Under the pieces are notes generated by a model that was not told the DNA's origin, ran no database searches, and was given only the letters and a program-made list of their open reading frames with translations. Source: Epilithonimonas xixisoli (GTDB taxonomy: Bacteria > Bacteroidota > Bacteroidia > Flavobacteriales > Weeksellaceae). From it: 64,000 bases of DNA. Both the position numbers and the translations under genes were made by a program. Position 1 is the stretch's first letter. Each line of letters starts with the position of its first letter. The DNA is taken from the NCBI RefSeq assembly GCF_004365655.1, contig NZ_SOEO01000001.1, positions 434,001 to 498,000 on the forward strand. Direction: 5' to 3'. Below, piece by piece: positions 1-64,000 of the stretch.

Positions 1-3000
1 TGTTAACAAATTTGAAAGCCAATCTCCTCAGACAGAAGCAATTCAACCAGAATGTGGGACAGATGGTATGATCTATATTAAAACTGAAGCTGCACAATAC
101 AGTTTTGATAACGGCGTGACGTGGACCACAAGTAATTTGGCAGAACTGCCACCAGGCACCTATCGAATCAAAATTAAAAATGCGGCAAATTGCGTTTCGC
201 AGGCACAAACAGTTACATTGTATCCGCCTATGCTTCCGGATCCAATTCATACCGTGGAGCAGCCGGGTTGTGGTGTCAATGGAAAAATTACAATCAACAG
301 TGTTTATGATTTTTACAGTTTTGATAATGGTGCAACTTGGGTGACCACAAATTCTAAAGTTTTACCCGCAGGAACGTATCAGATTCTTGTGAAAAATAGT
401 ATTGGATGCAAGTCTTATCCAAGATCTGTTTATCTATCAGAGAAGAAATTGCCTCAGCCCAACTTCACCGTGACGCAACCAACTTGTACTACGAAAGGAA
501 GCATTACGATTACCACAATTGCCGATCAATACAGTATTAATGGAGGCTCGTCTTGGACTACCAATCCTGTTTTCAGTAATTTGAACGGGAGTGGTTACAC
601 GATAGTTATTAAAAATAATTTGAATTGTGTTTCGGAAGGATCTTATGCTTCTTTGGATCAGGCTTATTTGGAAAATCCAACTTATACAGCGGTAAGTCCT
701 AGTTGTGGCAATACTGTGGGAAGTATCAAATTTATTTCTGTTGCGGATCAATACAGCATCAATGGAGGAAGTTCTTGGTCCACCAATCCAGACTTCAATA
801 ATGTTGCAAAAGGTTACTATTATCTGATGGTGAGAAAAGGAGGTTGCAGTTCCAATTATATCAATGTTGAACTTAATGATTATAATCTTGCAACGCCATC
901 AGTTTCATCTGTTCAGCCTACTTGTGGTACCAAAGGAAGTATCACAGTTAATGCTGTTGCAGATTTTTACAGTATAGATGGTGGAAATACTTGGGTTACA
1001 ACGCCTGTTTTCAATAATCTTAATTATGGTTATTATTATGTTTCAATCAAAACCGGAAGTTGCACATCATCAAGTACTTCAGTTAATCTCAAACAGTTCT
1101 ATCTGGATAATCCGGATTATACATTCACGCAACCTTCTTGTGGTGTTGGAGGGACTATAACTATTACAACACCATCTGCTTCTTACAGTATCAACGGTGG
1201 AAACACTTGGAGTTCCAATCCTGTCTTTTCAAACCTTCCGCAAGGGTCGTATAATATAGCTGTAAAAAATAGTTTGAACTGTACCTCTAATCTTTACGGA
1301 AGATATTTGACGCTTGACAAGTACTACCTTCCAAAGCCAGATGTGGAAATCATCCAACCAAAATGCGGATTGAATGGAAGTATCAAAATATTGACTCCAG
1401 CAGCTCAATACAGCTTTGATAACGGAAATACTTGGACTACTAATCCTGTTCTCAGTAATTTGACATCGGGTTATTATTATATCGTTGTAAAAAACGCGCA
1501 AAATTGTATTTCAGAATCATTTTCTGTGAGTATTGCAACATATTATTTACCAAGACCAATGACGAAAGTGGTGCAGCCAACTTGTGCTAATAATGGTAGT
1601 ATCACAGTGGTTTCCAACGCTGCTTTCTATTCTTTTGATAATGGCGTTACTTGGGGAACTAGCTCTACTTTACTTAATCCTACTCCGGGATATTATAGTA
1701 TTAAAATTAAAAACTCAGCAGGTTGTATTTCTACAGCGACGAATGAGAACGTACAGAAATATTTCTTAAGCTCACCACTGATTACTACAATTCAGCCGAC
1801 TTGTGCTGCGCCTTCAGGTAGCATAATCGTGAACACCATTGCAGATCTTTATAGTTTTGATAATGGAACCACTTGGGTTACCAATCCCATTAAAACAAAC
1901 GTTGCTTCCGGATCATATAATGTTTTGATTAAAAATAGTTTTGGATGCGTTTCCCAGGCAGCTTATGCATATATCAATTCCAGTCCTAATATTCCAGCTG
2001 CTCCAGCGGTTACGATTGTGCAACCAACGGCTTGTGACAGTACAGATGGTAGCATCAAAATTAACACAACAGCCATCAGTTATTCATTCAATGATGGGGC
2101 ATCTTGGACTACAAATCCTGTTAAAAATAACCTTGGAGCAGGAACTTATATCATCAAATTAAAACTAAATTCCTACAGTTGCGAATCAAAAACCACGGTA
2201 GTAACTTTAGATTCTGGAATTGCGATTGCTGCACCAGATGTTTCGGTGACGGCTCCTACCTGTAGTGTCGCAACAGGAAGTATTACGGTCACCAGCCCAG
2301 CGTCAACCTATAGTTTTGATAATGGTTTGACTTTTACATATTCTAATACGAAAAGTAATCTCTTACCAGGAACTTATCAAGTGAAGGTGAAAAATGCGGC
2401 AGGCTGTATCTCAAATGTTGCAACAGCAGTTGTTTCTACTCCCGCTCCTCTGCCGGCTCCGGTTTATGCTGTCAATCAACCAGATTGTAGTAATGCCCTG
2501 GGAGAAATTAAAATCACAAGTCCGGCGGCGGAATTCAGTTTTGACAATGGATTGACGTATGGAACATCAGACACCAAATCAAATTTGTCTCCGGGAACTT
2601 ATAATCTCATGATAAAGGATGCGGCAGGATGTATTTCGCTAGCTGCAATGGTTACGGTTAATACCAAACCAATTACACCAGATTTACCTCAAGTTGCCAT
2701 CACTCAGCCATTGGGTTGTACGGCAAGTACTGGGAAAATTTCTGTCATTTCTCCAGCAGGATTTTATAGTTTTGATGATGGCGCAACTTGGGGAACAAGC
2801 TCAAATGCAACCTTAGCGCCCGGAACATATCTTGTAAAACAAAAACTAACGACCAATGGTTGTTCATCATTGGCACTTAGTGTTACAATAGATTCTCCTC
2901 CGGATGCACCAATTTTACCGGTTTATTCCGTCAATCAACCTGCGTCTTGTACCAATCCGTTTGGGGATATTACGATCTCAACAGTTTCGGCATTGTATAG

Positions 3001-3375
3001 TTTTGACAACGGCGTCACTTATTCACCAAATTCAAATTCAGGACAATTGGCGCCGGGTAATTATCAGTTAAAAACAAAAAATTCTGCAGGTTGTGAATCG
3101 GGAGCTGTTTTGGTAACTGTTAAGAAACCCATTGATACACCAGTGATGCCAGTGGTTCAAGTTCAACAGTTGGATTGTCATCATTCTAGTGGAGAAATTG
3201 TCATCAATACTTCAGCAGTTCAATATTCTATAGATGATGGTTTGACTTGGGTAAGTTCTAATTCTTTCAAAGGATTGGCGCCAAATACCTATAATGTAAG
3301 ATATAAAAACACAATTGGCTGTACGTCGGATCCTACAGAAGTTATTATTAAAACATATACCAATAATACGCCTTT
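1..3375 (+). repeat. Tandem 70-80 codon repeats inside the adhesin gene
   Basis: About fifteen diverged direct repeats of roughly 210-240 bp, each recognisable by the encoded QPxC and YSFDNG/YSINGG motifs. Early copies (475-1400) are closest to each other; later ones are more diverged and slightly longer. Confidence 0.85.
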
Positions 3376-4318
3376 GCCTATTGCTTCTGCATTACAAAAT
3401 TTCTGTGTACAAAACCAATCAAAAATTTCTGATATCAAGATTACAGGAAACGGTGTGCAATTTTATGATGCATTGATTGGAGGTAATCAATTATTGGCTT
3501 CTACAACTTTGACAGACGGAACCACTTACTATGCTTCTCAGATTGTGGCGACTTGTGAGAGTAATCGTATTCCGGTAACGGTTAAGATTTTATCTACATT
3601 GCCACCCGCAGCAAGCTCTCCTCAGTTATTTTGTATAAGCCAAAATGCAAAACTTTCTGATATTAAGATTACAGGTAACAATATCAAATGGTACTCGGAT
3701 AATACTTCTACAGTTTCCTTGCCTGCTACAACAGCTCTGCAGGATGGATTTACTTACTATGCCACGCAAACTGTTGATGGTTGCGAAAGTGTGTTGAGGA
3801 CTCCGGTTACAATTAATATTACTTCTAATGCAATTCCTGGATTAGTAGGTCCGGAAATTACAAATGTTAATATCGAAAATACCACAGCAACTATCATTGT
3901 AAAAGGTTCTTCAGTTTATGAATATTCTCTTAATAATCAAAACAGCTGGCAAGATTCTAACGTTTATCGTGATTTACCGACTGGACTGTACAAAGTTTAT
4001 GTAAGAGAGAAAACCAATATTTGTGCGGTTTCTACGAAAGAATTTACTGTTTTCAAAATCAATAACATCATCACACCAAATGGAGATGGTGTGAATGACG
4101 GTTGGGAAATCGAAGGTTTGGAAAATTATCCTGGAACTGTGGTTCGTGTGATGGATAAAAATGGTAGAGTAGTCCTGGAAACAACTGTGAAAGGCAAGTT
4201 TTTCTGGAACGGATCTTTCTTGGGAAGACCTTTACCAACGGATAATTACTGGTATCACATCATCTTGACAGATGGGAGATTACTCAGTGGATTTATAGTC
4301 ATTAAGAATAGAAATTAA
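1..4318 (+). CDS. Giant repeat adhesin with T9SS type B sorting domain (5' partial)
   Basis: The reading frame is open from base 2 and already in the repeat at the window edge, so the start lies upstream and at least 1438 residues are present. About fifteen copies of a 70-80 residue module follow. Each has a QPxC-x(4-7)-G(S/E)I(T/K)(I/V) strand, then a YSFDNGxTW-like turn, then an LxxGxYxxxxKN strand and a Cys. Two further modules with FC...SDIKITG and a TYYA(S/T)Q strand follow at about 3390-3830, then one degenerate copy. The C-terminal ~85 residues, from IITPNGDGVND on, match the gliding-motility-associated (CHU_C, TIGR04131) domain, which directs export through the type IX system in flavobacteria. 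It is likely a cell-surface or secreted adhesin; the ligand cannot be told from sequence. The paired Cys residues in each module suggest disulfides. Confidence 0.9.
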   Translation, partial: VNKFESQSPQTEAIQPECGTDGMIYIKTEAAQYSFDNGVTWTTSNLAELPPGTYRIKIKNAANCVSQAQTVTLYPPMLPDPIHTVEQPGCGVNGKITINSVYDFYSFDNGATWVTTNSKVLPAGTYQILVKNSIGCKSYPRSVYLSEKKLPQPNFTVTQPTCTTKGSITITTIADQYSINGGSSWTTNPVFSNLNGSGYTIVIKNNLNCVSEGSYASLDQAYLENPTYTAVSPSCGNTVGSIKFISVADQYSINGGSSWSTNPDFNNVAKGYYYLMVRKGGCSSNYINVELNDYNLATPSVSSVQPTCGTKGSITVNAVADFYSIDGGNTWVTTPVFNNLNYGYYYVSIKTGSCTSSSTSVNLKQFYLDNPDYTFTQPSCGVGGTITITTPSASYSINGGNTWSSNPVFSNLPQGSYNIAVKNSLNCTSNLYGRYLTLDKYYLPKPDVEIIQPKCGLNGSIKILTPAAQYSFDNGNTWTTNPVLSNLTSGYYYIVVKNAQNCISESFSVSIATYYLPRPMTKVVQPTCANNGSITVVSNAAFYSFDNGVTWGTSSTLLNPTPGYYSIKIKNSAGCISTATNENVQKYFLSSPLITTIQPTCAAPSGSIIVNTIADLYSFDNGTTWVTNPIKTNVASGSYNVLIKNSFGCVSQAAYAYINSSPNIPAAPAVTIVQPTACDSTDGSIKINTTAISYSFNDGASWTTNPVKNNLGAGTYIIKLKLNSYSCESKTTVVTLDSGIAIAAPDVSVTAPTCSVATGSITVTSPASTYSFDNGLTFTYSNTKSNLLPGTYQVKVKNAAGCISNVATAVVSTPAPLPAPVYAVNQPDCSNALGEIKITSPAAEFSFDNGLTYGTSDTKSNLSPGTYNLMIKDAAGCISLAAMVTVNTKPITPDLPQVAITQPLGCTASTGKISVISPAGFYSFDDGATWGTSSNATLAPGTYLVKQKLTTNGCSSLALSVTIDSPPDAPILPVYSVNQPASCTNPFGDITISTVSALYSFDNGVTYSPNSNSGQLAPGNYQLKTKNSAGCESGAVLVTVKKPIDTPVMPVVQVQQLDCHHSSGEIVINTSAVQYSIDDGLTWVSSNSFKGLAPNTYNVRYKNTIGCTSDPTEVIIKTYTNNTPLPIASALQNFCVQNQSKISDIKITGNGVQFYDALIGGNQLLASTTLTDGTTYYASQIVATCESNRIPVTVKILSTLPPAASSPQLFCISQNAKLSDIKITGNNIKWYSDNTSTVSLPATTALQDGFTYYATQTVDGCESVLRTPVTINITSNAIPGLVGPEITNVNIENTTATIIVKGSSVYEYSLNNQNSWQDSNVYRDLPTGLYKVYVREKTNICAVSTKEFTVFKINNIITPNGDGVNDGWEIEGLENYPGTVVRVMDKNGRVVLETTVKGKFFWNGSFLGRPLPTDNYWYHIILTDGRLLSGFIVIKNRN

Positions 4319-4340
4319 GACAATAAATCACATAAAAAAA

Positions 4341-4370
4341 GACGCTTATTTTATTTAAGCGTCTTTTTTT
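4341..4370. terminator. Bidirectional intrinsic terminator
   Basis: Stem GACGCTTA (4341-4348) pairs with TAAGCGTC (4356-4363) around a 7-base loop, with a T-run on the right and an A-run on the left. It lies between the adhesin gene and the convergent coaD and can serve both. Confidence 0.85.
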
Positions 4371-4387
4371 TATGTCTAAAATTATCA

Positions 4388-4849
4388 TCAAACTCTCACC
4401 GCATCCGGAACCATAATCTCATAGTTTCCGCCATAAGAAATAATCTCCCTAACAATACTGCTGCTGATATACGATTTGCCAGAAGATGTCAAAAGGAAAA
4501 TCGTTTCAATCGTGTTTTCTCTTGTCAAAGCTCTATTGGTTTGAGCAATCGACTTTTCAAATTCAAAATCGGCTGGATTTCGCAAGCCTCTCAAAATGAA
4601 ATTCACGTTTTTACTTTTACAGTAATCGATGGTCAATCCTTCAAAATCATCTACTTCAACATTAGGAAATTTTTCAAAAGTTTTTCTGATGAATTCCTTG
4701 CGTTGCTCCAGAGAGAACATATATTTTTTCTGAGAATTCTTTCCAATGGCGATGATGATCTTGTCAAAAAGCGGAACAGCGCGCTCTACAATGTCATAAT
4801 GTCCAAGTGTGATAGGATCGAATGATCCAGGGAAAACAGCAATTTTCAT
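4388..4849 (-). CDS. coaD: Phosphopantetheine adenylyltransferase
   Basis: 153 residues, the usual CoaD length. It transfers AMP from ATP to 4'-phosphopantetheine, the penultimate step of CoA synthesis, in the cytosol. The N-terminus FPGSFDPITLGH carries the (T/H)xGH nucleotidyltransferase signature at about residues 7-18, and ISSSIVRE near residue 130 is the second nucleotide-binding motif. It is the last gene of a minus-strand run (DgkA-type kinase, ddl, coaD), 55 bp downstream of ddl, and ends just before a shared terminator. Confidence 0.97.
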   Translation of the reverse strand: MKIAVFPGSFDPITLGHYDIVERAVPLFDKIIIAIGKNSQKKYMFSLEQRKEFIRKTFEKFPNVEVDDFEGLTIDYCKSKNVNFILRGLRNPADFEFEKSIAQTNRALTRENTIETIFLLTSSGKSYISSSIVREIISYGGNYEIMVPDAVRV

Positions 4850-4904
4850 TTATTTCAGATTTAAAAAAAATTAAGCCAAAGACTTTTCTCTGGCTAATTT
4901 ATAA

Positions 4905-5888
4905 TTATTTTTTTAATGCTTTCTCAACTTCGCTTCCGCAAAGGTCTTTGATGGAAATTCCGTAGATCTTCGCCTGTTGCGGAAGAATACTTGCCGGCGA
5001 AAAACCAGGATTCGTATTCATTTCCAAAAGATAAGGAATTCCGTCCACAATGATAAATTCTGACCTCGAGAATCCACTCATTCCAAGTGATTTATACGCT
5101 TTGATCGATATTTCTTCAACCTTTTTTGTCGTCTCTTCGTCGATTCTTGCAGGCGTAATTTCCTGTGAAGCGCCTTCATATTTGGCTTCGTAGTCGAAGA
5201 ATTCTTTGTCGGGAATAATCTCAGTAATTCCCAGCACGATGACTTCACCTTTGTAATCCAAAACGCCCACAGAAACTTCAGTTCCGTTCAGAGCACTTTC
5301 GATAAGGATCTCGTCGTCTTCTTTATAAGCAACTTCAAGTGCGTTTTTCAATTCGCTTTTTTCTTTGACTTTCGAAATTCCAAGTGAAGAACCACTTTGA
5401 TTGGGCTTTACGAAAAGTGGTAATCCAAGCTCTTCCACGATCTTGTCATCAGAAATATCTTCGCCTTTTCTCAAATAAATACTTTTTGCAGAAGGAATTC
5501 CGTATTTTGAAAGAACCGCTAACGTATCTTTTTTATTGAAGGTCAATGCACTTTGGTAGAAATCGCAACCTGTATATTTTTGTCCAACGGCGTCCCAATA
5601 AGCTTGTAAGATTCCGTTTTCGCCAGGTGTTCCGTGGATGATATTGAAACAAGCATCGAATTTCAGACTTTCGCCATTTCCTAGATTGGCAGAAAAATCC
5701 GCTTTGTTGATAGGTTTTTTATTTTCGTTTTCATCGAGAAAATACCATTCATCTTTTAGGATGACGACTTTGTAAACATTATAAATTTCACGGTCCAAAG
5801 AATCGAAGATCAGTTGTCCACTTTTCAGCGAAACTTTGTATTCATCAGAATATCCGCCCATTACGACGGCGATGTTTTTTTTGCTCAT
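4905..5888 (-). CDS. ddl: D-alanine--D-alanine ligase
   Basis: 327 residues, an ATP-grasp ligase that makes D-Ala-D-Ala for peptidoglycan. The N-terminal MGGYSDEYKVSLKSG is the Ddl substrate-binding signature. PLFVKPNQSGSSLG (about residue 178) is the ATP-grasp lysine loop, and EMNTNPGF (about residue 290) is the metal-binding segment, which in many homologues reads E(I/V)NTxPG. The ATG at 5888 places the signature at residues 10-24, as usual. Upstream is the DgkA-type kinase gene, downstream coaD, all on the same strand. Confidence 0.96.
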   Translation of the reverse strand: MSKKNIAVVMGGYSDEYKVSLKSGQLIFDSLDREIYNVYKVVILKDEWYFLDENENKKPINKADFSANLGNGESLKFDACFNIIHGTPGENGILQAYWDAVGQKYTGCDFYQSALTFNKKDTLAVLSKYGIPSAKSIYLRKGEDISDDKIVEELGLPLFVKPNQSGSSLGISKVKEKSELKNALEVAYKEDDEILIESALNGTEVSVGVLDYKGEVIVLGITEIIPDKEFFDYEAKYEGASQEITPARIDEETTKKVEEISIKAYKSLGMSGFSRSEFIIVDGIPYLLEMNTNPGFSPASILPQQAKIYGISIKDLCGSEVEKALKK

Positions 5889-6025
5889 TCTAGAATTATA
5901 TTGAAAACAAATGTAAAAATTTTATGTAAAAAACGATGATTAAATCTTGTAATCTTTCAGTAATTAATTTCAATTAAAGTCATAATAAAAAAGTTAGAAT
6001 TCAAAACTCCCAAACGCTACGACTC

Positions 6026-6388
6026 TCAAACCCTCAAACTCAAATAAGGCCAGTAAACCAAAACCCCAACACAAATTGCAGAAATTGTCGCCAGCAAAAC
6101 TGCTCCGCCAGCCAAATCCTTAATGATTCCAATTCTGAGATCAAATTCCGGTTGGATGTAATCACAAATCTTCTCAACGCAAGTATTCAAAGCTTCCGTC
6201 ACCAAAACAAAAAATGAAACCAAAATAATCAAAGCAGTTTCAAAATTCGAAAGTCCAAAATAGACAATTAGGAAAAGATTAATGATTAATCCCAAAATAT
6301 GAATCTGGAAATTACGCTCGTTCCTCAATATCCACAAAATCCCACGGATTGTGAACTGAACGCTTTTATGAAATGGCGGTTTTTTCAT
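6026..6388 (-). CDS. DgkA-family lipid kinase (diacylglycerol/undecaprenol kinase)
   Basis: 120 residues with three hydrophobic segments (about 35-52, 54-70, 92-115). EALNTCVEKICD and IKDLAGGAV correspond to the conserved catalytic E-x-x-N-T-x-x-E and K-D-x-(A/G) motifs of the integral-membrane DgkA family. In most non-proteobacteria these enzymes phosphorylate undecaprenol; which lipid is used here is not visible. It heads the minus-strand run with ddl, so a cell-wall role (undecaprenyl-phosphate supply) is plausible. Confidence 0.88.
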   Translation of the reverse strand: MKKPPFHKSVQFTIRGILWILRNERNFQIHILGLIINLFLIVYFGLSNFETALIILVSFFVLVTEALNTCVEKICDYIQPEFDLRIGIIKDLAGGAVLLATISAICVGVLVYWPYLSLRV

Positions 6389-6424
6389 ACTTTGTCAAAG
6401 TTTAAATCTTTGACAAAGTTATTA
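6389..6424. repeat. Palindromic dispersed repeat, copy 1
   Basis: Perfect 12-bp arms ACTTTGTCAAAG (6389-6400) and CTTTGACAAAGT (6408-6419) around TTTAAAT. Directly abuts the start codon of the lipid kinase. A second copy is at 11226-11262. Confidence 0.75.
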
Positions 6425-6503
6425 AATCAAAGTAATTTCAAATAAAAAATCAAAATTGTTAATAACTAAATAAATACAGCTTTTAAAATCACATCAAAAT
6501 CAT

Positions 6504-6511
6504 TATCTTTG
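6504..6511 (+). promoter_or_regulatory. Candidate dnaN promoter (-7 element)
   Basis: TATCTTTG fits the Bacteroidota -7 consensus TAnnTTTG, 23 bp before the dnaN start codon. No clear TTG is seen at the expected -33 position. Confidence 0.5.
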
Positions 6512-6534
6512 TAGAATTGAAATAAATACAGTTT

Positions 6535-7665
6535 ATGAGATTTATTGTTGCCAGTGGCGATTTGCAAAAAGCTTTACAGACCGTTAGCGGTGTGATTTCC
6601 GGTTCACAGTCCAGACCGATTTTGGAGAATTTTCTTTTCGAGTTAGATCAGAACTTGTTGACTGTTACCGCATCAGACGGCGAAACAACGCTGATCACTT
6701 CTCTCGAAGTGAAGTCAGATGACAAAGGAAAAATAGCAGTTCCAGGAAAGATTTTTCAGGATTTCTTGAAAACTTACGGCGAGCAACCTTTGACTTTGGC
6801 CGTGAAAGATTCCGAAGACGGGAACGGAAGCGTTCTGGAGATCTTGGATGAGAAAGATAACTTTGCAGTAGCGCTAGACAATGCAGACGATTATCCGGAA
6901 TTGCCGGAATTCGATGCGTCTCAAAAAGTGACCATTTCCGGTGGCGTTTTGGCAGAAGCTCTTGCAAACACTTTGTTTGCGACGAGTAATGATTCTCTTC
7001 GTCCAGTGATGACGGGTGTTTTGTTTCAATTCAAAGAAGATGAGACCAATTTTGTGTCCACAGATTCTCACAGATTGGTGGTTTACAAAAGAACCGATGT
7101 CACGCATCCTGAGACTTTGGAATTCATTATGCCAAAAAAACCATTGGCGATCTTCAAAAATATCCTGAACAATTCAACGGAAGATGTGTTGATCGAGTTC
7201 AGCGACAATATGGCGAAATTCACTTTTGGAAACAACACTTGGATCTGTCGTTTGATCGATGGGAAATATCCAAACTACAACGCGGTAATTCCGAAAGAAA
7301 ATCCAAACGTTTTGACCATCAACAGAGGTCTGCTTTTGAGTTCAATCAGAAGAGCGTCCATTATGTCAAACAAATCTACAAATCAGGTAAGGTTCAAATT
7401 GTCTGGAAACGTGCTCCATCTTCACGCAGAAGATACAGAATACGCAAACAAGGCAGATATGCAGATTCCTTGCGATTACAATGGCGACGATATCAACATC
7501 GGTTTCAGTTCAAAATTCCTGACAGAGATGTTATCTGTTTTAGCTTCTGACGATGTAACAATGAAAATGTCTCAACCAAACAGACCAGGAATCGTAGAAC
7601 CAGTTGACGGATTGGAGGAAAACGAAAGTATCCTTATGCTTTCAATGCCGGTGATTGGTTTATAA
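6535..7665 (+). CDS. dnaN: DNA polymerase III subunit beta (sliding clamp)
   Basis: 376 residues, standard length for the three-domain clamp that rings DNA and tethers the replicative polymerase. The start MRFIVASGDLQKALQTVSGVI is the conserved first helix; SRPILENFL follows as in other clamps. The mid-domain motif FVSTDSHRLVVYK (about residue 165) and the C-terminal LMLSMPVIGL (matching the usual MPMR/MPVxL end) are present. It stands alone: the neighbours are not replication genes, so this is not an oriC dnaA-dnaN arrangement. Confidence 0.98.
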   Translation: MRFIVASGDLQKALQTVSGVISGSQSRPILENFLFELDQNLLTVTASDGETTLITSLEVKSDDKGKIAVPGKIFQDFLKTYGEQPLTLAVKDSEDGNGSVLEILDEKDNFAVALDNADDYPELPEFDASQKVTISGGVLAEALANTLFATSNDSLRPVMTGVLFQFKEDETNFVSTDSHRLVVYKRTDVTHPETLEFIMPKKPLAIFKNILNNSTEDVLIEFSDNMAKFTFGNNTWICRLIDGKYPNYNAVIPKENPNVLTINRGLLLSSIRRASIMSNKSTNQVRFKLSGNVLHLHAEDTEYANKADMQIPCDYNGDDINIGFSSKFLTEMLSVLASDDVTMKMSQPNRPGIVEPVDGLEENESILMLSMPVIGL

Positions 7666-7713
7666 ATGATAATTGATAATTGATGAATGATTTTATTCAT
7701 TAATTTTATAGAT

Positions 7714-7750
7714 AAAAAATGAGACTTGAATTTTTTGAGTCTCATTTTTT
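7714..7750. terminator. Intrinsic terminator between dnaN and a convergent gene
   Basis: 13-bp stem with core ATGAGACT (7719-7726) / AGTCTCAT (7738-7745), flanked by A- and T-runs that extend the stem. Works in both directions. Confidence 0.85.
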
Positions 7751-7764
7751 TATAGTTTAAAGAA

Positions 7765-8586
7765 CTATTCTTCATTTAATAATTCAAAATTGTAGCAAGC
7801 AATTCTACTTCCATCATCATAATCATAACCGAGATTTGGAACATCTGGACTAAACCAAATTTCTTTGACACCTAACGTATTAACTTCTATTACATAAGTT
7901 GTTGCAACTAATCCTTCTTGCTTATAAAAACCATTTATAGGATATTTAAATGTCATCATTTTTCCATTTGTTTTTGTTTTACAAGTGACAATTTTATTTT
8001 GAAAATCAAAAGTATGATATGTAGTTTCCTTATTTGTCTGTATAATAGTGCCATTAATTTCTTTATCATTTTCATAACTAATATAAGAATAGACTTTACT
8101 CATAGATTCAATGTTTAAACTGTCATTGTTGCTTTCTACATATTCTTTTTTGTTAAGTAAAGTGTCATTGTTCTGTTCTCTTGAAAGCCAATAGACAATA
8201 AATATTGTAATTAATGATGCAACTGTAATAACAATCGCTATTTCGTAGCGTTTACAAAAAACAGATAATTCTGAGTAAGTATTAAAATTATTATTGGTAC
8301 TCTTTTGATGTATTTTTTGTTTTGAATTTATAGTATTAGATGTGTTTTGATTTGTAAAGCTATTTGAATGTATTATTATCCATTGCTTTGGAAATGTTTG
8401 TGTCTGATATGCGTTTGTGATTGTGCCACTTTCTAAGAGTTCTTTTAAATCAATTTTTTCATCAACATCAGTTAAAGTTTTTCTTAAAATTTCATTTGCG
8501 GTTTTTAATGTAATAGAATGTTTGTTGTTATCTATTAAATAACTGTCAAATATTTTTACTATTTCATCGACTCTGTCAGATTTCAT
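7765..8586 (-). CDS. Hypothetical protein with one membrane anchor
   Basis: 273 residues from the ATG at 8586 (MKSDRVDEIVKIFDSYL). The frame stays open to a TTG at 8667, a less likely start. The first ~80 residues look like a soluble helical domain ending in the conserved-looking TYQT/PKQW-type patch YQTQTFPKQW. A Ser/Asn-rich linker follows, then one hydrophobic segment (IAIVITVASLITIFIVYW), then an outer domain of about 115 residues with many Tyr and Lys. No recognised enzyme motif. I do not know its function; similar N-terminal stretches occur in other flavobacterial hypotheticals. Confidence 0.75.
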   Translation of the reverse strand: MKSDRVDEIVKIFDSYLIDNNKHSITLKTANEILRKTLTDVDEKIDLKELLESGTITNAYQTQTFPKQWIIIHSNSFTNQNTSNTINSKQKIHQKSTNNNFNTYSELSVFCKRYEIAIVITVASLITIFIVYWLSREQNNDTLLNKKEYVESNNDSLNIESMSKVYSYISYENDKEINGTIIQTNKETTYHTFDFQNKIVTCKTKTNGKMMTFKYPINGFYKQEGLVATTYVIEVNTLGVKEIWFSPDVPNLGYDYDDGSRIACYNFELLNEE

Positions 8587-8691
8587 AAATTTTAGTTTTT
8601 TTGCTAAAGTAGAATTATGTTTTTGATTTAATTTACGGAAAACCGTATTTGTCTGAAATAATTTCAAACTTTAAATAATCAAATAGTTTTT

Positions 8692-8751
8692 ATGGATTTT
8701 TATAAAAATAATTTCTATTTTTTACAAACTTTCCATTTTTATATCTTTTAA
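8692..8751 (+). other. Phe-rich mini-ORF upstream of pheT (weak leader candidate)
   Basis: An ATG opens a 19-codon frame, MDFYKNNFYFLQTFHFYIF, with six Phe, ending 72 bp before pheT. AT-rich DNA yields such peptides by chance, no good terminator follows, and a promoter-like GATATTTG at 8760-8767 lies downstream of it. Kept as a weak candidate only. Confidence 0.2.
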
Positions 8752-8823
8752 AAAATCACGATATTTGCAAGCTTAAAGGTTTTGGAATTTCATATTTCAA
8801 ACCTCAAATTTCAAATCAATCAA

Positions 8824-11220
8824 ATGAAAATCTCAAATAATTGGCTTAAGGATTATATCAAAACTGAACTTTCTACGGAGAAGATCAGTGCTTATCTTAC
8901 AGACATCGGTCTGGAAGTGGAAGGCGTGGATAAATTTGAAAGTGTAAAAGGTAGCTTGGAAGGAATCGTTGTTGGCAAAGTTTTGACTTGCGAAAAACAT
9001 CCGAATGCAGATAAACTCAACAAAACAACAGTCGATGTTGGCGGAAAAGTTTTAGAGATCGTTTGTGGTGCACCAAATGTGGCTGAAGGACAAACCGTTC
9101 CCGTTGCAGTGGTTGGAACCAAGATCTATGCAAAGGACGGAACTTCTTTCGATATCAAAAAAGCAAAGATCCGTGGTGAAGTTTCCGAAGGGATGATCTG
9201 CGCAGAAGACGAATTAGGTTTAAGCGACGATCACGGCGGAATTATGGTCCTGGATTCAGAAAAATTCGAAGTTGGAAAAAACTTTGCAGATTATTTTGAA
9301 TTGACAAACGATGAAGTTTACGAAATCGGATTGACGCCCAACAGAACCGACGCAATGTCACATTACGGCGTTGCCAGAGACTTGCAGGCTTTCTTGGTTT
9401 CCAATAACCTGAAATCAGAATTCACGAAAATCGAATCCAAAGTTTTAAATATTGAAGGTTCTCACGATTTCAAATTACAAATAGAAAATTCTGAACTTAC
9501 GCCAAGATATTTGGGCGCAGTAATCGAAAATGTAGAAGTGAAAACTTCTCCAGATTGGTTGAAAGCAAGATTGAAAGCCATCGGTCTTTCGCCGATCAAT
9601 AATGTGGTCGATATTACCAATTATATTCTTCACGGCTTTGGACAACCGCTTCACGCTTTTGATGCAGACAAAATTGCAGACAAAATTGTGAAAGTTGGGA
9701 CCGTAAAAGAAGGAACAAAATTCAAAACTTTGGATGGTGTGGAAAGAACTTTGAATGGTTCCGAGATCATCATCAAAGACGGAAAAGACAATCCACTTTG
9801 CATTGCCGGCGTTTTTGGCGGAAGCGAAAGTGGCGTTTCTTCTGAGACCAAAACGATATTTTTAGAAAGTGCTTACTTCAATCCGGTGGCGATCAGAAAA
9901 GCTTCGAAATTCCACGGACTAAATACCGACGCATCTTTCCGTTTCGAAAGAGGTGTGGACCCGAACAACGCAAGAACTGCTTTGACACACGCGATTCAGT
10001 TGATCGAGGAATTGGCTGGTGGAAAATTGGTTGGTGAGATCCTGGAAAGTTATCCGGAAAAGATCAAAGACCATTACGTTGTTTTCAGATATTCGAAGAT
10101 CGATCAGATTCTTGGCACCAAGATTCATAGAGAGAAGATCAAAGAGATTTTAAAGTCTCTTGAAATTACCATTCTTAATGAAATCCAAAACGGATTGGAA
10201 TTATCAATTCCAGTTTACAGAGCCGATGTTACCAGAGAAATCGACGTCATAGAAGAAGTTTTAAGAATCTACGGCTACAACAAGATTGAAGCGCCAAAGA
10301 AAATATCCTTCACACCTGTAAAATTGGATTTCGAAGACCAAGATGCTTTAGAAAATGCCTGGGCAAGGACTTTACAAGGAAACGGCTTCAATGAAGTGAT
10401 GAACAATTCATTGACCTCAGTAAAAGACGAAACCGATGCGGTAAAGTTGTTGAATCCATTGAGCAACGATCTGGCATTTATGAGAAAGTCTCTGTTAGAA
10501 GGACTTTTAGGAAATGCAATTTACAACATCAATAGAAAATCTGCCGACATCAAGTTTTTCGAATTAGGAAAAATTTATCATAAAAAAGAAACTTACGAAG
10601 AAAGAAAACAATTGGCGATCCTGACAACTGGGAGAGAAGTTGCAGAGAACTGGCTTCAGCCGAAAAGCGCGACAGATTTCTATCATTTGAAAGCTTACGT
10701 GAAAATTCTTTTGGAAAAATTAAACCTTGACCTTCACGAATCCGCCTTGGAAGACACACGTTTTTCCGATGCTTTGGAAATCAAGGCAGAAGGGAAAACT
10801 TTGGCCAGATTAGGGAAAGTTTCCCCACAATTGTTGAAGGATTTCGACATCAGCCAAGACGTTTTCTATGCAGAGATCGAGCTGGAAAATTGCCAGTCTT
10901 TCAGAAGCAACGAAAACCTGAAATTTGTCGATATTCCAAAATTCAACAAGATCAGAAGAGACCTTGCGTTGTTGGTGGACAAGACGATTTCTTACTCAGA
11001 ATTGTACGAGCTGGCGAAGAAAAACAAATCGCCTTTCCTCAAGAAAATCAACCTTTTCGATGTTTACGAAGGCAAAAATCTTCCAGAAGGCAAAAAATCT
11101 TACGCAATGAGTTTCGAACTCTTGAACGAAGAGAAAACCTTAGAAGACAAAGACATTACAGAAGTAATGAACTCGCTCATCAAATCGTTCACAAAAGAAT
11201 TGAACGCAGAATTGAGATAA
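8824..11220 (+). CDS. pheT: Phenylalanine--tRNA ligase beta subunit
   Basis: 798 residues, as expected for the bacterial beta subunit, which with PheS charges tRNA-Phe. In order: the N-terminal MKISNNWLKDYIKTELS, an EMAP/OB tRNA-binding domain (about 40-150, with HPNADKL and VCGAPN), the B3/4 editing domain (about 215-390, with SFRFERGVDP near its end), the B5 domain, a catalytic-like core, and a C-terminal FDX-ACB anticodon-binding domain (about 705-798, starting near FVDIPKFNKIRRDLALLV). The ATG at 8824 is chosen over an in-frame TTG at 8782. No pheS lies beside it. Confidence 0.97.
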   Translation: MKISNNWLKDYIKTELSTEKISAYLTDIGLEVEGVDKFESVKGSLEGIVVGKVLTCEKHPNADKLNKTTVDVGGKVLEIVCGAPNVAEGQTVPVAVVGTKIYAKDGTSFDIKKAKIRGEVSEGMICAEDELGLSDDHGGIMVLDSEKFEVGKNFADYFELTNDEVYEIGLTPNRTDAMSHYGVARDLQAFLVSNNLKSEFTKIESKVLNIEGSHDFKLQIENSELTPRYLGAVIENVEVKTSPDWLKARLKAIGLSPINNVVDITNYILHGFGQPLHAFDADKIADKIVKVGTVKEGTKFKTLDGVERTLNGSEIIIKDGKDNPLCIAGVFGGSESGVSSETKTIFLESAYFNPVAIRKASKFHGLNTDASFRFERGVDPNNARTALTHAIQLIEELAGGKLVGEILESYPEKIKDHYVVFRYSKIDQILGTKIHREKIKEILKSLEITILNEIQNGLELSIPVYRADVTREIDVIEEVLRIYGYNKIEAPKKISFTPVKLDFEDQDALENAWARTLQGNGFNEVMNNSLTSVKDETDAVKLLNPLSNDLAFMRKSLLEGLLGNAIYNINRKSADIKFFELGKIYHKKETYEERKQLAILTTGREVAENWLQPKSATDFYHLKAYVKILLEKLNLDLHESALEDTRFSDALEIKAEGKTLARLGKVSPQLLKDFDISQDVFYAEIELENCQSFRSNENLKFVDIPKFNKIRRDLALLVDKTISYSELYELAKKNKSPFLKKINLFDVYEGKNLPEGKKSYAMSFELLNEEKTLEDKDITEVMNSLIKSFTKELNAELR

Positions 11221-11225
11221 ATTCC

Positions 11226-11262
11226 ACTTTGTCAAAGTTTCAAATCTTTGACAAAGTTATTA
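11226..11262. repeat. Palindromic dispersed repeat, copy 2
   Basis: Same arms as the copy at 6389-6424 (ACTTTGTCAAAG / CTTTGACAAAGT), with one extra loop base and the same TATTA-type right flank. Lies 6 bp after the pheT stop codon. Confidence 0.75.
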
Positions 11263-11271
11263 GTACAAAAG

Positions 11272-11306
11272 CCCTGTCAGAATTTCAAACACTGACAGGG
11301 TTTTTT
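11272..11306 (+). terminator. pheT terminator
   Basis: 9-bp stem CCCTGTCAG (11272-11280) / CTGACAGGG (11292-11300) followed by six T. Confidence 0.88.
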
Positions 11307-11417
11307 CTTTGTCAGTCTGAGGTGTAGTTTATCCTGAGCTTGTCGAAGGGAAGACATATAAAAATAAAATTCCTTATAAATTATAACAAGATTAAATAAT
11401 AGAGTTAAATTATTAGA

Positions 11418-11527
11418 AGCTTAATCCCGCTATCCACTATATCTTTTTTGCTTTCACAACGTTTGGTCATCAAAAGAAAGTTTGTACCAAAAAGCAAAAA
11501 AGGATGCCGTACCTATCGGGGCTATGG
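11418..11527. repeat. Long imperfect hairpin repeat (family A, copy 1)
   Basis: The left arm starts TAATCCCGCTATCC and runs to ATCTTTTTTGCTTT; the right arm runs from GCAAAAAAGGAT to ATCGGGGCTA. The arms are imperfect inverted complements. A second copy is at 62447-62527, with the same ends but a shorter middle. Together with the terminator and a short CCTGAGCTTGTCGAAGG repeat (11333-11349) it fills the pheT-hemN gap. No transposase is present. Confidence 0.75.
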
Positions 11528-11619
11528 ATTTTGTCGTTTTATACAAATTTGGACATCCGTTATAGAAACTACCAATCAAAAGTCATCCTAATTCAAATTC
11601 ATTCCAAACTCAATTTTTG

Positions 11620-11627
11620 TAACTTTG
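11620..11627 (+). promoter_or_regulatory. hemN promoter (-7 element)
   Basis: TAACTTTG matches TAnnTTTG and ends 5 bases before the hemN ATG, so the mRNA would have almost no 5' leader. Confidence 0.6.
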
Positions 11628-11632
11628 CCCCA

Positions 11633-12991
11633 ATGAATTCTTTAGTTGACAAATATAATATTCCAGGTCCGCGTTACACCTCTTACCCGACTGTTCCTTA
11701 TTGGAATGAGGAGGGTTTTACCGCAGATCTTTGGAAAAGCTCAGTGATAAGATCTTTCTCGGAAAGCAATTCTGAGGAAGGGATTTCCATTTATATTCAC
11801 CTGCCTTTTTGTGAGGCGCTTTGTACTTTTTGTGCTTGTCACAAGAGAATTACGAAGCAACATTCTGTAGAAATTCCATATCTGGAAAGTGTTTTGAAAG
11901 AGTGGAAATTGTACTTGGAATTGTTCGATCACAAACCAAAACTGAAAGAACTTCACCTTGGAGGCGGAACTCCGACTTTCTTCTCACCAGAAAATTTGAG
12001 AACACTTTTACAAGGCATTTTTGATACAGTAGAAATTGCCGAAGATCAGGAATTCAGTTTTGAAGGTCATCCGAATAATACGACCAAGCAGCATCTTCAA
12101 ACTTTGTTTGATCTTGGATTTACGAGGGTAAGTTTTGGCGTTCAGGATTACGATCCGAAAGTTCAAAAGGCGATCAACAGAATTCAGCCTTTCGAAAATG
12201 TTGAAAATGTGACCAATTGGGCAAGAGAAATTGGCTACAAAGGCGTGAGCCACGATCTCATCTTCGGATTGCCACACCAAACCTGGGAAGCGATGGAATT
12301 CACCATTCGTAAAACAATGGTACTGAAACCAGACCGATTGGCTTTCTATTCCTATGCGCACGTTCCGTGGGTAAAAGGCGTTGGTCAGCGTGGTTTCGAT
12401 GAAAATGACCTTCCAAGTGGCGACGAAAAAAGAAGACTTTATGAAGACGGAAAAAAATTATTGGAAGAACTTGGTTACATAGAAATCGGGATGGATCATT
12501 TTGCTTTGGAGCACGACGATCTTTATCAATCATTGATTCAGAACAAGTTGCACCGTAATTTTATGGGTTACACATCCAGCAAAACCCAATTGATGGTTGG
12601 TTTGGGAATGTCTGCAATCTCTGATTCTTGGTACGCATTTGCACAAAACGTTAAGACTGTTGAGGAATATCAAAAGTTGGTGGAAGAAGGACAGATTCCT
12701 GTTTTCAGAGGTCATATTTTGGATGATGAAGATTTGAAAATTAGAAAACATATTTTGAATCTAATGTGTCAATTGGAAACCAGTTGGGATTTGCAAAATT
12801 CTTTCCCTGAGATTGGAAATTCAATTGAAAAATTGAAAGAAATGGAATCTGACGGATTAGTTGAAATCTTTGATAGTAAAATTAAAATCACAGAAAAGGG
12901 TAGAGCTTTTACAAGAAATGTTGCAATGGTTTTTGACCTCAGAATGTTGAGAAACAAACCGGAAACACGGATTTTTTCGATGACGATATAA
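11633..12991 (+). CDS. hemN: Oxygen-independent coproporphyrinogen III oxidase (radical SAM)
   Basis: 452 residues from the ATG at 11633; upstream in-frame sequence belongs to a repeat and promoter. It decarboxylates coproporphyrinogen III to protoporphyrinogen IX without oxygen, using a 4Fe-4S cluster and SAM. YNIPGPRYTSYPTVPYW is the typical HemN N-terminus. The cluster motif is C60-x3-C64-x2-C67-x-C69 (CEALCTFCAC), the form of true HemN rather than HemW. LGGGTPTF is the SAM-binding glycine motif, and the C-terminal HemN domain is complete. Confidence 0.96.
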   Translation: MNSLVDKYNIPGPRYTSYPTVPYWNEEGFTADLWKSSVIRSFSESNSEEGISIYIHLPFCEALCTFCACHKRITKQHSVEIPYLESVLKEWKLYLELFDHKPKLKELHLGGGTPTFFSPENLRTLLQGIFDTVEIAEDQEFSFEGHPNNTTKQHLQTLFDLGFTRVSFGVQDYDPKVQKAINRIQPFENVENVTNWAREIGYKGVSHDLIFGLPHQTWEAMEFTIRKTMVLKPDRLAFYSYAHVPWVKGVGQRGFDENDLPSGDEKRRLYEDGKKLLEELGYIEIGMDHFALEHDDLYQSLIQNKLHRNFMGYTSSKTQLMVGLGMSAISDSWYAFAQNVKTVEEYQKLVEEGQIPVFRGHILDDEDLKIRKHILNLMCQLETSWDLQNSFPEIGNSIEKLKEMESDGLVEIFDSKIKITEKGRAFTRNVAMVFDLRMLRNKPETRIFSMTI

Positions 12992-12996
12992 TATCT

Positions 12997-13025
12997 AAAG
13001 GAAGTTTCATTAACTTCCTTTTTTA
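12997..13025 (+). terminator. hemN terminator
   Basis: 10-bp stem AAAGGAAGTT (12997-13006) / AACTTCCTTT (13012-13021), then a T-run. Confidence 0.8.
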
Positions 13026-13042
13026 TTTTAATACAATCTCAA

Positions 13043-13888
13043 ATGAACTTAATCAAACAAAAAAATATTGTTCTAAAAGGTGAAAAAGATTTTCTTGCAG
13101 ACGCAATCTTTCATAAAACTGAAAATCAACTTCCTTTAATAATTTTTGTTCACGGCTACAAAGGTTACAAAGATTGGGGCGTGTGGGAATTGATGGGAGT
13201 AAAGTTTGCAAAAGCTGGATTCTATTTTGTTAAATTCAATATGTCGCATAACGGAACTACAATCGAAGATCCAAATAACTTTGCTGATTTAGAAGCTTTT
13301 GGTCAAAATAATTTCTCGAAAGAATTAGCAGATTTGGAAGTTGTGATTGATTATTTCAAAAATCAAAAAGAAGTTGATTCCAATAATATTATTTTAATTG
13401 GTCACAGTAGAGGTGGAGGCGTTTCTGTTATCAAATCTTCAGAAAATAAAAATATTACCAAACTAATAACGCTAGCGAGCATTTCTACACTTGACAGATT
13501 TCCAAAAAACGAAGATTTTGAAAACTGGAAAAAAGATGGTGTTTATTATATAGAACACGCCAGAACGAAGCAACAACTTCCACATTATTTTCAATTTTTT
13601 GAGGATTATGAAAACAATAAGGAAAGATTTGACGTTGAAAATTCTTGCAAAAATCTGATAATTCCGAGTTTGTTCATCCACGGTTCGGCTGATGAAGCGG
13701 TGGAATCAAAACATTCCGAAAATCTGCATCATTGGACAAATAATTCTCAATTCGAAATTATAGAAAATGCAGGTCATACTTTCGGTGCAAAAGAACCTTG
13801 GGAAAGCGATTCTTTATCAAAAGAATTAAGTGAAGCTGTAGAAATTTGTATTGATTTTCTAAAGGAAAATAATTTTCAAGGCAAATAG
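13043..13888 (+). CDS. Alpha/beta hydrolase
   Basis: 281 residues. FVHGYKGYKDWG is the oxyanion-hole loop after the first strands, and GHSRGGG (about residues 118-124) is the nucleophile elbow with the catalytic Ser. A late Asp (about 216, in HGSADEAV) and His (ENAGHTFG, about 247) complete the triad. It resembles the dienelactone hydrolase/acyl-peptidase-like cytosolic esterases; the substrate is unknown. No signal peptide. It converges on the next gene. Confidence 0.88.
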   Translation: MNLIKQKNIVLKGEKDFLADAIFHKTENQLPLIIFVHGYKGYKDWGVWELMGVKFAKAGFYFVKFNMSHNGTTIEDPNNFADLEAFGQNNFSKELADLEVVIDYFKNQKEVDSNNIILIGHSRGGGVSVIKSSENKNITKLITLASISTLDRFPKNEDFENWKKDGVYYIEHARTKQQLPHYFQFFEDYENNKERFDVENSCKNLIIPSLFIHGSADEAVESKHSENLHHWTNNSQFEIIENAGHTFGAKEPWESDSLSKELSEAVEICIDFLKENNFQGK

Positions 13889-13900
13889 CCAAACGCCAAT

Positions 13901-14368
13901 TTACTTCTTCTTTTTTACCAAATTATTGTTCTCGATCCAACGTTTGCTGTTGTTGATGTCCTTCAAATACCAAATGTCGCTAGCATTCATCAAATAAAGA
14001 TTTTTTGAGATTGGCATTGCGATTTTTTTGCCTTCAAGGAAGTTGGCTCTCACAGAGATTGCATTTCTTTTTCGGATATAATCGCCTGTGAAAATATTGG
14101 AAAAAGATTTGCCAGAAGCTTTGTCATCTATCAGTTCAATCATTGTTAAAGTCCCATCAGCATTGAATTCCAAGATATGACGCTCGCCGTGATCTTCAAA
14201 ATCTTCTACCAAAACAAATTTTTTACCTTTGATGTCATAGCTGGAAGCATCTTTTATTTTTTTGCCTTTTTGCTCGATTTTTTCAAGAATTTTGTTGAGT
14301 CCGGAATAATCTTGAGAATAGAAATAGACTGAGGAAATTAGACTGAGAAAGAGAAATGTTTTTTTCAT
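13901..14368 (-). CDS. Secreted hypothetical protein
   Basis: 155 residues from MKKTFLFLSLISSVYFYSQ, a clear signal peptide; the frame extends upstream to 14410 but that part is not signal-like. The mature part has many Lys and short strands (KKFVLVEDFEDHGERHILEF, ...WYLKDINNSKRWIE) suggesting a small beta-rich periplasmic domain. No family recognised. It is transcribed away from queD, and a TACTTTTG element at 14393-14400 on the minus strand is a plausible promoter. Confidence 0.75.
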   Translation of the reverse strand: MKKTFLFLSLISSVYFYSQDYSGLNKILEKIEQKGKKIKDASSYDIKGKKFVLVEDFEDHGERHILEFNADGTLTMIELIDDKASGKSFSNIFTGDYIRKRNAISVRANFLEGKKIAMPISKNLYLMNASDIWYLKDINNSKRWIENNNLVKKKK

Positions 14369-14392
14369 TATAATGTTTGTGTCTTTACTTAA

Positions 14393-14400
14393 CAAAAGTA
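14393..14400 (-). promoter_or_regulatory. Promoter of the secreted hypothetical gene (-7 element)
   Basis: TACTTTTG on the minus strand, 24 bases before the ATG at 14368; a TTTG lies 20 bases further upstream (14421-14424), close to the expected -33 spacing. Confidence 0.5.
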
Positions 14401-14458
14401 GGCATTCCAAAAGACGACAACAAATCTTTAACTAAAATTATAAAAACAGATTTTTAAT

Positions 14459-14466
14459 TATCTTTG
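14459..14466 (+). promoter_or_regulatory. queD promoter (-7 element)
   Basis: TATCTTTG ends 4 bases before the queD ATG, implying a leaderless or nearly leaderless mRNA. No TTG at -33. Confidence 0.5.
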
Positions 14467-14470
14467 CACT

Positions 14471-14914
14471 ATGATTAGGATTACAAAAATTTTCACTTTC
14501 GAGACGGCACACGTACTTTACAATTATGATGGAAAATGCAAGAATATGCACGGCCATTCCTACAAATTATTCGTTACGGTAAAAGGAAATCCTATCAACG
14601 ATTTGGAAAATCAAAAGAACGGAATGGTGGTGGATTTTGGTGATATTAAGAAAATCGTGAAAGAAGAAGTTGTGGATGTTTGGGATCACGCGGTGATGGT
14701 AAACGGCGCTTCTCCTCACAAATTGCTGGGTGAAAGTCTGGAAAACCAAGGTCACCGAGTTATCTTTTGTGATTACCAACCGACTTGCGAAAATATGCTT
14801 TACGACATCGCTTCAAAGATCCAATCCAAGCTTCCAGCCTCAGTTCAATTGGCTTATCTCAAACTTCACGAAACCGAAAATTCCTACGGCGAATGGCTGG
14901 CTGAGGAAAATTAA
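14471..14914 (+). CDS. queD: 6-carboxy-5,6,7,8-tetrahydropterin synthase family protein
   Basis: 147 residues of the 6-pyruvoyl-tetrahydropterin synthase fold. FETAHVL (His near residue 15) and NMHGHSYKL (two His near 30-32) are the zinc ligands; the Cys in GKCKNMHGH fits the catalytic cysteine. H-x-T-E near the C-terminus (KLHETENSYGEW) is the pterin-binding end. QueD makes the second intermediate of queuosine from dihydroneopterin triphosphate. No other queuosine genes are adjacent, so a PTPS-like alternative cannot be excluded. Confidence 0.9.
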   Translation: MIRITKIFTFETAHVLYNYDGKCKNMHGHSYKLFVTVKGNPINDLENQKNGMVVDFGDIKKIVKEEVVDVWDHAVMVNGASPHKLLGESLENQGHRVIFCDYQPTCENMLYDIASKIQSKLPASVQLAYLKLHETENSYGEWLAEEN

Positions 14915-14957
14915 ATTTCCATTTTAAATAATTTTTAACATTTTTTTTGTTGAATAT

Positions 14958-14987
14958 TTGGTGTTTTAATAAAAATTAATACATTTG
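14958..14987 (+). promoter_or_regulatory. Full consensus promoter of outer-membrane protein gene
   Basis: TTG (14958-14960), 19-base spacer, TACATTTG (14980-14987): an exact match to the Bacteroidota TTG-N19-TAnnTTTG pattern, 21 bases before the ATG. Confidence 0.8.
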
Positions 14988-15008
14988 CATCCTTAAATTT
15001 AACAAACT

Positions 15009-15605
15009 ATGAAAAAATTATTAGTTCTTGGTGCATTTGCACTTTTCGGAGCAATGAATGCTCAAACAGAAAAAGGATCTTGGGTTATTGGTGGAACTAC
15101 AAACTTAGGTTTTAACAACCGTACAGATAAAGTTGAATATGACGGAGAAAGCGGAGATGGAAAATTCAAAACATCGACTTTTGGTTTTTCTCCATCTGTA
15201 GCTTATTTTGTAGCTAACAAAATTGCGGTTGGTTTAGATGCTTCTTTTATCTCCACAACACAAAAATATGATGGTGTTGGATCTGATGATAAATTTACAA
15301 CTAGTACTTTTGCGATAATGCCTACAGGAACTTATTATTTTAAATCTGATTCAAAAGTTCTTCCATATTTAGGAGTAGGACTTGGTTTCGCTTCTCAAAA
15401 AGAAGGTGATGATGATAGTGATAAATTCAGCGGTTTTGCTTGGAAAGGAAAAGGAGGTGTTGTTTTCTTATTAAACCAAACTGTTGGTATCGATTTAGGT
15501 CTTTCTTATATGGGAGGAAGTCTTAAAAATGGAGAAGACAGCAAATTAGTATTGAAATCAAACCAAATTGGTGTTAACGCAGGTATTTCTATTTTCTTGA
15601 AATAA
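15009..15605 (+). CDS. Outer-membrane beta-barrel protein
   Basis: 198 residues. Signal peptide MKKLLVLGAFALFGAMNAQ, then an OmpW/OmpA-like small barrel: alternating strands such as TSTFGFSPSVAYFVANKIAVGLDASF and FAIMPTGTYYF, ending in an aromatic-terminated strand GISIFLK. About eight strands can be drawn. Consensus promoter upstream and its own terminator. It is a paralogue of the next gene, sharing the QTEKGSWxxGG start and the VLPYLGxGxG and KGYAWKGK-like segments. Role (porin, structural) unknown. Confidence 0.85.
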   Translation: MKKLLVLGAFALFGAMNAQTEKGSWVIGGTTNLGFNNRTDKVEYDGESGDGKFKTSTFGFSPSVAYFVANKIAVGLDASFISTTQKYDGVGSDDKFTTSTFAIMPTGTYYFKSDSKVLPYLGVGLGFASQKEGDDDSDKFSGFAWKGKGGVVFLLNQTVGIDLGLSYMGGSLKNGEDSKLVLKSNQIGVNAGISIFLK

Positions 15606-15630
15606 TCTCAGCCAAAATTTATAACACGAA

Positions 15631-15658
15631 AACCTCGCAATTTGCGAGGTTTTTTTTA
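15631..15658 (+). terminator. Intrinsic terminator
   Basis: 9-bp stem AACCTCGCA (15631-15639) / TGCGAGGTT (15643-15651), 3-base loop, then T-run. Confidence 0.88.
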
Positions 15659-15774
15659 TGTCTGCTGCGATTTTCTTCGTAATTGTAAAAAGAATAAAAA
15701 TTAATGTTTACTTATCATTAATCGTTTTGTTCCATCTTAAAATAATCTTTAAGTTGCAGATATAAATTGTAACT

Positions 15775-16461
15775 ATGAAAAAAATATTATTAGCGAGTGC
15801 AATCCTAGTCTTCGGTTTGATAAATGCCCAGACAGAAAAAGGTTCGTGGATTGCGGGTGGATCTACTGCAATAGGATTTAATAATTCGACGACAAAGTAT
15901 AAAACTAACGGGAATTCATCAGATGGGCCAAAGGTTACATCTTTTGCAGTGACTCCTTCTGTTGGCTATTTTGTAATCAATAACTTGGCTGTAGGAATTG
16001 ATTTTGGATTAAACTCAGAAACTACCAAAGAAAGAGAATACCACTGGGGATACTCCTATGATATGAAATATAAATCTAATATTTTTTATCTAATGCCGAC
16101 TGTCACTTATTATTTCAATTCAGGTAAAAAAGTGTTACCTTATTTGGGAGCGGGTATAGGTTTAGCTTCAATAAAATCAAGTTTTGATTTGTATGAAATC
16201 GAAAGCAATTATTCTTTGGATAACGAATTCAAAAAAAAGGGTTATGCTTGGAAAGGAAAAGCAGGAATTATTTATCTAATCACACCATCTATCGGAATCG
16301 ATTTGGGCGTAACATTTAATCAAGCTTTCTACGACCAGGATTTTCCGAGTTATGTATATGATGCTCCTCGTCTAGGCTTTGTTCAAAATGGTACTTATCA
16401 GGAAAAAACAACCAAGAATACTTTCGGTGTCAACGCTGGTTTTTCTTTTTTCTTTAAATAA
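15775..16461 (+). CDS. Outer-membrane beta-barrel protein (paralogue)
   Basis: 228 residues, signal peptide MKKILLASAILVFGLINAQ, same barrel type as the preceding gene with longer loops (for example after ETTKEREYHWGYSYDMKY). Last strand ends VNAGFSFFFK, typical for outer-membrane insertion. The two genes have near-identical terminators, so tandem duplication of the whole unit is likely, with loop divergence after. Confidence 0.85.
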   Translation: MKKILLASAILVFGLINAQTEKGSWIAGGSTAIGFNNSTTKYKTNGNSSDGPKVTSFAVTPSVGYFVINNLAVGIDFGLNSETTKEREYHWGYSYDMKYKSNIFYLMPTVTYYFNSGKKVLPYLGAGIGLASIKSSFDLYEIESNYSLDNEFKKKGYAWKGKAGIIYLITPSIGIDLGVTFNQAFYDQDFPSYVYDAPRLGFVQNGTYQEKTTKNTFGVNAGFSFFFK

Positions 16462-16480
16462 TTTTTACTTTTAATAAAAT

Positions 16481-16509
16481 AAAAAACCTCGCAATCGCGA
16501 GGTTTTTTT
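16481..16509. terminator. Terminator shared with the convergent muramidase gene
   Basis: Stem CCTCGC (16487-16492) / GCGAGG (16497-16502), extended by A- and T-runs on both sides. Confidence 0.82.
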
Positions 16510-17704
16510 AGTTTGGATAAACAATATATTTCTGTCTTATTTTCTCAAAATTCTCAAGGTCATTTTTCCAGCTTTCGCGGATTTCTTTTTCCGATTTTCC
16601 GGCGATCATTTGTTTTCTGAGTTCATCGCTTCCTGCGAGTTTATCAAAGAAGAGATTTTTCAGGAAATAATCTTGTTGTGGATTCTTATAATCTTTATAG
16701 GATTTCAAAAGCCATTCGAGATTCAGTTGTCGCAGGTCTTTCGAATATTGACTGAGGTTTTCGCCGTAGCATAATTTTCCGTTCAGGAAAGGGTCTTTTG
16801 CCCCTTCAGTAGGTTTTGGCGTGAATTGATAAGCGAAATTTTTCGTCCAAGGACTTCCATAAACTTGAAAAGGTAAATCCGTTCCGCGTCCCACAGAAAC
16901 CTGCGTTCCTTCAAAAAAACAAAGACTTGGATAGAGGTTGATGGATTTATCATTAGGCAGATTTGGCGAAGGTTTATCAGAAACGCCATATCTTTTTTGC
17001 TTATGATAATTTAGCATCGGGATCAAAGTGTATTTTGCGGTCACATTATTTTTAAGCCATTTTTCTCCGTTTACCATTTTTCCATATTCACCGATTGTAA
17101 GTCCATAAACCACGGGAACATTATGAAGACCGATAAAACTTTTCCATTGATTTTTCATCATTGGTCCATCGGTATAGCCATCGTGCGGATTTGGTCTGTC
17201 GAGAACGATCACTTCAATGTTATTTTCTGCCGCTGCTTCCATTATATAAGACAATGTCGAAATGTAAGTGTAAAATCTCACACCAACATCCTGAATATCA
17301 AATAAAATCACATCGGCGCCTTTCAGATATTCTGCTTTTGGTTTTTTGTTGTCGCCGTAGAGCGAAACGATTGGCAATCCAGTTTTTTTGTCAATGCCAC
17401 TTTTCACGTGTTCGCCAGCATCTGCAGTTCCGCGGAAGCCGTGTTCTGGGGCGAAGATGGATTTTATTTTAATATCATTCTCAACCAAAAAATCCACCAG
17501 ATGTTTTTTATTTTTCAAAAGGCTGGTTTGGTTGGCTGCGACGATGACGTTTTTATTTTTCAAAAGCGGAAGATAAAGCTCCGGTCTGTCGGTGGCCGTT
17601 TCAAAACAGTCTTTGGATGGACTTTGACATTTAATAAATGGGATTGAACTAAAATAAATTAGCAGGATAAAAACTAAAGTTTTATTTTTGAGGCTTAAAA
17701 TCAT
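16508..17704 (-). CDS. NamZ-family (DUF1343) exo-beta-N-acetylmuramidase
   Basis: 398 residues from the ATG at 17704, with a signal peptide (ILSLKNKTLVFILLIYFSSI, Cys in FIKCQS possibly a lipobox). The open frame reaches 17956, but that part is antisense to the permease gene. PEHGFRG near residue 90, DIQDVGVRFYTYI, DRPNPHDG and GRGTDLPFQVYGSPW are the conserved PF07075 motifs. The family includes NamZ, which releases terminal N-acetylmuramic acid from peptidoglycan fragments. It is probably periplasmic or lipid-anchored and acts in wall turnover or recycling. Confidence 0.9.
   Translation of the reverse strand: MILSLKNKTLVFILLIYFSSIPFIKCQSPSKDCFETATDRPELYLPLLKNKNVIVAANQTSLLKNKKHLVDFLVENDIKIKSIFAPEHGFRGTADAGEHVKSGIDKKTGLPIVSLYGDNKKPKAEYLKGADVILFDIQDVGVRFYTYISTLSYIMEAAAENNIEVIVLDRPNPHDGYTDGPMMKNQWKSFIGLHNVPVVYGLTIGEYGKMVNGEKWLKNNVTAKYTLIPMLNYHKQKRYGVSDKPSPNLPNDKSINLYPSLCFFEGTQVSVGRGTDLPFQVYGSPWTKNFAYQFTPKPTEGAKDPFLNGKLCYGENLSQYSKDLRQLNLEWLLKSYKDYKNPQQDYFLKNLFFDKLAGSDELRKQMIAGKSEKEIRESWKNDLENFEKIRQKYIVYPN
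17683..17690 (+). promoter_or_regulatory. Promoter of LolC/E-type permease (-7 element)
   Basis: TATTTTTG matches TAnnTTTG and lies inside the signal-peptide coding region of the divergent muramidase gene, 18 bases before the TTG start at 17709. Confidence 0.5.
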
Positions 17705-17708
17705 TGAT

Positions 17709-18938
17709 TTGAATTTTCCGTTATATTTCTCGAAAAAGATAGCGTTTTCCAAAGATAACAAAAATAATCTCTCCAAAGTGATCGTCCACATCGGCAGGCT
17801 TTCTGTGGCGTTGGGCATCATTGTTTCCTTGATTACGATTTCCACAGGTCTGGGTTCCAAAAGAGCCATAGAAAACAGAATTTCCAATTTCAGTGGTGAT
17901 GTTTCTGTGAAATCGACACGTTCCAACTCGTCGTACAATTCTTCGATTCTGGACACAAAAGGTTTGGATGTAAATGCACTGAAGCAGATTCCGGAAGTTG
18001 CTGGTTTGCAATCCTACGCCTCGGTCAGCGGAATTTTGAGAACAGAAACCAACTTCGCAGGCATCATCCTAAAAGGCGTTGGGAAAGATTTTGATAAAGA
18101 AAGATTCCAGCCGTTTATTGTTTCTGGAAGCATTCCCGATTACAAAGAAGATGGTTATAATAATGAAGTTATTCTCTCCGAAAAAATTGCCAACGATCTT
18201 TCCCTGAAAGCAAACGACAGCATTGTCACCATTTTTTCCAAAGAAGATCAAAAACCGATTTACCGAAAATTTCTCATCAAAGGAATCTACAAAACCGACA
18301 TCAAACTCGTGGACGATCTTTATATGATTGGCGACATCAACCACGTTCGCAAAGTGATGAATATGGGCGAAAATGAAGTTGGCGGATTGGATGTTTTCCT
18401 TAATGATACAGACAAAATAGACAACGCATTTCCTCAGATTGAGCAGTACATCGGTTACCGAAATTATGCAGAAAAAGTAACCGAAAAATATCCGCAGATT
18501 TTGGATTGGATCAATATCTTTAATCAAAATATCACCTTGATCATTGCAATAATGCTGATCGTGGTGGTCATCAACATCATTATGGTTCTCCTGATTTTGA
18601 TTATCGAAAGAACCAATTCCATTGGTGTTTTGAAAACAATGGGTGCCTCCAATGCGCAAATCAGATCCATTTTTATCAATTACACTTTGTTGATTATGGT
18701 TCCAGGATTGTTCGCGGGCAATGCAATTGGATTGGGATTATTGCTCATTCAAAAATATACCTGCTTCATCAAATTGGATCCAGAAAATTACTTCATCAGT
18801 ACAGTTCCGGTAGATCTCAATCCGGTTTACATTATTGCAGTTTCCGTCGGCATCTTTATTGTTTCAGGGATAGCGATGATTTTGCCGAGTTATTTAATCA
18901 GTAGAATATCACCATTGAAAGCGATTAAGTACAGTTAG
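17709..18938 (+). CDS. LolC/LolE-type ABC transporter permease
   Basis: 409 residues if started at the TTG at 17709 (NFPLYFSKKIAFSKDNKNNLSK...), which fits related flavobacterial proteins; an in-frame TTG at 17688 is the alternative. One transmembrane helix (about 33-55, VALGIIVSLITISTGLG), a periplasmic MacB-like domain (about 60-270), then three helices in the FtsX domain (about 275-300, 325-345, 375-400). This layout is that of LolCE, which extracts lipoproteins from the inner membrane. The ATPase partner LolD is not adjacent. No ATG start is visible, which is unusual. Confidence 0.85.
   Translation: MNFPLYFSKKIAFSKDNKNNLSKVIVHIGRLSVALGIIVSLITISTGLGSKRAIENRISNFSGDVSVKSTRSNSSYNSSILDTKGLDVNALKQIPEVAGLQSYASVSGILRTETNFAGIILKGVGKDFDKERFQPFIVSGSIPDYKEDGYNNEVILSEKIANDLSLKANDSIVTIFSKEDQKPIYRKFLIKGIYKTDIKLVDDLYMIGDINHVRKVMNMGENEVGGLDVFLNDTDKIDNAFPQIEQYIGYRNYAEKVTEKYPQILDWINIFNQNITLIIAIMLIVVVINIIMVLLILIIERTNSIGVLKTMGASNAQIRSIFINYTLLIMVPGLFAGNAIGLGLLLIQKYTCFIKLDPENYFISTVPVDLNPVYIIAVSVGIFIVSGIAMILPSYLISRISPLKAIKYS
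17750..17757 (-). promoter_or_regulatory. Promoter of NamZ-family gene (-7 element)
   Basis: TATCTTTG on the minus strand, 45 bases before the ATG at 17704 and inside the permease coding region. A TTG lies 16 bases upstream of it. Confidence 0.5.
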
Positions 18939-19019
18939 AATATAAATAATGATAGTTGATAAATGATTATTGATTAATTATCATTGCAATCAAACAATTA
19001 AAAATAATTAATGTAATTT

Positions 19020-19122
19020 GGGCAACTATTTCCGTCTTCCGCTCCCAATCTTTTTGCCGTCGCTTTTCCAGCCACAAAAAAGGATTTCCGCTCAAGCCGG
19101 GTTGCAGATTCAATATAAAAAC
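19020..19122. repeat. Long imperfect hairpin repeat (family B, copy 1)
   Basis: Contains TTCCGCTCCCAATCTTTTT on the left and AAAAAAGGATTTCCGCTCAA on the right, with TTGCAGATTCAATATAAAAA at the right end. The copy at 48056-48168 shares these blocks. The rest of 18939-19253 is AT-rich with runs of GATAAAT/ATCATT words and no gene. Confidence 0.75.
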
Positions 19123-19253
19123 ATTATTAGTTATTATTTAGAACCAATTACAAATTAAACACAAATAGAAATATCAGATAAACGATAAATAATCATTGAT
19201 TCTTCAATCATCGCAAATCATTTATCAACTATCAATCATCAATTATAAAAATT

Positions 19254-20237
19254 ATGAAATATTACAACAACATCGTAGAAACCATTGGCAACACGCCACT
19301 TGTCAAGATTAACAGAGTTTTGGGAGAAGATTTTCCAGCTTTGGTTTTGGCAAAAGTTGAAACTACGAATCCAGGAAACTCCGTAAAAGACAGAATGGCG
19401 CTCAAAATGATCGAGGACGCCGAGAAAGATGGTCGTCTAAAACCAGGCGGAACAATCATCGAAGGAACTTCCGGAAACACAGGAATGGGGTTGGCTTTGG
19501 TAGCAATTCAAAAAGGTTACAAATGTATTTTCGTAACCAACTCCAAACAATCTAAAGAAAAATGTGATATTCTGCGTGCAGTTGGTGCAGAAGTAATTGT
19601 TTGTCCAACAGACGTGAAGCCGACAGATCCAAGATCTTACTATTCAGTTTCAAAAAGATTGGCGAAAGAAACAGAAAACGGCTGGTATGTGAATCAATAT
19701 GACAATCTTTCCAACAGACAAGCGCACTACGAAAGTACAGCACCAGAAATCTGGGAACAAACCGAAGGAAAACTGACGCACTTTGTGGTTGGAGCTGGAA
19801 CGGGCGGAACGATTACAGGTTGTGGAACATTCTTCAAAGAGAAAAACTCAGACATCAAGGTGATTGGTGTTGATACTTACGGTTCAATCCTAAAGGAGAT
19901 TCACGAAACCGGTGAGATTCATTTGGAAAATGCTTACACGTATATCACAGAAGGCATTGGCGAAGATATTCTTCCTGAAAATTACGATATGAGCGTTATC
20001 GATCATTTCGAAAAAGTGACGGACAAAGACGGTGCAATCTATGCTAGAAAACTGGCAAAAGAAGAAGGGATTTTCTGTGGTTACTCTGCGGGAAGTGCGA
20101 TGGCATCTTTGGTTCAGATGAAAGACCAATTCACGAAAGATGATGTGATTGTAGTTTTACTACACGATCACGGAAGCCGTTATGTAGGGAAAATCTACAA
20201 CGACGATTGGATGAAGGAAATGGGTTGGCTGGACTAA
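19254..20237 (+). CDS. PLP-dependent cysteine synthase / cystathionine beta-synthase-like enzyme
   Basis: 327 residues, fold-type II PLP enzyme. NPGNSVKDR carries the PLP lysine (about residue 46), EGTSGNTGMG is the substrate loop, and GAGTGGTITG (about 180-190) binds the PLP phosphate. The sequence is closer to the catalytic core of cystathionine beta-synthases than to classic CysK, but has no CBS regulatory domain. It therefore makes cysteine from O-acetylserine or cystathionine from serine and homocysteine; sequence alone does not decide. A strong terminator follows. Confidence 0.88.
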   Translation: MKYYNNIVETIGNTPLVKINRVLGEDFPALVLAKVETTNPGNSVKDRMALKMIEDAEKDGRLKPGGTIIEGTSGNTGMGLALVAIQKGYKCIFVTNSKQSKEKCDILRAVGAEVIVCPTDVKPTDPRSYYSVSKRLAKETENGWYVNQYDNLSNRQAHYESTAPEIWEQTEGKLTHFVVGAGTGGTITGCGTFFKEKNSDIKVIGVDTYGSILKEIHETGEIHLENAYTYITEGIGEDILPENYDMSVIDHFEKVTDKDGAIYARKLAKEEGIFCGYSAGSAMASLVQMKDQFTKDDVIVVLLHDHGSRYVGKIYNDDWMKEMGWLD

Positions 20238-20280
20238 CTATAATTGATAAATCATCAATGATAAATGATAAATGATAAAT

Positions 20281-20320
20281 AATAAAACCGTCTTGTTTTG
20301 AAGCAAGACGGTTTTATTTT
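20281..20320 (+). terminator. Strong terminator after the PLP enzyme gene
   Basis: 15-bp stem (20281-20295 with 20304-20318), core CCGTCTTG / CAAGACGG, then TTTT. Confidence 0.88.
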
Positions 20321-20398
20321 ATCAGTAGGAGGATTTAGCTCGCTTTTTTGTTGGATTTAAAAATTGTTTTTTTTAACGAACCTAAACTCTTAATAATA

Positions 20399-20770
20399 TG
20401 AATTCTATTATTAAATGCATTAAATACCACTCCTACGGAGCTGAATTAGGAATTATTAGAACAAAATTTCTACAAACACATTGCCCCTACGGAGCATTTA
20501 AGTATTGCAATTTAAAATAAATATGATGCGAGATTTTCAGGATTTACCAAAATAAAAAAACTCCAAACGATTTTTTTGTGTAAAAATTTGAGAGTCAATT
20601 GATTTATTAATTTTATGAATGAAAGTGCTCCAAGAAAAGTAAAATGTTTGTAGAGGAATATATGATAATCAATTAATGATATTAAATTTTACGAATGAAA
20701 AATGCTCCGTAGGAGCAATATGTTTGTAGAAAAAATGAAGAAATCAAACGGAACTCCGTAGGTGTTCAAC
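20399..20770. repeat. Cluster of CTCCGTAGGAG-type short repeats, no gene
   Basis: At least four degenerate copies of a TCCTACGGAG / CTCCGTAGGA word, near 20432, 20483, 20705 and 20754, some in opposite orientation, with associated TGTTTGTAGA words (20647, 20720). No open frame of coding character is seen between the terminator and the next minus-strand gene. Confidence 0.65.
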
Positions 20771-20826
20771 GTTTTAGGTTAATAATATTTTCAAAAAATA
20801 ACTTCATCAATTTTCAAAAAAATAAA

Positions 20827-21075
20827 TTACAAAATTCCACCACCCAAAATCAATCTGATGAATCCTAAAAATACCGCCGTTGCGCACATTATAATTCCTG
20901 CGGTAGCATTGTTTTTCGGGAGATTGTCGTCTTGTACATAGGCTACGATGCTGATGACCAATCCAACCAATGAGAAAGGAATGTTGATCCAATTAAATGA
21001 TCCTAAACAAGGGATAAATCCCAATAACATCCCAAAGATGGCTAAGATTCCCATTACGAGACTTGCTGTTTTCAT
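20827..21075 (-). CDS. Small membrane protein (CCC-motif/DUF4190-like)
   Basis: 82 residues, almost wholly hydrophobic: helices at about 4-22, 29-47 and 60-80, with a short polar stretch QDDNLPKNNATAG between the second and third. The repeated GxxxG-like pattern resembles small flavobacterial membrane proteins often found next to DUF2752 genes. Its start overlaps the end of the upstream gene by 4 bases, so translation is coupled. Function unknown. Confidence 0.72.
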   Translation of the reverse strand: MKTASLVMGILAIFGMLLGFIPCLGSFNWINIPFSLVGLVISIVAYVQDDNLPKNNATAGIIMCATAVFLGFIRLILGGGIL

Positions 21076-21413
21076 AGTTTTGTGTTTATATATTTTTTAA
21101 TAATTGTTTTTAAACATAAGATGGCGTTGATGAACAATGCTCCAAAAATGAAAAAACTGAATTTGTTTAAAGACCAAGCCTTTTCAAAATTCATATTTTT
21201 AATTTCAATGAAAGCTCGTGTGGATCCGCAGAGGAAACATTCTTTTCCGATTTTCTGATACTCGCAAGTTGGCATTTTTGAGAGAATCAGGTTTTCATCC
21301 ACAAAAAACAGAATCAGTAAAATCAAAATAGACAAAACACCTGAGATTTGCCAAACAATTTTGATGGCGTTTTTGAGCTCTTGGTTTTTGTGATTTTTTT
21401 GGGTGAGGTTCAT
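21072..21413 (-). CDS. DUF2752 family membrane protein
   Basis: 113 residues from the ATG at 21413 (a TTG one codon earlier is possible). Two hydrophobic helices (about 23-42 and 82-103) flank a Cys-rich loop, CEYQKIGKECFLCGSTRA, then AWSLNKFSFFIFG. The C-x-x-C-G-x-T-R-A and N-K/P pattern is the DUF2752 signature. Middle gene of a three-gene minus-strand unit. Function unknown; the Cys pair may bind metal or form a disulfide. Confidence 0.78.
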   Translation of the reverse strand: MNLTQKNHKNQELKNAIKIVWQISGVLSILILLILFFVDENLILSKMPTCEYQKIGKECFLCGSTRAFIEIKNMNFEKAWSLNKFSFFIFGALFINAILCLKTIIKKYINTKL

Positions 21414-21422
21414 CAACTGAGT

Positions 21423-22142
21423 TTATGTGATCTCCAATTTTAACTTACATTCTTCAGCGTCTAAAATATCATTTCCAATCACCAATTTCTTTTTATCCAA
21501 TTCGATAATTAAACCATAATCATCAAAGTGTTTGAAAGCTTTAATTTTATCAACAGCAAATTTTCCCGAGACTTCATAATTCAGTTGACTATTGAAATTT
21601 GATTTGAGTAAACTAAGTTGAAATCGATGATTATCTTGTGAAAAGGAATAAATCATTTTTTTATCAGAGGAAACATAGGGTTTGGTCTCAAAGAAATAAA
21701 ATTTTTTGTCTTTAGAATTAAAAACATAATAACCGCTATATTCAAAAGCTTTTACTTTGAAAAAATACCAGTCATTTGATTTATTTACTAAGTCAAAACT
21801 TCCTTTCATATAGGCTACTTGTTTGTCTTGATTTTCAAAGTTTACAAAATCTCTGCATATTGTAAAAGGGAAATTAGAAGGGTTTTTTGAATTGATGTTG
21901 ATGCATTTATCATTAATTATTTCTGGGAATAATTTTATGAAGTCAGCTTGAATTTTGGTATTTTCAACTTCAACAAGTTCATCAATTTCAATAAAAGTTT
22001 TATTCTTGTCAATAACAATATTATCATTTGTTTTGATTCTAAAAATACCTTGCGAATCTACTGTCTGACTAATATTTGTACATTTTTGAGCTTTTGAAAT
22101 ATTGATTATTAAAATTAAAATAAGCAATAATTTTTTTTTCAT
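21423..22142 (-). CDS. Secreted hypothetical protein
   Basis: 239 residues with signal peptide MKKKLLLILILIINISKA. The mature part is Lys/Asp/Asn-rich with repeated short strands (KDKKFYFFETKPYVSSDKKM, LDKKKLVIGND) and no motif I recognise. First gene of the unit with the two small membrane proteins (gap 9 bp), so it may work with them at the envelope. Confidence 0.75.
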   Translation of the reverse strand: MKKKLLLILILIINISKAQKCTNISQTVDSQGIFRIKTNDNIVIDKNKTFIEIDELVEVENTKIQADFIKLFPEIINDKCININSKNPSNFPFTICRDFVNFENQDKQVAYMKGSFDLVNKSNDWYFFKVKAFEYSGYYVFNSKDKKFYFFETKPYVSSDKKMIYSFSQDNHRFQLSLLKSNFNSQLNYEVSGKFAVDKIKAFKHFDDYGLIIELDKKKLVIGNDILDAEECKLKLEIT

Positions 22143-22168
22143 AATAAGGATTTTGATTTGATATTCAA

Positions 22169-23011
22169 CTACCCAAAAACCTCAAAATCAACCCCATCAA
22201 AACTTGCAAAAACCATCGTAGGATAAGAATCCTGATGGAACATATTTCCCTCAGAATCAATTCCAATCGCGCCAGCAAAACCATCAATTTCTTTCAATTC
22301 TACAAAGGTTCTGTCAAAGGCATTTTCGATCGTAAGTCCGTCTGTAACTCTCGTCACGATTTTTGCTGAAGTCGCATTGCTCACAATATCTTCTCCAACA
22401 CCAGTACAACTTACCGCACAGAATTGGTTCGCATAGTTTCCTGCAACCGTCGCAGAATCCGAGATTCTTCCAGGTATTTCAAAACCTTTTCCTCCCGTGG
22501 AAGTCGCAACTGCCAATTTTCCATTTTTGTCAATCGCAACAGCGCCAACAGTTCCTTTTCCGCCAGTTTTTAGTTTCTCTTCGTATTCCTTTCTTCGTTG
22601 TAGAATTTCAGGTGAAAAATCTTCGAAGCCGTGTTTTGTTGCATATTGTTTTGCGCCATTTCCGCCCAGAACGCGATCGTCTTCTTTCATCAATTCCTTC
22701 GCGACGAAAATCGGATTTTTCACATTTTGGATATTAATCACGCCACTCATTTTCTGCGTTTTGCCATCCATAATCGCCGCGCTCATTCGGATAATTCCAT
22801 CACTTTGGATTTGCGAACCAATCCCTGCATTGTAAAGTTCATCATCTTCCAAAAGCGAAACCGCGTAAGCAACCGTATCAAAAGCCGAATTATTTTGAAG
22901 AAAATCGTAGGACTTTTTTGCAATGGCTTTCAGTGAGTTTTGTTTGGCAACTTTCACTTCGTTGCTTTGGTTGCTTTCTGAGAAGAAACCGCCGTGGATG
23001 ATTATTTTCAT
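22169..23011 (-). CDS. Isoaspartyl peptidase / plant-type L-asparaginase
   Basis: 280 residues, Ntn-hydrolase that cleaves itself before Thr154 (GGKG|TVGAVAI), which becomes the nucleophile. IIIHGG at the start, NAGIGSQIQSDG (about 61-72) and the later GD/GxG residues match the family. Homologues are usually 300-330 residues, so this is a short form. It lies 100 bp downstream of cyanophycinase on the same strand. Since cyanophycinase releases beta-Asp-Arg dipeptides, an isoaspartyl dipeptidase here completes degradation to Asp and Arg. Confidence 0.92.
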   Translation of the reverse strand: MKIIIHGGFFSESNQSNEVKVAKQNSLKAIAKKSYDFLQNNSAFDTVAYAVSLLEDDELYNAGIGSQIQSDGIIRMSAAIMDGKTQKMSGVINIQNVKNPIFVAKELMKEDDRVLGGNGAKQYATKHGFEDFSPEILQRRKEYEEKLKTGGKGTVGAVAIDKNGKLAVATSTGGKGFEIPGRISDSATVAGNYANQFCAVSCTGVGEDIVSNATSAKIVTRVTDGLTIENAFDRTFVELKEIDGFAGAIGIDSEGNMFHQDSYPTMVFASFDGVDFEVFG

Positions 23012-23035
23012 TGTTATGGAAATTTATTTTTTATG

Positions 23036-23113
23036 TCTTCGAGAACCTTAGGCTGACAATCTTAAATTATGAACTGTAATTACGATTTGTCACACTGAGC
23101 GGATTCGAAGTGT
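23036..23113. repeat. Dispersed palindromic repeat (family C, copy 1)
   Basis: Left block CTTCGAGAACCTTAGGCTGA and right block CACACTGAGCGGATTCGAAG are near inverted complements. A related copy is at 38555-38630. Confidence 0.6.
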
Positions 23114-23114
23114 T

Positions 23115-24023
23115 TTAGTCGCTAGTATAATTACTCGGAACTACCTGTGGAATTGGGTTGTACTGAGAATTGACAATATTCATTTCTCTTGATTTCAAAT
23201 CAAAAGTATCATTCATAGAAAGTACGTCCACAACCAAATTTTTAATAGAAATAGGTTGTCCAAGATCAACATTAGTCAAATTTGTATCTTTGATTTGAAG
23301 TCCATCCACGATGATGACAAGCCCGGAACCAATTGCCGTCATTGTATCATTTTCGATGAACAATCCTGTATCTTCACCCAGCCCAATTCCCAAAGTTCTC
23401 GGATTGCTTACAACCGCTTGGAACAACCTTCCGATTCGCCCGCGTTGCACAAAATGCGTATCGATAACCACATTTTCTATAAATCCAAGACCTTGTGTTG
23501 TTTTTATTTCGCCTTTCAATAGCGCTTCAGAGCTTGAGCCTTGGTAAATCATATTTTCAGAAGCAGCAGCAGCTCCGGCAGAAGTTCCGGCGTAGATGAA
23601 GTCTTCGGTTTGATATTTGGTCAAGATGGCGTCGTGGAATCTGGTTCCGCCAAGAATCGAGGTTAGACGAAGTTGGTCGCCACCAGTAAACATTACGACA
23701 TCAGCTGCATTGGCTCTTGCCACAATCGCATCGCTATTCGCTTGTTCACGATTTTGAATATCAAGGATATTACAATTTTTAATTCCAAGATACTCGAAAG
23801 CCTTTTTATATTCTGGTCCAACAATGTCAGGAATCTGAGAAGCAGTCGTAATGACTTCGATGGTAGAATCTTCTTTTGATTTAGATTCATCGATGATTTT
23901 TCTGAGGATGCCTCGTTCAAAAAAGTTGAGGTTTTTTTCGACGTTTTGGTCAAAACTGGTCTCTGTAAAACTACCTTTGTTTACAGCGCCTCCAATGATG
24001 ACTAGTTTTCCTTTTGATTTCAT
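23115..24023 (-). CDS. cphB: Cyanophycinase
   Basis: 302 residues from the ATG at 24023. Peptidase family S51: FTGGDQLRL and YAGTSAGAAAAS, the latter with the catalytic Ser at residue 148 of this start, and DTHFVQRGRIGRL with the His. The enzyme cuts cyanophycin to beta-Asp-Arg. No signal peptide, so it acts on the intracellular polymer. It is divergent from cphA (357 bp away) and followed by the isoaspartyl peptidase gene. Confidence 0.94.
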   Translation of the reverse strand: MKSKGKLVIIGGAVNKGSFTETSFDQNVEKNLNFFERGILRKIIDESKSKEDSTIEVITTASQIPDIVGPEYKKAFEYLGIKNCNILDIQNREQANSDAIVARANAADVVMFTGGDQLRLTSILGGTRFHDAILTKYQTEDFIYAGTSAGAAAASENMIYQGSSSEALLKGEIKTTQGLGFIENVVIDTHFVQRGRIGRLFQAVVSNPRTLGIGLGEDTGLFIENDTMTAIGSGLVIIVDGLQIKDTNLTNVDLGQPISIKNLVVDVLSMNDTFDLKSREMNIVNSQYNPIPQVVPSNYTSD

Positions 24024-24239
24024 AGTTAACAAAAATAATAAATCATAATAGAATATACCTCATAATAAAGACGTAAAAATTAGAAAGCTTAATTTAAACT
24101 TTTCATTTTTAATGAGTTAATTGATGTAAAAGCAGGTTTTAAATTAAAGAATTCTTAATAATTTTGAATAAATGATAAAGAATTTGTTTTATAGTAAAAT
24201 AATTATTTATGATTTTTCTTTAATTAAATGCTTTTCTAT

Positions 24240-24247
24240 TATCTTTG
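24240..24247 (+). promoter_or_regulatory. Candidate cphA promoter in the cphB-cphA gap
   Basis: TATCTTTG fits TAnnTTTG, giving a leader of about 130 bases. The leader contains GGGAATCTTCCC (24296-24307), an inverted repeat that could be an operator. The rest of 24024-24380 is AT-rich with nothing else recognised. Confidence 0.4.
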
Positions 24248-24380
24248 ATAAACTAGAATTTTAAAAGAAATTAAAACATTGTTTTGAAGAGATAGGGGAA
24301 TCTTCCCGTATTTTATTTTTAAACTATTGAATTTTAGTTTAATATCTAGAATCTGAAATATCTAACATCTACTTTTTTAT

Positions 24381-27011
24381 ATGAAAATCGAAAAAATACA
24401 AGTTCTGAGAGGTCCGAATATCTGGAGCATTACAAGGAAAAAATTAATTCAGATGCGTTTGGATCTGGAAGAAACAGAACACTTTCCAACTAATAAGATC
24501 GATGGATTCCGAGAAAGAATAGAAAAACTTTTACCATCGTTGATTTCCCACAGATGCTCGGAAGGTTGCGAAGGCGGATTCTTCAAAAGGGTAGAAATGG
24601 GAACCTGGATGGGACACGTGATAGAACATATTGCGTTGGAAATCCAAACATTAGCAGGAATGGATGTTGGCTTTGGAAGAACCAGGGAAACCAAAACGCC
24701 TGGTGTTTACAATGTGGTTTTCAATTATATAGAAGAGAGAGCGGGAATCTACGCCGCAGAAGAATCCGTAAAAATTGCAGAATGCCTGATCGACGGTTCT
24801 GAATATGATATTAATGACTGTATTCAAAATTTAAAAGAAATCCGTGAGCGAGAGAGACTAGGTCCTTCCACGGGCAGTATCGTGGAAGAAGCTGCTTCCC
24901 GAAGAATTCCCTGGATCCGATTGGGGAAAAACTCTTTGGTTCAATTGGGTTATGGGATCAATCAACAGAGATTTCAGGCAACCATTACCGGGAATACCAG
25001 TAGTATTGCGGTAGATATCGCGTGCAACAAAGAACTTACGAAAAAAATGTTGGAAGATGCTGCCATTCCTGTCCCTTCCGGAGATTTGGTGGTGGATGAA
25101 GATGGTTTGCAATCTGTCATTAGAAAAATAGGTTATCCCTTGGTTTTGAAGCCTTTGGATGGGAATCACGGCAAGGGCGCTTCCATTAATGTTAAAGATT
25201 ACGAAACAGCTTTGATAGGATTGGAATATGCTCAGAAATATTCCCGAAAAGTGATCGTAGAAAAATATATTACAGGTTTTGATTTCCGTGTTTTGGTCAT
25301 CAATCACAGAATGGTTGCGGCGGCAAGAAGAGTTCCGGCACACGTGGTTGGAGACGGTGAACTGAATCTTCAACAACTGATAGACAAAGAAAATCTAGAT
25401 CCAAGAAGAGGCTACGGACACGAAAACGTCTTGACCGAAATTGATGTGGACAAAGACACCAACGAACTTCTTGACAAACTGAATTACACGCTGGAAACCA
25501 TTCCTCAAAAAGGAGAAATAGTTTACTTAAAATCCACAGCAAATCTCTCCACAGGCGGAACTTCCATAGATGTGACGGATATGATACATCCGGAAAATGT
25601 ACAGATGGCAGAGAGGATTTCCCGAATCATCGGATTGGATGTTTGCGGCATCGATATTATGGCGGAAAACCTGACCCAACCTTTGAAAGAGAGTGGAGGC
25701 GCAATCCTGGAAGTAAATGCTGCACCGGGATTCAGAATGCATCTGGCACCAAGTGAAGGTTTGCCAAGAAACGTTGCGGCGCCAGTTGTAGATATGCTGT
25801 ATCCGCCAGGTAAAGAATTCAGAATTCCGATTATTGCTTTGACGGGAACCAACGGAAAAACGACGACCACAAGATTGCTCGCACATATCGTTAAAAATAA
25901 TGGAAAAAGAGTAGGATTTACAACGTCTGACGGAATATATATCCAAAATACATTGCTCCAAAAAGGAGATACGACAGGACCAATGTCGGCAGAATTTATC
26001 CTCAAAGATCCAACGGTGGAATTTGCGGTTTTGGAAACGGCGAGAGGTGGAATTTTGCGTTCTGGTCTTGGTTTCGGAACTTGTGATATCGGTGTTTTGA
26101 CGAATATTAAAGAAGATCATTTAGGTATTAGTGATATTCACAATCTTAAGGATTTGACGCGTGTGAAACGTGTGGTTCTCGACAGTGTGAAAAAAGACGG
26201 CTGGTGCATCTTGAATGCAGACGACGAATATTCTATGCGACTGGCGGACGATTTGCGCTCAAAGGTAGCCTTGTTCAGTCTGGATGAGAATAATCCGCAC
26301 ATCAAAAAATTTGCGAAAGAAGGCAGAATTACCTGCGTTTATGAAGAAGGTTTTGTAACCATCAAAAAAGGAGAATGGAAAATCCGAATCGAAAGGGTGA
26401 AAAATATCCCGATTACGATGGAAGGAAAAGCGAAGTTTATGATTGCTAATGTTTTAGCAGCGTCATTGGCCGCTTATGTTTACGGCTTTGAAATTCCAAA
26501 TATCGCTTTGGCATTGAATACTTTCATCCCAAGTGCGCAACTCACGCCAGGACGACTGAATATTTTTAAATTCAAAAACTTCAAAGTGATGATTGATTTT
26601 GCACACAACCCGGCAAGTTATGAAGCGATTGAAGATTATTTGAAAAACGTAGAATCCAACAAGAAAATAGGAATTATCTCCGGCGTTGGCGACAGACGAG
26701 ACGGCGACATCCGTGAGTGTGGAATGATTGCGGCGAGAATGTTTGATCACATCATCATCAGAAACGAAAAACATCTGAGAGGTAGAGCCGAGGACGAAAT
26801 CAACGGACTTATCATAGAAGGCATTCAAAGTGTGGACAAAGCGGTAAGCTACGAATGCATCCCGAAAGAAATCGATGCGTTGAAACATGCGATGAGTCTG
26901 GCGGAAGAAGGAACTTTCATCACAGCACTCAGCGACGTTATCAACAACGCGATAGAATTGGTTCAGGAATATCAGGCAAGGGAAATTCAGGACGAAGGGA
27001 ATGTGTACTAA
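24381..27011 (+). CDS. cphA: Cyanophycin synthetase
   Basis: 876 residues, the full CphA length. It polymerises Asp and Arg into multi-L-arginyl-poly-L-aspartate using ATP. Domains: N-terminal domain (1-160, with the LRGPNIWS start), ATP-grasp domain (about 160-480, with KPLDGNHGKGA and EVNAAPGFRMH), and a Mur-ligase-like domain (about 485-876) with the P-loop ALTGTNGKTTTTRL near residue 490 and DFAHNPASYEA. The two active sites add Asp and Arg in turn. Terminator directly after. Confidence 0.96.
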   Translation: MKIEKIQVLRGPNIWSITRKKLIQMRLDLEETEHFPTNKIDGFRERIEKLLPSLISHRCSEGCEGGFFKRVEMGTWMGHVIEHIALEIQTLAGMDVGFGRTRETKTPGVYNVVFNYIEERAGIYAAEESVKIAECLIDGSEYDINDCIQNLKEIRERERLGPSTGSIVEEAASRRIPWIRLGKNSLVQLGYGINQQRFQATITGNTSSIAVDIACNKELTKKMLEDAAIPVPSGDLVVDEDGLQSVIRKIGYPLVLKPLDGNHGKGASINVKDYETALIGLEYAQKYSRKVIVEKYITGFDFRVLVINHRMVAAARRVPAHVVGDGELNLQQLIDKENLDPRRGYGHENVLTEIDVDKDTNELLDKLNYTLETIPQKGEIVYLKSTANLSTGGTSIDVTDMIHPENVQMAERISRIIGLDVCGIDIMAENLTQPLKESGGAILEVNAAPGFRMHLAPSEGLPRNVAAPVVDMLYPPGKEFRIPIIALTGTNGKTTTTRLLAHIVKNNGKRVGFTTSDGIYIQNTLLQKGDTTGPMSAEFILKDPTVEFAVLETARGGILRSGLGFGTCDIGVLTNIKEDHLGISDIHNLKDLTRVKRVVLDSVKKDGWCILNADDEYSMRLADDLRSKVALFSLDENNPHIKKFAKEGRITCVYEEGFVTIKKGEWKIRIERVKNIPITMEGKAKFMIANVLAASLAAYVYGFEIPNIALALNTFIPSAQLTPGRLNIFKFKNFKVMIDFAHNPASYEAIEDYLKNVESNKKIGIISGVGDRRDGDIRECGMIAARMFDHIIIRNEKHLRGRAEDEINGLIIEGIQSVDKAVSYECIPKEIDALKHAMSLAEEGTFITALSDVINNAIELVQEYQAREIQDEGNVY

Positions 27012-27030
27012 TCTTGAAATTTGAAATAAT

Positions 27031-27060
27031 AAAACCGCTCATTTAATGGGCGGTTTTTTG
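27031..27060 (+). terminator. cphA terminator
   Basis: Stem AACCGCTC (27033-27040) / GGGCGGTT (27048-27055) with one G-T pair, then T-run. Confidence 0.8.
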
Positions 27061-27091
27061 TTTTTATGGATTTTATTAAACAACCTCATTT

Positions 27092-27520
27092 CTATCGATT
27101 TGTTGTCCTGGATTCCAGTTTTGCGTGGCTGTTATTGTATATTTTTCCTTTCTTTGGATGGGTAAATTTCAAAGCAGACCAGATCTCGTTCACGCTCAAG
27201 CAAGTACTTTCTACCAACCCGAATTCATAGCCAATTTTGATGACTTTGGGTAACGCTAGATCGGTGTCCAGCTGTCCGCCTTTTGGCCAAGAGACCCAAA
27301 GCATTCCATCTAGTTTCAAATGATCTTTTAATGTTTGAAATATTTCCGATTGCTCTTTTTGTTTTTTGACAAACAAATGAATGTAATCAAATTCTCCGGT
27401 CAGAGATTTTTTCAAATCAATATTGGGGAGATTTAATGATTCAATAGCTTCTGTGGGCGCATTAACAAAATAACTTCTTGCATTCTCTTTGATTCCCATC
27501 TTTTGTGAAACCGTTTTCAT
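27092..27520 (-). CDS. DUF3052-like protein
   Basis: 142 residues, no signal or membrane segment. The stretch LGIKEN... then DYIHLFVKKQKE... LKLDGMLWVSWPKGG... GLVESTCLSVNEIWSALKF follows the order of DUF3052 proteins, a degraded Rossmann-like fold related to methyltransferases but lacking the SAM glycine motif. The C-terminal 15 residues are basic and probably disordered. Function unknown. Confidence 0.72.
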   Translation of the reverse strand: MKTVSQKMGIKENARSYFVNAPTEAIESLNLPNIDLKKSLTGEFDYIHLFVKKQKEQSEIFQTLKDHLKLDGMLWVSWPKGGQLDTDLALPKVIKIGYEFGLVESTCLSVNEIWSALKFTHPKKGKIYNNSHAKLESRTTNR

Positions 27521-27597
27521 AGCTGAAACATTTTACAATTTGATAATGCTAATGAAACAGTAATTAAGCCAAAATAATTTCCTCAAAACATAAAACC

Positions 27598-27627
27598 GAA
27601 AAACCGCGCAATTGATGGGCGGTTTTT
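27598..27627 (-). terminator. Terminator of the NTF2-like gene
   Basis: AAAACCGC / GCGGTTTTT-type hairpin 20 bases after the stop codon on the minus strand, with T-rich downstream sequence. Confidence 0.55.
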
Positions 27628-27647
27628 CATTAATATTAATAAGATTC

Positions 27648-27965
27648 TTAACCAGTAATTTTCAAAGATGTAATCAAATCATTATCAATCTTAAGATGAT
27701 AGGATAGAACAATCGGACTTCCCGGGAAATTCCCTGAAACTTCAGCTCTCAAGATTTCTTCAGCTTCAGAATATTCCAAAGGTTTCATTGTGGCGTGGTA
27801 TTCTTCGTTCGCTTTTTGGATCCATTGTTGGATTTCGGGTTTTCCGTTGTGTGTTTTTCCTTCGTCAAACACTACGGCATTTTCGGAAAAACAATCGGCA
27901 TAAGTTGCACTATCAAAGTTGTTCTGTGCTTCTGCAAGCTTTGTAAGTACGTTTGGTAAGTTCAT
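27648..27965 (-). CDS. Small NTF2/SnoaL-like protein
   Basis: 105 residues from the ATG at 27965 (MNLPNVLTKLAEAQNNFD). The frame continues upstream to 28019 but that part covers the promoter. FDSATYADCFSENAVVFDEGKTHNGKPEIQQW is the helix-strand signature of the nuclear-transport-factor-2 fold used by many small hydrolases and isomerases. Divergent from an HxlR regulator across 138 bp, which is the common arrangement for a regulator and its target. Confidence 0.82.
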   Translation of the reverse strand: MNLPNVLTKLAEAQNNFDSATYADCFSENAVVFDEGKTHNGKPEIQQWIQKANEEYHATMKPLEYSEAEEILRAEVSGNFPGSPIVLSYHLKIDNDLITSLKITG

Positions 27966-28018
27966 ATGTTTTATTTTAAGTAGGTTATGATTGCGCAAAT
28001 TTCGTACATACCACGACA

Positions 28019-28098
28019 TTGCACAATTACGGAATTACGATTCAAATAGGGATAAATTTTTCCCCTATTGCACAATTTGGAACATAGGCTTAATTTTG
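28019..28098. promoter_or_regulatory. Divergent promoter region with repeated TTGCACAATT boxes
   Basis: TTGCACAATT occurs at 28019-28028 and 28068-28077. The second overlaps a TTG placed 20 bases before TAATTTTG (28091-28098), a consensus -7 for the HxlR gene. The first, read on the minus strand, gives a TTG 20 bases before GAAATTTG (28003-27996), a weak -7 for the NTF2-like gene. An imperfect palindrome AGGGATAAATTTTTCCCCT lies between at 28048-28066. Confidence 0.55.
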
Positions 28099-28103
28099 CT
28101 CTT

Positions 28104-28487
28104 ATGTATGAAAGAAAGATTTTACCGAACCTGAATTGCGGTCTCGATTTGATTGGCGAAGTGCTCTACGGCAAATGGAAAATGCGTCTGCTTTGGTTTA
28201 TCAACGAAGGACATCAGCGTCCAAGCGAATTGCAGCGAAAAATTCCCGATGCTACCAGACGCGTTCTGAATATTCAACTGAAAGAATTGGAAGAACACGA
28301 ATTGGTATCGAAGGTCATTTATCCTGTGGTTCCGCCAAAAGTAGAGTATAGTCTGACTGATTTTGGGAAGACTTTGATTCCCGTTATTTCAACTTTAGGA
28401 AATTGGGGTGACAAGAATGAGGATCGTTTGAAATCTGTGATTATGAAAAAATATACTTCCGAAAGTCCGGAGAATTCTGAAGTCTGA
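28104..28487 (+). CDS. HxlR-family winged-helix regulator
   Basis: 127 residues from the ATG at 28104. Cys12 (NCGLD) precedes the helix LIGEVLYGKWKMRLLWFI; RPSELQRKIPDATRRVLNIQLKELEEHELV is the HTH with recognition helix; VPPKVEYSLTDFGKTL is the wing. The single N-terminal Cys is the redox or electrophile-sensing residue in several HxlR proteins. Promoter ends 5 bases before the ATG. It probably controls the divergent NTF2-like gene and itself. Confidence 0.92.
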   Translation: MYERKILPNLNCGLDLIGEVLYGKWKMRLLWFINEGHQRPSELQRKIPDATRRVLNIQLKELEEHELVSKVIYPVVPPKVEYSLTDFGKTLIPVISTLGNWGDKNEDRLKSVIMKKYTSESPENSEV

Positions 28488-28539
28488 ATCAAAAAAACCA
28501 CTGTAAAAAGGCGGTTTTATTAATCAAATTCTATGCGTA

Positions 28540-28731
28540 TCATTTTTCTGCGCCCTTCCGATAATTTCTCACCAGAACCGCAACCGCAAACAAAAAAGTA
28601 ATTGCATAAAGCACAGACAACGCAGGTTTCTCAATAGTCATCGTTTTGAAATCAATTTGCTTGTATAATGCTGCGCCAACGATGATGGCTACGATGCTCA
28701 TTGTGAAAATTGGGGCTTTGCTTTTTTCCAT
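28540..28731 (-). CDS. Small two-helix membrane protein
   Basis: 63 residues with helices at about 8-25 and 38-55, a charged loop between and a basic C-terminus (RNYRKGAEK). No family recognised. Weak hairpin (28493-28521) separates it from the convergent regulator gene. Confidence 0.6.
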   Translation of the reverse strand: MEKSKAPIFTMSIVAIIVGAALYKQIDFKTMTIEKPALSVLYAITFLFAVAVLVRNYRKGAEK

Positions 28732-28843
28732 GGTTTTAAAGTTTTAGTTTTAAAATCGTTTTGTTTAGGAGTTTCAGTAAAGTTTTGATAATTAATTTTA
28801 ATGAAACTTCGGTCGCACTAAAATACCAATTATTTCCTTCCGA

Positions 28844-29461
28844 TTACTTCTCCACCTTAGAAATCAATCTTTTGTTGGTCTTGTCAAAAGTCAGCGTCTT
28901 ATTCGGTCCGCCGTAGAAGAGGGTGATGGCGATGGTGCTGTCGGTTTCCTTGCTTAGGATGATATTCTTCGCTTGACTGATTCTCAATTCCGGTCGCAAC
29001 AGTGCATCATACTTCACATTGATGGGCTCCTTTTTCAATCGTTCGATGTCCATTTCGGTGGTCTTGTAAATCACTTGCTCCAGCAATCCTTGTTTTTCGA
29101 TGATTTCTATCCAAGGATGAACTATCACGCCATAACCTACAATTTGAGCACGGTACTTTTCGTTCAAATCCTTTTTGAGATGCAGTCCGGCTGAGGTCAT
29201 AGAGAGCATCAGGGTGTAGAGTGGAAGTCCCATCATCAGGACACTTCCTACAATTGCGAGAACCATCAAACCCAAAAATATCTTGGCGATCAGCTTTTTC
29301 CAATAGACAACTATCACAAACAAACTCATCAACAGCCAACTCCAAAACAGAATAATATCACTGTGATAGCCCGCCAGGCTCATCTGGAATTTGTAAAACA
29401 GCACACAATCTGCCACAAGCAAGACCGAGAGCAGGACGAAGAGGTAAAGACTTATTTTCAT
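28844..29461 (-). CDS. Hypothetical membrane protein
   Basis: 205 residues from the ATG at 29461; the frame opens further upstream at 29521 without signal-like features. Three hydrophobic helices (about 4-22, 35-53, 58-85) are followed by a soluble domain of about 115 residues with alternating charged residues and a C-terminal KTLTFDKTNKRLISKVEK. No family recognised. Next upstream gene on the strand is the DUF of unknown link beta-lactamase-fold hydrolase, whose stop is 31 bp before this gene's frame begins. Confidence 0.65.
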   Translation of the reverse strand: MKISLYLFVLLSVLLVADCVLFYKFQMSLAGYHSDIILFWSWLLMSLFVIVVYWKKLIAKIFLGLMVLAIVGSVLMMGLPLYTLMLSMTSAGLHLKKDLNEKYRAQIVGYGVIVHPWIEIIEKQGLLEQVIYKTTEMDIERLKKEPINVKYDALLRPELRISQAKNIILSKETDSTIAITLFYGGPNKTLTFDKTNKRLISKVEK

Positions 29462-29552
29462 TTTAAGGATTAATGAATTGATAAAACTAATGTAAGCAAA
29501 ATCAATTATTATCACAACCATCTATTTCTCCTCGTTGTTGCTCTGCCTATTA

Positions 29553-31013
29553 CTATTTCATCAGTAATTGATACTTCAATTGAGCCTCATTATCTTCCGG
29601 TTCTTTTTCAAGGTATAACTTCATATATTCAATAGCTCGCGTTTTTTGACCTGAGACTCTATAGGCCTCACTGATGTAATAATAACCATTGGTTGAGTTG
29701 GGAAAAAAGTGAAGATTTAACTTAAATAAATCTATCGCCTGATTGGTCTTTTTTTCGAACAAGAACTTATAACCATATCTCTCAATCAGATTTTCTCTTA
29801 AAGAATATTTCTTTGAGTTGAGCTCTACTTCCTTAATACCGGCTTCATAACCTTTGCTGGATATGGTTTTGATAATATCCTTAGTATAAAAGAAATTGTC
29901 AATGGATGGTGTTGAACCTATCAATTGTTTTTTAATCAGATTACTCGCTTCCCAATAATTCTCGACTTCTCCATTGGTTAGAATGACAACAGTGTAGCCC
30001 AAATCCGGATAGATCATCAGTTCGCAAGCAATACCATCGTGTCCACCGGTATGTCCAAAGATTCGTTGCCCGTTGATTTTGTTTTCTTCAAATCCGTAGC
30101 CATACATTCCTTCTCTGTACTTCACTTTGCCCGATGTACAAAGGGTTATACTTTCTTTACTCAATAAAATATTGTTTTGTAGAGCATTGGCGAAATTCAG
30201 CAAATCGTCTGCTGTTGAATAGCCACCACCAGCAGGCGTTCCTTTGGCTAAATTTGAGTAAATATTGTTTTTCCATTGCCCTGGTTCTTCCAATGACATA
30301 GTGTAGCCGGTCGCTAAATTTGGAATGGCATTATCCAATTCGTAAGCATCCGTGTTAATCATTTTTGAAGGTTTGTAGATGTGTTCTTTGACGTAATCAA
30401 AATAATTATGACCCGACAATTTTTCAATAATTAATCCCAAAACCATAAATCCGGAATTACTGTAATAGAAGTCACTACCCGGCGCAAAGGCAAGTTTTTT
30501 ATCTACAAACAACGGAAGATAATCAGAAACTGTTTTGAAGTTGACTTTTGCACGCTTGTCATAGTCCTCCCAAAAACTGCGCATCCCGGAAGTGTGCGTC
30601 AATAATTGATGGATGGTCACTGAGTCGGCAACCGTTTTATTGGGATAATCGGTAAGATGTTTTCCTACTTTATCCTGAAGCGAAATTTTCCCGGATTCCA
30701 CCAATTGCATAATAGCGATTGCGGTGAACATCTTGTTGATAGAAGCTAAATTGAACTTCGTGTCCGGTTTATTTTTAACACGATCCGGCAAATTGGAAAA
30801 GCCAAATGTTTCTCTGTAAATTGGCTTGCCGTCTTTTGCAATGAGAACGACGCCGCTTAGGTTATTTTCTTTTTCAAGGTTTTTTAAGTGGGTCTTTATC
30901 GGGTCAACGATGCTTTTCAAATTTTGTGATTGGATTGCAATAGGTTGCAAAAAAGCTATCAGAAAGACAGCTGTAGAAAAATAGATTTGACGGATGGTCA
31001 TAAGGGTTTTCAT
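29553..31013 (-). CDS. Class C beta-lactamase-fold serine hydrolase with C-terminal TPR-like tail
   Basis: 486 residues. N-terminal signal peptide (MTIRQIYFSTAVFLIAFLQPIA, MKTL start), beta-lactamase/DD-peptidase domain (about 40-360) with S91-I-N-K94 as the SxxK motif, Y184-S-N186 as YxN, and GHTGGHDG as the third (KTG-like HTG) motif. Residues about 400-486 (KTNQAIDLFKLNLHFFPNSTNGYYYISEAY...) form one or two TPR-like helical repeats. Such proteins are usually esterases or peptidases, not true antibiotic-resistance enzymes. Exported; substrate unknown. Confidence 0.88.
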   Translation of the reverse strand: MKTLMTIRQIYFSTAVFLIAFLQPIAIQSQNLKSIVDPIKTHLKNLEKENNLSGVVLIAKDGKPIYRETFGFSNLPDRVKNKPDTKFNLASINKMFTAIAIMQLVESGKISLQDKVGKHLTDYPNKTVADSVTIHQLLTHTSGMRSFWEDYDKRAKVNFKTVSDYLPLFVDKKLAFAPGSDFYYSNSGFMVLGLIIEKLSGHNYFDYVKEHIYKPSKMINTDAYELDNAIPNLATGYTMSLEEPGQWKNNIYSNLAKGTPAGGGYSTADDLLNFANALQNNILLSKESITLCTSGKVKYREGMYGYGFEENKINGQRIFGHTGGHDGIACELMIYPDLGYTVVILTNGEVENYWEASNLIKKQLIGSTPSIDNFFYTKDIIKTISSKGYEAGIKEVELNSKKYSLRENLIERYGYKFLFEKKTNQAIDLFKLNLHFFPNSTNGYYYISEAYRVSGQKTRAIEYMKLYLEKEPEDNEAQLKYQLLMK

Positions 31014-31076
31014 TATTGATTAAGCGACAAAACTACTGCAAGCCCAAAAGTAAAAATTGTACAATTGTAAACCTGC

Positions 31077-31910
31077 CTATAAAAACAGCCAATGAATTTG
31101 TTTTTTTTCCAGCGCCGTCGTTTTTTCAAAGAAAACCTTGGGCGACAACCCAGTCACTGATTTGAATTCCCTGATCATATGCGACTGGTCAAAATAATCA
31201 ACACTGTAGGCGATATCCGTTAAGTTGTTTTTTGCCTTATCTGATGCATATTTGTTAACCGCATTTCTGAATCTCAATATCTTTTTGAATTCGGATGGTG
31301 TTTTGCAGATATGTCTGTCAAAATGTTTGTTCAATGTGGTGCGCGAGATATTATTTTTTTTGCACAATTCTGTAATCGTTAAAGCGTCATTGTCATCACC
31401 CATCATTTCAGACAAAATGGTCTCAAGGAAATTATGATGAAATCCTCTTAATTTTGACAACCAATATCTTTCAACGGCCTCAATTTTTTCGGTGTCATTT
31501 TGCAAAGAAAGAATGTTAATCATTGCTTTTCTATAATCCTCAAAAGGTAAAAATTGGGAAAAGTTGGAGCTGTTGTAATGGCTTAAGTTGTTCTCCAAAA
31601 ATGAATTAATCGCCAATGGTTTGAAATAAATTGTAATCTCGTTTATCTTCCCTTCATATTGCACATACACCGGCTTGTTGAAATCAGACACCAAATTGGT
31701 TTCCACCTCATTGTCATGGCATTCTCTGATTGTTAATTGATTGTTTTTAGTCATCGCTCTCGATTTTTCACTGCTTGATACAATGGTAAAAATTGAGGGG
31801 AAAGTGATGTACTTGGCGGGTTTTTCTTCAGCGGTATGGGTGAGGATATAAATACTTTCGATGTATTTTTTAAGCAAAGGAGTGGAAGGGGAAAAGACTT
31901 TTATTTTCAT
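31077..31910 (-). CDS. AraC-family transcriptional regulator
   Basis: 277 residues from the ATG at 31910. N-terminal ~150-residue sensor domain of the AraC type common in Bacteroidota (KYIESIYILTH...YITFPSIFTIVSSS), then two HTH motifs in the C-terminal 100 residues (LTITELCKKNNISRTTLNKHF and LTDIAYSVDYFDQSHMIREFKSVTGLSPKVFF). Lies 63 bp upstream of the serine hydrolase on the same strand and may be co-transcribed with or regulate it. Confidence 0.9.
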   Translation of the reverse strand: MKIKVFSPSTPLLKKYIESIYILTHTAEEKPAKYITFPSIFTIVSSSEKSRAMTKNNQLTIRECHDNEVETNLVSDFNKPVYVQYEGKINEITIYFKPLAINSFLENNLSHYNSSNFSQFLPFEDYRKAMINILSLQNDTEKIEAVERYWLSKLRGFHHNFLETILSEMMGDDNDALTITELCKKNNISRTTLNKHFDRHICKTPSEFKKILRFRNAVNKYASDKAKNNLTDIAYSVDYFDQSHMIREFKSVTGLSPKVFFEKTTALEKKQIHWLFL

Positions 31911-31983
31911 AGATTGCCATTGGCTGCTGGAGCCCAACTAACTGTTTGTGCAAATATCCGATTAAATTCGGATTCACCACTTT

Positions 31984-32592
31984 TCAGTAAAATTGTTTCA
32001 CGGTTTCAATACTTCCAGTTTCTGTGTCTGCAAACAAATAAACACTGCCATCGTCGTGAAACAAGTCGCTTTTTTTGATATCCACCTGACCTAAAAAATA
32101 CAGAGGTTTGTTATTTTTAATCAGCCAATTGGGGTTTTGTATCCATTTTGGCGGTTTTGTTTGATATTTGAAAAGTTCTGCAATGGTTTTCTTGATCATC
32201 AGCTTCTTGTCAGGTTTGGATAATGATCGGTCTGTTGGCAAAATATATTTTTCAAAAAAGTCAGGTTGGATGTCAAGATATTTTGGACTTGTGGCAAGCA
32301 ACAAATCGTAGTCTTCTGAATATTGCTTGGTTGATTGAACTTCAATATTCATCTTCTTCAAAAACAATTGGACTGCGCCTTGTGCATTCAGTCGTCCGTC
32401 TGCACTGTCGTAATTTTGTTCCGCCAAAAATAGAAATGGGCTGGAATCTTGAAGATAAGTGCCTGACCAATCGACGGTTTCGTTTGACAGCAATGCTTCC
32501 AATTTTTTGTTGGTATAGATCTCTTGCTCGAAGTCTTTGCTTGACAGCTTTCCTTCTGCAAAGTCCACTAAAATTCTAAATTCGTCTGTCAT
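31984..32592 (-). CDS. Hypothetical cytosolic protein
   Basis: 202 residues, no signal peptide or membrane helix, rich in Asp, Lys and Tyr. LYFLGQVDIKKSDLFHDDGSVYLFADTETG near the C-terminus has the look of a YwqG/SMI1-type beta sandwich, and KPPKWIQNPNWLIKNNKPLYF precedes it. Immunity-like proteins have this composition, but no toxin gene is adjacent. I do not assign a family. Confidence 0.68.
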   Translation of the reverse strand: MTDEFRILVDFAEGKLSSKDFEQEIYTNKKLEALLSNETVDWSGTYLQDSSPFLFLAEQNYDSADGRLNAQGAVQLFLKKMNIEVQSTKQYSEDYDLLLATSPKYLDIQPDFFEKYILPTDRSLSKPDKKLMIKKTIAELFKYQTKPPKWIQNPNWLIKNNKPLYFLGQVDIKKSDLFHDDGSVYLFADTETGSIETVKQFY

Positions 32593-32605
32593 AGGTCATT
32601 CTATT

Positions 32606-32701
32606 CGGTCGCTGGTGCGAGGCTCTGGCTCGTATCCTCTTGCAATTAATATTGCTACAAAGGTTTTAAGTATTGCACGAGCGCGATGCTCGCGGTAGCG
32701 G
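32606..32701. repeat. Dispersed repeat (family D, copy 1)
   Basis: Contains GAGGCTCTGGCTCGTATCC followed by TCTTGCAATTAATATTGCT; the right end has CGAGC-GCGAT-GCTCG as a hairpin and ends in TAGCGG. A second copy is at 34267-34361. The two bracket the broken ATPase gene and the GLPGLI gene. Confidence 0.78.
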
Positions 32702-32703
32702 AT

Positions 32704-33261
32704 TTAGCGACTGCTATTTATATTATTAAGGATAAAATTCACTCTATTTTGAATAGTGTCTTGTGGAACTTCAATTAGTTTATAGTCATACTTTAAATAC
32801 GTTTCTTTCATTTTTGTAAACGTAAATATTGCTTCTTCCCAAGTTTGCTTTCGTTCACTGTCTGTCTGATAAATTTCTTTCCAAGGCGGAAGAATAAAAA
32901 CTTTTTTGTTGTAAAGTAAATTTTTACCGAGGCTATCCATTTCATTAGAAATACCAATTCCAATCATATCAGCATAACAAATTGTGTCTAAAATTCAACG
33001 GTCGAAAAAGTAAATTTCGGAGTCATTTCTAGGGACAGCGTTATAGCTTTCAGAGGCAGCCTCTAACATCAAAGAGGCATAATGTGCTTTGTTTTTCCAA
33101 GGAAGTCCATCTCCATGATTGGCTATTTCTTGTTTAATGATTTCTCTGGCATTTTCAGGCGCAATTTTGAATTTGTGTTTTGCTAATTCATTCAAAAGTG
33201 TTGTCTTGCCAACACCAGGCCCACCTGTAATAACGTAACAATTGTCCTTTCGTAATTTCAT
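32704..33261 (-). pseudogene. AAA_28/NadR-like ATPase interrupted by one in-frame TGA
   Basis: From the ATG at 33261, VITGGPGVGKTTLLNEL is a P-loop (about residues 10-20). The frame runs to IYFFDR, then TGA at 32997-32995, then continues in the same frame as ILDTICYADMIGIG and ...NKKVFILPPWKEIYQTDSERKQTWEEA to 32704, 185 codons in all. Homologues read FFDRG(I/L)xD(T/S), so the TGA replaces a GGA Gly codon by one base change. The second half has the conserved RxxxW-rich lid region. No other lesion is seen, so it is a very recent pseudogene, or a sequencing error. Confidence 0.85.
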
Positions 33262-33426
33262 TTTTTTGTCGTGTCTGGTATAGTTGAAGCTGACGTTTCG
33301 GGGCTTGGCGATGGTGGGCAAACCGAAGTTGAACCTTCAACTAAAATAAAAATTGAACCGAAGCAAAAAACATGAACTGATAACTTTCCGCTTGCTATTG
33401 CCAAACCCTTGTTGATAGAAGTTTTA

Positions 33427-34212
33427 TTAATAGTTTATTTTGTGATCCAATTCAATCGGGTTATTCTCTTGTAAAATATGATGTTGCATTTCTTTAACCT
33501 TTACAGAAATATCCATTGTCTTACCTTTTGGGTCGGTGAATGTCACTGTTTTCCACCCTTTTGACAATATATCAAATGGATCATTAAAATAGGATCTTGC
33601 AAGTGTTTCATACTTTTTCCAATCGATTTTTACTGTTTTCTTTCGTGCATCAAAAATATTATTGCCTTTTTGGACTTCTATCAAATTAAATGAATAGTCA
33701 TTGTTTGAATCCTGAATAGAAACAATCAACCCAGGTAAACCACTGAAGATATAAGGACCATCAGAAAAAGGCAATTCTGTGGTAAACCAGGCAGTCCAGG
33801 TTCTCCCGCCATAAATAGTCTCCGCTTTTTGAGATTGATAGTTTCCAATGACTTTTTGTTCAGAACTTATGTTCCAATTCAATGCGTCCTCAACTGGAAG
33901 GAGATAATCTGTTCCCAAATAAGTGATCACTTTTTCAATTCTTTTTTGAGCAAGATTCTTTTTGACATACAATTGGTTTTCAACACCCATTTTAAACCTT
34001 CCGGTTCCATTGTTCAACCTTACTGAATCTGATTTTCGGTCTAGCGAATCTCTGAAAATCGACATATTATTTTTGAGGTCCAAAATCATCTTCTCAGAAT
34101 TCACCTCATCTGGTTTTTCTGAATTCAGTTTGTATTTTGTTTCGTAGATAAAACTAAATTTTTGCGAGAAGCAAAAGGTAGAAATTCCAAGAAAAAAGAT
34201 AATCAATTTCAT
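33427..34212 (-). CDS. GLPGLI family protein
   Basis: 261 residues, signal peptide MKLIIFFLGISTFCFS. Contains SGLPGLIVSI (about residue 163), the motif that names TIGR01200, after GGRTWTAWFTTELPFSDGPYIF, which is also typical. The family is restricted to Bacteroidota, exported, and often linked to surface or TonB-dependent receptor genes; function unknown. Here it stands alone between two copies of a dispersed repeat. Confidence 0.93.
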   Translation of the reverse strand: MKLIIFFLGISTFCFSQKFSFIYETKYKLNSEKPDEVNSEKMILDLKNNMSIFRDSLDRKSDSVRLNNGTGRFKMGVENQLYVKKNLAQKRIEKVITYLGTDYLLPVEDALNWNISSEQKVIGNYQSQKAETIYGGRTWTAWFTTELPFSDGPYIFSGLPGLIVSIQDSNNDYSFNLIEVQKGNNIFDARKKTVKIDWKKYETLARSYFNDPFDILSKGWKTVTFTDPKGKTMDISVKVKEMQHHILQENNPIELDHKINY

Positions 34213-34266
34213 TTGTGACGGGTGTTTGTTTAAAATATTTGCTAACGCTATTGAGGTATTTCAATT

Positions 34267-34361
34267 CTGTCGCTGTTGCGAGGCTCTGGTTCGTATCCTC
34301 TTGCAATTAATATAGCTTTGAAGATTTGAGTAGTGTACTAGCGGGACGCTTGCGCCAGCGG
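34267..34361. repeat. Dispersed repeat (family D, copy 2)
   Basis: Shares GAGGCTCTGGTTCGTATCC and TCTTGCAATTAATATAGCT with the copy at 32606-32701 and ends in CCAGCGG. It lies 12 bp from the 3' end of the restriction-modification operon. Confidence 0.78.
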
Positions 34362-34372
34362 GGTTGTGATTA

Positions 34373-34828
34373 TTAGGGAAGGACTTTGTTTTCGTCAAAG
34401 TTTATTTGTACTTCTCCATTTACAATTGTGCTAACTAAAAAGTCTATTCCATTAATATTTTCCATAGATTTTTTAATGTGTTTTTCGATTGCTGGTATTC
34501 CAATTCCATAATAAATTGATGTTACATTAAAATCTGATAGTATTGTGTTCAAAGAATTTGAGAAGTTGCCTAAGGTTTTTATTTCCTTTAATTTTTCAAA
34601 GTCAGATAGTAGAAACCTATCTTTGTTTTCAAAGAATAATGCAACAGAATTTCTAGTTGCTAAAATGTCTGGAATTATACCACCTTTATTTCTTGTAGTT
34701 CTGTTTTCTTCTGAATTAGGGTGTAGCAATACGCCCGTACCACTTTGAGGAAAATCATAACAAATAATTTTCCAACCATTACTTTCAAGCCAATTCAATA
34801 AGTTTATTGTAACTCTTTCTTCTCTCAT
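34373..34828 (-). CDS. Putative restriction endonuclease subunit, PD-(D/E)xK
   Basis: 151 residues from the ATG at 34828, 2 bases after the previous stop codon; an upstream ATG at 34846 would overlap it. IIPDILATRNSVALFFENKDRF has the spacing PD-x(12)-E-N-K (Asp54, Glu67, Lys69), the catalytic core of PD-(D/E)xK nucleases. Last gene of the restriction-modification operon. It may be a second subunit of the restriction enzyme or a separate nuclease; no family match is recognised. Confidence 0.72.
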   Translation of the reverse strand: MREERVTINLLNWLESNGWKIICYDFPQSGTGVLLHPNSEENRTTRNKGGIIPDILATRNSVALFFENKDRFLLSDFEKLKEIKTLGNFSNSLNTILSDFNVTSIYYGIGIPAIEKHIKKSMENINGIDFLVSTIVNGEVQINFDENKVLP

Positions 34829-34830
34829 TA

Positions 34831-36069
34831 TTAAGCGTCTCTCCATAAAGCTCCGTCTGGAAATAAAATTGCATCAGCAAAGTATGCAAAAATTCTAACC
34901 ACTTTAGTTTTTGAAAATGTAGAACCATATCGCATCTGCATAAAATATCTAGGAATTTCGTGATTTTTCAAATCCACATAATCTTTAGTCAAAATATTTT
35001 TTGACTCGCTTGATTTTACCGAATCTGCAAGTGATTTGATTGTACTTCCGTTTTCAGTAGTGATAATTATGGTTTGATTTTCTTCATTAACAATTAGTTT
35101 TCCCCAAATGGTTATTAAATTATATCTTCTTTCTTCGAATGTTTTTCCTTCTCTACATTTAAGATAATCAATTGCAGCTATACATCCAGCATATGGGTCT
35201 GATCTAAACGTCCTTGAATCTACTTGATAAACTAATGTATTTTCTCTACTTCTCAAAAGCTCTCCAATTTCATAATTAGCATTTTCATATTGTGACAAAT
35301 AATTTAAGATATATGAAGTTGGAATTATTTGAGTAGCAGAAAGTGGAGACATCGACAAATTTCCTTCTTTATCAGAGTATTCGCTTTGCATTAAATCCTT
35401 TCTCTCAAGTATATCTCTGTTTGCCAATAATTTTTCACGCCCTTTAACCACCCCGTGTCTTTCGTTAATTGAAATGATTTCATTTATTGCGGTAAACATT
35501 TTTACCATTTCTTCATCTGTACCAAGTGGGCTTCCTGAATAGTTCCTGTTACTATCATATTTTAATCCCTTTTCTCTCAAATTAGGACAATCCATAGGAT
35601 TATCTTTGTACTCTCTGTAGTCAGAAGGGAAATAGTAAAACAGCGAAGGAATATTATATATGGACATTACGTGTTCCAATGCCTTGAAGATTAAAGGATT
35701 AATTTTATCCCACTTAGAACTATTTTGTCTATGAATAATTACTGCTTCTGGATAAATGTAAAATGAAGGCACATTGTTTTCAACAGAGGCTGCTAATCTT
35801 GCAAATCTTTGAAATACATTATGACCTGTACCAGCTTCGGTGGAAACCTCAATTGAAAATATTGGCTCGTGGTCAATTTCTACAATTAAATCTGGTGCGT
35901 CCAAATAAAGGATTTTCTTTATGTGGTCAGGCATCGTATGGAAGTTCTTCGCATTATTTGCATCACTTTCATACATTTTTTTCTTTACAAAAATTTTATT
36001 TCTGAGTTGTGTATTGTCAATAACAAAATCGGCAAATGGCTCAGTACTGTACCATATTCTATAGTTCAT
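34831..36069 (-). CDS. Putative type II restriction endonuclease, large subunit
   Basis: 412 residues. PDLIVEIDHEPIFSIEVSTEAGTGH (about 59-83) has Asp60 and Glu74 at nuclease spacing, followed by Q87RFARLAA, which fits the helix after the PD-(D/E)xK strand. The third position is Ser rather than Lys (E-V-S), so the site is atypical. The C-terminal half shows no known domain. Its ATG overlaps the methyltransferase stop codon by one base, so the two are translated together. Its restriction role is inferred from position and the nuclease-like core. Confidence 0.7.
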   Translation of the reverse strand: MNYRIWYSTEPFADFVIDNTQLRNKIFVKKKMYESDANNAKNFHTMPDHIKKILYLDAPDLIVEIDHEPIFSIEVSTEAGTGHNVFQRFARLAASVENNVPSFYIYPEAVIIHRQNSSKWDKINPLIFKALEHVMSIYNIPSLFYYFPSDYREYKDNPMDCPNLREKGLKYDSNRNYSGSPLGTDEEMVKMFTAINEIISINERHGVVKGREKLLANRDILERKDLMQSEYSDKEGNLSMSPLSATQIIPTSYILNYLSQYENANYEIGELLRSRENTLVYQVDSRTFRSDPYAGCIAAIDYLKCREGKTFEERRYNLITIWGKLIVNEENQTIIITTENGSTIKSLADSVKSSESKNILTKDYVDLKNHEIPRYFMQMRYGSTFSKTKVVRIFAYFADAILFPDGALWRDA

Positions 36070-37298
36070 TATAAATATTTTTTAATTGCGAGGGCAACGG
36101 CTTTTGCCAATAATGGTGGAACAGCATTTCCAGTTTGAACTCGTCCTTGAACAGTTCCGCCTTTAACTATGAAATCATCTGGAAAACTTTGAATTCTGCA
36201 ACGTTCACGAATTGTCAAACCTCTTGCATCTTCTGGATGTCCAAATTGAAATTGAGGTCTAATTCCTCCTGAAACTTGTGTTGGACTTTGAATATCCCAA
36301 GCCAGCCGAATCCTCTGTTTAAACTTTGGATACATTGGTTCACCTGGTGTGGTGTTTTTGATTTTTTCGATTGTATCCTTTGGATGATTTGGAGCAGTAT
36401 GACACTCTACAAAACCGTTTGTATTTAATCGCATAAGTTCCTGATACTCTGAAAAAGGTTCTGTTTTATATTTCTTTTTTGTTTCTTTTGGCTTTAATGA
36501 AGGTAAATCACCAATGGCATCTTTAATAGTTACATAAGGTTTTCCAGTTTCAGGACCGTGGGTCTTTTGAATTAAGTTAAAATCAAATTCTTCGTCTCTG
36601 ATTCCAACAAAAATTAGTCTGCTCCTTTTTTGAGGAACACCGTAATCTGGAGCATAAAGCAATTTGCTTTTTACGGTCATTTTACCTGCTCTTGAAAGGT
36701 CTTTTTCTATGTCCTCTACAAAATTACCTGTACTTTTCATTCCAGATACATTTTCTAAAACTACAACCTTAGGTTGCAGTATCTCAATAAAACGGACAAA
36801 CTCTTTGTACATTAAATTTCTATCATCTTCTTGGTGTCTCTTTCTATTGTTTAATGAAAAACCTTGACAAGGAACTCCTGCAATAATTACGTCTAAAGGT
36901 CTACCATTAAGTAATTCCTTAATTGTGTGTGGGTCAACTTTTTTAACATCCCCTAAAATTGTTGAACAATTGGGGTGGTTTGCTTTGAATGTTTGAATTG
37001 ATGGGGCGTGTATATCACAGCCCAAAACAACTTCAAAACCAGCCATTTCAAATCCCATTGAAGTCCCGCCACATCCACAAAACAATTCAACAATTATTGG
37101 TCTGTCGTTAGGCATTTCTCCACCTTTGGTAAAAACAGGGTCTTTTTTCCAATAGTAACCATTTTCCTCAACTCTAACGGACTTGTCCCAAGCACTTTTT
37201 TCTAAAACATCTGGTTCAACTTCTCCATAGATGTTGAGTTGAGGTTCTGCAACAACTGAAATTTCTGCGGGCATTGTATCAATTATTTTATTTTCCAT
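36069..37298 (-). CDS. DNA (cytosine-5-)-methyltransferase
   Basis: 409 residues. Motif I ELFCGCGGTSMGF (71-83), motif IV with catalytic Cys144 (GVPCQGFS), motif VI E182NV, motif VIII QKRSRLIFVG (223-232) and motif X GNAVPPLLAKAVA near residue 395 are all present and in order. The target recognition domain is about 240-360. About 65 residues precede motif I, longer than minimal C5 enzymes. It protects the host DNA at the site cut by the adjacent nuclease. The start overlaps the controller gene by 11 bases. Confidence 0.95.
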   Translation of the reverse strand: MENKIIDTMPAEISVVAEPQLNIYGEVEPDVLEKSAWDKSVRVEENGYYWKKDPVFTKGGEMPNDRPIIVELFCGCGGTSMGFEMAGFEVVLGCDIHAPSIQTFKANHPNCSTILGDVKKVDPHTIKELLNGRPLDVIIAGVPCQGFSLNNRKRHQEDDRNLMYKEFVRFIEILQPKVVVLENVSGMKSTGNFVEDIEKDLSRAGKMTVKSKLLYAPDYGVPQKRSRLIFVGIRDEEFDFNLIQKTHGPETGKPYVTIKDAIGDLPSLKPKETKKKYKTEPFSEYQELMRLNTNGFVECHTAPNHPKDTIEKIKNTTPGEPMYPKFKQRIRLAWDIQSPTQVSGGIRPQFQFGHPEDARGLTIRERCRIQSFPDDFIVKGGTVQGRVQTGNAVPPLLAKAVALAIKKYL

Positions 37299-37590
37299 TT
37301 TTTAAAGTGTTGTAAGTGATTTGTTCTTCAGCAACTTTCAATGCTGATAATGCGGTTTCTTCGTCTCGAACAATAGAATAAACTTTGTTAGCTAGCCACA
37401 ATGATTCCAATTCTTCAATTGGTGTTTTAAAGAGTTCATTCAACTTAGTTAAATCTTCTCTTTTTAAGGGTTTCTGATCATTCTCAACTTTACTTAGAAA
37501 ACCTTCTCCAATACCGAGTTGATAAGCTAATTCTCTCTGCTTAAGTCCAGCTTGCTCCCTTAAATCTCTTATTTTGTGTCCAAGTGTCAT
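37288..37590 (-). CDS. HTH-XRE controller-type regulator of the R-M operon
   Basis: 100 residues. LRDLREQAGLKQRELAYQLGIGEGFLSKVENDQKPL is a lambda-Cro/XRE helix-turn-helix (about 7-45). The extra C-terminal 30 residues are unusual for minimal ~80-residue C proteins. Being first in the operon and overlapping the methyltransferase, it is placed as a controller that delays or limits expression. Operator-like direct repeats adjoin its start codon. Confidence 0.88.
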   Translation of the reverse strand: MTLGHKIRDLREQAGLKQRELAYQLGIGEGFLSKVENDQKPLKREDLTKLNELFKTPIEELESLWLANKVYSIVRDEETALSALKVAEEQITYNTLKNGK

Positions 37591-37628
37591 TGTCTAATTT
37601 TGTACTTGTCTAATTTTGGTCAAAAGTA
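37591..37628 (-). promoter_or_regulatory. Promoter and C-box-like direct repeats of the R-M operon
   Basis: On the minus strand CAAAATTAGACA occurs twice (37618-37607 and 37602-37591), 4 bases apart, and the second copy abuts the ATG. TACTTTTG (37628-37621), a consensus -7, is just upstream, so the boxes sit at or after the start of transcription, where a bound controller would repress. Confidence 0.65.
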
Positions 37629-37847
37629 ATGAAATATTTTGATTGTATTGTTGGGTATTGGAAAAATGTGCTACTTGCTTGTTGTTTTTTTATATTAAAC
37701 GATAACTTGTTTAACTCGCTAAAATCGTAGTGCATATAATGCCAGATATTATCTACCCTAGTGTAGCAGATATTTATTTTTACTAAAATAACAATATTTC
37801 TAATTATTTCCAGGCAATATATTGCAGATTTTTAATTCCATATCTAT

Positions 37848-37877
37848 TAACTCTGATGTTGCTAACTCTGATGTTGC
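37848..37877. repeat. Short tandem repeat
   Basis: Two perfect head-to-tail copies of TAACTCTGATGTTGC. Nearby (37750-37890) GCAGAT words recur four times. No gene lies in 37629-37894. Confidence 0.6.
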
Positions 37878-37894
37878 AGATTTGCAATCCGTGA

Positions 37895-38134
37895 TTATTT
37901 ATGCAAGTCTTCGTGGCAATTATTACAAACAGAAATTAACCAATCTATAGGCATTTTTCCGACATTGTATTTTGCATATCTAGTGTGATGGACTTGTGTG
38001 GCTTTTACACCACAATATACACAAAGCCAGTTGTCTCTTTTTAGAACAACATATCGTTTGCGTTGCCAAGCTTCAGATTTTAGGTAAACATTTCGGTAGT
38101 AATCCCTTCGGTTTTTGCGTTGTGTTTCGAACAT
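37895..38134 (-). CDS. Small HNH endonuclease
   Basis: 79 residues. CVYCG (about 47-51), QVHHTRY and CNNCHEDLHK form the Cys4 zinc site and the H-N-H betabeta-alpha-metal catalytic core. A basic N-terminal helix (RKNRRDYYRNVYLKSEAWQRKR) would bind DNA. Stand-alone proteins of this size occur in phages and defence loci. Next to the R-M operon but probably a separate unit, since an 18-codon ORF and a promoter-like element precede it. Confidence 0.85.
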   Translation of the reverse strand: MFETQRKNRRDYYRNVYLKSEAWQRKRYVVLKRDNWLCVYCGVKATQVHHTRYAKYNVGKMPIDWLISVCNNCHEDLHK

Positions 38135-38191
38135 CTAGTGTTTGAACACCCAACAAGCTAATGCTAAAAATAGTATTACCACAATCGCCAT
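38135..38191 (-). CDS. 18-residue hydrophobic peptide abutting the HNH gene
   Basis: MAIVVILFLALACWVFKH: one membrane helix with a basic end. Its TAG (38137-38135) is followed at once by the HNH ATG. TAAATTTG on the minus strand (38241-38234) is a promoter candidate 42 bases upstream. It could be a leader for translational coupling or a small membrane-acting peptide; whether it is translated is unknown. Confidence 0.4.
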   Translation of the reverse strand: MAIVVILFLALACWVFKH

Positions 38192-38435
38192 GGATGCTGG
38201 TTAATTTGGTTATAGATGAATTTTAGTTTGATTCAAATTTACAAAATAGTCTGATATTCAGTAAATTAATTTATCGATTTAATATAATATAAATTAATTT
38301 TGTAAAATAATAGGTGAAAACTATTTAACATAATAAATTTTCAAGAAATAATCCATCAAAAAACACATTTTGTATTAATAGAATATTTATTTTAAAAATT
38401 CAAAATTAGTATTAACCAATTAAAAATCACAAACG

Positions 38436-38504
38436 ATGGCGGAAAGCAAAAACAACATCATCACACACGGCCTTAGCGGTAAAGTAGATGATATGTCAAA
38501 ATGA
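38436..38504 (+). pseudogene. Remnant of a small flavobacterial gene (first 22 codons)
   Basis: ATG then MAESKNNIITHGLSGKV, which resembles the start of a group of ~110-residue flavobacterial proteins of unknown role (from memory), then DDMSK and a stop. The rest of the gene is not seen. The gap 38192-38660 otherwise holds a weak hairpin at 38503-38535 and a dispersed repeat. Confidence 0.4.
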
Positions 38505-38554
38505 CAAAAGCCACCCGATCCCAGATGACTTTTGCTATGATTTTATTTTATAAT

Positions 38555-38630
38555 GGCTTCGAGAATCTCAGCCTGACAAAACTGAAATAACTGTTTGTAC
38601 TACAGTTGCCACACTGAGGCTCTAGAAGTG
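38555..38630. repeat. Dispersed palindromic repeat (family C, copy 2)
   Basis: GGCTTCGAGAATCTCAGCCTG on the left and CCACACTGAGGCTCTAGAAG on the right match the family C copy at 23036-23113; the arms are near complements. Confidence 0.6.
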
Positions 38631-38660
38631 CACTCAAACTCTCAAACCCTCCAACTCACA

Positions 38661-40568
38661 TCACACCCTCTCATTCTTAATCTCATCCACAATCTCTGGA
38701 TTCAATAAAGTCGAGATATCCCCAAAACTGTTGAAGTCACCCTCCGCAATCTTTCTTAGGATTCTTCTCATAATCTTCCCAGATCTCGTCTTCGGCAATC
38801 CAGACACAAATTGGATCTTGTCCAACTTCGCAATTGGCCCTATCTGCTCAGAGATCAACTGGTTGATTTCCTTCGCAAGGTTCTCGCGGTTTCTTTCCGC
38901 GCCAGCATCTTTCAGGATCACAAAACCGTAGAGTGCATTGCCTTTCACATCGTGCGGATAGCCCACGATTGCAGACTCCGCCACCGCCGGATGCTCATTG
39001 ATGCTATCCTCGATAGGCGCCGTCCCCAGATTGTGCCCGGAAACGATGATCACATCATCCACACGCCCCGTGATCCGGTAATAGCCAACCTCGTCCCTCA
39101 AAGCGCCATCACCCGTGAAATATTTCCCAGGGAACGCCGAGAAATAAGTCTCCTTGTATCGCTGATGGTCGCCCCAAATGGTTCTGGCAATCCCCGGCCA
39201 GGGAAAACGGATGCAAAGATTCCCATCCACTTGGTTTCCGGTGATCTCATTCCGTTTCTCATCCATCAACACCGGCTGAATGCCTGGCAACGGAAGGGTA
39301 GCGTAAGTTGGTTTGGTAGGCGTCACAAAAGGGATCGGCGAAATCATAATACCGCCCGTTTCCGTCTGCCACCAGGTGTCTACGATCGGGCATTTCTTCT
39401 TCCCCACGTGGTCATTATACCAATGCCAAGCCTCATCGTTGATAGGCTCACCCACAGATCCAATGACTTTCAGCGAGCTCAGATCGTGCTTCTCCACCCA
39501 TTCCACACTTTCCTTCGCCAAAGAACGAATTGCTGTTGGAGCGGTGTAAAATTGAGTTACTTTGTGTTTCTCAATCACTTCCCAGAATCGCCCAGCATCA
39601 GGGAAAGTCGGCACACCTTCGAAGATGACGGTTGTTGCGCCATTCAAAAGCGGACCGTACAAAATGTAAGAATGTCCCGTGATCCACCCAATATCCGCCG
39701 TACACCAATAGATGTCATTTTCTTTATAATTAAAAACATTCTTGAATGTATAAGCTGTGTAAACCATATAACCCGCGCAAGTGTGCAACATCCCTTTCGG
39801 TTTCCCAGTCGATCCCGAAGTGTAAAGAATGAACAAAGGATCTTCTGCATCCATAATCACCGTCACAAAATCCGCTGAGGCTTTATCATAGTATTCATCC
39901 ATCCAATGATCCCGACCTTCTTTCATCTTCACATCGTTGTGGGTTCTTTTCACAACCAATACGTTTTCAACGGTTGGTGTTTTCTCCAAGGCTTCATCCA
40001 CAAGACTTTTCAAATCCAGAACTTTGTTTCCCCTATAACTTCCGTCAGATGTGATGACCATCTTTGCTCCGCAGTCATTCACCCTCGAAGCCACCGCCGA
40101 AGCAGAGAATCCGGCAAATATCACAGAATGAACAGCACCTAATTTAGCGCAAGCCAACATCGTGATTGCCAATTCCGGAATCATCGGAAGATAAATACAA
40201 ACGCGGTCGCCTTTCTCAATGCCCATTTCACGAAGAATATTCGCTACTTTGTTGACTCTGGTGTACAGTTCGCTGTATGAAATATGTTGTGCTTCTTCCT
40301 TTGGGTCGTTCGGTTCCCAGATGATGGCGGTCTTGTCGCCACGCACGGAAAGATGCCTATCCAAGGCGTTCTTGGTAATATTAAGTTTAGCATTTTTGAA
40401 CCATTTGATGTTGGCTTCCTGCATATCGTAATCCACAACCTTGGACCAGCGCTGATACCAGACGAAATTCTCATCCGCAATCTTATCCCAAAACTTCTTC
40501 GGATTCTTAATTGACTTTTTATACTCTTTGAAATAATCCTGAAGATTCTGAATGTGATAATTTCTCAT
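38661..40568 (-). CDS. acs: Acetyl-CoA synthetase
   Basis: 635 residues from the ATG at 40568 (MRNYHIQNLQDYFKEYKKS), close to the usual 640-650. It activates acetate through acetyl-AMP. YTSGSTGKPKGMLH (about 265-278) is the AMP-binding P-loop, WWQTETGG the A5 motif, and KTRSGKIMRR (about 600-610) holds the C-terminal catalytic lysine that is often acetylated. The upstream frame is not coding-like. Confidence 0.97.
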   Translation of the reverse strand: MRNYHIQNLQDYFKEYKKSIKNPKKFWDKIADENFVWYQRWSKVVDYDMQEANIKWFKNAKLNITKNALDRHLSVRGDKTAIIWEPNDPKEEAQHISYSELYTRVNKVANILREMGIEKGDRVCIYLPMIPELAITMLACAKLGAVHSVIFAGFSASAVASRVNDCGAKMVITSDGSYRGNKVLDLKSLVDEALEKTPTVENVLVVKRTHNDVKMKEGRDHWMDEYYDKASADFVTVIMDAEDPLFILYTSGSTGKPKGMLHTCAGYMVYTAYTFKNVFNYKENDIYWCTADIGWITGHSYILYGPLLNGATTVIFEGVPTFPDAGRFWEVIEKHKVTQFYTAPTAIRSLAKESVEWVEKHDLSSLKVIGSVGEPINDEAWHWYNDHVGKKKCPIVDTWWQTETGGIMISPIPFVTPTKPTYATLPLPGIQPVLMDEKRNEITGNQVDGNLCIRFPWPGIARTIWGDHQRYKETYFSAFPGKYFTGDGALRDEVGYYRITGRVDDVIIVSGHNLGTAPIEDSINEHPAVAESAIVGYPHDVKGNALYGFVILKDAGAERNRENLAKEINQLISEQIGPIAKLDKIQFVSGLPKTRSGKIMRRILRKIAEGDFNSFGDISTLLNPEIVDEIKNERV

Positions 40569-40701
40569 ACTGATTGATTTATGATGGTGGTTTTGATTGA
40601 TGACTAGTTGCGAATCCTTTGCAGACCGCAGTAATAGCTTAGCCAAATTACACAAAATCTACAACAAATAGAATACCTGCCACGATTATTATTCAACTGA
40701 A

Positions 40702-40807
40702 TAACAGATAATATTGTTGTTAAATAATAATTAACAGATAATATTATCTTTTTAATTTGGTTAATAAAGATAAATGTATTTAAATTTGCGACTTAATTAG
40801 ATAATAT
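40702..40807 (+). promoter_or_regulatory. Promoter and repeated AT-rich boxes ahead of the arginine cluster
   Basis: TAACAGATAATATT occurs at 40702-40715 and 40732-40745, exactly 30 bp apart. The second is part of a perfect palindrome AGATAATATTATCT (40736-40749). A third, AGATAATATC, is at 40798-40807, just before the ATG. TAAATTTG (40781-40788) is a -7 element with TTTG 21 bases upstream. This looks like an operator set for a dimeric regulator. Confidence 0.55.
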
Positions 40808-40809
40808 CA

Positions 40810-41388
40810 ATGAAATTAGAAGTTTCCTCAGAGAAACATTTGGTCTACGTGGAAGAAATCCGAAACGAAATGGAGGATTCTGCAAAGAAAAGAGGAACTG
40901 GCATCGCAAAGCGTTCCTCAGAATATCTGGGCAAAAAAATCTCGGAAGGTAACGCCATCATCGCCATCGACGAAGATGGAACCTGGGCAGGCTTCTGCTA
41001 CATCGAAACTTGGACGAACGGAGAGTACGTCGCCAATTCCGGATTGATAGTTTCGCCCCAATTCAGAAACGCCGGATTGGCAACTTTGATTAAAGAAAGA
41101 ATCTTCGAGCTTTCCAGGGAGAAATATCCAAATGCAAAGATTTTTGGCCTTACCACCGGATTGGCAGTGATGAAAATTAACAGCAGTTTAGGTTACAAAC
41201 CGGTGATTTATTCTGAGCTGACTCAAGATGAACAGTTTTGGAACGGTTGCAAAAACTGCGTGAATTATGAAATTCTAATGATGAAAGAACGAAAAAACTG
41301 TCTTTGCACAGCAATGCTTTTCGTCCCGGAAAAAGTAAATATGAATAAAGAAAAAGATTTTGAATCTATAAATAACGACAATGAGTAA
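40810..41388 (+). CDS. GNAT N-acyltransferase, likely first step of arginine synthesis
   Basis: 192 residues with the GNAT fold: VSPQFRNAGLATLIKERI is the acyl-CoA loop (QxxGxG variant). The C-terminal third has CKNCVNYE and NCLCTAM, a Cys-rich region. It overlaps argG by 8 bases and heads the operon. No argJ or classical argA is present in the window, so this is the best candidate for N-acyl-glutamate synthase; whether it uses acetyl- or succinyl-CoA is not visible. Confidence 0.75.
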   Translation: MKLEVSSEKHLVYVEEIRNEMEDSAKKRGTGIAKRSSEYLGKKISEGNAIIAIDEDGTWAGFCYIETWTNGEYVANSGLIVSPQFRNAGLATLIKERIFELSREKYPNAKIFGLTTGLAVMKINSSLGYKPVIYSELTQDEQFWNGCKNCVNYEILMMKERKNCLCTAMLFVPEKVNMNKEKDFESINNDNE

Positions 41389-42574
41389 GAAAGTAGTTTT
41401 GGCATTTAGCGGAGGTTTGGACACGTCATATTGCGCCAAATATCTGAGCGAAACTTTGGGCTACGAAGTTCACGCAGTCACAATCAACACGGGTGGTTTT
41501 GATAAAAACGATGAGGTTTTGCTTAAGGAAAAGGCAGGAAAATTAGGCGTGGCTTCTTACAGGTTTATAGATGCTTCAGAAAAATATTATAACGATTGTG
41601 TCAAGTATTTGATTTTCGGTAACGTTCTGAAAAACAATACTTATCCATTGTCAGTCAGTGCCGAAAGAACAATTCAGGCGCAGACGATTGCCGAATCTGC
41701 TTTGGAAATCGGAGCGGATGCGATTGCTCACGGAAGTACAGGCGCAGGAAATGACCAGGTTCGTTTCGATTTGATTTTCAACGTAATGTGTCCGAAAATC
41801 GAAATCATCACGCCAATCCGTGATTTAAGTTTATCGCGTGAAGACGAAATTCAATTTCTGAAAGACCACAACTACGAAATGGATTTTGACAAAGCCAAAT
41901 ATTCCATCAACAAAGGACTTTGGGGAACTTCCGTTGGTGGAAAAGAAACTTTGACTTCCCGATTTTCCCTTCCAGAAGAAGCTTTTCCTTCTCAAGTTGA
42001 GAAAACAGAGCCTTCAAATCTGGAAATCGAATTCAAAAATGGCGAATTGATTTCTGTCAATGGCGAGACTTTTTCTCATCCTGTTTTGGCGATTCAAAAG
42101 ATTGAGGAATTGGCGTCGCCTTACGGAATAGGGCGTGATATCCACGTAGGAGACACGATTGTCGGGATAAAAGGCCGTGTTGGTTTTGAGGCCTCGTCGG
42201 CGTCAATTATCATAAAAGCGCATCATCTTTTGGAGAAACATACACTTTCCAAATATCAGCAGACCATCAAATCGCAATTGTCAGATTGGTACGGAAACTG
42301 GCTTCACGAAGCACTTTTTCTTGACCCAGTGATGAGAAATATCGAATCGTTTTTGCAGGATTCTCAGAAAACAGTCAACGGGAAAGTATTTATCACACTT
42401 CATTCATATCGTTTCGCTTTGAATGGAATCGAATCCGAAAATGATTTAATGTCTTCAAAATTTGGAAGTTACGGCGAAGAAAATCTCGCTTGGAGTGGCG
42501 ATGATGTCAAAGGTTTTACCAAAATCCTCAGCAACTCGCTCAACATCTATCATCAGGTCAACAAATTAAACTAG
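41381..42574 (+). CDS. argG: Argininosuccinate synthase
   Basis: 397 residues. LAFSGGLDTSYCAKYL at the start is the PP-loop that binds ATP. It joins citrulline and Asp to argininosuccinate. HGSTGAGNDQVRFD is the citrulline-binding region. Overlaps the GNAT gene by 8 bases, so the two are co-translated. Confidence 0.96.
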   Translation: MSKKVVLAFSGGLDTSYCAKYLSETLGYEVHAVTINTGGFDKNDEVLLKEKAGKLGVASYRFIDASEKYYNDCVKYLIFGNVLKNNTYPLSVSAERTIQAQTIAESALEIGADAIAHGSTGAGNDQVRFDLIFNVMCPKIEIITPIRDLSLSREDEIQFLKDHNYEMDFDKAKYSINKGLWGTSVGGKETLTSRFSLPEEAFPSQVEKTEPSNLEIEFKNGELISVNGETFSHPVLAIQKIEELASPYGIGRDIHVGDTIVGIKGRVGFEASSASIIIKAHHLLEKHTLSKYQQTIKSQLSDWYGNWLHEALFLDPVMRNIESFLQDSQKTVNGKVFITLHSYRFALNGIESENDLMSSKFGSYGEENLAWSGDDVKGFTKILSNSLNIYHQVNKLN

Positions 42575-42585
42575 AATAATTTTAA

Positions 42586-42694
42586 GGATGTCATCCTGAG
42601 CGGAGTCGAAGGACTTTTAAAAAAGTCAGCAAAATATTATAAAATACAAAACTTCAAAGTCCCTCGCCTTTGGAGAGGGATTTAGGGAGAGGAT
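42586..42694. repeat. Two short dispersed repeats between argG and argC
   Basis: ATCCTGAGCGGAGTCGAAGG (42588-42607) is related to the one at 11333. CCCTCGCCTTTGGAGAGGG (42661-42679) is a hairpin and is followed by TTTAGGGAGAGG. No gene. Confidence 0.5.
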
Positions 42695-42700
42695 TAAAAT

Positions 42701-43666
42701 ATGAAAAAATCAGTCGGAATCATCGGAGCCAATGGCTACACAGGAAGCGAACTCGTTCGTTTGCTCGCATTCCATCCGAATATAGAATTAAAGTTTTTGT
42801 TCAGTCGTTCCAATTCCGGAGTGAAGATTTCTGAATTATATCCGGATTTGGACTCGATTTGCGATTTGGTTTTGACGAATAAAATTTCAGAAACTGACAT
42901 CCTTTTCCTTTGCCTTCCTCACAAAGAAAGTCAGAACTGGCTGAGTGAAAATCCAGTTTCAGATGAAACTTTGGTCATCGATTTAGGAAATGATTTCCGT
43001 CTCGAAGGCGATTTTGTAAATAGAAATTTTGTTTACGGTTTGTCTGAAATTTATTTTAATGAAATTCAGAATTCGAAAAGTATTGCTAATCCCGGATGTT
43101 TTGCGACTGCAATTCAATTAGCGTTATTGCCTTTAGCAAAAGAAAATCTGTTGAAAGATGTTTACACAACGGGAATTACGGGTTCGACTGGAGCAGGAAA
43201 ATCTTTGCAACCGACAACACATTTCACTTGGCGAAATGACAATATTTCAGCCTATAAAACTTTGAATCACCAGCACGTCGACGAGATTTTAAAACAAGTC
43301 AATTTGCTTAATGAAAAGGATGTGGAACTCAACTTTGTTCCGTGGCGTGGCGATTTTGCAAGAGGGATTTTTACAAGTTCTATCATCGAATGTGATTTGG
43401 AAGTAGATAACATTTACAATTTATATAAAGACTTTTACAAAGATTTAATTTTTGTGAAAATTTCAGAGAAATCGATTGATATGAAACAAGTTGTGAACAC
43501 CAATTTTTGCGTCATTCAAATCGAAAAACAAGGAAATAAAATAGCAGTTCATTCCGCAATCGACAATCTTCTGAAAGGCGCATCCGGACAAGCTGTTCAA
43601 AATATGAATATCGCCAATGGCTGGGAACAAAACCTCGGATTAAACTTAAAACCAATTGCTTTTTAA
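42701..43666 (+). CDS. argC: N-acetyl-gamma-glutamyl-phosphate reductase
   Basis: 321 residues. GIIGANGYTGSELVRLL is the NADP Rossmann loop and ANPGCFATA (about residue 137) holds the catalytic Cys; HQHVDEI provides the His. It reduces the acylglutamyl phosphate made by ArgB to the semialdehyde. The family accepts N-acyl groups other than acetyl, so it fits a succinylated route too. Confidence 0.95.
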   Translation: MKKSVGIIGANGYTGSELVRLLAFHPNIELKFLFSRSNSGVKISELYPDLDSICDLVLTNKISETDILFLCLPHKESQNWLSENPVSDETLVIDLGNDFRLEGDFVNRNFVYGLSEIYFNEIQNSKSIANPGCFATAIQLALLPLAKENLLKDVYTTGITGSTGAGKSLQPTTHFTWRNDNISAYKTLNHQHVDEILKQVNLLNEKDVELNFVPWRGDFARGIFTSSIIECDLEVDNIYNLYKDFYKDLIFVKISEKSIDMKQVVNTNFCVIQIEKQGNKIAVHSAIDNLLKGASGQAVQNMNIANGWEQNLGLNLKPIAF

Positions 43667-43702
43667 AGTCAATCAACTATCAATCGATAACAATCAATCA
43701 AG

Positions 43703-44872
43703 ATGAATTTATTCAACGTATATCCACTTTTCAACATCAATCCTGTCAAAGCCGAAGGTTCTTTCCTTTGGGATGAAAACGGCCAAAAATACCTCGATTT
43801 TTACGGCGGTCACGCTGTGATTTCCATTGGTCACAATCATCCGCATTATGTTGAAAAATTGAAAAATCAACTGGAGAAAATTAGTTTTTATTCTAATTCG
43901 GTTCAGAATAATTTGCAAACTGAATTGGCTGAGAAATTAGGAAAATTATCAGGTTACGAAGATTATTCATTGTTTTTATGTAATTCAGGAGCAGAAGCGA
44001 ACGAAAATGCTTTAAAGTTGGCTTCATTCCACAACGGAAAAAAGAAAGTCATTTATTTCTCCGAAGCTTTCCACGGCCGAACTTCCGCGACTGTTGCTGT
44101 GACAGACAATCCGAAAATCGTAGCGCCAGTCAACGAATCCGAGAATTTCGTCAAATGTGAATTCAATAATTCTGTAGGACTGGAAAAGCTTTTTTCAGAA
44201 AACCAAAACGAAATTTCTGCTGTAATTGTAGAAGGAATTCAGGGTGTTGGCGGAATCAATTTGTTGGACGAAGATTTCATCTTAACGATTGAAAAATTAT
44301 GCAAAGCAAATAATGCGATTTTAATTTTGGATGAAGTTCAGTCTGGTTACGGACGTTCCGGAAAATTCTTTGCCCATCAGGAATTCGACATCAAACCAGA
44401 TTTAATCACGGTTGCCAAAGGAATGGGAAATGGTTTCCCGATTGGCGGTGTTCTGATTAGTCCAAAATTCGAGGCGATTTACGGATTATTGGGAACTACA
44501 TTTGGAGGAAATCATCTCGCTTGCGTGGCTGGAATTGTAGTTTTAGAAGTGATTGAAAATGAAAATTTAATTCAAAATTCTGAACAAATCGGCGCTTACA
44601 TCGAAGAAAAAATTAAAGATTTCCCTCACATCAAAAATATCAAAAGGCGCGGTCTGATGATTGGAATTGAGCTCGACCAAGCTTGTGCAGATGTCAGGAA
44701 AGAATTGCTGTTCGAACATTTTATTTTCACTGGAAATGCCAATGACAAGAATGTTCTTCGGATTTTACCAGCGCTCAATATTTCGGAAAAAGAATCCAAT
44801 TTGTTCATCAATGCTTTGGGAAAAACTTTGAAAGCGATAGATGTAAAAAAGGAAGTTTTGACAGAGAATTAA
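43703..44872 (+). CDS. argD: Acetylornithine/succinylornithine aminotransferase
   Basis: 389 residues, class III PLP aminotransferase. NSGAEANENALKLA, EAFHGRTSATV, ILDEVQSGYGRSG and TVAKGMGNGFPIGG (the PLP Lys, about residue 239) are all present. It converts the N-acyl semialdehyde to N-acylornithine with glutamate as donor. Confidence 0.95.
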   Translation: MNLFNVYPLFNINPVKAEGSFLWDENGQKYLDFYGGHAVISIGHNHPHYVEKLKNQLEKISFYSNSVQNNLQTELAEKLGKLSGYEDYSLFLCNSGAEANENALKLASFHNGKKKVIYFSEAFHGRTSATVAVTDNPKIVAPVNESENFVKCEFNNSVGLEKLFSENQNEISAVIVEGIQGVGGINLLDEDFILTIEKLCKANNAILILDEVQSGYGRSGKFFAHQEFDIKPDLITVAKGMGNGFPIGGVLISPKFEAIYGLLGTTFGGNHLACVAGIVVLEVIENENLIQNSEQIGAYIEEKIKDFPHIKNIKRRGLMIGIELDQACADVRKELLFEHFIFTGNANDKNVLRILPALNISEKESNLFINALGKTLKAIDVKKEVLTEN

Positions 44873-44883
44873 AACCACAATAT

Positions 44884-44937
44884 TTGTCATTCCGTAGGAA
44901 TCTCGACAGCATTGTTTAGATTCCTACGGAATGACAA
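44884..44937. repeat. REP-like palindrome (family E, copy 1)
   Basis: TTGTCATTCCGTAGGAATC and GATTCCTACGGAATGACAA form an inverted repeat of 19 bases per arm. Copies at 48193-48241 and 53084-53130. Confidence 0.8.
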
Positions 44938-44955
44938 GTGAATGTTTTAAAAGTG

Positions 44956-45032
44956 CTTAGCTGAGCGTAAGCGCCTTTGCGAACCTTAAAATATTTTCAA
45001 TAATTAATAAAAAATCTTTGCGCACTTTGCGA
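44956..45032 (+). repeat. Arg-upstream module (family F, copy 1)
   Basis: CTGAGCGTAAGCGCCTTTGC, then AACCTTAAAATATTTTCAAT, then AATCTTTGCGCACTTTGCG, ending 14 bases before the argF' ATG. Family F copies precede argB and argH. Confidence 0.75.
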
Positions 45033-45046
45033 TAAAAATAAAGAAA

Positions 45047-46000
45047 ATGAAAAATTTCACTTCGGTTTACGATATAGATAATTTGCAGGAAATCATTGCA
45101 AAAGCTTTAAAAATAAAAGAAAATCCATTAGAAAATCCAACCAAAGGAAAAGGGAAAACGATTGGTTTGGTTTTCCTTAATTCCAGTCTCAGAACAAGAT
45201 TAAGTTCTCAAATCGCCGCTCAGAATTTAGGGTTAAATGTCCTAACACTCAACGCCGCTCAAGAAGCCTGGAATCTGGAATTTGCTGATGGAACGGTGAT
45301 GAACAGCGACACGGTTGAACACATCAAAGACGCCATCGAAGTTCTGAATCAATATTGTGATATCATTGCCGTAAGATGTTTCGCAGGAATGAAAAGCAAA
45401 GAAGACGACGTGAACGAAAGTATTCTGAGCCAATTCTTGAAACACGCCAAAGTCCCAGTGATTTCTTTGGAATCTGCAACGCGTCATCCGTTGCAAAGTT
45501 TGGCAGATTGCATCACAATCACAGAAAATTGGACAGAAAACAGAAAGCCAAAAGTCGTTTTGACTTGGGCGCCTCACATCAAACCAATTGCGCAGGCTGT
45601 CGGAAACTCTTTTACAGAATGGATGCAACAAATGGACGTTGATTTTGTGATTGCAAATCCGGACGGTTATGATTTGGACAAAAATTTCACAAAACAAACG
45701 AAAGTGATTCATAATCAGGACGAAGCATTGAAAGATGCAGATTTTCTTTACGTTAAAAACTGGTCGTCGTTTGAAGATTACGCAAATATGCCAAAAGTTG
45801 AAGGCGATTGGATGTTGACGAATGAAAAATTAGAATTGACAAACAACGCCAAAGTGATGCATTGCCTTCCAGTCCGTAGAAATCTCGAATTGAGCGATGA
45901 AGTAATGGACGGAGAAAACTCAATCATCTATCAGCAGGCAAAAAACAGAATATTTTCAGCACAAGCGGTTTTTTCTGAAATTTTAGATGGATTAAAATAA
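45047..46000 (+). CDS. argF': N-acylornithine carbamoyltransferase (probably N-succinyl)
   Basis: 317 residues. NSSLRTRLSSQ is the carbamoyl-phosphate loop (SxRTR form) and HCLPVRRN the ornithine-side loop. Family members use N-acetyl- or N-succinylornithine, not free ornithine. The residue known to decide this is Glu92 in the Xanthomonas acetyl enzyme and Pro90 in the Bacteroides fragilis succinyl enzyme; here it is Val90 (SDTVEH, codon 45314-45316). Val at this place is reported to give succinyl specificity. It makes N-acyl-citrulline, later deacylated by ArgE. Confidence 0.93.
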   Translation: MKNFTSVYDIDNLQEIIAKALKIKENPLENPTKGKGKTIGLVFLNSSLRTRLSSQIAAQNLGLNVLTLNAAQEAWNLEFADGTVMNSDTVEHIKDAIEVLNQYCDIIAVRCFAGMKSKEDDVNESILSQFLKHAKVPVISLESATRHPLQSLADCITITENWTENRKPKVVLTWAPHIKPIAQAVGNSFTEWMQQMDVDFVIANPDGYDLDKNFTKQTKVIHNQDEALKDADFLYVKNWSSFEDYANMPKVEGDWMLTNEKLELTNNAKVMHCLPVRRNLELSDEVMDGENSIIYQQAKNRIFSAQAVFSEILDGLK

Positions 46001-46082
46001 CAATTAAGGTTTAAGTCTTTGATGAGTTTTACGTCTTTATCTCAAATGTTTATTGATTTTAAAGGAATCGATGAATCTTTGA

Positions 46083-46139
46083 TTTGCGAACCTCAAAATA
46101 TTTTCAATAATTACCAAAAAATCTTAGTGGACTTTGCGT
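46083..46139 (+). repeat. Arg-upstream module (family F, copy 2, diverged)
   Basis: TTTGCGAACCTCAAAATATT and TTTCAATAATTACC, then ATCTTAGTGGACTTTGCG, ending 14 bases before the argB ATG. The GAGCGTAAGCGCC part is lost. Confidence 0.65.
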
Positions 46140-46152
46140 TTAAAAATATTCA

Positions 46153-46944
46153 ATGAACAAGCTACATATCATAAAAATCGGAGGCGCTTTAATCGATGAC
46201 AAAAAATCATTGAAAGCTTTTCTTGAACAATTTTCACAAATTGAAGGTGCCAAAATTCTGATTCACGGCGGTGGAAAGGTTGCAGAAACTTTGGCGGAAA
46301 AACTGAAAATCACGCAGACGATGATTGATGGACGCAGGATTACCAACAAAAAAACTTTGAAGCTCGTAACAATGGTTTACGCAGGAAGAATCAATAAAAA
46401 TATTGTGGCGAAATTGCAGAGTTTTAATTGCAATGCGATGGGATTTTCTGGTGCAGACGGCAATTTAATTCAAGCCGAAAAAAGACAACATCCAACTATT
46501 AATTTTGGATTTGTGGGCGATATTAATGAAAAAAGTATCAATCAGGAATTGATTACAAATATGATAAATCTGGGTTTGGTTCCGGTGTTTTCTGCAATCA
46601 CTCACGATAAAAAAGGAAATCTGTTAAACACCAACGCAGACACGATTGCCGGAACTATTGCCCAGACTTTATCAAAAAATTTCGAGACAGAATTGTTGTT
46701 TTGTTTCGATAAAAACGGGGTTTTAGAAAATATTGAAGACGAAAATTCAAATTTGAAAACGATTAACAAACAAGAATTTTCTGAATTAAAATCCGAAGGA
46801 AAACTTCACAAAGGGATTTTACCAAAACTTGAAAATGCTTTCCGAGCCAAAGAAAATGGTGTTCAGAAAGTGTCTTTGATTAACGAGAAAAAACTGTCAG
46901 ACCAAATAAAACAAGGAAATGAAGGAACTGAAATCTGTCTTTAG
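46153..46944 (+). CDS. argB: N-acetylglutamate kinase
   Basis: 263 residues, amino-acid-kinase fold. KIGGALID (about 8-15), ILIHGGGKVAETLAEK and NTNADTIAGTIAQ are the ATP and acylglutamate sites. Phosphorylates N-acylglutamate. The long ArgR-like N-terminal helix of arginine-inhibited kinases is absent. Overlaps argE by 26 bases. Confidence 0.94.
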   Translation: MNKLHIIKIGGALIDDKKSLKAFLEQFSQIEGAKILIHGGGKVAETLAEKLKITQTMIDGRRITNKKTLKLVTMVYAGRINKNIVAKLQSFNCNAMGFSGADGNLIQAEKRQHPTINFGFVGDINEKSINQELITNMINLGLVPVFSAITHDKKGNLLNTNADTIAGTIAQTLSKNFETELLFCFDKNGVLENIEDENSNLKTINKQEFSELKSEGKLHKGILPKLENAFRAKENGVQKVSLINEKKLSDQIKQGNEGTEICL

Positions 46945-48001
46945 CAGAGAAGAACTTGCGGAAAACGCCGTCAAATTACTGAAAAAACTAATTGCAACAC
47001 CATCTATGAGCCGAGACGAATACAACGCTTCGCTCATCATAGAAGGCTTTTTCAATGAGCATCAACTGACGGTCAACCGATTCAAAAATAACATTTGGGC
47101 AACCAACAAACATTTTGACGCCGGCAAACCATCGATTCTCCTCAACACGCACCACGACACGGTAAAACCGAACAAGGCTTACACTTTGGACCCATTTATT
47201 CCAGTGGAAAAAGACGGCAAATTATTCGGTTTGGGAAGCAACGATGCAGGCGCGTCTTTGGTGGCGATGGCGCAGACTTTTCTTTATTTTTATGAAGCCG
47301 AAGATTTGTCGCACAATCTTGTTATTGCATTGACAGCCGAGGAAGAAATCTCCGGTCTGGACGGCATCGAAGCCTTGTTTCCACAACTTCCGAACGTCGA
47401 ATTGGCAATCGTCGGCGAACCAACCAAAATGAATCTCGCAATCGCAGAAAAAGGCTTGCTCGTCATTGACGGCGAAATGCTGGGAACGCCTTCTCACGCA
47501 GCACATCCGAACGATGACAATGCGATTGTGAAATGTATGAAGGATTTGCAAAATATCCTCGATTTCAAATTTCCGAAAGTTTCCGATTATTTGGGCGAAG
47601 TAAAAGTCACATTATCAGTTCTCAACGCAGGAACGCAACACAACGTGGTTCCCGAAAAATGCAATTTCACCTTGGATGTCCGCGTGACAGACGAATATAC
47701 GAATCGTGAAGTTTTCGAAATCATCCAGTCGCAGATGAAATCCAAATTGACACCGAGGTCGTTCCGCTTAAACTCCTCAAAAATCGACGTCAAACATCCG
47801 TTTGTTCAGGCTGGATTGGCGTTGGGAAGGACAACTTACGGTTCACCGACATCTTCCGACCAAGCGATTATTCCGTGTACGTCGGTGAAGTTGGGTGTTG
47901 GCGACAGTCTGCGTTCTCACACAGCGGACGAGTTCGTCTATATCGACGAAATCCGCGAAGGAATCGATATTTACATAAAAGTATTAGAAAAAATATTATA
48001 A
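46919..48001 (+). CDS. argE: M20-family N-acyl-citrulline/ornithine deacylase
   Basis: 360 residues. LLNTHHDTVKP and GLGSNDAGASLVA give the zinc ligands, LTAEEEISG the catalytic Glu, and AIVGEPT follows. In this pathway it removes the acyl group from N-acylcitrulline rather than from N-acylornithine. Its substrate acyl group should match that of argF'. Confidence 0.92.
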   Translation: MKELKSVFSREELAENAVKLLKKLIATPSMSRDEYNASLIIEGFFNEHQLTVNRFKNNIWATNKHFDAGKPSILLNTHHDTVKPNKAYTLDPFIPVEKDGKLFGLGSNDAGASLVAMAQTFLYFYEAEDLSHNLVIALTAEEEISGLDGIEALFPQLPNVELAIVGEPTKMNLAIAEKGLLVIDGEMLGTPSHAAHPNDDNAIVKCMKDLQNILDFKFPKVSDYLGEVKVTLSVLNAGTQHNVVPEKCNFTLDVRVTDEYTNREVFEIIQSQMKSKLTPRSFRLNSSKIDVKHPFVQAGLALGRTTYGSPTSSDQAIIPCTSVKLGVGDSLRSHTADEFVYIDEIREGIDIYIKVLEKIL

Positions 48002-48055
48002 ATAATTTTAAGGATTTGACGTCGTCGAACCACTTTGTTAGGTTTGGGTAGCTTA

Positions 48056-48168
48056 ATCCGCCTTCCGCTCCCAATCTTTTTTGCAAGACGATTCTACTTT
48101 AAATAGAAATTGAGTACAAGCAAAAAAGGATTTCCGCTCAAGTCGGGCTGCGGATTCAATATAAAAAC
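48056..48168. repeat. Long imperfect hairpin repeat (family B, copy 2)
   Basis: Shares CTTCCGCTCCCAATCTTTTT, AAAAAAGGATTTCCGCTCAA and GATTCAATATAAAAACA with 19020-19122. Confidence 0.75.
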
Positions 48169-48192
48169 ACGAAAAGTTTATAACCACAAAGT

Positions 48193-48241
48193 TTGTCATT
48201 CCATAGGAATTCAGACAGTTTAGATTCCTCCGGAATGACAA
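48193..48241. repeat. REP-like palindrome (family E, copy 2)
   Basis: TTGTCATTCCATAGGAATT / AGATTCCTCCGGAATGACAA, with two mismatches to the other copies. Confidence 0.72.
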
Positions 48242-48263
48242 AAACACTTTAAGATTATTTAGT

Positions 48264-48343
48264 CTTGGCTGAGCGTCAGCGCCTTTGCGAACCTTAAAAA
48301 TGTTTTCAATAAAAATTAAAAAAAATCTTTGCGCACTTTGCGT
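48264..48343 (+). repeat. Arg-upstream module (family F, copy 3)
   Basis: TGGCTGAGCGTCAGCGCC, TTTGCGAACCTTAAAAAT, TTTTCAAT and AATCTTTGCGCACTTTGCG, ending 15 bases before the argH ATG. Confidence 0.75.
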
Positions 48344-48358
48344 TCAAAATATAAGAAA

Positions 48359-49663
48359 ATGAAAAAAATCTGGCAAAAAGACAATACGACAACCAATGAT
48401 TTGGTTACAAAATTCACGGTCGGGAAAGACTTGGATTTTGATGACAGATTAGCAAAATATGATGTGTTGGGTTCTATTGCTCACGCGAAAATGCTGGCAG
48501 AAGTTGGTTTGATTCGATTGGACGAAGAGCAGGATATTGTTGCAGTTTTAGAAGAAGTTCTTTCGGAAATCGAAAAAGGAAACTTCGAAATTGATAAAAC
48601 TGCAGAAGATATCCATTCGCAAATCGAAACGATTCTCATCGAGAAACTTGGCGAAACAGGAAAAAAAATCCATACTGCAAGGTCAAGAAACGACCAGGTT
48701 TTGACGGATATCAAATTGTATTTAATTGACGAAATCAGAGAAATCACAGAGCTAACCGATTCATTTTTTCAAATCCTGAAAGACAAAGCCAATCTTCACA
48801 AAGATGTCTTGTTGCCTGGCTACACGCATTTGCAGGTGGCGATGCCTTCGTCTTTTGGATTATGGTTTGGAGCGTATGCAGAATCTTTGGTGGAAGATTT
48901 GGAATTGCTTTTTGCGACGAAGAATATAATTAATAAAAATCCACTTGGTTCGGCTGCTGGTTATGGCTCATCTTTCCCGATTGACAGAGAAAGTACGACT
49001 TATAAATTAGATTTCAGAACTCTGAATTATAATGTAGTTTACGCACAAATGACGCGTGGGAAATCAGAAAAATTGTTAGCTAATTCGCTTTCGGTTTTGG
49101 CTGGAACTTTAAGCAAGTTTTCTTATGATGTTTGTCTTTATCTGAGTCAAAATTTCGATTTCATAAGCTTTCCGAAAGAATTTACGACCGGAAGTAGCAT
49201 TATGCCACACAAGAAAAATCCAGATATTTTCGAATTGGTAAGAGCGAGATGCAACAGAATTCAGGGGTTGCCAAATGAATTGATTTTGGTAACAAATAAT
49301 CTTCCGTCTGGCTATCACAGAGATTTGCAATTGACAAAAGAAATTCTTTTTCCTGCAATCGATTCATTGAAAGAATGTTTAGAAATATTGATTTACACGC
49401 TTCCAAATATCGAAGTGAAAGATAATATTCTGGATGATGAGAAATATAAATACATCTTCAGCGTAGAAAAAATCAACGAAGAAGTGAAGAACGGAAAATC
49501 ATTCCGCGATGCTTATATTCAAATCGGTCAGGAGATTGAAAATGATGTTTTTGAGTACGATTACAAAGAACTCAATCATTCTCATCAAGGCAGTTTGGGA
49601 AATCTTTGCCTCGATGAAATCGAATATCAGTTCAATAAAGTCAGAGATAAATTGTTGGGTTAA
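48359..49663 (+). CDS. argH: Argininosuccinate lyase
   Basis: 434 residues from the ATG at 48359. TARSRNDQVLTD (about 103-114) and GSSIMPHKKNPD (about 278-289) are the fumarase/argininosuccinase signatures, with the catalytic Ser in the latter. It releases arginine and fumarate, the last step of the pathway. Confidence 0.96.
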   Translation: MKKIWQKDNTTTNDLVTKFTVGKDLDFDDRLAKYDVLGSIAHAKMLAEVGLIRLDEEQDIVAVLEEVLSEIEKGNFEIDKTAEDIHSQIETILIEKLGETGKKIHTARSRNDQVLTDIKLYLIDEIREITELTDSFFQILKDKANLHKDVLLPGYTHLQVAMPSSFGLWFGAYAESLVEDLELLFATKNIINKNPLGSAAGYGSSFPIDRESTTYKLDFRTLNYNVVYAQMTRGKSEKLLANSLSVLAGTLSKFSYDVCLYLSQNFDFISFPKEFTTGSSIMPHKKNPDIFELVRARCNRIQGLPNELILVTNNLPSGYHRDLQLTKEILFPAIDSLKECLEILIYTLPNIEVKDNILDDEKYKYIFSVEKINEEVKNGKSFRDAYIQIGQEIENDVFEYDYKELNHSHQGSLGNLCLDEIEYQFNKVRDKLLG

Positions 49664-49695
49664 AATCACTCCCTTTAGGGCTGGGGAAAATGATT

Positions 49696-50157
49696 TTAAT
49701 CCAACTTAAATTTAGTCGATTTTTTCACTTCGGCCAAAACGATAGAACTGTGATATTGCCCAATGTGAGGACTGTTGGAAATCACATTCACAGTGAAAGT
49801 GTTATAAGAATTGATGTCAGTCGCAAGGATTTTCAACTGATAATCATATTCACCGGAAAGACTGATGATTTCCTGCACTTCATCGTATTTTGTAATGTAA
49901 TTTTCAAAATCTTTGAGTGTTGTTTGAGATTGTTCTTTGAGACGAACATTGCAATAGACAACAATGTTGATTCCGAGTTTTTCGCGGTTGAGTAGAGCGA
50001 CATATTTTTCTACAACGCCGTTTTTTTCAAGGTTTTTGATACGCTCGTAAGTTGGCGTGAAAGTCAATCCGATTTTTTCGGAGATTTCTTTTACAGAGAG
50101 CGTAGAATCTTCCTGAAGAATTTCGAGAATCAATATGTCTTTTTTATCCAATCCCAT
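49696..50157 (-). CDS. Lrp/AsnC-family regulator
   Basis: 153 residues. LDKKDILILEILQEDSTLSVKEISEKIGLTFTPTYERIKNLEKNGVV is the winged-helix HTH (about 3-50); the rest is the RAM amino-acid-binding domain (about 65-145). It converges with argH and lies between the arginine and pyrimidine genes, so control of either by an amino acid is plausible. Confidence 0.92.
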   Translation of the reverse strand: MGLDKKDILILEILQEDSTLSVKEISEKIGLTFTPTYERIKNLEKNGVVEKYVALLNREKLGINIVVYCNVRLKEQSQTTLKDFENYITKYDEVQEIISLSGEYDYQLKILATDINSYNTFTVNVISNSPHIGQYHSSIVLAEVKKSTKFKLD

Positions 50158-50278
50158 AGCGGTTAATCATTCTTTCAAAAGTAAAGAAAAAAATTGACAG
50201 GGAAAATTTTAAGAGTAGAAGTTCATTGATTTAACATAAAAAATTATGAATAAGATTTCATAATATCGAAAATATTGG

Positions 50279-50286
50279 TACATTTG
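50279..50286 (+). promoter_or_regulatory. pyrB leader promoter (-7 element)
   Basis: TACATTTG matches TAnnTTTG, 6 bases before the leader ATG. A TTTC instead of TTG lies at the -33 place. Confidence 0.6.
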
Positions 50287-50292
50287 CACCCA

Positions 50293-50367
50293 ATGAATCT
50301 GTTACAGAATTTAGCGACAAAAACAATTGGCAAATTTGCCGACAACAACAATATTTTTTATATTTAA
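50293..50367 (+). CDS. pyrB leader peptide (candidate)
   Basis: 24 codons, beginning MNLLQNLATKTIGKF and ending NNNIFYI. The last codons are encoded by AATATTTTTTATATTTAA, a U-rich tract in the RNA. The stop codon overlaps the first base pairs of a terminator hairpin, 45 bases before pyrB. This is the layout of enterobacterial pyrL, where RNA polymerase pausing in a U-rich leader couples UTP level to readthrough. No PyrR-type binding loop was seen. Confidence 0.55.
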   Translation: MNLLQNLATKTIGKFADNNNIFYI

Positions 50368-50395
50368 CGAAGTCTTTTTAGGCTTCGTTTTTTTT
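50366..50395 (+). terminator. Attenuator terminator before pyrB
   Basis: Stem AACGAAGTC (50366-50374) / GGCTTCGTT (50381-50389, one G-T pair), 6-base loop, then eight T. It ends 18 bases before the pyrB ATG. Confidence 0.85.
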
Positions 50396-50412
50396 ATTTA
50401 AAAATTTGAATT

Positions 50413-51315
50413 ATGATTAAGCTTTCACGCACCTCTACAGAGAGTATAGAGAAAATTTTAAAAGAAGCACAGGAATTTGCCGATGGGAAAATCAGCAAAA
50501 TTGAAGGCGATGTTTTCGCTGCCAACTTGTTTTTCGAAAATAGTACGAGAACAAAAACCAGTTTCGAAGTGGCTGAAAAGAAACTCGGACTCAAAGTTAT
50601 CGATTTCGAAGTTGATAAAAGCTCGATTGCTAAAGGCGAAACACTTTTGGATACGCTTAAGACTTTGGAAGCAATAGGTGTAGAATTGGCGGTTATCAGA
50701 CATTCGGAAAAGAGATATTACGACCAACTGGAAGATGCGAAACTGAGCATTGTAAACGCTGGAGACGGCATTGGAAGCCACCCGACACAAGCAATGTTGG
50801 ATGTGCTCACCGTCATTCAAGAATTCGGAAAGGTAGAAGGTCTGAAAATCGGAATCGTAGGCGATGTAAAGCACAGCCGAGTTGCAAATTCTGATGCAGG
50901 ATTATTCAGAAGATTGGGTGCGAAAGTTTATTTCTCAGGGCCAGAATTTTGGTTTGATGAAGGAATGTTGGTGAACGGAACATATATGCAGTTTGATGAT
51001 TTGGTGAAGGAAGTTGACGTTTTGATTTTGTTAAGAATCCAGCACGAGCGTCACGAGCGTAATTTCAATTTCAAACCGGAAGATTATTTGAAAAAATTCG
51101 GATTGACAAAAGAAAGAGAAGCGAAAATGAAACCGACATCCATTATAATGCATCCGGCGCCAATCAACAGAGGCGTAGAAATTGATTCAGAATTAGTTGA
51201 ATGTGAAAGGTCGAGAATTTTCAAACAAATGCAGAACGGCGTTTTTGCGAGAATGGCAATCCTTAAATTTGATTTGGAAAGTAAAGGATTCAAATTCATC
51301 GACTCCAAAAATTAA
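50413..51315 (+). CDS. pyrB: Aspartate carbamoyltransferase catalytic subunit
   Basis: 300 residues. [20 protein letters not shown] is the carbamoyl-phosphate loop in the form seen in Firmicutes and Bacteroidota; SHPTQAMLD and [11 protein letters not shown] bind Asp and carbamoyl phosphate. First committed step of pyrimidine synthesis. No pyrI is adjacent. It is preceded by the leader and attenuator. Confidence 0.95.
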
Positions 51316-51325
51316 AATATTTATT

Positions 51326-51349
51326 CACGCTTTCGGGCGTGTTTTTTTT
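51326..51349 (+). terminator. pyrB terminator
   Basis: Short stem CACGC (51326-51330) / GCGTG (51337-51341) then eight T. It implies carA has its own promoter or partial readthrough. Confidence 0.65.
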
Positions 51350-51435
51350 GGTAAAAAAGAAAGGAAGATAGAAGCGGGAAGATGGAAGACTTCCAACATC
51401 CATCTTCAGGCTTCCAGCATAGAAGTAAATGAAAA

Positions 51436-51511
51436 GCGACGAAGTCGCGACATATTGGTAGAAATAAATCGAATAAAATAAAAGGTGCGAAGCATCGACA
51501 TATTGGTAAAA
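51436..51511 (+). repeat. Direct repeats upstream of carA
   Basis: CGACATATTGGTAGAAA (51448-51464) and CGACATATTGGTAAAAA (51496-51512) are 48 bases apart; each follows a GCGAAG(T/C)-like block. The second overlaps the carA start codon. Confidence 0.65.
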
Positions 51512-52582
51512 ATGAAGAAAAAATTGGTTTTAGAATCCGGCGAAGTTTTTTACGGAACGGGATTCGGAGCAGAGCAGGACACTGCGGGAGAAGTGGTTTT
51601 CAACACGGGAATGACGGGTTATCAGGAATTGATTTCTGACCCAAGTTATTGCGGACAAATCGTTTGTATGACGTATCCTTTGATTGGAAATTATGGCATC
51701 AATCGTGATGATTACGAAAGCATCGAGCCTGCAATCAAAGGTTTGATTGTGAAAGAATTGTGTGATTTGCCTTCCAATTTCAGAACACAGATTACTTTGG
51801 ACGAATTATTCCAAAAGAAAAATCTGTCAGGAATTTCCGGAATCGATACCAGAAGATTGACAAGAATTCTAAGAAGTAAAGGTGTTGAAAAAGGAAAAAT
51901 CGTAAACGCAGATGCAGATGAAAAAGCTGTAATCGAAGAACTAAAAGCGACTCAATTTCCAACAAATCAAGTAGAACAAGTTTCTACAAAAACGTCTTAT
52001 GCAAGTCCGGGAAGAGGTTTCAAAGTGGTTTTGGTGGATTTCGGTTCCAAGTTGGGAATCATCCGCGAATTGTCACAAAGAAATTGTGACATCATTGTAG
52101 TTTCTCACGACACAACTGCTGAAGATATTTTGCTAATGGACCCAGACGGAATTATGCTTTCCAACGGTCCCGGCGACCCGGAAGATAATGCAGAAGCTTT
52201 GGTAATGATTCAGAAATTGCTAGGAAAAGTTCCAATTTTTGGGATTTGTTTAGGTCATCAGTTGATTGGTTTAGCTTGTGGCGCAAAAACTTACAAACTG
52301 AAATTCGGACACAGAGGTGGAAATCATCCAGTTTTGGATTTGGAGAAAAACAAAGTTGCAATCACTTCACAGAATCACGGTTATGCGATTGACCAGGAAT
52401 CTTTGAAAAATACAGATTTGGTAGAAACTCACATCGCTCTGAATGACAGAACAAACGAAGGTGTAAAACACAAGATTCATCCTTGTTTCTCAGTTCAATA
52501 TCACCCGGAAGCAAGTCCAGGTCCGGAAGATGCGAATTATCTTTTTGATGATTTTATCACTTTGATGGAGGATTTTAAGTAA
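51512..52582 (+). CDS. carA: Carbamoyl-phosphate synthase small subunit
   Basis: 356 residues from the ATG at 51512. N-terminal CPSase domain (GAEQDTAGEVVFNTGMTGYQE) and class I glutaminase domain with the Cys nucleophile in GICLGHQLIG (about 252) and QYHPEASPG for His and Glu. It feeds ammonia to CarB. Confidence 0.96.
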   Translation: MKKKLVLESGEVFYGTGFGAEQDTAGEVVFNTGMTGYQELISDPSYCGQIVCMTYPLIGNYGINRDDYESIEPAIKGLIVKELCDLPSNFRTQITLDELFQKKNLSGISGIDTRRLTRILRSKGVEKGKIVNADADEKAVIEELKATQFPTNQVEQVSTKTSYASPGRGFKVVLVDFGSKLGIIRELSQRNCDIIVVSHDTTAEDILLMDPDGIMLSNGPGDPEDNAEALVMIQKLLGKVPIFGICLGHQLIGLACGAKTYKLKFGHRGGNHPVLDLEKNKVAITSQNHGYAIDQESLKNTDLVETHIALNDRTNEGVKHKIHPCFSVQYHPEASPGPEDANYLFDDFITLMEDFK

Positions 52583-52615
52583 TAGTAATTAGAATTTATA
52601 ATAAATTTTAAAGTT

Positions 52616-53065
52616 ATGAGCGAGTTCAGTTTTGAGTATTTAAAAGGAATTTTACATACATATTCTAACTTGAATATGCCTAATAGTACATTGTCTTATA
52701 ATTTTGAAATAGTAGAAGATAAAATTGAGAATGAAATTTTGTATTTAAGACAATATTTCAATTTGCCGATTGAGTGTAAAATGTCAATATTAGATATTAA
52801 TGAATCAGAATTTAAAAAACAGATTTATGATTGGTTTTTTTTAAATGGTGAATTATCTAAAATTAATTTAAATGAAACTCGGCGAAATTATGAAGTGAAT
52901 AATTTTTATAATGTCCTAAATTCCATTAATGAAATAACAAAAATTATTCAAGTGGAATTTGATTCTACAAATGAAACGTATTATGAATTAGGCATTTATT
53001 ACACTTACTTTTTTATACATAATAAAGAATCAAAGTATCTATTGTATTTTAGATATGATGATTAA
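52616..53065 (+). CDS. Hypothetical AT-rich protein between carA and carB
   Basis: 149 residues, rich in Asn, Ile, Tyr and Glu, no signal peptide or membrane helix. Codon use is much more AT-biased than in carA and carB. YLKGILHTYSNLN... and YYELGIYYTYFFIHNKESKYLLYF suggest a mixed alpha/beta fold of the small immunity-protein kind, but no family is recognised. It splits the carA-carB pair, which usually are adjacent. Confidence 0.6.
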   Translation: MSEFSFEYLKGILHTYSNLNMPNSTLSYNFEIVEDKIENEILYLRQYFNLPIECKMSILDINESEFKKQIYDWFFLNGELSKINLNETRRNYEVNNFYNVLNSINEITKIIQVEFDSTNETYYELGIYYTYFFIHNKESKYLLYFRYDD

Positions 53066-53083
53066 ATGCTAGAAAAATGTTAT

Positions 53084-53130
53084 TTGTCATTCCGTAGGAA
53101 TTTAAACAGTCGATTCCTACGGAATGACAA
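53084..53130. repeat. REP-like palindrome (family E, copy 3)
   Basis: TTGTCATTCCGTAGGAATT / CGATTCCTACGGAATGACAA. Also CCCGACTTCCATCATCGGAC (53162-53181), an unrelated short hairpin, lies before carB. Confidence 0.75.
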
Positions 53131-53198
53131 AACAACGCAAAAAGTAAAATAAAAAATCTCCCGACTTCCATCATCGGACTTCGGACAAAAAAGTAAAA

Positions 53199-56100
53199 AT
53201 GAAAAGAACAGATATACAAACAATTTTAGTAATCGGCTCGGGTCCAATCATTATTGGTCAGGCTGCGGAATTTGATTATTCGGGAACACAGGCTTGCCTT
53301 TCACTTAGAGAGGAAGGTTACAAAGTGATTTTGATTAATTCCAATCCTGCAACCATAATGACAGACGTGGAGATTGCCGACAAAGTTTATATTGAACCGA
53401 TTTCTTTGGAATTCGTTTCCAGAATCATTCGCAAAGAACGCCCGGATGCGCTTCTTCCAACTTTGGGAGGACAAACCGGACTAAATATGGCGGTTGAATT
53501 ACAGAAATCCGGAATTCTTGAAGAATGTAAAGTGGAAGTTTTAGGAACAAAACTTTCAGCAATTAATCAGGCAGAAGACAGAGATTTATTCCGAGAATTG
53601 ATGCGCGAATTGAATGAACCAGTTCCTGAATCTGACATCGTAACAACTGTTGAAGGCGCTTTAGCTTTTGCTGATAATTTAGGTTATCCGGTAATTGTTC
53701 GTCCTGCTTTTACAATGGGAGGAACAGGTGGCGGAATTGCTTCCAACGAAACTGAACTTCGTGAAATTGCTGAATTAGGTCTTAAATATTCGCCTGTAAC
53801 ACAATGTTTGATTGAAAGGTCAATCGCAGGTTTTAAAGAAATCGAATATGAAGTGATGCGTGATTCCAACGACAACGCCATTGTGGTTTGTAATATGGAA
53901 AACATCGACCCGGTTGGTGTTCACACAGGAGATTCGATTGTAGTTGCGCCTTCGCAGACACTTTCTGACAGAGAATATCAATTGTTGAGAAATGCTTCTC
54001 TAAAAATCATCAGAGCTTTAGGAATCGAAGGTGGATGTAATGTTCAGTTAGCATTAGACCCGCATTCATTCAATTATTATATCATCGAGGTGAATCCGAG
54101 AGTTTCGCGTTCATCGGCTTTGGCGAGTAAAGCAACAGGTTATCCGATTGCAAAAATCGCTGCAAAAATCGCGGTTGGTTTGACATTGGACGAAATCAAA
54201 AATCCTGTAACAGGAACTTCTTACGCTTGTTTCGAACCAGCTTTGGATTATGTGGTGACTAAGTTCCCGAGATTCCCTTTCGATAAATTTGAAACCGCTG
54301 ACAGAAGATTGTCAACGCAGATGAAGGCAACCGGAGAAGTAATGGCAATCGGAAGAAACTTCGAAGAATCTTTACAAAAAGCCATTCGTTCTTTGGAAAC
54401 AGGAATCCGTCATTTAGGATTAAAGAAAAAACAAGCTGACCTTTTATTTGCTGAAGAAACCGAAGGTTCGACGAATGAAATGAGTCAAATCGAAAGAAGA
54501 ATCCGAGTTTGTGATGATGAAAGATTATTTATCATCGGTGATGCTCTTAGAAGAGGTTACGATTGGGAACAGATTGTAGAATGGAGCAAAATCGATAAAT
54601 TCTTCATTTGGAAAATCAAAAAATTAATTGATTTCGAAACGACAATCAAAGAAAATAAATTTAATAAAGAAATTCTTCTTGAAGCTAAAAAATTAGGTTT
54701 CGCAGATTTGAATATTGCACATCTTTGGGAAACAACTCAGAAAGAAGTGTTCCAATTCAGAAAAGACAACGGAATAATGCCGGTTTACAAAATGGTAGAT
54801 ACCTGTGCTGCTGAATTTGAATCAGAAACACCTTATTTTTATGGAACTTACGAAGATGAAAATGAAAGTATTGTTTCTAACAAAGAAAAAATCATCGTTC
54901 TAGGTTCTGGCCCAATCAGGATTGGTCAAGGTGTTGAGTTTGATTATGCGACGGTTCATTCGGTTTGGGCAATCCAACAAATGGGTTACGAGGCGATTAT
55001 CATTAATTCTAATCCGGAAACCGTTTCTACAGACTTCTCGATTTCGGATAAATTATACTTCGAACCTTTGGCAGAAGAAGACGTGATGAACATCATCGAA
55101 CTCGAAAAACCAAAAGGTGTTGTGGTTCAGTTCGGAGGACAGACTGCAATTAATTTGGCTGATAAATTGGCAGCTCACGGCGTTCAGATTTTGGGAACTT
55201 CCCTTGAGGATTTGGATAGAGCCGAGAACAGAGATAAATTTGAAAAAGCACTTCAAGATTTGGGAATTCCACAGCCACTTGGAAAAACTTCGACTTCAAA
55301 AGAAGAAGCGATTGTAATTGCTAATGAAATTGGTTATCCGGTTTTGGTTCGTCCTAGTTATGTTTTGGGAGGAAGAGCAATGGAAATCGTTTATTCGGAA
55401 AAAGAACTCGCTCATTATATGGAAAATGCGGTAGAAGCCAGTCCAGACCAGCCGGTTTTGATTGACCGTTATCTGACAGGAAAAGAAGTGGAGGTAGATG
55501 CGATTTGCGACGGTGAAACAACAATAATTCCGGGGATTATGGAACACATCGAAAGAGCAGGCGTTCACTCCGGAGATTCGATTGCGGTTTATCCGCCTCA
55601 GACTTTGACGGAAACTCAAATCAAAACCCTTGAAGATTATACAATTAGATTAGCAAAAGGATTGAATGTCATTGGTTTAATGAATATTCAATACGTAATT
55701 TCCGGAGGAGAAGTTTTCGTCATCGAAGTGAATCCACGTTCGTCCAGAACTGTTCCTTTCTTATCGAAAATCACAGATGTTCCGATGGCAAATCTAGCAA
55801 CTAAAGCGATTCTTGGAACGAAATTGAAAGACCTTGGTTATAAATCAGGTTTGGTTCCTAATAAAGAAGGAATCTTCGTGAAAGTTCCGGTTTTCTCTTT
55901 CAGCAAATTGACAAAAGTAGATATTTCTCTCGGTCCTGAAATGAAATCGACAGGAGAAGTGATGGGGAAAGATTCAACCTTCGAAAAAGCTTTATACAAA
56001 GGTTTGATTGGCGCAGGAAGAAAAGTTCCGACTCACGGTTCCATCTTGTTCACGGTGGCTGACCAAGACAAAGAAGAAGCGTCTGAAATTGCGAGAAGAT

Positions 56101-56408
56101 TCCATACGATTGGGTTCAGAATCTGGGCTACGGAAGGAACTGCGAAGTTTTTTGAAGAAAAAGGAATTCCGACAAAAATCGGTTACAAGATTGGAGAAGA
56201 AGATGTCAATTTGATTGATTTGATTCAAAAAGGAAAAGTCCAATATGTTGTGAATACAACTACGAAAGGAAAACAAGCCGAAAGAGATGGTTTCCAAATC
56301 CGAAGAATGAGCGTGGAAAACGGCGTTCCTTGTCTGACATCAATGGATACAGTCGAAGCGATTTTGAAAGTGATTGAAAGTATGACTTTTAAAATGGAAG
56401 CGATGTAA
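53199..56408 (+). CDS. carB: Carbamoyl-phosphate synthase large subunit
   Basis: 1069 residues. Two homologous ATP-grasp halves: [20 protein letters not shown] at the start and [20 protein letters not shown] near residue 570, each with its GGRAME/GGTGGG loop. The C-terminal MGS-like domain (about 930-1069) binds allosteric effectors. It makes carbamoyl phosphate for both PyrB and ArgF'. Confidence 0.97.
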
Positions 56409-56442
56409 TTTTTGTATCTGAGAATAAGATAATTTTAAAAAA

Positions 56443-56473
56443 AATCGAGGGAATCTTATTCTCTCGATTTTTA
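56443..56473. terminator. Terminator between carB and the toxin pseudogene
   Basis: AATCGAG (56443-56449) / CTCGATT (56463-56469), flanked by A- and T-runs. Confidence 0.8.
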
Positions 56474-56480
56474 TTTAGTC

Positions 56481-56763
56481 TTACTTATCTCCATAATGTC
56501 CCATTGCTGAAACTATATAAACGGTGACAATATCATTATCTACACGATAAACAATTCTGTCTTTTTGGTTGATTCTTCTTGACCAATATCCAGTAAAATT
56601 GTATTTGAGCTGTTCGGGTTTTCCTTCTCCAAAAAAAAGGATTTTCAGCTAATTCCGATAATATTTTTTAAATCTTTTTGATAATGATTTTATCTCCAGC
56701 ATTATAATGCCTTTGCAATTCTTTTCGCGCATTGGGTGCAATATCTACATAATACTTTCCCAT
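56481..56763 (-). pseudogene. YoeB/Txe-like toxin, inactivated
   Basis: From the ATG at 56763: MGKYYVDIAPNARKELQRHY...KIIIKKI, then TAA where homologues have Glu, then [12 protein letters not shown], then an extra T in a run of eight (+1 frameshift), then in the next frame [30 protein letters not shown] and GHYGDK. Repaired it would be about 93 residues, the size of RelE/YoeB mRNA endonucleases, with the WSRRI and GHY signature parts. Two lesions make loss of function near certain. It overlaps the antitoxin gene by 19 bases. Confidence 0.82.
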
Positions 56764-56969
56764 ATATTTTTAGGATTTATACGAATTGCTTTTCCATTTT
56801 TAATATCTTCTTCTGCATTTTTAATTTTTTCTTCAAAATCAACCTCGTACGAACTGTCGTCCGAAACTATTTCCACACCTTTATTTTCTTTTGAAAATAA
56901 TTCGATTAAGTCTTTCAGCATTTTTCCGGCTTTGGTACGTTCGTTTATTTTTAAAGTGATTAGTGTCAT
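56745..56969 (-). CDS. Antitoxin (YefM/DUF2683-like), intact
   Basis: 74 residues from the ATG at 56969: MTLITLKINERTKAGKMLKD, an N-terminal DNA-binding or dimerisation part, followed by an acidic, flexible C-terminus (SDDSSYEVDFEEKIKNAEED) that would wrap the toxin. The frame continues upstream to 57050 but that part is unlikely to be translated. The partner toxin is broken, so the protein may now act only as a DNA binder or cross-antitoxin. Confidence 0.8.
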   Translation of the reverse strand: MTLITLKINERTKAGKMLKDLIELFSKENKGVEIVSDDSSYEVDFEEKIKNAEEDIKNGKAIRINPKNIWESIM

Positions 56970-57103
56970 AGCGTTGATATTTAAGTTTATCAAAATACGG
57001 AATAAAAAACTACAATTTAATGTGACTTTTAATCCAATTATAATAATCAAAGTTAATAAATTGATAGTAGTAAATAAGAGTTAATTTTAAAATTTTTAAA
57101 TCG

Positions 57104-57111
57104 TATTTTTG
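57104..57111 (+). promoter_or_regulatory. Promoter of small lipoprotein gene (-7 element)
   Basis: TATTTTTG, 22 bases before the ATG. Confidence 0.5.
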
Positions 57112-57133
57112 ATTTCAAATAAATTATCAAAAA

Positions 57134-57436
57134 ATGAAAGTAACAAACATCCTGATTTTAGCAATTTCGGCATTATCAATTTTCTCTTGCAAGTCCGTTC
57201 ACGACAGATTGCAAACGGGAACCATTGTGAGAGATTGTACGGGAACTTACGTCAGAGTCGCAGAAAACGAGGATTACTTGGTTTGCAATGCAGATATTTT
57301 AGCCACGAAAAATGATGGCGAAAAAGTATCAGTGGTTTACGATTACACAAAAGAATGTGCAGAAAGAGATGGGAAAATTATGTGTATGATGTATCACGAA
57401 AACAAAGGAATGATAAGAGTTAAAAGTGTACAATAA
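57134..57436 (+). CDS. Small lipoprotein
   Basis: 100 residues with a lipoprotein signal: MKVTNILILAISALSIFSC, Cys19 in the lipobox (SIFSC). Mature part about 80 residues with four further Cys (RDCTGTYV, VCNAD, KECAERDG, MCMM), likely disulfides. No family recognised. Exported to the outer or inner membrane. Confidence 0.78.
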   Translation: MKVTNILILAISALSIFSCKSVHDRLQTGTIVRDCTGTYVRVAENEDYLVCNADILATKNDGEKVSVVYDYTKECAERDGKIMCMMYHENKGMIRVKSVQ

Positions 57437-57450
57437 TTTTGAAATATTAC

Positions 57451-57480
57451 AAAACCTCATTTTAATAAGATGAGGTTTTT
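57451..57480. terminator. Terminator between lipoprotein and methyltransferase genes
   Basis: AAAACCTCAT (57451-57460) / ATGAGGTTTT (57470-57479) with a 9-base loop. Confidence 0.85.
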
Positions 57481-57486
57481 TAGTAA

Positions 57487-59076
57487 CTATTTCTTCAAAA
57501 GATTAATACTCACCGTCGCCAACTCAGAATCCGGAAATTTTTTGAATAAATTAACGTCCGGTTCCAAACCAGATTCTTTGCAAATCCGGTGAAAAACGTC
57601 CACTTCCAGAATGTATTGGTCAGAGAATCCGTGTGTGGCGTCGTAAGCCGTGGAAGCTGTCAATCCAAGATTTTTTGAAGTGATATTTGGTGGTAAAGTG
57701 TGAAGCTCAATCAAAAGTAATCCAAATTTTTCAACGTAAGGCGTCCATTTTTTCAGATGATTCAAGAGATTTTCCTCCACATCTTGATTGGACAACCGTT
57801 TTCCCCGGAACGCAAATGCGCCTGTTGAGGTACTGATTCTTGGGCTTTCAGTTTCCAGAACGTCTTCCCAAATTCGGTTGTGGTCGAGGAATGTTCTGAT
57901 ATTCAGCAAATCTCCCAATTCGATATTGTAGTCGGATTGCAGATCTTCGGCAAGTTGTTTCGGATTTCCAATATCGCCCCAAATAACTTTTGCCCAAATG
58001 TCATTTTTGATGAGATTGGCTCTTGTCACCTTCAAAGACGCTGGATTATAATCTGCGCCAACCAAAAATAACGGATGCTCTTCCAAGTATTTGCCTCGCA
58101 AAGTCTGTCTTTCAATGACTTCATAAAGATGTTGCAAAAGCGCGCCGTTCCCGCAACCCATATCCAAAATTCCCTTTGGTTGCTCATTAATTGGACGATT
58201 GAAAATCTCAATGATAAACTCATCAATCACTTTAAAATAGGTCAAATGGGCGCCACCGCTTCCCCAAACATTCATTTCGCGGTTCACGTGGATTTCGTCT
58301 TCGCCATCTTCAATTTCTCGGATTTCAGACGCTTTTCCGAAAATCAGATTATCTAATTTTGAGAACATCGGAAGATAAGAAACTGTTACGCCGTAAGCTG
58401 TGGCGCGTCTTGCGAAGAAAAGTCCGGTTTCCGTGAATTGGAAATTATTTCCCTTTTTGGAAAACCAACCGATTTCTGAAAGATAATTAAGAATAATTTC
58501 AAAATAATGTGGGTTTTTATGAAATTCTTCTGCGCTGAAACTCGCTTCCATAAAGTATTTGTGAAACATCCCGCTCATTCCGAGTTTGATGATAATTGGT
58601 CCGACGAGTGCGCCTTCAATATGTTTTTGGATTTGATAATTTAAGGAAGATTCATCATTGTTTTCATTAAGAAAAGATTTGTATTTCTCGAAAATTAATA
58701 TCCATTTTTTACAAAGATTTTCAGTCAGTTCTTTAGAATTAATGACATCAAAATCAGCCAAAAATTCCGCCAAATCACAATAGATATCCTGATGAGAAAA
58801 AGCGTCTTTGGTTTTGGAATTTGTGGAGATTTTTACAACATCAGTTTCATTATTAAGATGATAATCCAAAAATCCTTGAGAAGCCAAAACTCGCAAGGCA
58901 ACATTCAAATAACCTTCGTTAGAATCAAATTTTTCATTAATCTCAGAAAGTTCTAAAGTTTGATTTTCATCAATAAAATCCAAAATATTTTTCTTTGACA
59001 AAGCTGAAATCACAGGCGCAGTAACAATGCCATCCAAATGTCTGAAAATCGATTCCCGAAGTTTTCTCTTATCCAT
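57487..59076 (-). CDS. Large class I SAM methyltransferase with winged-helix domains
   Basis: 529 residues. LFLVGADYNPASLKVTRANLI and ILDMGCGNGALLQHL (about residue 303) form the Rossmann SAM site. The N-terminal 100 residues and a second block (about 150-235, EGALVGPIIIKLGMSGMFHKYF...) look like winged-helix dimerisation domains, as in O-methyltransferases but duplicated. The closest known plan I can recall is the AprA/CurA-type methyltransferase of polyketide loading modules; no polyketide genes are adjacent. Substrate unknown. Confidence 0.75.
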   Translation of the reverse strand: MDKRKLRESIFRHLDGIVTAPVISALSKKNILDFIDENQTLELSEINEKFDSNEGYLNVALRVLASQGFLDYHLNNETDVVKISTNSKTKDAFSHQDIYCDLAEFLADFDVINSKELTENLCKKWILIFEKYKSFLNENNDESSLNYQIQKHIEGALVGPIIIKLGMSGMFHKYFMEASFSAEEFHKNPHYFEIILNYLSEIGWFSKKGNNFQFTETGLFFARRATAYGVTVSYLPMFSKLDNLIFGKASEIREIEDGEDEIHVNREMNVWGSGGAHLTYFKVIDEFIIEIFNRPINEQPKGILDMGCGNGALLQHLYEVIERQTLRGKYLEEHPLFLVGADYNPASLKVTRANLIKNDIWAKVIWGDIGNPKQLAEDLQSDYNIELGDLLNIRTFLDHNRIWEDVLETESPRISTSTGAFAFRGKRLSNQDVEENLLNHLKKWTPYVEKFGLLLIELHTLPPNITSKNLGLTASTAYDATHGFSDQYILEVDVFHRICKESGLEPDVNLFKKFPDSELATVSINLLKK

Positions 59077-59298
59077 AAAACTATTGATTTTGTGTTTTGG
59101 AAGATAAAAATTTTCTGTGAATCAAATAAAAATAAAAAAATCATCTTGAAGATTAAGCTGATTTTACTGATTAAGTATGGCGTAAAATCTGCTTAATAAG
59201 GCATAATCTGAGAGTCGATAAACTATTCAGACGCAAAAATAAAATAATAAACATAGATGGAATTTAGTTATCTTTAAAACGTTCAAAACAAAATAACT

Positions 59299-60450
59299 AT
59301 GACAAAACATCAGCAAAGAGTGAAGGCTGTTTTTCACTTTTTTGATAATAAAGATACGGTTCTCGGTTTCCGAAAATTGCTGGATTGTGCGATGGACACT
59401 CAAGATATGACCATTTACAAAGAAGCGATTGCTTTGACAGATTGGAAAGAAACCAACAATCATTCTCCGGAAGAATTGATTGAAAAATCAAAAAATCTTT
59501 TGACCGAAATTGAGAAAATTTCTGTGAATGAATATCCAACGGAAATTGCGGTTTTGCAATCCAAAAATATTCAGAAATCTTATGGGAGCAATCGTTTTTC
59601 GCTTGGTCCGGTTTCTTTGGAAATCAAAAAAGGACAGGTTTATGGTTTGGTAGGAGAGAATGGAAATGGTAAAACGACTTTGCTTCGGATTTTAGCACAA
59701 GAAATTTCGCATAACCAAGGCGAACTGAATTACCAATTCGATTCTGTTCCGAAAGATGAATTTGATTTGAGAACAAAACTCGTTTACATCCCGCAACGAA
59801 CCGAAAAATGGTACGGAAGTTTAAAGGATAATTTGAAATTTGTCTTGTCAAGTTATGGCGTAAAACCGGAAGAAAACGAAACGCGAACGCTGATGATGAT
59901 TGCGCGTCTCGGCCTTTGGAATTACAAACATTTGAAATGGAACGAGCTGTCGTCGGGCTACAAAATGCGTTTCGAATTGGCGAGAACATTGCTTCGTCAA
60001 CCCGAGATTTTGTTGTTGGATGAACCATTGGCAAACCTTGATGTCCTTGCTCAACAAGTGATTTTGGAAGATTTGAAAGCAATTTCCAATTCAGTCAATA
60101 ATCCGATTGCGTTGATTCTCAGTTCTCAGCAATTGTACGAAGTCGAAAAGATTTCGGATAAAGTCATATTCCTCAAAAACGGAAAATATCAAGACAACGA
60201 AACCAAATCTGAAACCGAAACTCCAAGCCTGATTGTAGAAATTGATACAGACAATTCCAGAGAAGAATTATTGCAGATATTCCAACCGTTCAATCTTGAA
60301 AAACTGAATTTCAACGGTGGAATTTTCGTGGCTTATTTCAGTCCGGAAACTGAGTTTTCTAGCGTTTTATCAGCTTTAGGAAATTCGAAAATACAAGTGA
60401 CTTATATTCGTAATATTTCAACTTCTACACGCCGTTTCTTCGTAGAATAA
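59299..60450 (+). CDS. ABC transporter ATP-binding protein
   Basis: 383 residues. Walker A GENGNGKTT (119-127), signature LSSGY (217-221), Walker B ILLLDEP (237-243), then a switch region QLYEVEKISDKVIFLKNG. About 85 residues precede the NBD and about 90 follow it; both are unusual. The C-terminal part may be a regulatory domain. It is 13 bases from the membrane protein gene that follows, so they are a pair. Confidence 0.92.
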   Translation: MTKHQQRVKAVFHFFDNKDTVLGFRKLLDCAMDTQDMTIYKEAIALTDWKETNNHSPEELIEKSKNLLTEIEKISVNEYPTEIAVLQSKNIQKSYGSNRFSLGPVSLEIKKGQVYGLVGENGNGKTTLLRILAQEISHNQGELNYQFDSVPKDEFDLRTKLVYIPQRTEKWYGSLKDNLKFVLSSYGVKPEENETRTLMMIARLGLWNYKHLKWNELSSGYKMRFELARTLLRQPEILLLDEPLANLDVLAQQVILEDLKAISNSVNNPIALILSSQQLYEVEKISDKVIFLKNGKYQDNETKSETETPSLIVEIDTDNSREELLQIFQPFNLEKLNFNGGIFVAYFSPETEFSSVLSALGNSKIQVTYIRNISTSTRRFFVE

Positions 60451-60463
60451 AAACTTCTGACCA

Positions 60464-62362
60464 ATGCAAAAAATTAATAAAATAAATCAATATCTTCTGG
60501 AAAGATACCCAACAATTTGGAACACCAGAGTCGTGTGGATGTTACTTTTGGGCATCGCCATCCATCTCATTTTCTTTTTCATAGGCTTTGTTTCGCACGC
60601 CAGTCCGAGTACTTTGCAAAGTTCTGGCGCCGTCAGCGATTATCTGAGTTCGGGACTTGTTTTCGTTCACATCATTATATCGGTTTTGATGATTGTCGGC
60701 TGGCTTGTTTTTATGTTCAAGAATAATGCTTTCAAGAGTTTTTATCCGAGTTCTGGCAAGAAATTGTTCTTTGAATTTTTCCAGTATTTCATCATTATTT
60801 TTATTTCATCGACTTTCTATTTTTCTTATATGACGGGTTTTCGCCTTTTCATTAATTATAAATATGATGATGAAAAAATGGAGAAAAACATCGATGTCAT
60901 CAATAGAACCAATGCATTTCTTTCTCAGGAAATAGAATTGTATACTTTGGACAATCGCCTTTTCCCAAAAGAATTTTATGACTATTACTGCGAAACAGAG
61001 ATTAATAAAATCGATAAAAATCAAAAATATTTTGTCTATCACGACCGCGTTTATCAATACTGGAGTTTGTACGAAAAAGTGGTGACCGAGCGTGATAAAT
61101 ATGGCGAATTTATCTATCCGGAAGAGGAGGCGAAAAACAGAACCGGACTGGCTTATTTTGAAACCAGTCAAAATCAAAAATCCAGAGTCTATTATTTCAA
61201 AAATAAGGTACAAGATTTGTCGGCTTACATTCCGACCACTGCGCCAAGTTATTATAATTTCTCGGATGTCTTTTATAATGTAAATGAAAATTTGTCACCC
61301 CATATCCGAAAATACAGATATGAAGCTGGAATCCCGATTGTAGAAGATAATGATACTTTCAAAAAGCATAAAGCTCTCATCAATCAAAAAACAACTGAGC
61401 TTTTACAAAGCAAGAATCCAAAAGCCATCGAAGAATTGATGCAGGATTTCCTCGCTATTTCCAAAGAATTTGACATCAGAAATAATCTGAATGCGAAGGA
61501 TTGGGCGAGATTGGTTTCTCATCCGGATAATTATGAAGTCAAGCAATTTATCAAAAAATACCTTCCAAAAGCCGGTCAGGATTATGACCCAAATAGAGCT
61601 CCGGACGGCTATTATGATGGAATCGAAACGGCGTTAGATTCTACTGCGGTGAGTGCGGACAATTATCTTAACGAAAATGGCGAAATCGTGAAAGATACGG
61701 TGAGCATCAGGGATTTGAATCCGAACTTAGCTCAGGAAGTATCGCCAAAGGATTATTTCAGGAAAAATATGTCGGGATATTACTTTTACACGACAGATTT
61801 GCGATATCTATTGGAAAATGTGGACACGGTGAAAACCTATGATTTTTTCACGGAAACGGTGCATTATTTTCTTTGGTTTGCGTTTGGTTTGGCAACATTT
61901 ATATTTGGTTTTAGAGTGACCAATATGCGTTCATTGCTCTTCAGCATTGTTTCGGCGGGCGTTATCATCTTATTGGTTACGCTGTTTTGCGTGATGACAG
62001 CCTTTGTTTTTAACCTCAGGAACGAATTCTTTATTTTCTACACGATGCTGACTGTCGGGATTGTGATTTTACTTCTTCCATTTTTGACTTTAAAAAGAAT
62101 GTCAAAATTATTTTCATCGATATTTATGTTGATAACCATCAATGCATTTCCGATTTTCATTTGGTTGATTTTGATTATCATTAATGAACATCAGACTGCA
62201 AATTGTAGATTTAACAGTCAGATTGGCGGTTTAGAAAATGATTGCATCGGCTTTCTGGATGAGTTTGGTTTCACTTTGAGTTATTTGATTCTGATTGTCT
62301 CGATGTTGTTTTTATATTTTTACAAAGGTTTCATCAAAAAATGGAAAGCACTTCCGGAATAA
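60464..62362 (+). CDS. ABC transporter membrane protein with large exposed domain
   Basis: 632 residues. Three helices (about 24-45, 67-86, 103-125), then a hydrophilic domain of about 340 residues (130-465), then five helices to the end (about 467-485, 490-517, 522-545, 550-575, 600-622). It has no canonical permease motif that I recognise, but operon position and topology make it the transmembrane partner of the ATPase. The substrate is unknown. Confidence 0.75.
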   Translation: MQKINKINQYLLERYPTIWNTRVVWMLLLGIAIHLIFFFIGFVSHASPSTLQSSGAVSDYLSSGLVFVHIIISVLMIVGWLVFMFKNNAFKSFYPSSGKKLFFEFFQYFIIIFISSTFYFSYMTGFRLFINYKYDDEKMEKNIDVINRTNAFLSQEIELYTLDNRLFPKEFYDYYCETEINKIDKNQKYFVYHDRVYQYWSLYEKVVTERDKYGEFIYPEEEAKNRTGLAYFETSQNQKSRVYYFKNKVQDLSAYIPTTAPSYYNFSDVFYNVNENLSPHIRKYRYEAGIPIVEDNDTFKKHKALINQKTTELLQSKNPKAIEELMQDFLAISKEFDIRNNLNAKDWARLVSHPDNYEVKQFIKKYLPKAGQDYDPNRAPDGYYDGIETALDSTAVSADNYLNENGEIVKDTVSIRDLNPNLAQEVSPKDYFRKNMSGYYFYTTDLRYLLENVDTVKTYDFFTETVHYFLWFAFGLATFIFGFRVTNMRSLLFSIVSAGVIILLVTLFCVMTAFVFNLRNEFFIFYTMLTVGIVILLLPFLTLKRMSKLFSSIFMLITINAFPIFIWLILIIINEHQTANCRFNSQIGGLENDCIGFLDEFGFTLSYLILIVSMLFLYFYKGFIKKWKALPE

Positions 62363-62446
62363 AAAATACTTGTTCAGTTTTCGGTTGTTGATTGATTTTG
62401 TAACCTCTAAATTTGTCTCACTTTTCAAAAGTGTTGGTTTTTTTTA

Positions 62447-62527
62447 GGAGCATAATCCCGCTATCCGCTATATCTTTTGCTCTTCGTACCTCATCACAAA
62501 AGGATGTCGCTACTATCGGGGCTAGGG
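62447..62527. repeat. Long imperfect hairpin repeat (family A, copy 2)
   Basis: GAGCATAATCCCGCTATCCGC on the left, CAAAAGGATGTCGCTACTATC and GGGGCTAGG on the right; shares its ends with 11418-11527 but has a shorter middle. CACTTTTCAAAAGTG (62419-62433) just upstream is a separate palindrome. Confidence 0.75.
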
Positions 62528-62576
62528 GGTTTTCAAATCAATCACCGCTTTACCAAAAATTAAGATGTTATCAATT

Positions 62577-63620
62577 ATGAATCTGACCAATGACATAATG
62601 TACCAAGCATCCTTCGAAAAAAACGTCGATTTCGAAGGCGTCTTTTGGATGGGTGTAAAAACGACAGGAATTTTTTGTCGACCAACTTGCACGGCGAGAA
62701 AACCGAAACCTGAAAATGTTGAGTTTTTTGAAAATACAAAAGACGCCATCCTAAAAGGTTATCGCCCGTGCAAGGTCTGCAAACCTTTGGAAAATCCAGA
62801 TGAAACACCAATCGAAATTCAGAAACTGATGACTGAATTATCCGAAAATCCGGAACTGAAATTCAAAGATTTAGATTTGATAAATCGTGGTTTACAACCT
62901 GCAACAGTCAAGCGCTGGTTTCTAAAACACCACGGAATGACTTTCCACGCGTTTCAAAGAACGTTCAAAATCAATTCGGCTTTCAAAAAACTTCAGCAAG
63001 GCGAAAGTGTTTTGGATGTGGCTTTTGAAAATGGTTACGAAAGTCTGAGTGGTTTCAATGACAGTTTCAAATCGATTATAGGAGCTTCTCCAAAGAACTC
63101 GAAATTGGAAAAGATAGTTGACCTCAAAAGAATCGAAACACCGCTCGGAACGATGATTGCGTGTGCCAACGAAAACGGAATCTGTATGCTGGAATTCTCC
63201 GACAGAAAATCACTTTCGAAAGAACTGGACGATATTTCAAAATATTTCAAAGCTAATATTATTCAGGGAGAGAATCCACATTTCAAGACTTTGGAAACAG
63301 AATTAGCAGAATATTTTGAAGGAAAAAGATTGGATTTCACAGTTCCACTTGCGCCTGTTGGAACTGATTTTCAGAAAAATGTTTGGGAAATTCTCAGAAC
63401 CATTCCGTACGGAACGACGAGAAGTTATCAGCAACAAGCCGACATTCTTGGCAATCCAAAAGCCGTGAGAGCCGTCGCGAATGCAAACGGACTTAATAAA
63501 ATCTCAATAATAATTCCTTGTCACAGAGTCATTGGAACTAATGGAACTTTGACAGGTTACGGCGGTGGGATCTGGAGGAAACAGAAATTGTTGGAATTGG
63601 AAAAAGCGATTTTGTTTTAA
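62577..63620 (+). CDS. ada: Ada-type bifunctional O6-methylguanine-DNA methyltransferase/activator
   Basis: 347 residues from the ATG at 62577 (a second ATG at 62565 is also possible). N-terminal AdaA zinc domain with FCRPTCTARKP and CKVCKP (four Cys, the first accepting methyl from phosphotriesters), one AraC-like HTH domain (about 95-175), and C-terminal AGT domain with the suicide Cys in IIPCHRVIG (about 316). It repairs methylated DNA and activates its own regulon. Full length compared with E. coli Ada (354). Confidence 0.95.
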   Translation: MNLTNDIMYQASFEKNVDFEGVFWMGVKTTGIFCRPTCTARKPKPENVEFFENTKDAILKGYRPCKVCKPLENPDETPIEIQKLMTELSENPELKFKDLDLINRGLQPATVKRWFLKHHGMTFHAFQRTFKINSAFKKLQQGESVLDVAFENGYESLSGFNDSFKSIIGASPKNSKLEKIVDLKRIETPLGTMIACANENGICMLEFSDRKSLSKELDDISKYFKANIIQGENPHFKTLETELAEYFEGKRLDFTVPLAPVGTDFQKNVWEILRTIPYGTTRSYQQQADILGNPKAVRAVANANGLNKISIIIPCHRVIGTNGTLTGYGGGIWRKQKLLELEKAILF

Positions 63621-63661
63621 TTCAATATTCAAAGTTTAATATTCAAGGTTTAGTAATTTTG

Positions 63662-63713
63662 AACTATCAACTATCAACTATCAACTATCAACTATCAACT
63701 ATCAACTATCAAC
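63662..63713. repeat. Heptamer tandem repeat ACTATCA
   Basis: Seven copies of AACTATC plus AAC, ending 3 bases before the ATG of the next gene. Confidence 0.9.
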
Positions 63714-63716
63714 AAA

Positions 63717-64000
63717 ATGAATCCACAAGATTTAAAAGATATTGCCAACCTTTGGTTCAAGGCATTTAACGAGCAAAACTTGGATGATTTGCTTAATTTA
63801 TATGATGAATCTGCAGAGCATTACAGTCCAAAACTTAAAATAAGAGACCCAGCAACTAATGGTTTAATCAAAGGAAAAAATGCCTTGAGAAATTGGTGGA
63901 AAGACTGTTTCGAAAGATTGCCAACTTTAAAATATCAAGTAAATAAACTAACAGCAGATTCCGAGCAGGTTTTTATGGAATATACCAGAAATGTAGAAGG
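63717..64000 (+). CDS. NTF2/SnoaL-like protein, 3' partial
   Basis: At least 94 codons, cut by the window edge. MNPQDLKDIANLWFKAFNEQ, LDDLLNLYDESAEHYSPKL and KGKNALRNWWKDCFERLPTL show the conserved helix-strand order of the NTF2 fold, in which DLxxLYxxDAxxxxP is typical. Related in fold, not closely in sequence, to the protein at 27648-27965. Unknown substrate. The start codon directly follows a heptamer tandem repeat. Confidence 0.75.
   Translation, partial: MNPQDLKDIANLWFKAFNEQNLDDLLNLYDESAEHYSPKLKIRDPATNGLIKGKNALRNWWKDCFERLPTLKYQVNKLTADSEQVFMEYTRNVE

Follow-up and report, generated by a model that had tools for sequence, protein, structure and literature searches.

In the 64,000-nt window analysed here, which is the whole stretch of Epilithonimonas xixisoli DNA under study, a short open reading frame (ORF) and an intrinsic terminator lie between a promoter box and pyrB. 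How might such a leader control the gene behind it? The comparative analysis described below leads us to propose, at a probability of about 0.72, that it is a translation-coupled, UTP-sensing transcription attenuator working like that of E. coli pyrBI.

Layout of the leader and its predicted transcription start

The controlled gene was identified as pyrB by the NCBIfam model NF002032 (347.8 bits against a cut-off of 263). The initial annotation of this DNA had described a promoter, an ORF starting 6 nt further on, a U-rich tract, a terminator and then pyrB, and every one of these parts is present (Table 1). It missed two features, a pause-like hairpin within the ORF and a 5′ untranslated region (UTR) that is probably almost nil. 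The 3′ end of the hairpin lies 11 nt before a U-run at 50354-50359, and the terminator stem starts inside the leader stop codon. Compared with shuffled sequences, the fold of the window leader had a z score of -2.42, and 3 of 200 shuffles were equally good. No second copy of the leader was found in the genome, where a 32-base pattern, searched with up to 3 mismatches, matched at this site only.

Table 1. Features of the pyrB leader, the genes behind it and other elements of the window
Feature	Position	Strand	Remarks
Sigma-A -7 box TACATTTG	50279..50286	+	sequence; TAnnTTTG type; conserved among relatives
Predicted transcription start (+1)	50291	+	inferred from F. psychrophilum box position; 5′ UTR ~2 nt
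Leader ORF MNLLQNLATKTIGKFADNNNIFYI, 24 codons	50293..50367	+	ATG at 50293, stop TAA 50365-50367
Small upstream hairpin TTGGCAAATTTGCCGA, pause-hairpin candidate	50327..50342	+	within leader ORF; -5.9 kcal/mol
A/U-only tract AATATTTTTTATATTT, candidate U-rich pause tract	50350..50365	+	overlaps the last codons of the leader; sequence
Intrinsic terminator (attenuator)	50366..50395	+	stem 50366-50389, 10 pairs by scan; T-run 50390-50395
pyrB, aspartate carbamoyltransferase catalytic chain, controlled gene	50413..51315	+	NF002032; OTCace_N, OTCace
Terminator-like hairpin	51326-51341		right after pyrB, between pyrB and carA
Direct repeat CGACATATTGGTANAAAT, two copies	51448-51465, 51496-51513		pyrB-carA spacer; second copy reaches carA start
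carA	51512..52582	+	downstream of pyrB; possibly partly in the same transcript
149-aa ORF	52616-53065	+	between carA and carB; unmatched in NCBIfam and Pfam at the thresholds used
Rfam Flavo-1 RNA	11419-11527	-	65.6 bits (gathering 42)
Rfam Flavo-1 RNA	62450-62527	-	61.4 bits (gathering 42)

The transcription start in Table 1 is a prediction obtained by carrying over the box position from Flavobacterium psychrophilum, in which, according to passages of a study of that species, the sigma-A -7 box TAnnTTTG occupies -12 to -5 (PMC9723704). With this start the leader ORF would be almost leaderless; the same passages give a median 5′ UTR of 24 nt and put the leaderless share at 5.5% of mRNAs whose starts were mapped. 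The pattern of box, 6 nt and ATG is unremarkable on its own, as it occurs three times in the window with 1.4 expected, and in a rough control the box was found within 150 nt of 11 of the 46 window ORFs of at least 150 aa, at distances of 6 to 139 nt. What counts is therefore its conservation.

Conservation across the Weeksellaceae

A search with the window pyrB matched 162 of 197 family genomes at E <= 1e-60. We assembled 119 family pyrB loci, made up of 40 stretches from beyond the genus (spread over genera), 23 loci from the genus itself and L086-L141. The last are 56 of the best 80 matches listed, among which the best named relatives are Epilithonimonas species; of the other 24, mostly Bacilli, eight were used, for the tree only. 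Upstream of pyrB these 119 loci comprise 92 distinct sequences, many of them from close relatives. A TAnnTTTG box, an ATG 5-7 nt behind it and a terminator before pyrB were found in 91 of the 92. The remaining one, L079, carries the same element shifted further upstream, with an in-frame stop in the ORF 16 nt before the terminator core. Four further loci (L213-L216) also carry the element, L213 without the hairpin.

The gap between box and ATG was 6 nt at 84 of 91 loci, 5 nt at 6 and 7 nt at 1. Spacing this nearly fixed would suit a model in which UTP or CTP acts at initiation, by start-site switching or reiterative transcription between box and ATG, and the terminator sets the basal level only. 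We saw no conserved homopolymer run at the predicted start by eye, however, and such a model explains neither the hairpin nor the tract nor the frame; we give it hardly any credence.

Some genomes of the family depart from this pattern. A recognisable element was absent from all three loci (L217-L219) of g16, a Weeksellaceae genus with a more distant pyrB. Window pyrB had no match in 35 of the 197 family genomes at E <= 1e-60, and when 16 family genomes were searched again at E <= 1e-20, nine, from five genera, gave none. Both the g16 loci and these nine genomes were counted against the pyrBI-type reading. By eye, two of the g16 loci have a different terminator upstream of pyrB.

A covariance model, R1, was built from 14 rows of like register (alignment A2). 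At E <= 0.1 it had matches in 70 of 100 family genomes, not all of them to pyrB leaders. Ten weak or secondary matches (L250-L259) were inspected; nine follow the end of an ORF on the same strand and resemble gene-end terminators. The other, L253 (32.6 bits), lies between ORFs of the other strand, with no same-strand ORF ending before it. Since R1 missed known leaders in two genomes (G036 and G038), it is not very sensitive. At E <= 0.001 it matched 3 of 198 phylum genomes, namely the window's own, one other member of the Weeksellaceae and one from family f3; the f3 match lies between other-strand ORFs and no pyrB was seen after it. Given the insensitivity of the model, this is a weak test of whether the leader is absent outside the Weeksellaceae.

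Reading frame, hairpin and terminator

For the tests that follow we used 35 leaders, comprising 34 chosen from 95 items so as to lie below 85% identity, plus L079, with the g16 loci left out. Read from the ATG, 34 of the 35 leaders were free of stop codons as far as 12 nt short of the terminator core, compared with 7 and 9 in the two alternative frames; the number expected from shuffles is 11 (P ~5e-17, assuming independent rows, which they are not fully). The initial annotation had the terminator stem begin at the leader stop codon. This is correct for the window and close to the usual arrangement: in 25 of 35 leaders (ORFs of 19-26 codons) the stop precedes the terminator core by 0-10 nt. 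It is not essential, however; nine ORFs read into or past the terminator, and one ends early.

The sequence within this frame has been conserved in an unusual way. Among the 23 genus loci (17 distinct leaders), none of the third positions in the last ten leader codons varies (0/10). In the same loci variation affects 263 of 300 third positions of pyrB and, ahead of the promoter box, 39 of 52 columns. Third positions vary in 3 of the first 13 leader codons; the first 14 codons contain 15 variable sites, of which 12 fall on a first or second position. Judged by these counts, the leader RNA is kept more strictly than the peptide. The 16 nt before the terminator core contain 59.5% U and 9.3% G+C over the 35 leaders, the rest of the ORF 27.4% U. 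The 17-nt tract contains 6 G/C in L075 and 5 in L080, which was counted against the pyrBI-type reading. With respect to the ORF, the motif ATATTT falls in each of the three phases (21, 4 and 2 leaders); 8 of the 35 lack it. The comparison across relatives that the initial annotation had proposed thus came out in its favour, since leader, U-tract and hairpin are kept (91/92; frame 34/35) while the peptides drift.

A kept frame would also be expected if the attenuator were coupled to translation and the signal were charged tRNA, with a ribosome stalled at Ile, Tyr or Phe codons near the leader end covering the terminator. We regard this as the main rival because 30 of 35 leaders have Ile within their final seven codons; Phe is found there in 27 and Tyr in 25. 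Yet even Ile, the most frequent, is not universal there, and these are the codons that an A/U-rich tract spells. Furthermore, third positions are frozen within the genus, the tract changes frame between genera, and the product of the pathway is pyrimidines. We consider tRNA sensing unlikely. An arrest peptide was also considered and is thought unlikely, because the length and the C-terminal residues of the peptide vary and the tract shifts in frame.

The upstream hairpin was found in 34 of 35 leaders, with 19-28 nt separating its 3′ end from the terminator core. Its mean energy over all 35 was -4.7 kcal/mol, compared with -0.56 in 40 shuffled sets (standard deviation of the set means 0.19, lowest -1.12). 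In L061, L077, L080 and L140 at least 10% of the leader's own shuffles did as well; these four, the missing hairpin of L213 and the early stop of L079 were likewise counted against the pyrBI-type reading. Pair types were counted by a script anchored on each hairpin, because the MAFFT alignment (A1) misplaced the hairpin in several rows; GC, CG, AU, UA and GU pairs are all used across the leaders. Hairpins of this kind pause RNA polymerase 10-12 nt downstream.

The terminator is the strongest element of the leader, with a mean fold of -11.8 kcal/mol over the 35 leaders, and in L060 its stem covaries (GCGAGGAT/GTCCTCGC). Strength of this order would also be seen in an unregulated partial terminator whose only effect is to reduce pyrB expression or to yield a small RNA, and most of the side matches of the covariance model that we inspected were ordinary gene-end terminators. 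The gene upstream of the pyrB leader, however, is a divergent one of Lrp/AsnC type, and the terminator is therefore not the end of another gene. A partial terminator also has no role for the kept frame and the upstream hairpin, and we hold this explanation to be highly improbable.

The UTP-sensing attenuator that we prefer would work as follows. Transcription would start ~2 nt before the leader ATG, and a ribosome would load at the 5′ end at once. The polymerase would make the small hairpin and pause ~11 nt on, at the border of the A/U-only tract, and the ribosome could thereby catch up. With plentiful UTP the U-tract would be crossed fast, the polymerase would escape the ribosome, and the terminator would fold and stop transcription before pyrB. 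With scarce UTP the polymerase would be slow in the U-tract, and the ribosome would come near the end of the ORF and cover the 5′ arm of the terminator. Transcription would then continue into pyrB and perhaps also into carAB.

At 52 of 56 named loci carA lies behind pyrB at a distance of 57-252 nt. carA (carAB) possibly shares the leader control in part; in the genus a terminator-like hairpin intervenes. By eye, this hairpin can be seen at the genus loci, and most of the Chryseobacterium loci examined show no clear counterpart. The direct repeat CGACATATTGGTANAAAT in the same spacer has only its two copies in the window at up to 2 mismatches.

PyrR and the origin of pyrB

The initial annotation had seen no PyrR-type anti-antiterminator, and the wider search agrees. 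NF003549, which we take to be the PyrR model, scored above its cut-off (138 bits) in 0 of 80 family genomes, and PyrR control of the leader was rejected. Weak matches occurred in 63 of the 80 (best 37 bits vs 138); the one in the window's own genome (20 bits) lies inside an ORF to which we assign the name hpt-like. Across the order, 76 of 119 genomes were above the cut-off, and none of the positives listed belongs to the Weeksellaceae. By eye, pyrR stands directly upstream of pyrB at 19 of 20 outgroup loci; in the exception, L209, it is ~0.6 kb upstream. Rfam searches of the window and of the leader alone gave nothing at gathering score over the leader and no match to a PyrR-binding RNA.

These searches also bear on the idea that the leader is governed by some RNA-binding protein or by a riboswitch (a ligand-binding RNA) and that the ORF is secondary. 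The second half of the leader is indeed strongly conserved in nucleotides, and there is a weak excess of pairing between the leader and the 3′ arm of the terminator (2 of 60 shuffled sets equally good). Besides the results for PyrR and Rfam, the leader is only ~105 nt long with two simple hairpins, it has no excess of pairing with the 5′ arm (19 of 60 sets equally good), and its open frame would go unexplained. We therefore think a protein or riboswitch very unlikely to be the regulator. For an alternative antiterminator, the pairing figures give no support at the 5′ arm and a weak signal at the 3′ arm; the former was counted for the pyrBI-type reading and the latter against it.

Among the matches listed, PyrB of the Weeksellaceae is 57-64% identical to proteins of Bacilli and 39-46% to those of other Flavobacteriales. 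In a PyrB tree of 41 rows, Weeksellaceae, Bacilli and g16 stand together, apart from ten other Flavobacteriales (98/99), a grouping to be read with a warning of long branches. The g16 rows, though from the same family, branch outside a set made up of Bacilli and the others (96/91); the root was placed for drawing only. Because PyrB is closer to that of Bacilli than to that of other Flavobacteriales, its phylogeny suggests a gene replacement in the Weeksellaceae. A fuller history would be that the family swapped its pyrimidine control: the ancestral pyrR-pyrB was lost, a Bacilli-like pyrB came in, and a pyrBI-style UTP attenuator arose independently of the enterobacterial one on a nearly leaderless ORF. 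To us the odds for and against this history look even.

Comparison with known attenuators

UTP sensing through polymerase speed is a classic enterobacterial attenuation mechanism. Passages on pyrBI describe a short ORF overlapping a uridine-rich stretch, with UTP altering coupling through that stretch (PMC3641672), and pause sites by which translation and transcription are coupled (PMC4824070). The likeness in order to pyrBI that the initial annotation had drawn held up in E. coli pyrL, which likewise has a short ORF over a U-rich stretch, a hairpin upstream of the U-run and an intrinsic terminator (there inside the leader ORF), followed by pyrB. The gap from hairpin to U-run is 10 nt in pyrL and 11 nt in the window. 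E. coli has a 44-aa ORF running through the terminator, GGGAGGA before the ATG and pyrI behind pyrB. The Weeksellaceae differ in their shorter ORF (19-26 codons in the usual 25 of 35 leaders), its stop at the terminator edge, the probable ~2-nt 5′ UTR, the A/U-only tract and carA behind pyrB. Apparently the proposed attenuator evolved separately from enterobacterial pyrBI, and the likeness that we propose is one of working mode.

Two other kinds of attenuation invite comparison. PyrR-dependent attenuation, as in the Bacillus pyr operon and the pyrR-pyrB of other Flavobacteriales, is also a terminator-based control of pyrimidine genes; this much is common to both, whereas PyrR was above its cut-off in none of 80 Weeksellaceae genomes. 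Attenuators of the trp and his type have a short ORF, a pause hairpin and a terminator. The pyrB leaders differ in that no amino acid is universal in their last seven codons and their pairing with the 5′ arm of the terminator does not exceed that of shuffles. In F. psychrophilum, a related bacterium, attenuators with short peptides are suspected upstream of amino-acid operons, and pyrB is not named in the section describing them (PMC9723704). We found no title or abstract on a pyrB attenuator in Bacteroidota, which does not establish that none is in print, and nothing on transcription-translation coupling in this phylum.

An independent, family-wide version in Bacteroidota would show that UTP-sensing attenuation evolves repeatedly, and also that one regulatory system, PyrR, was replaced by another at the same step of the pathway. 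If the swap of control took place, it would imply tight coupling between ribosome and polymerase in bacteria without Shine-Dalgarno-led initiation. The leader is short and directly testable, and it would serve as a natural reporter of transcription-translation coupling in Bacteroidota.
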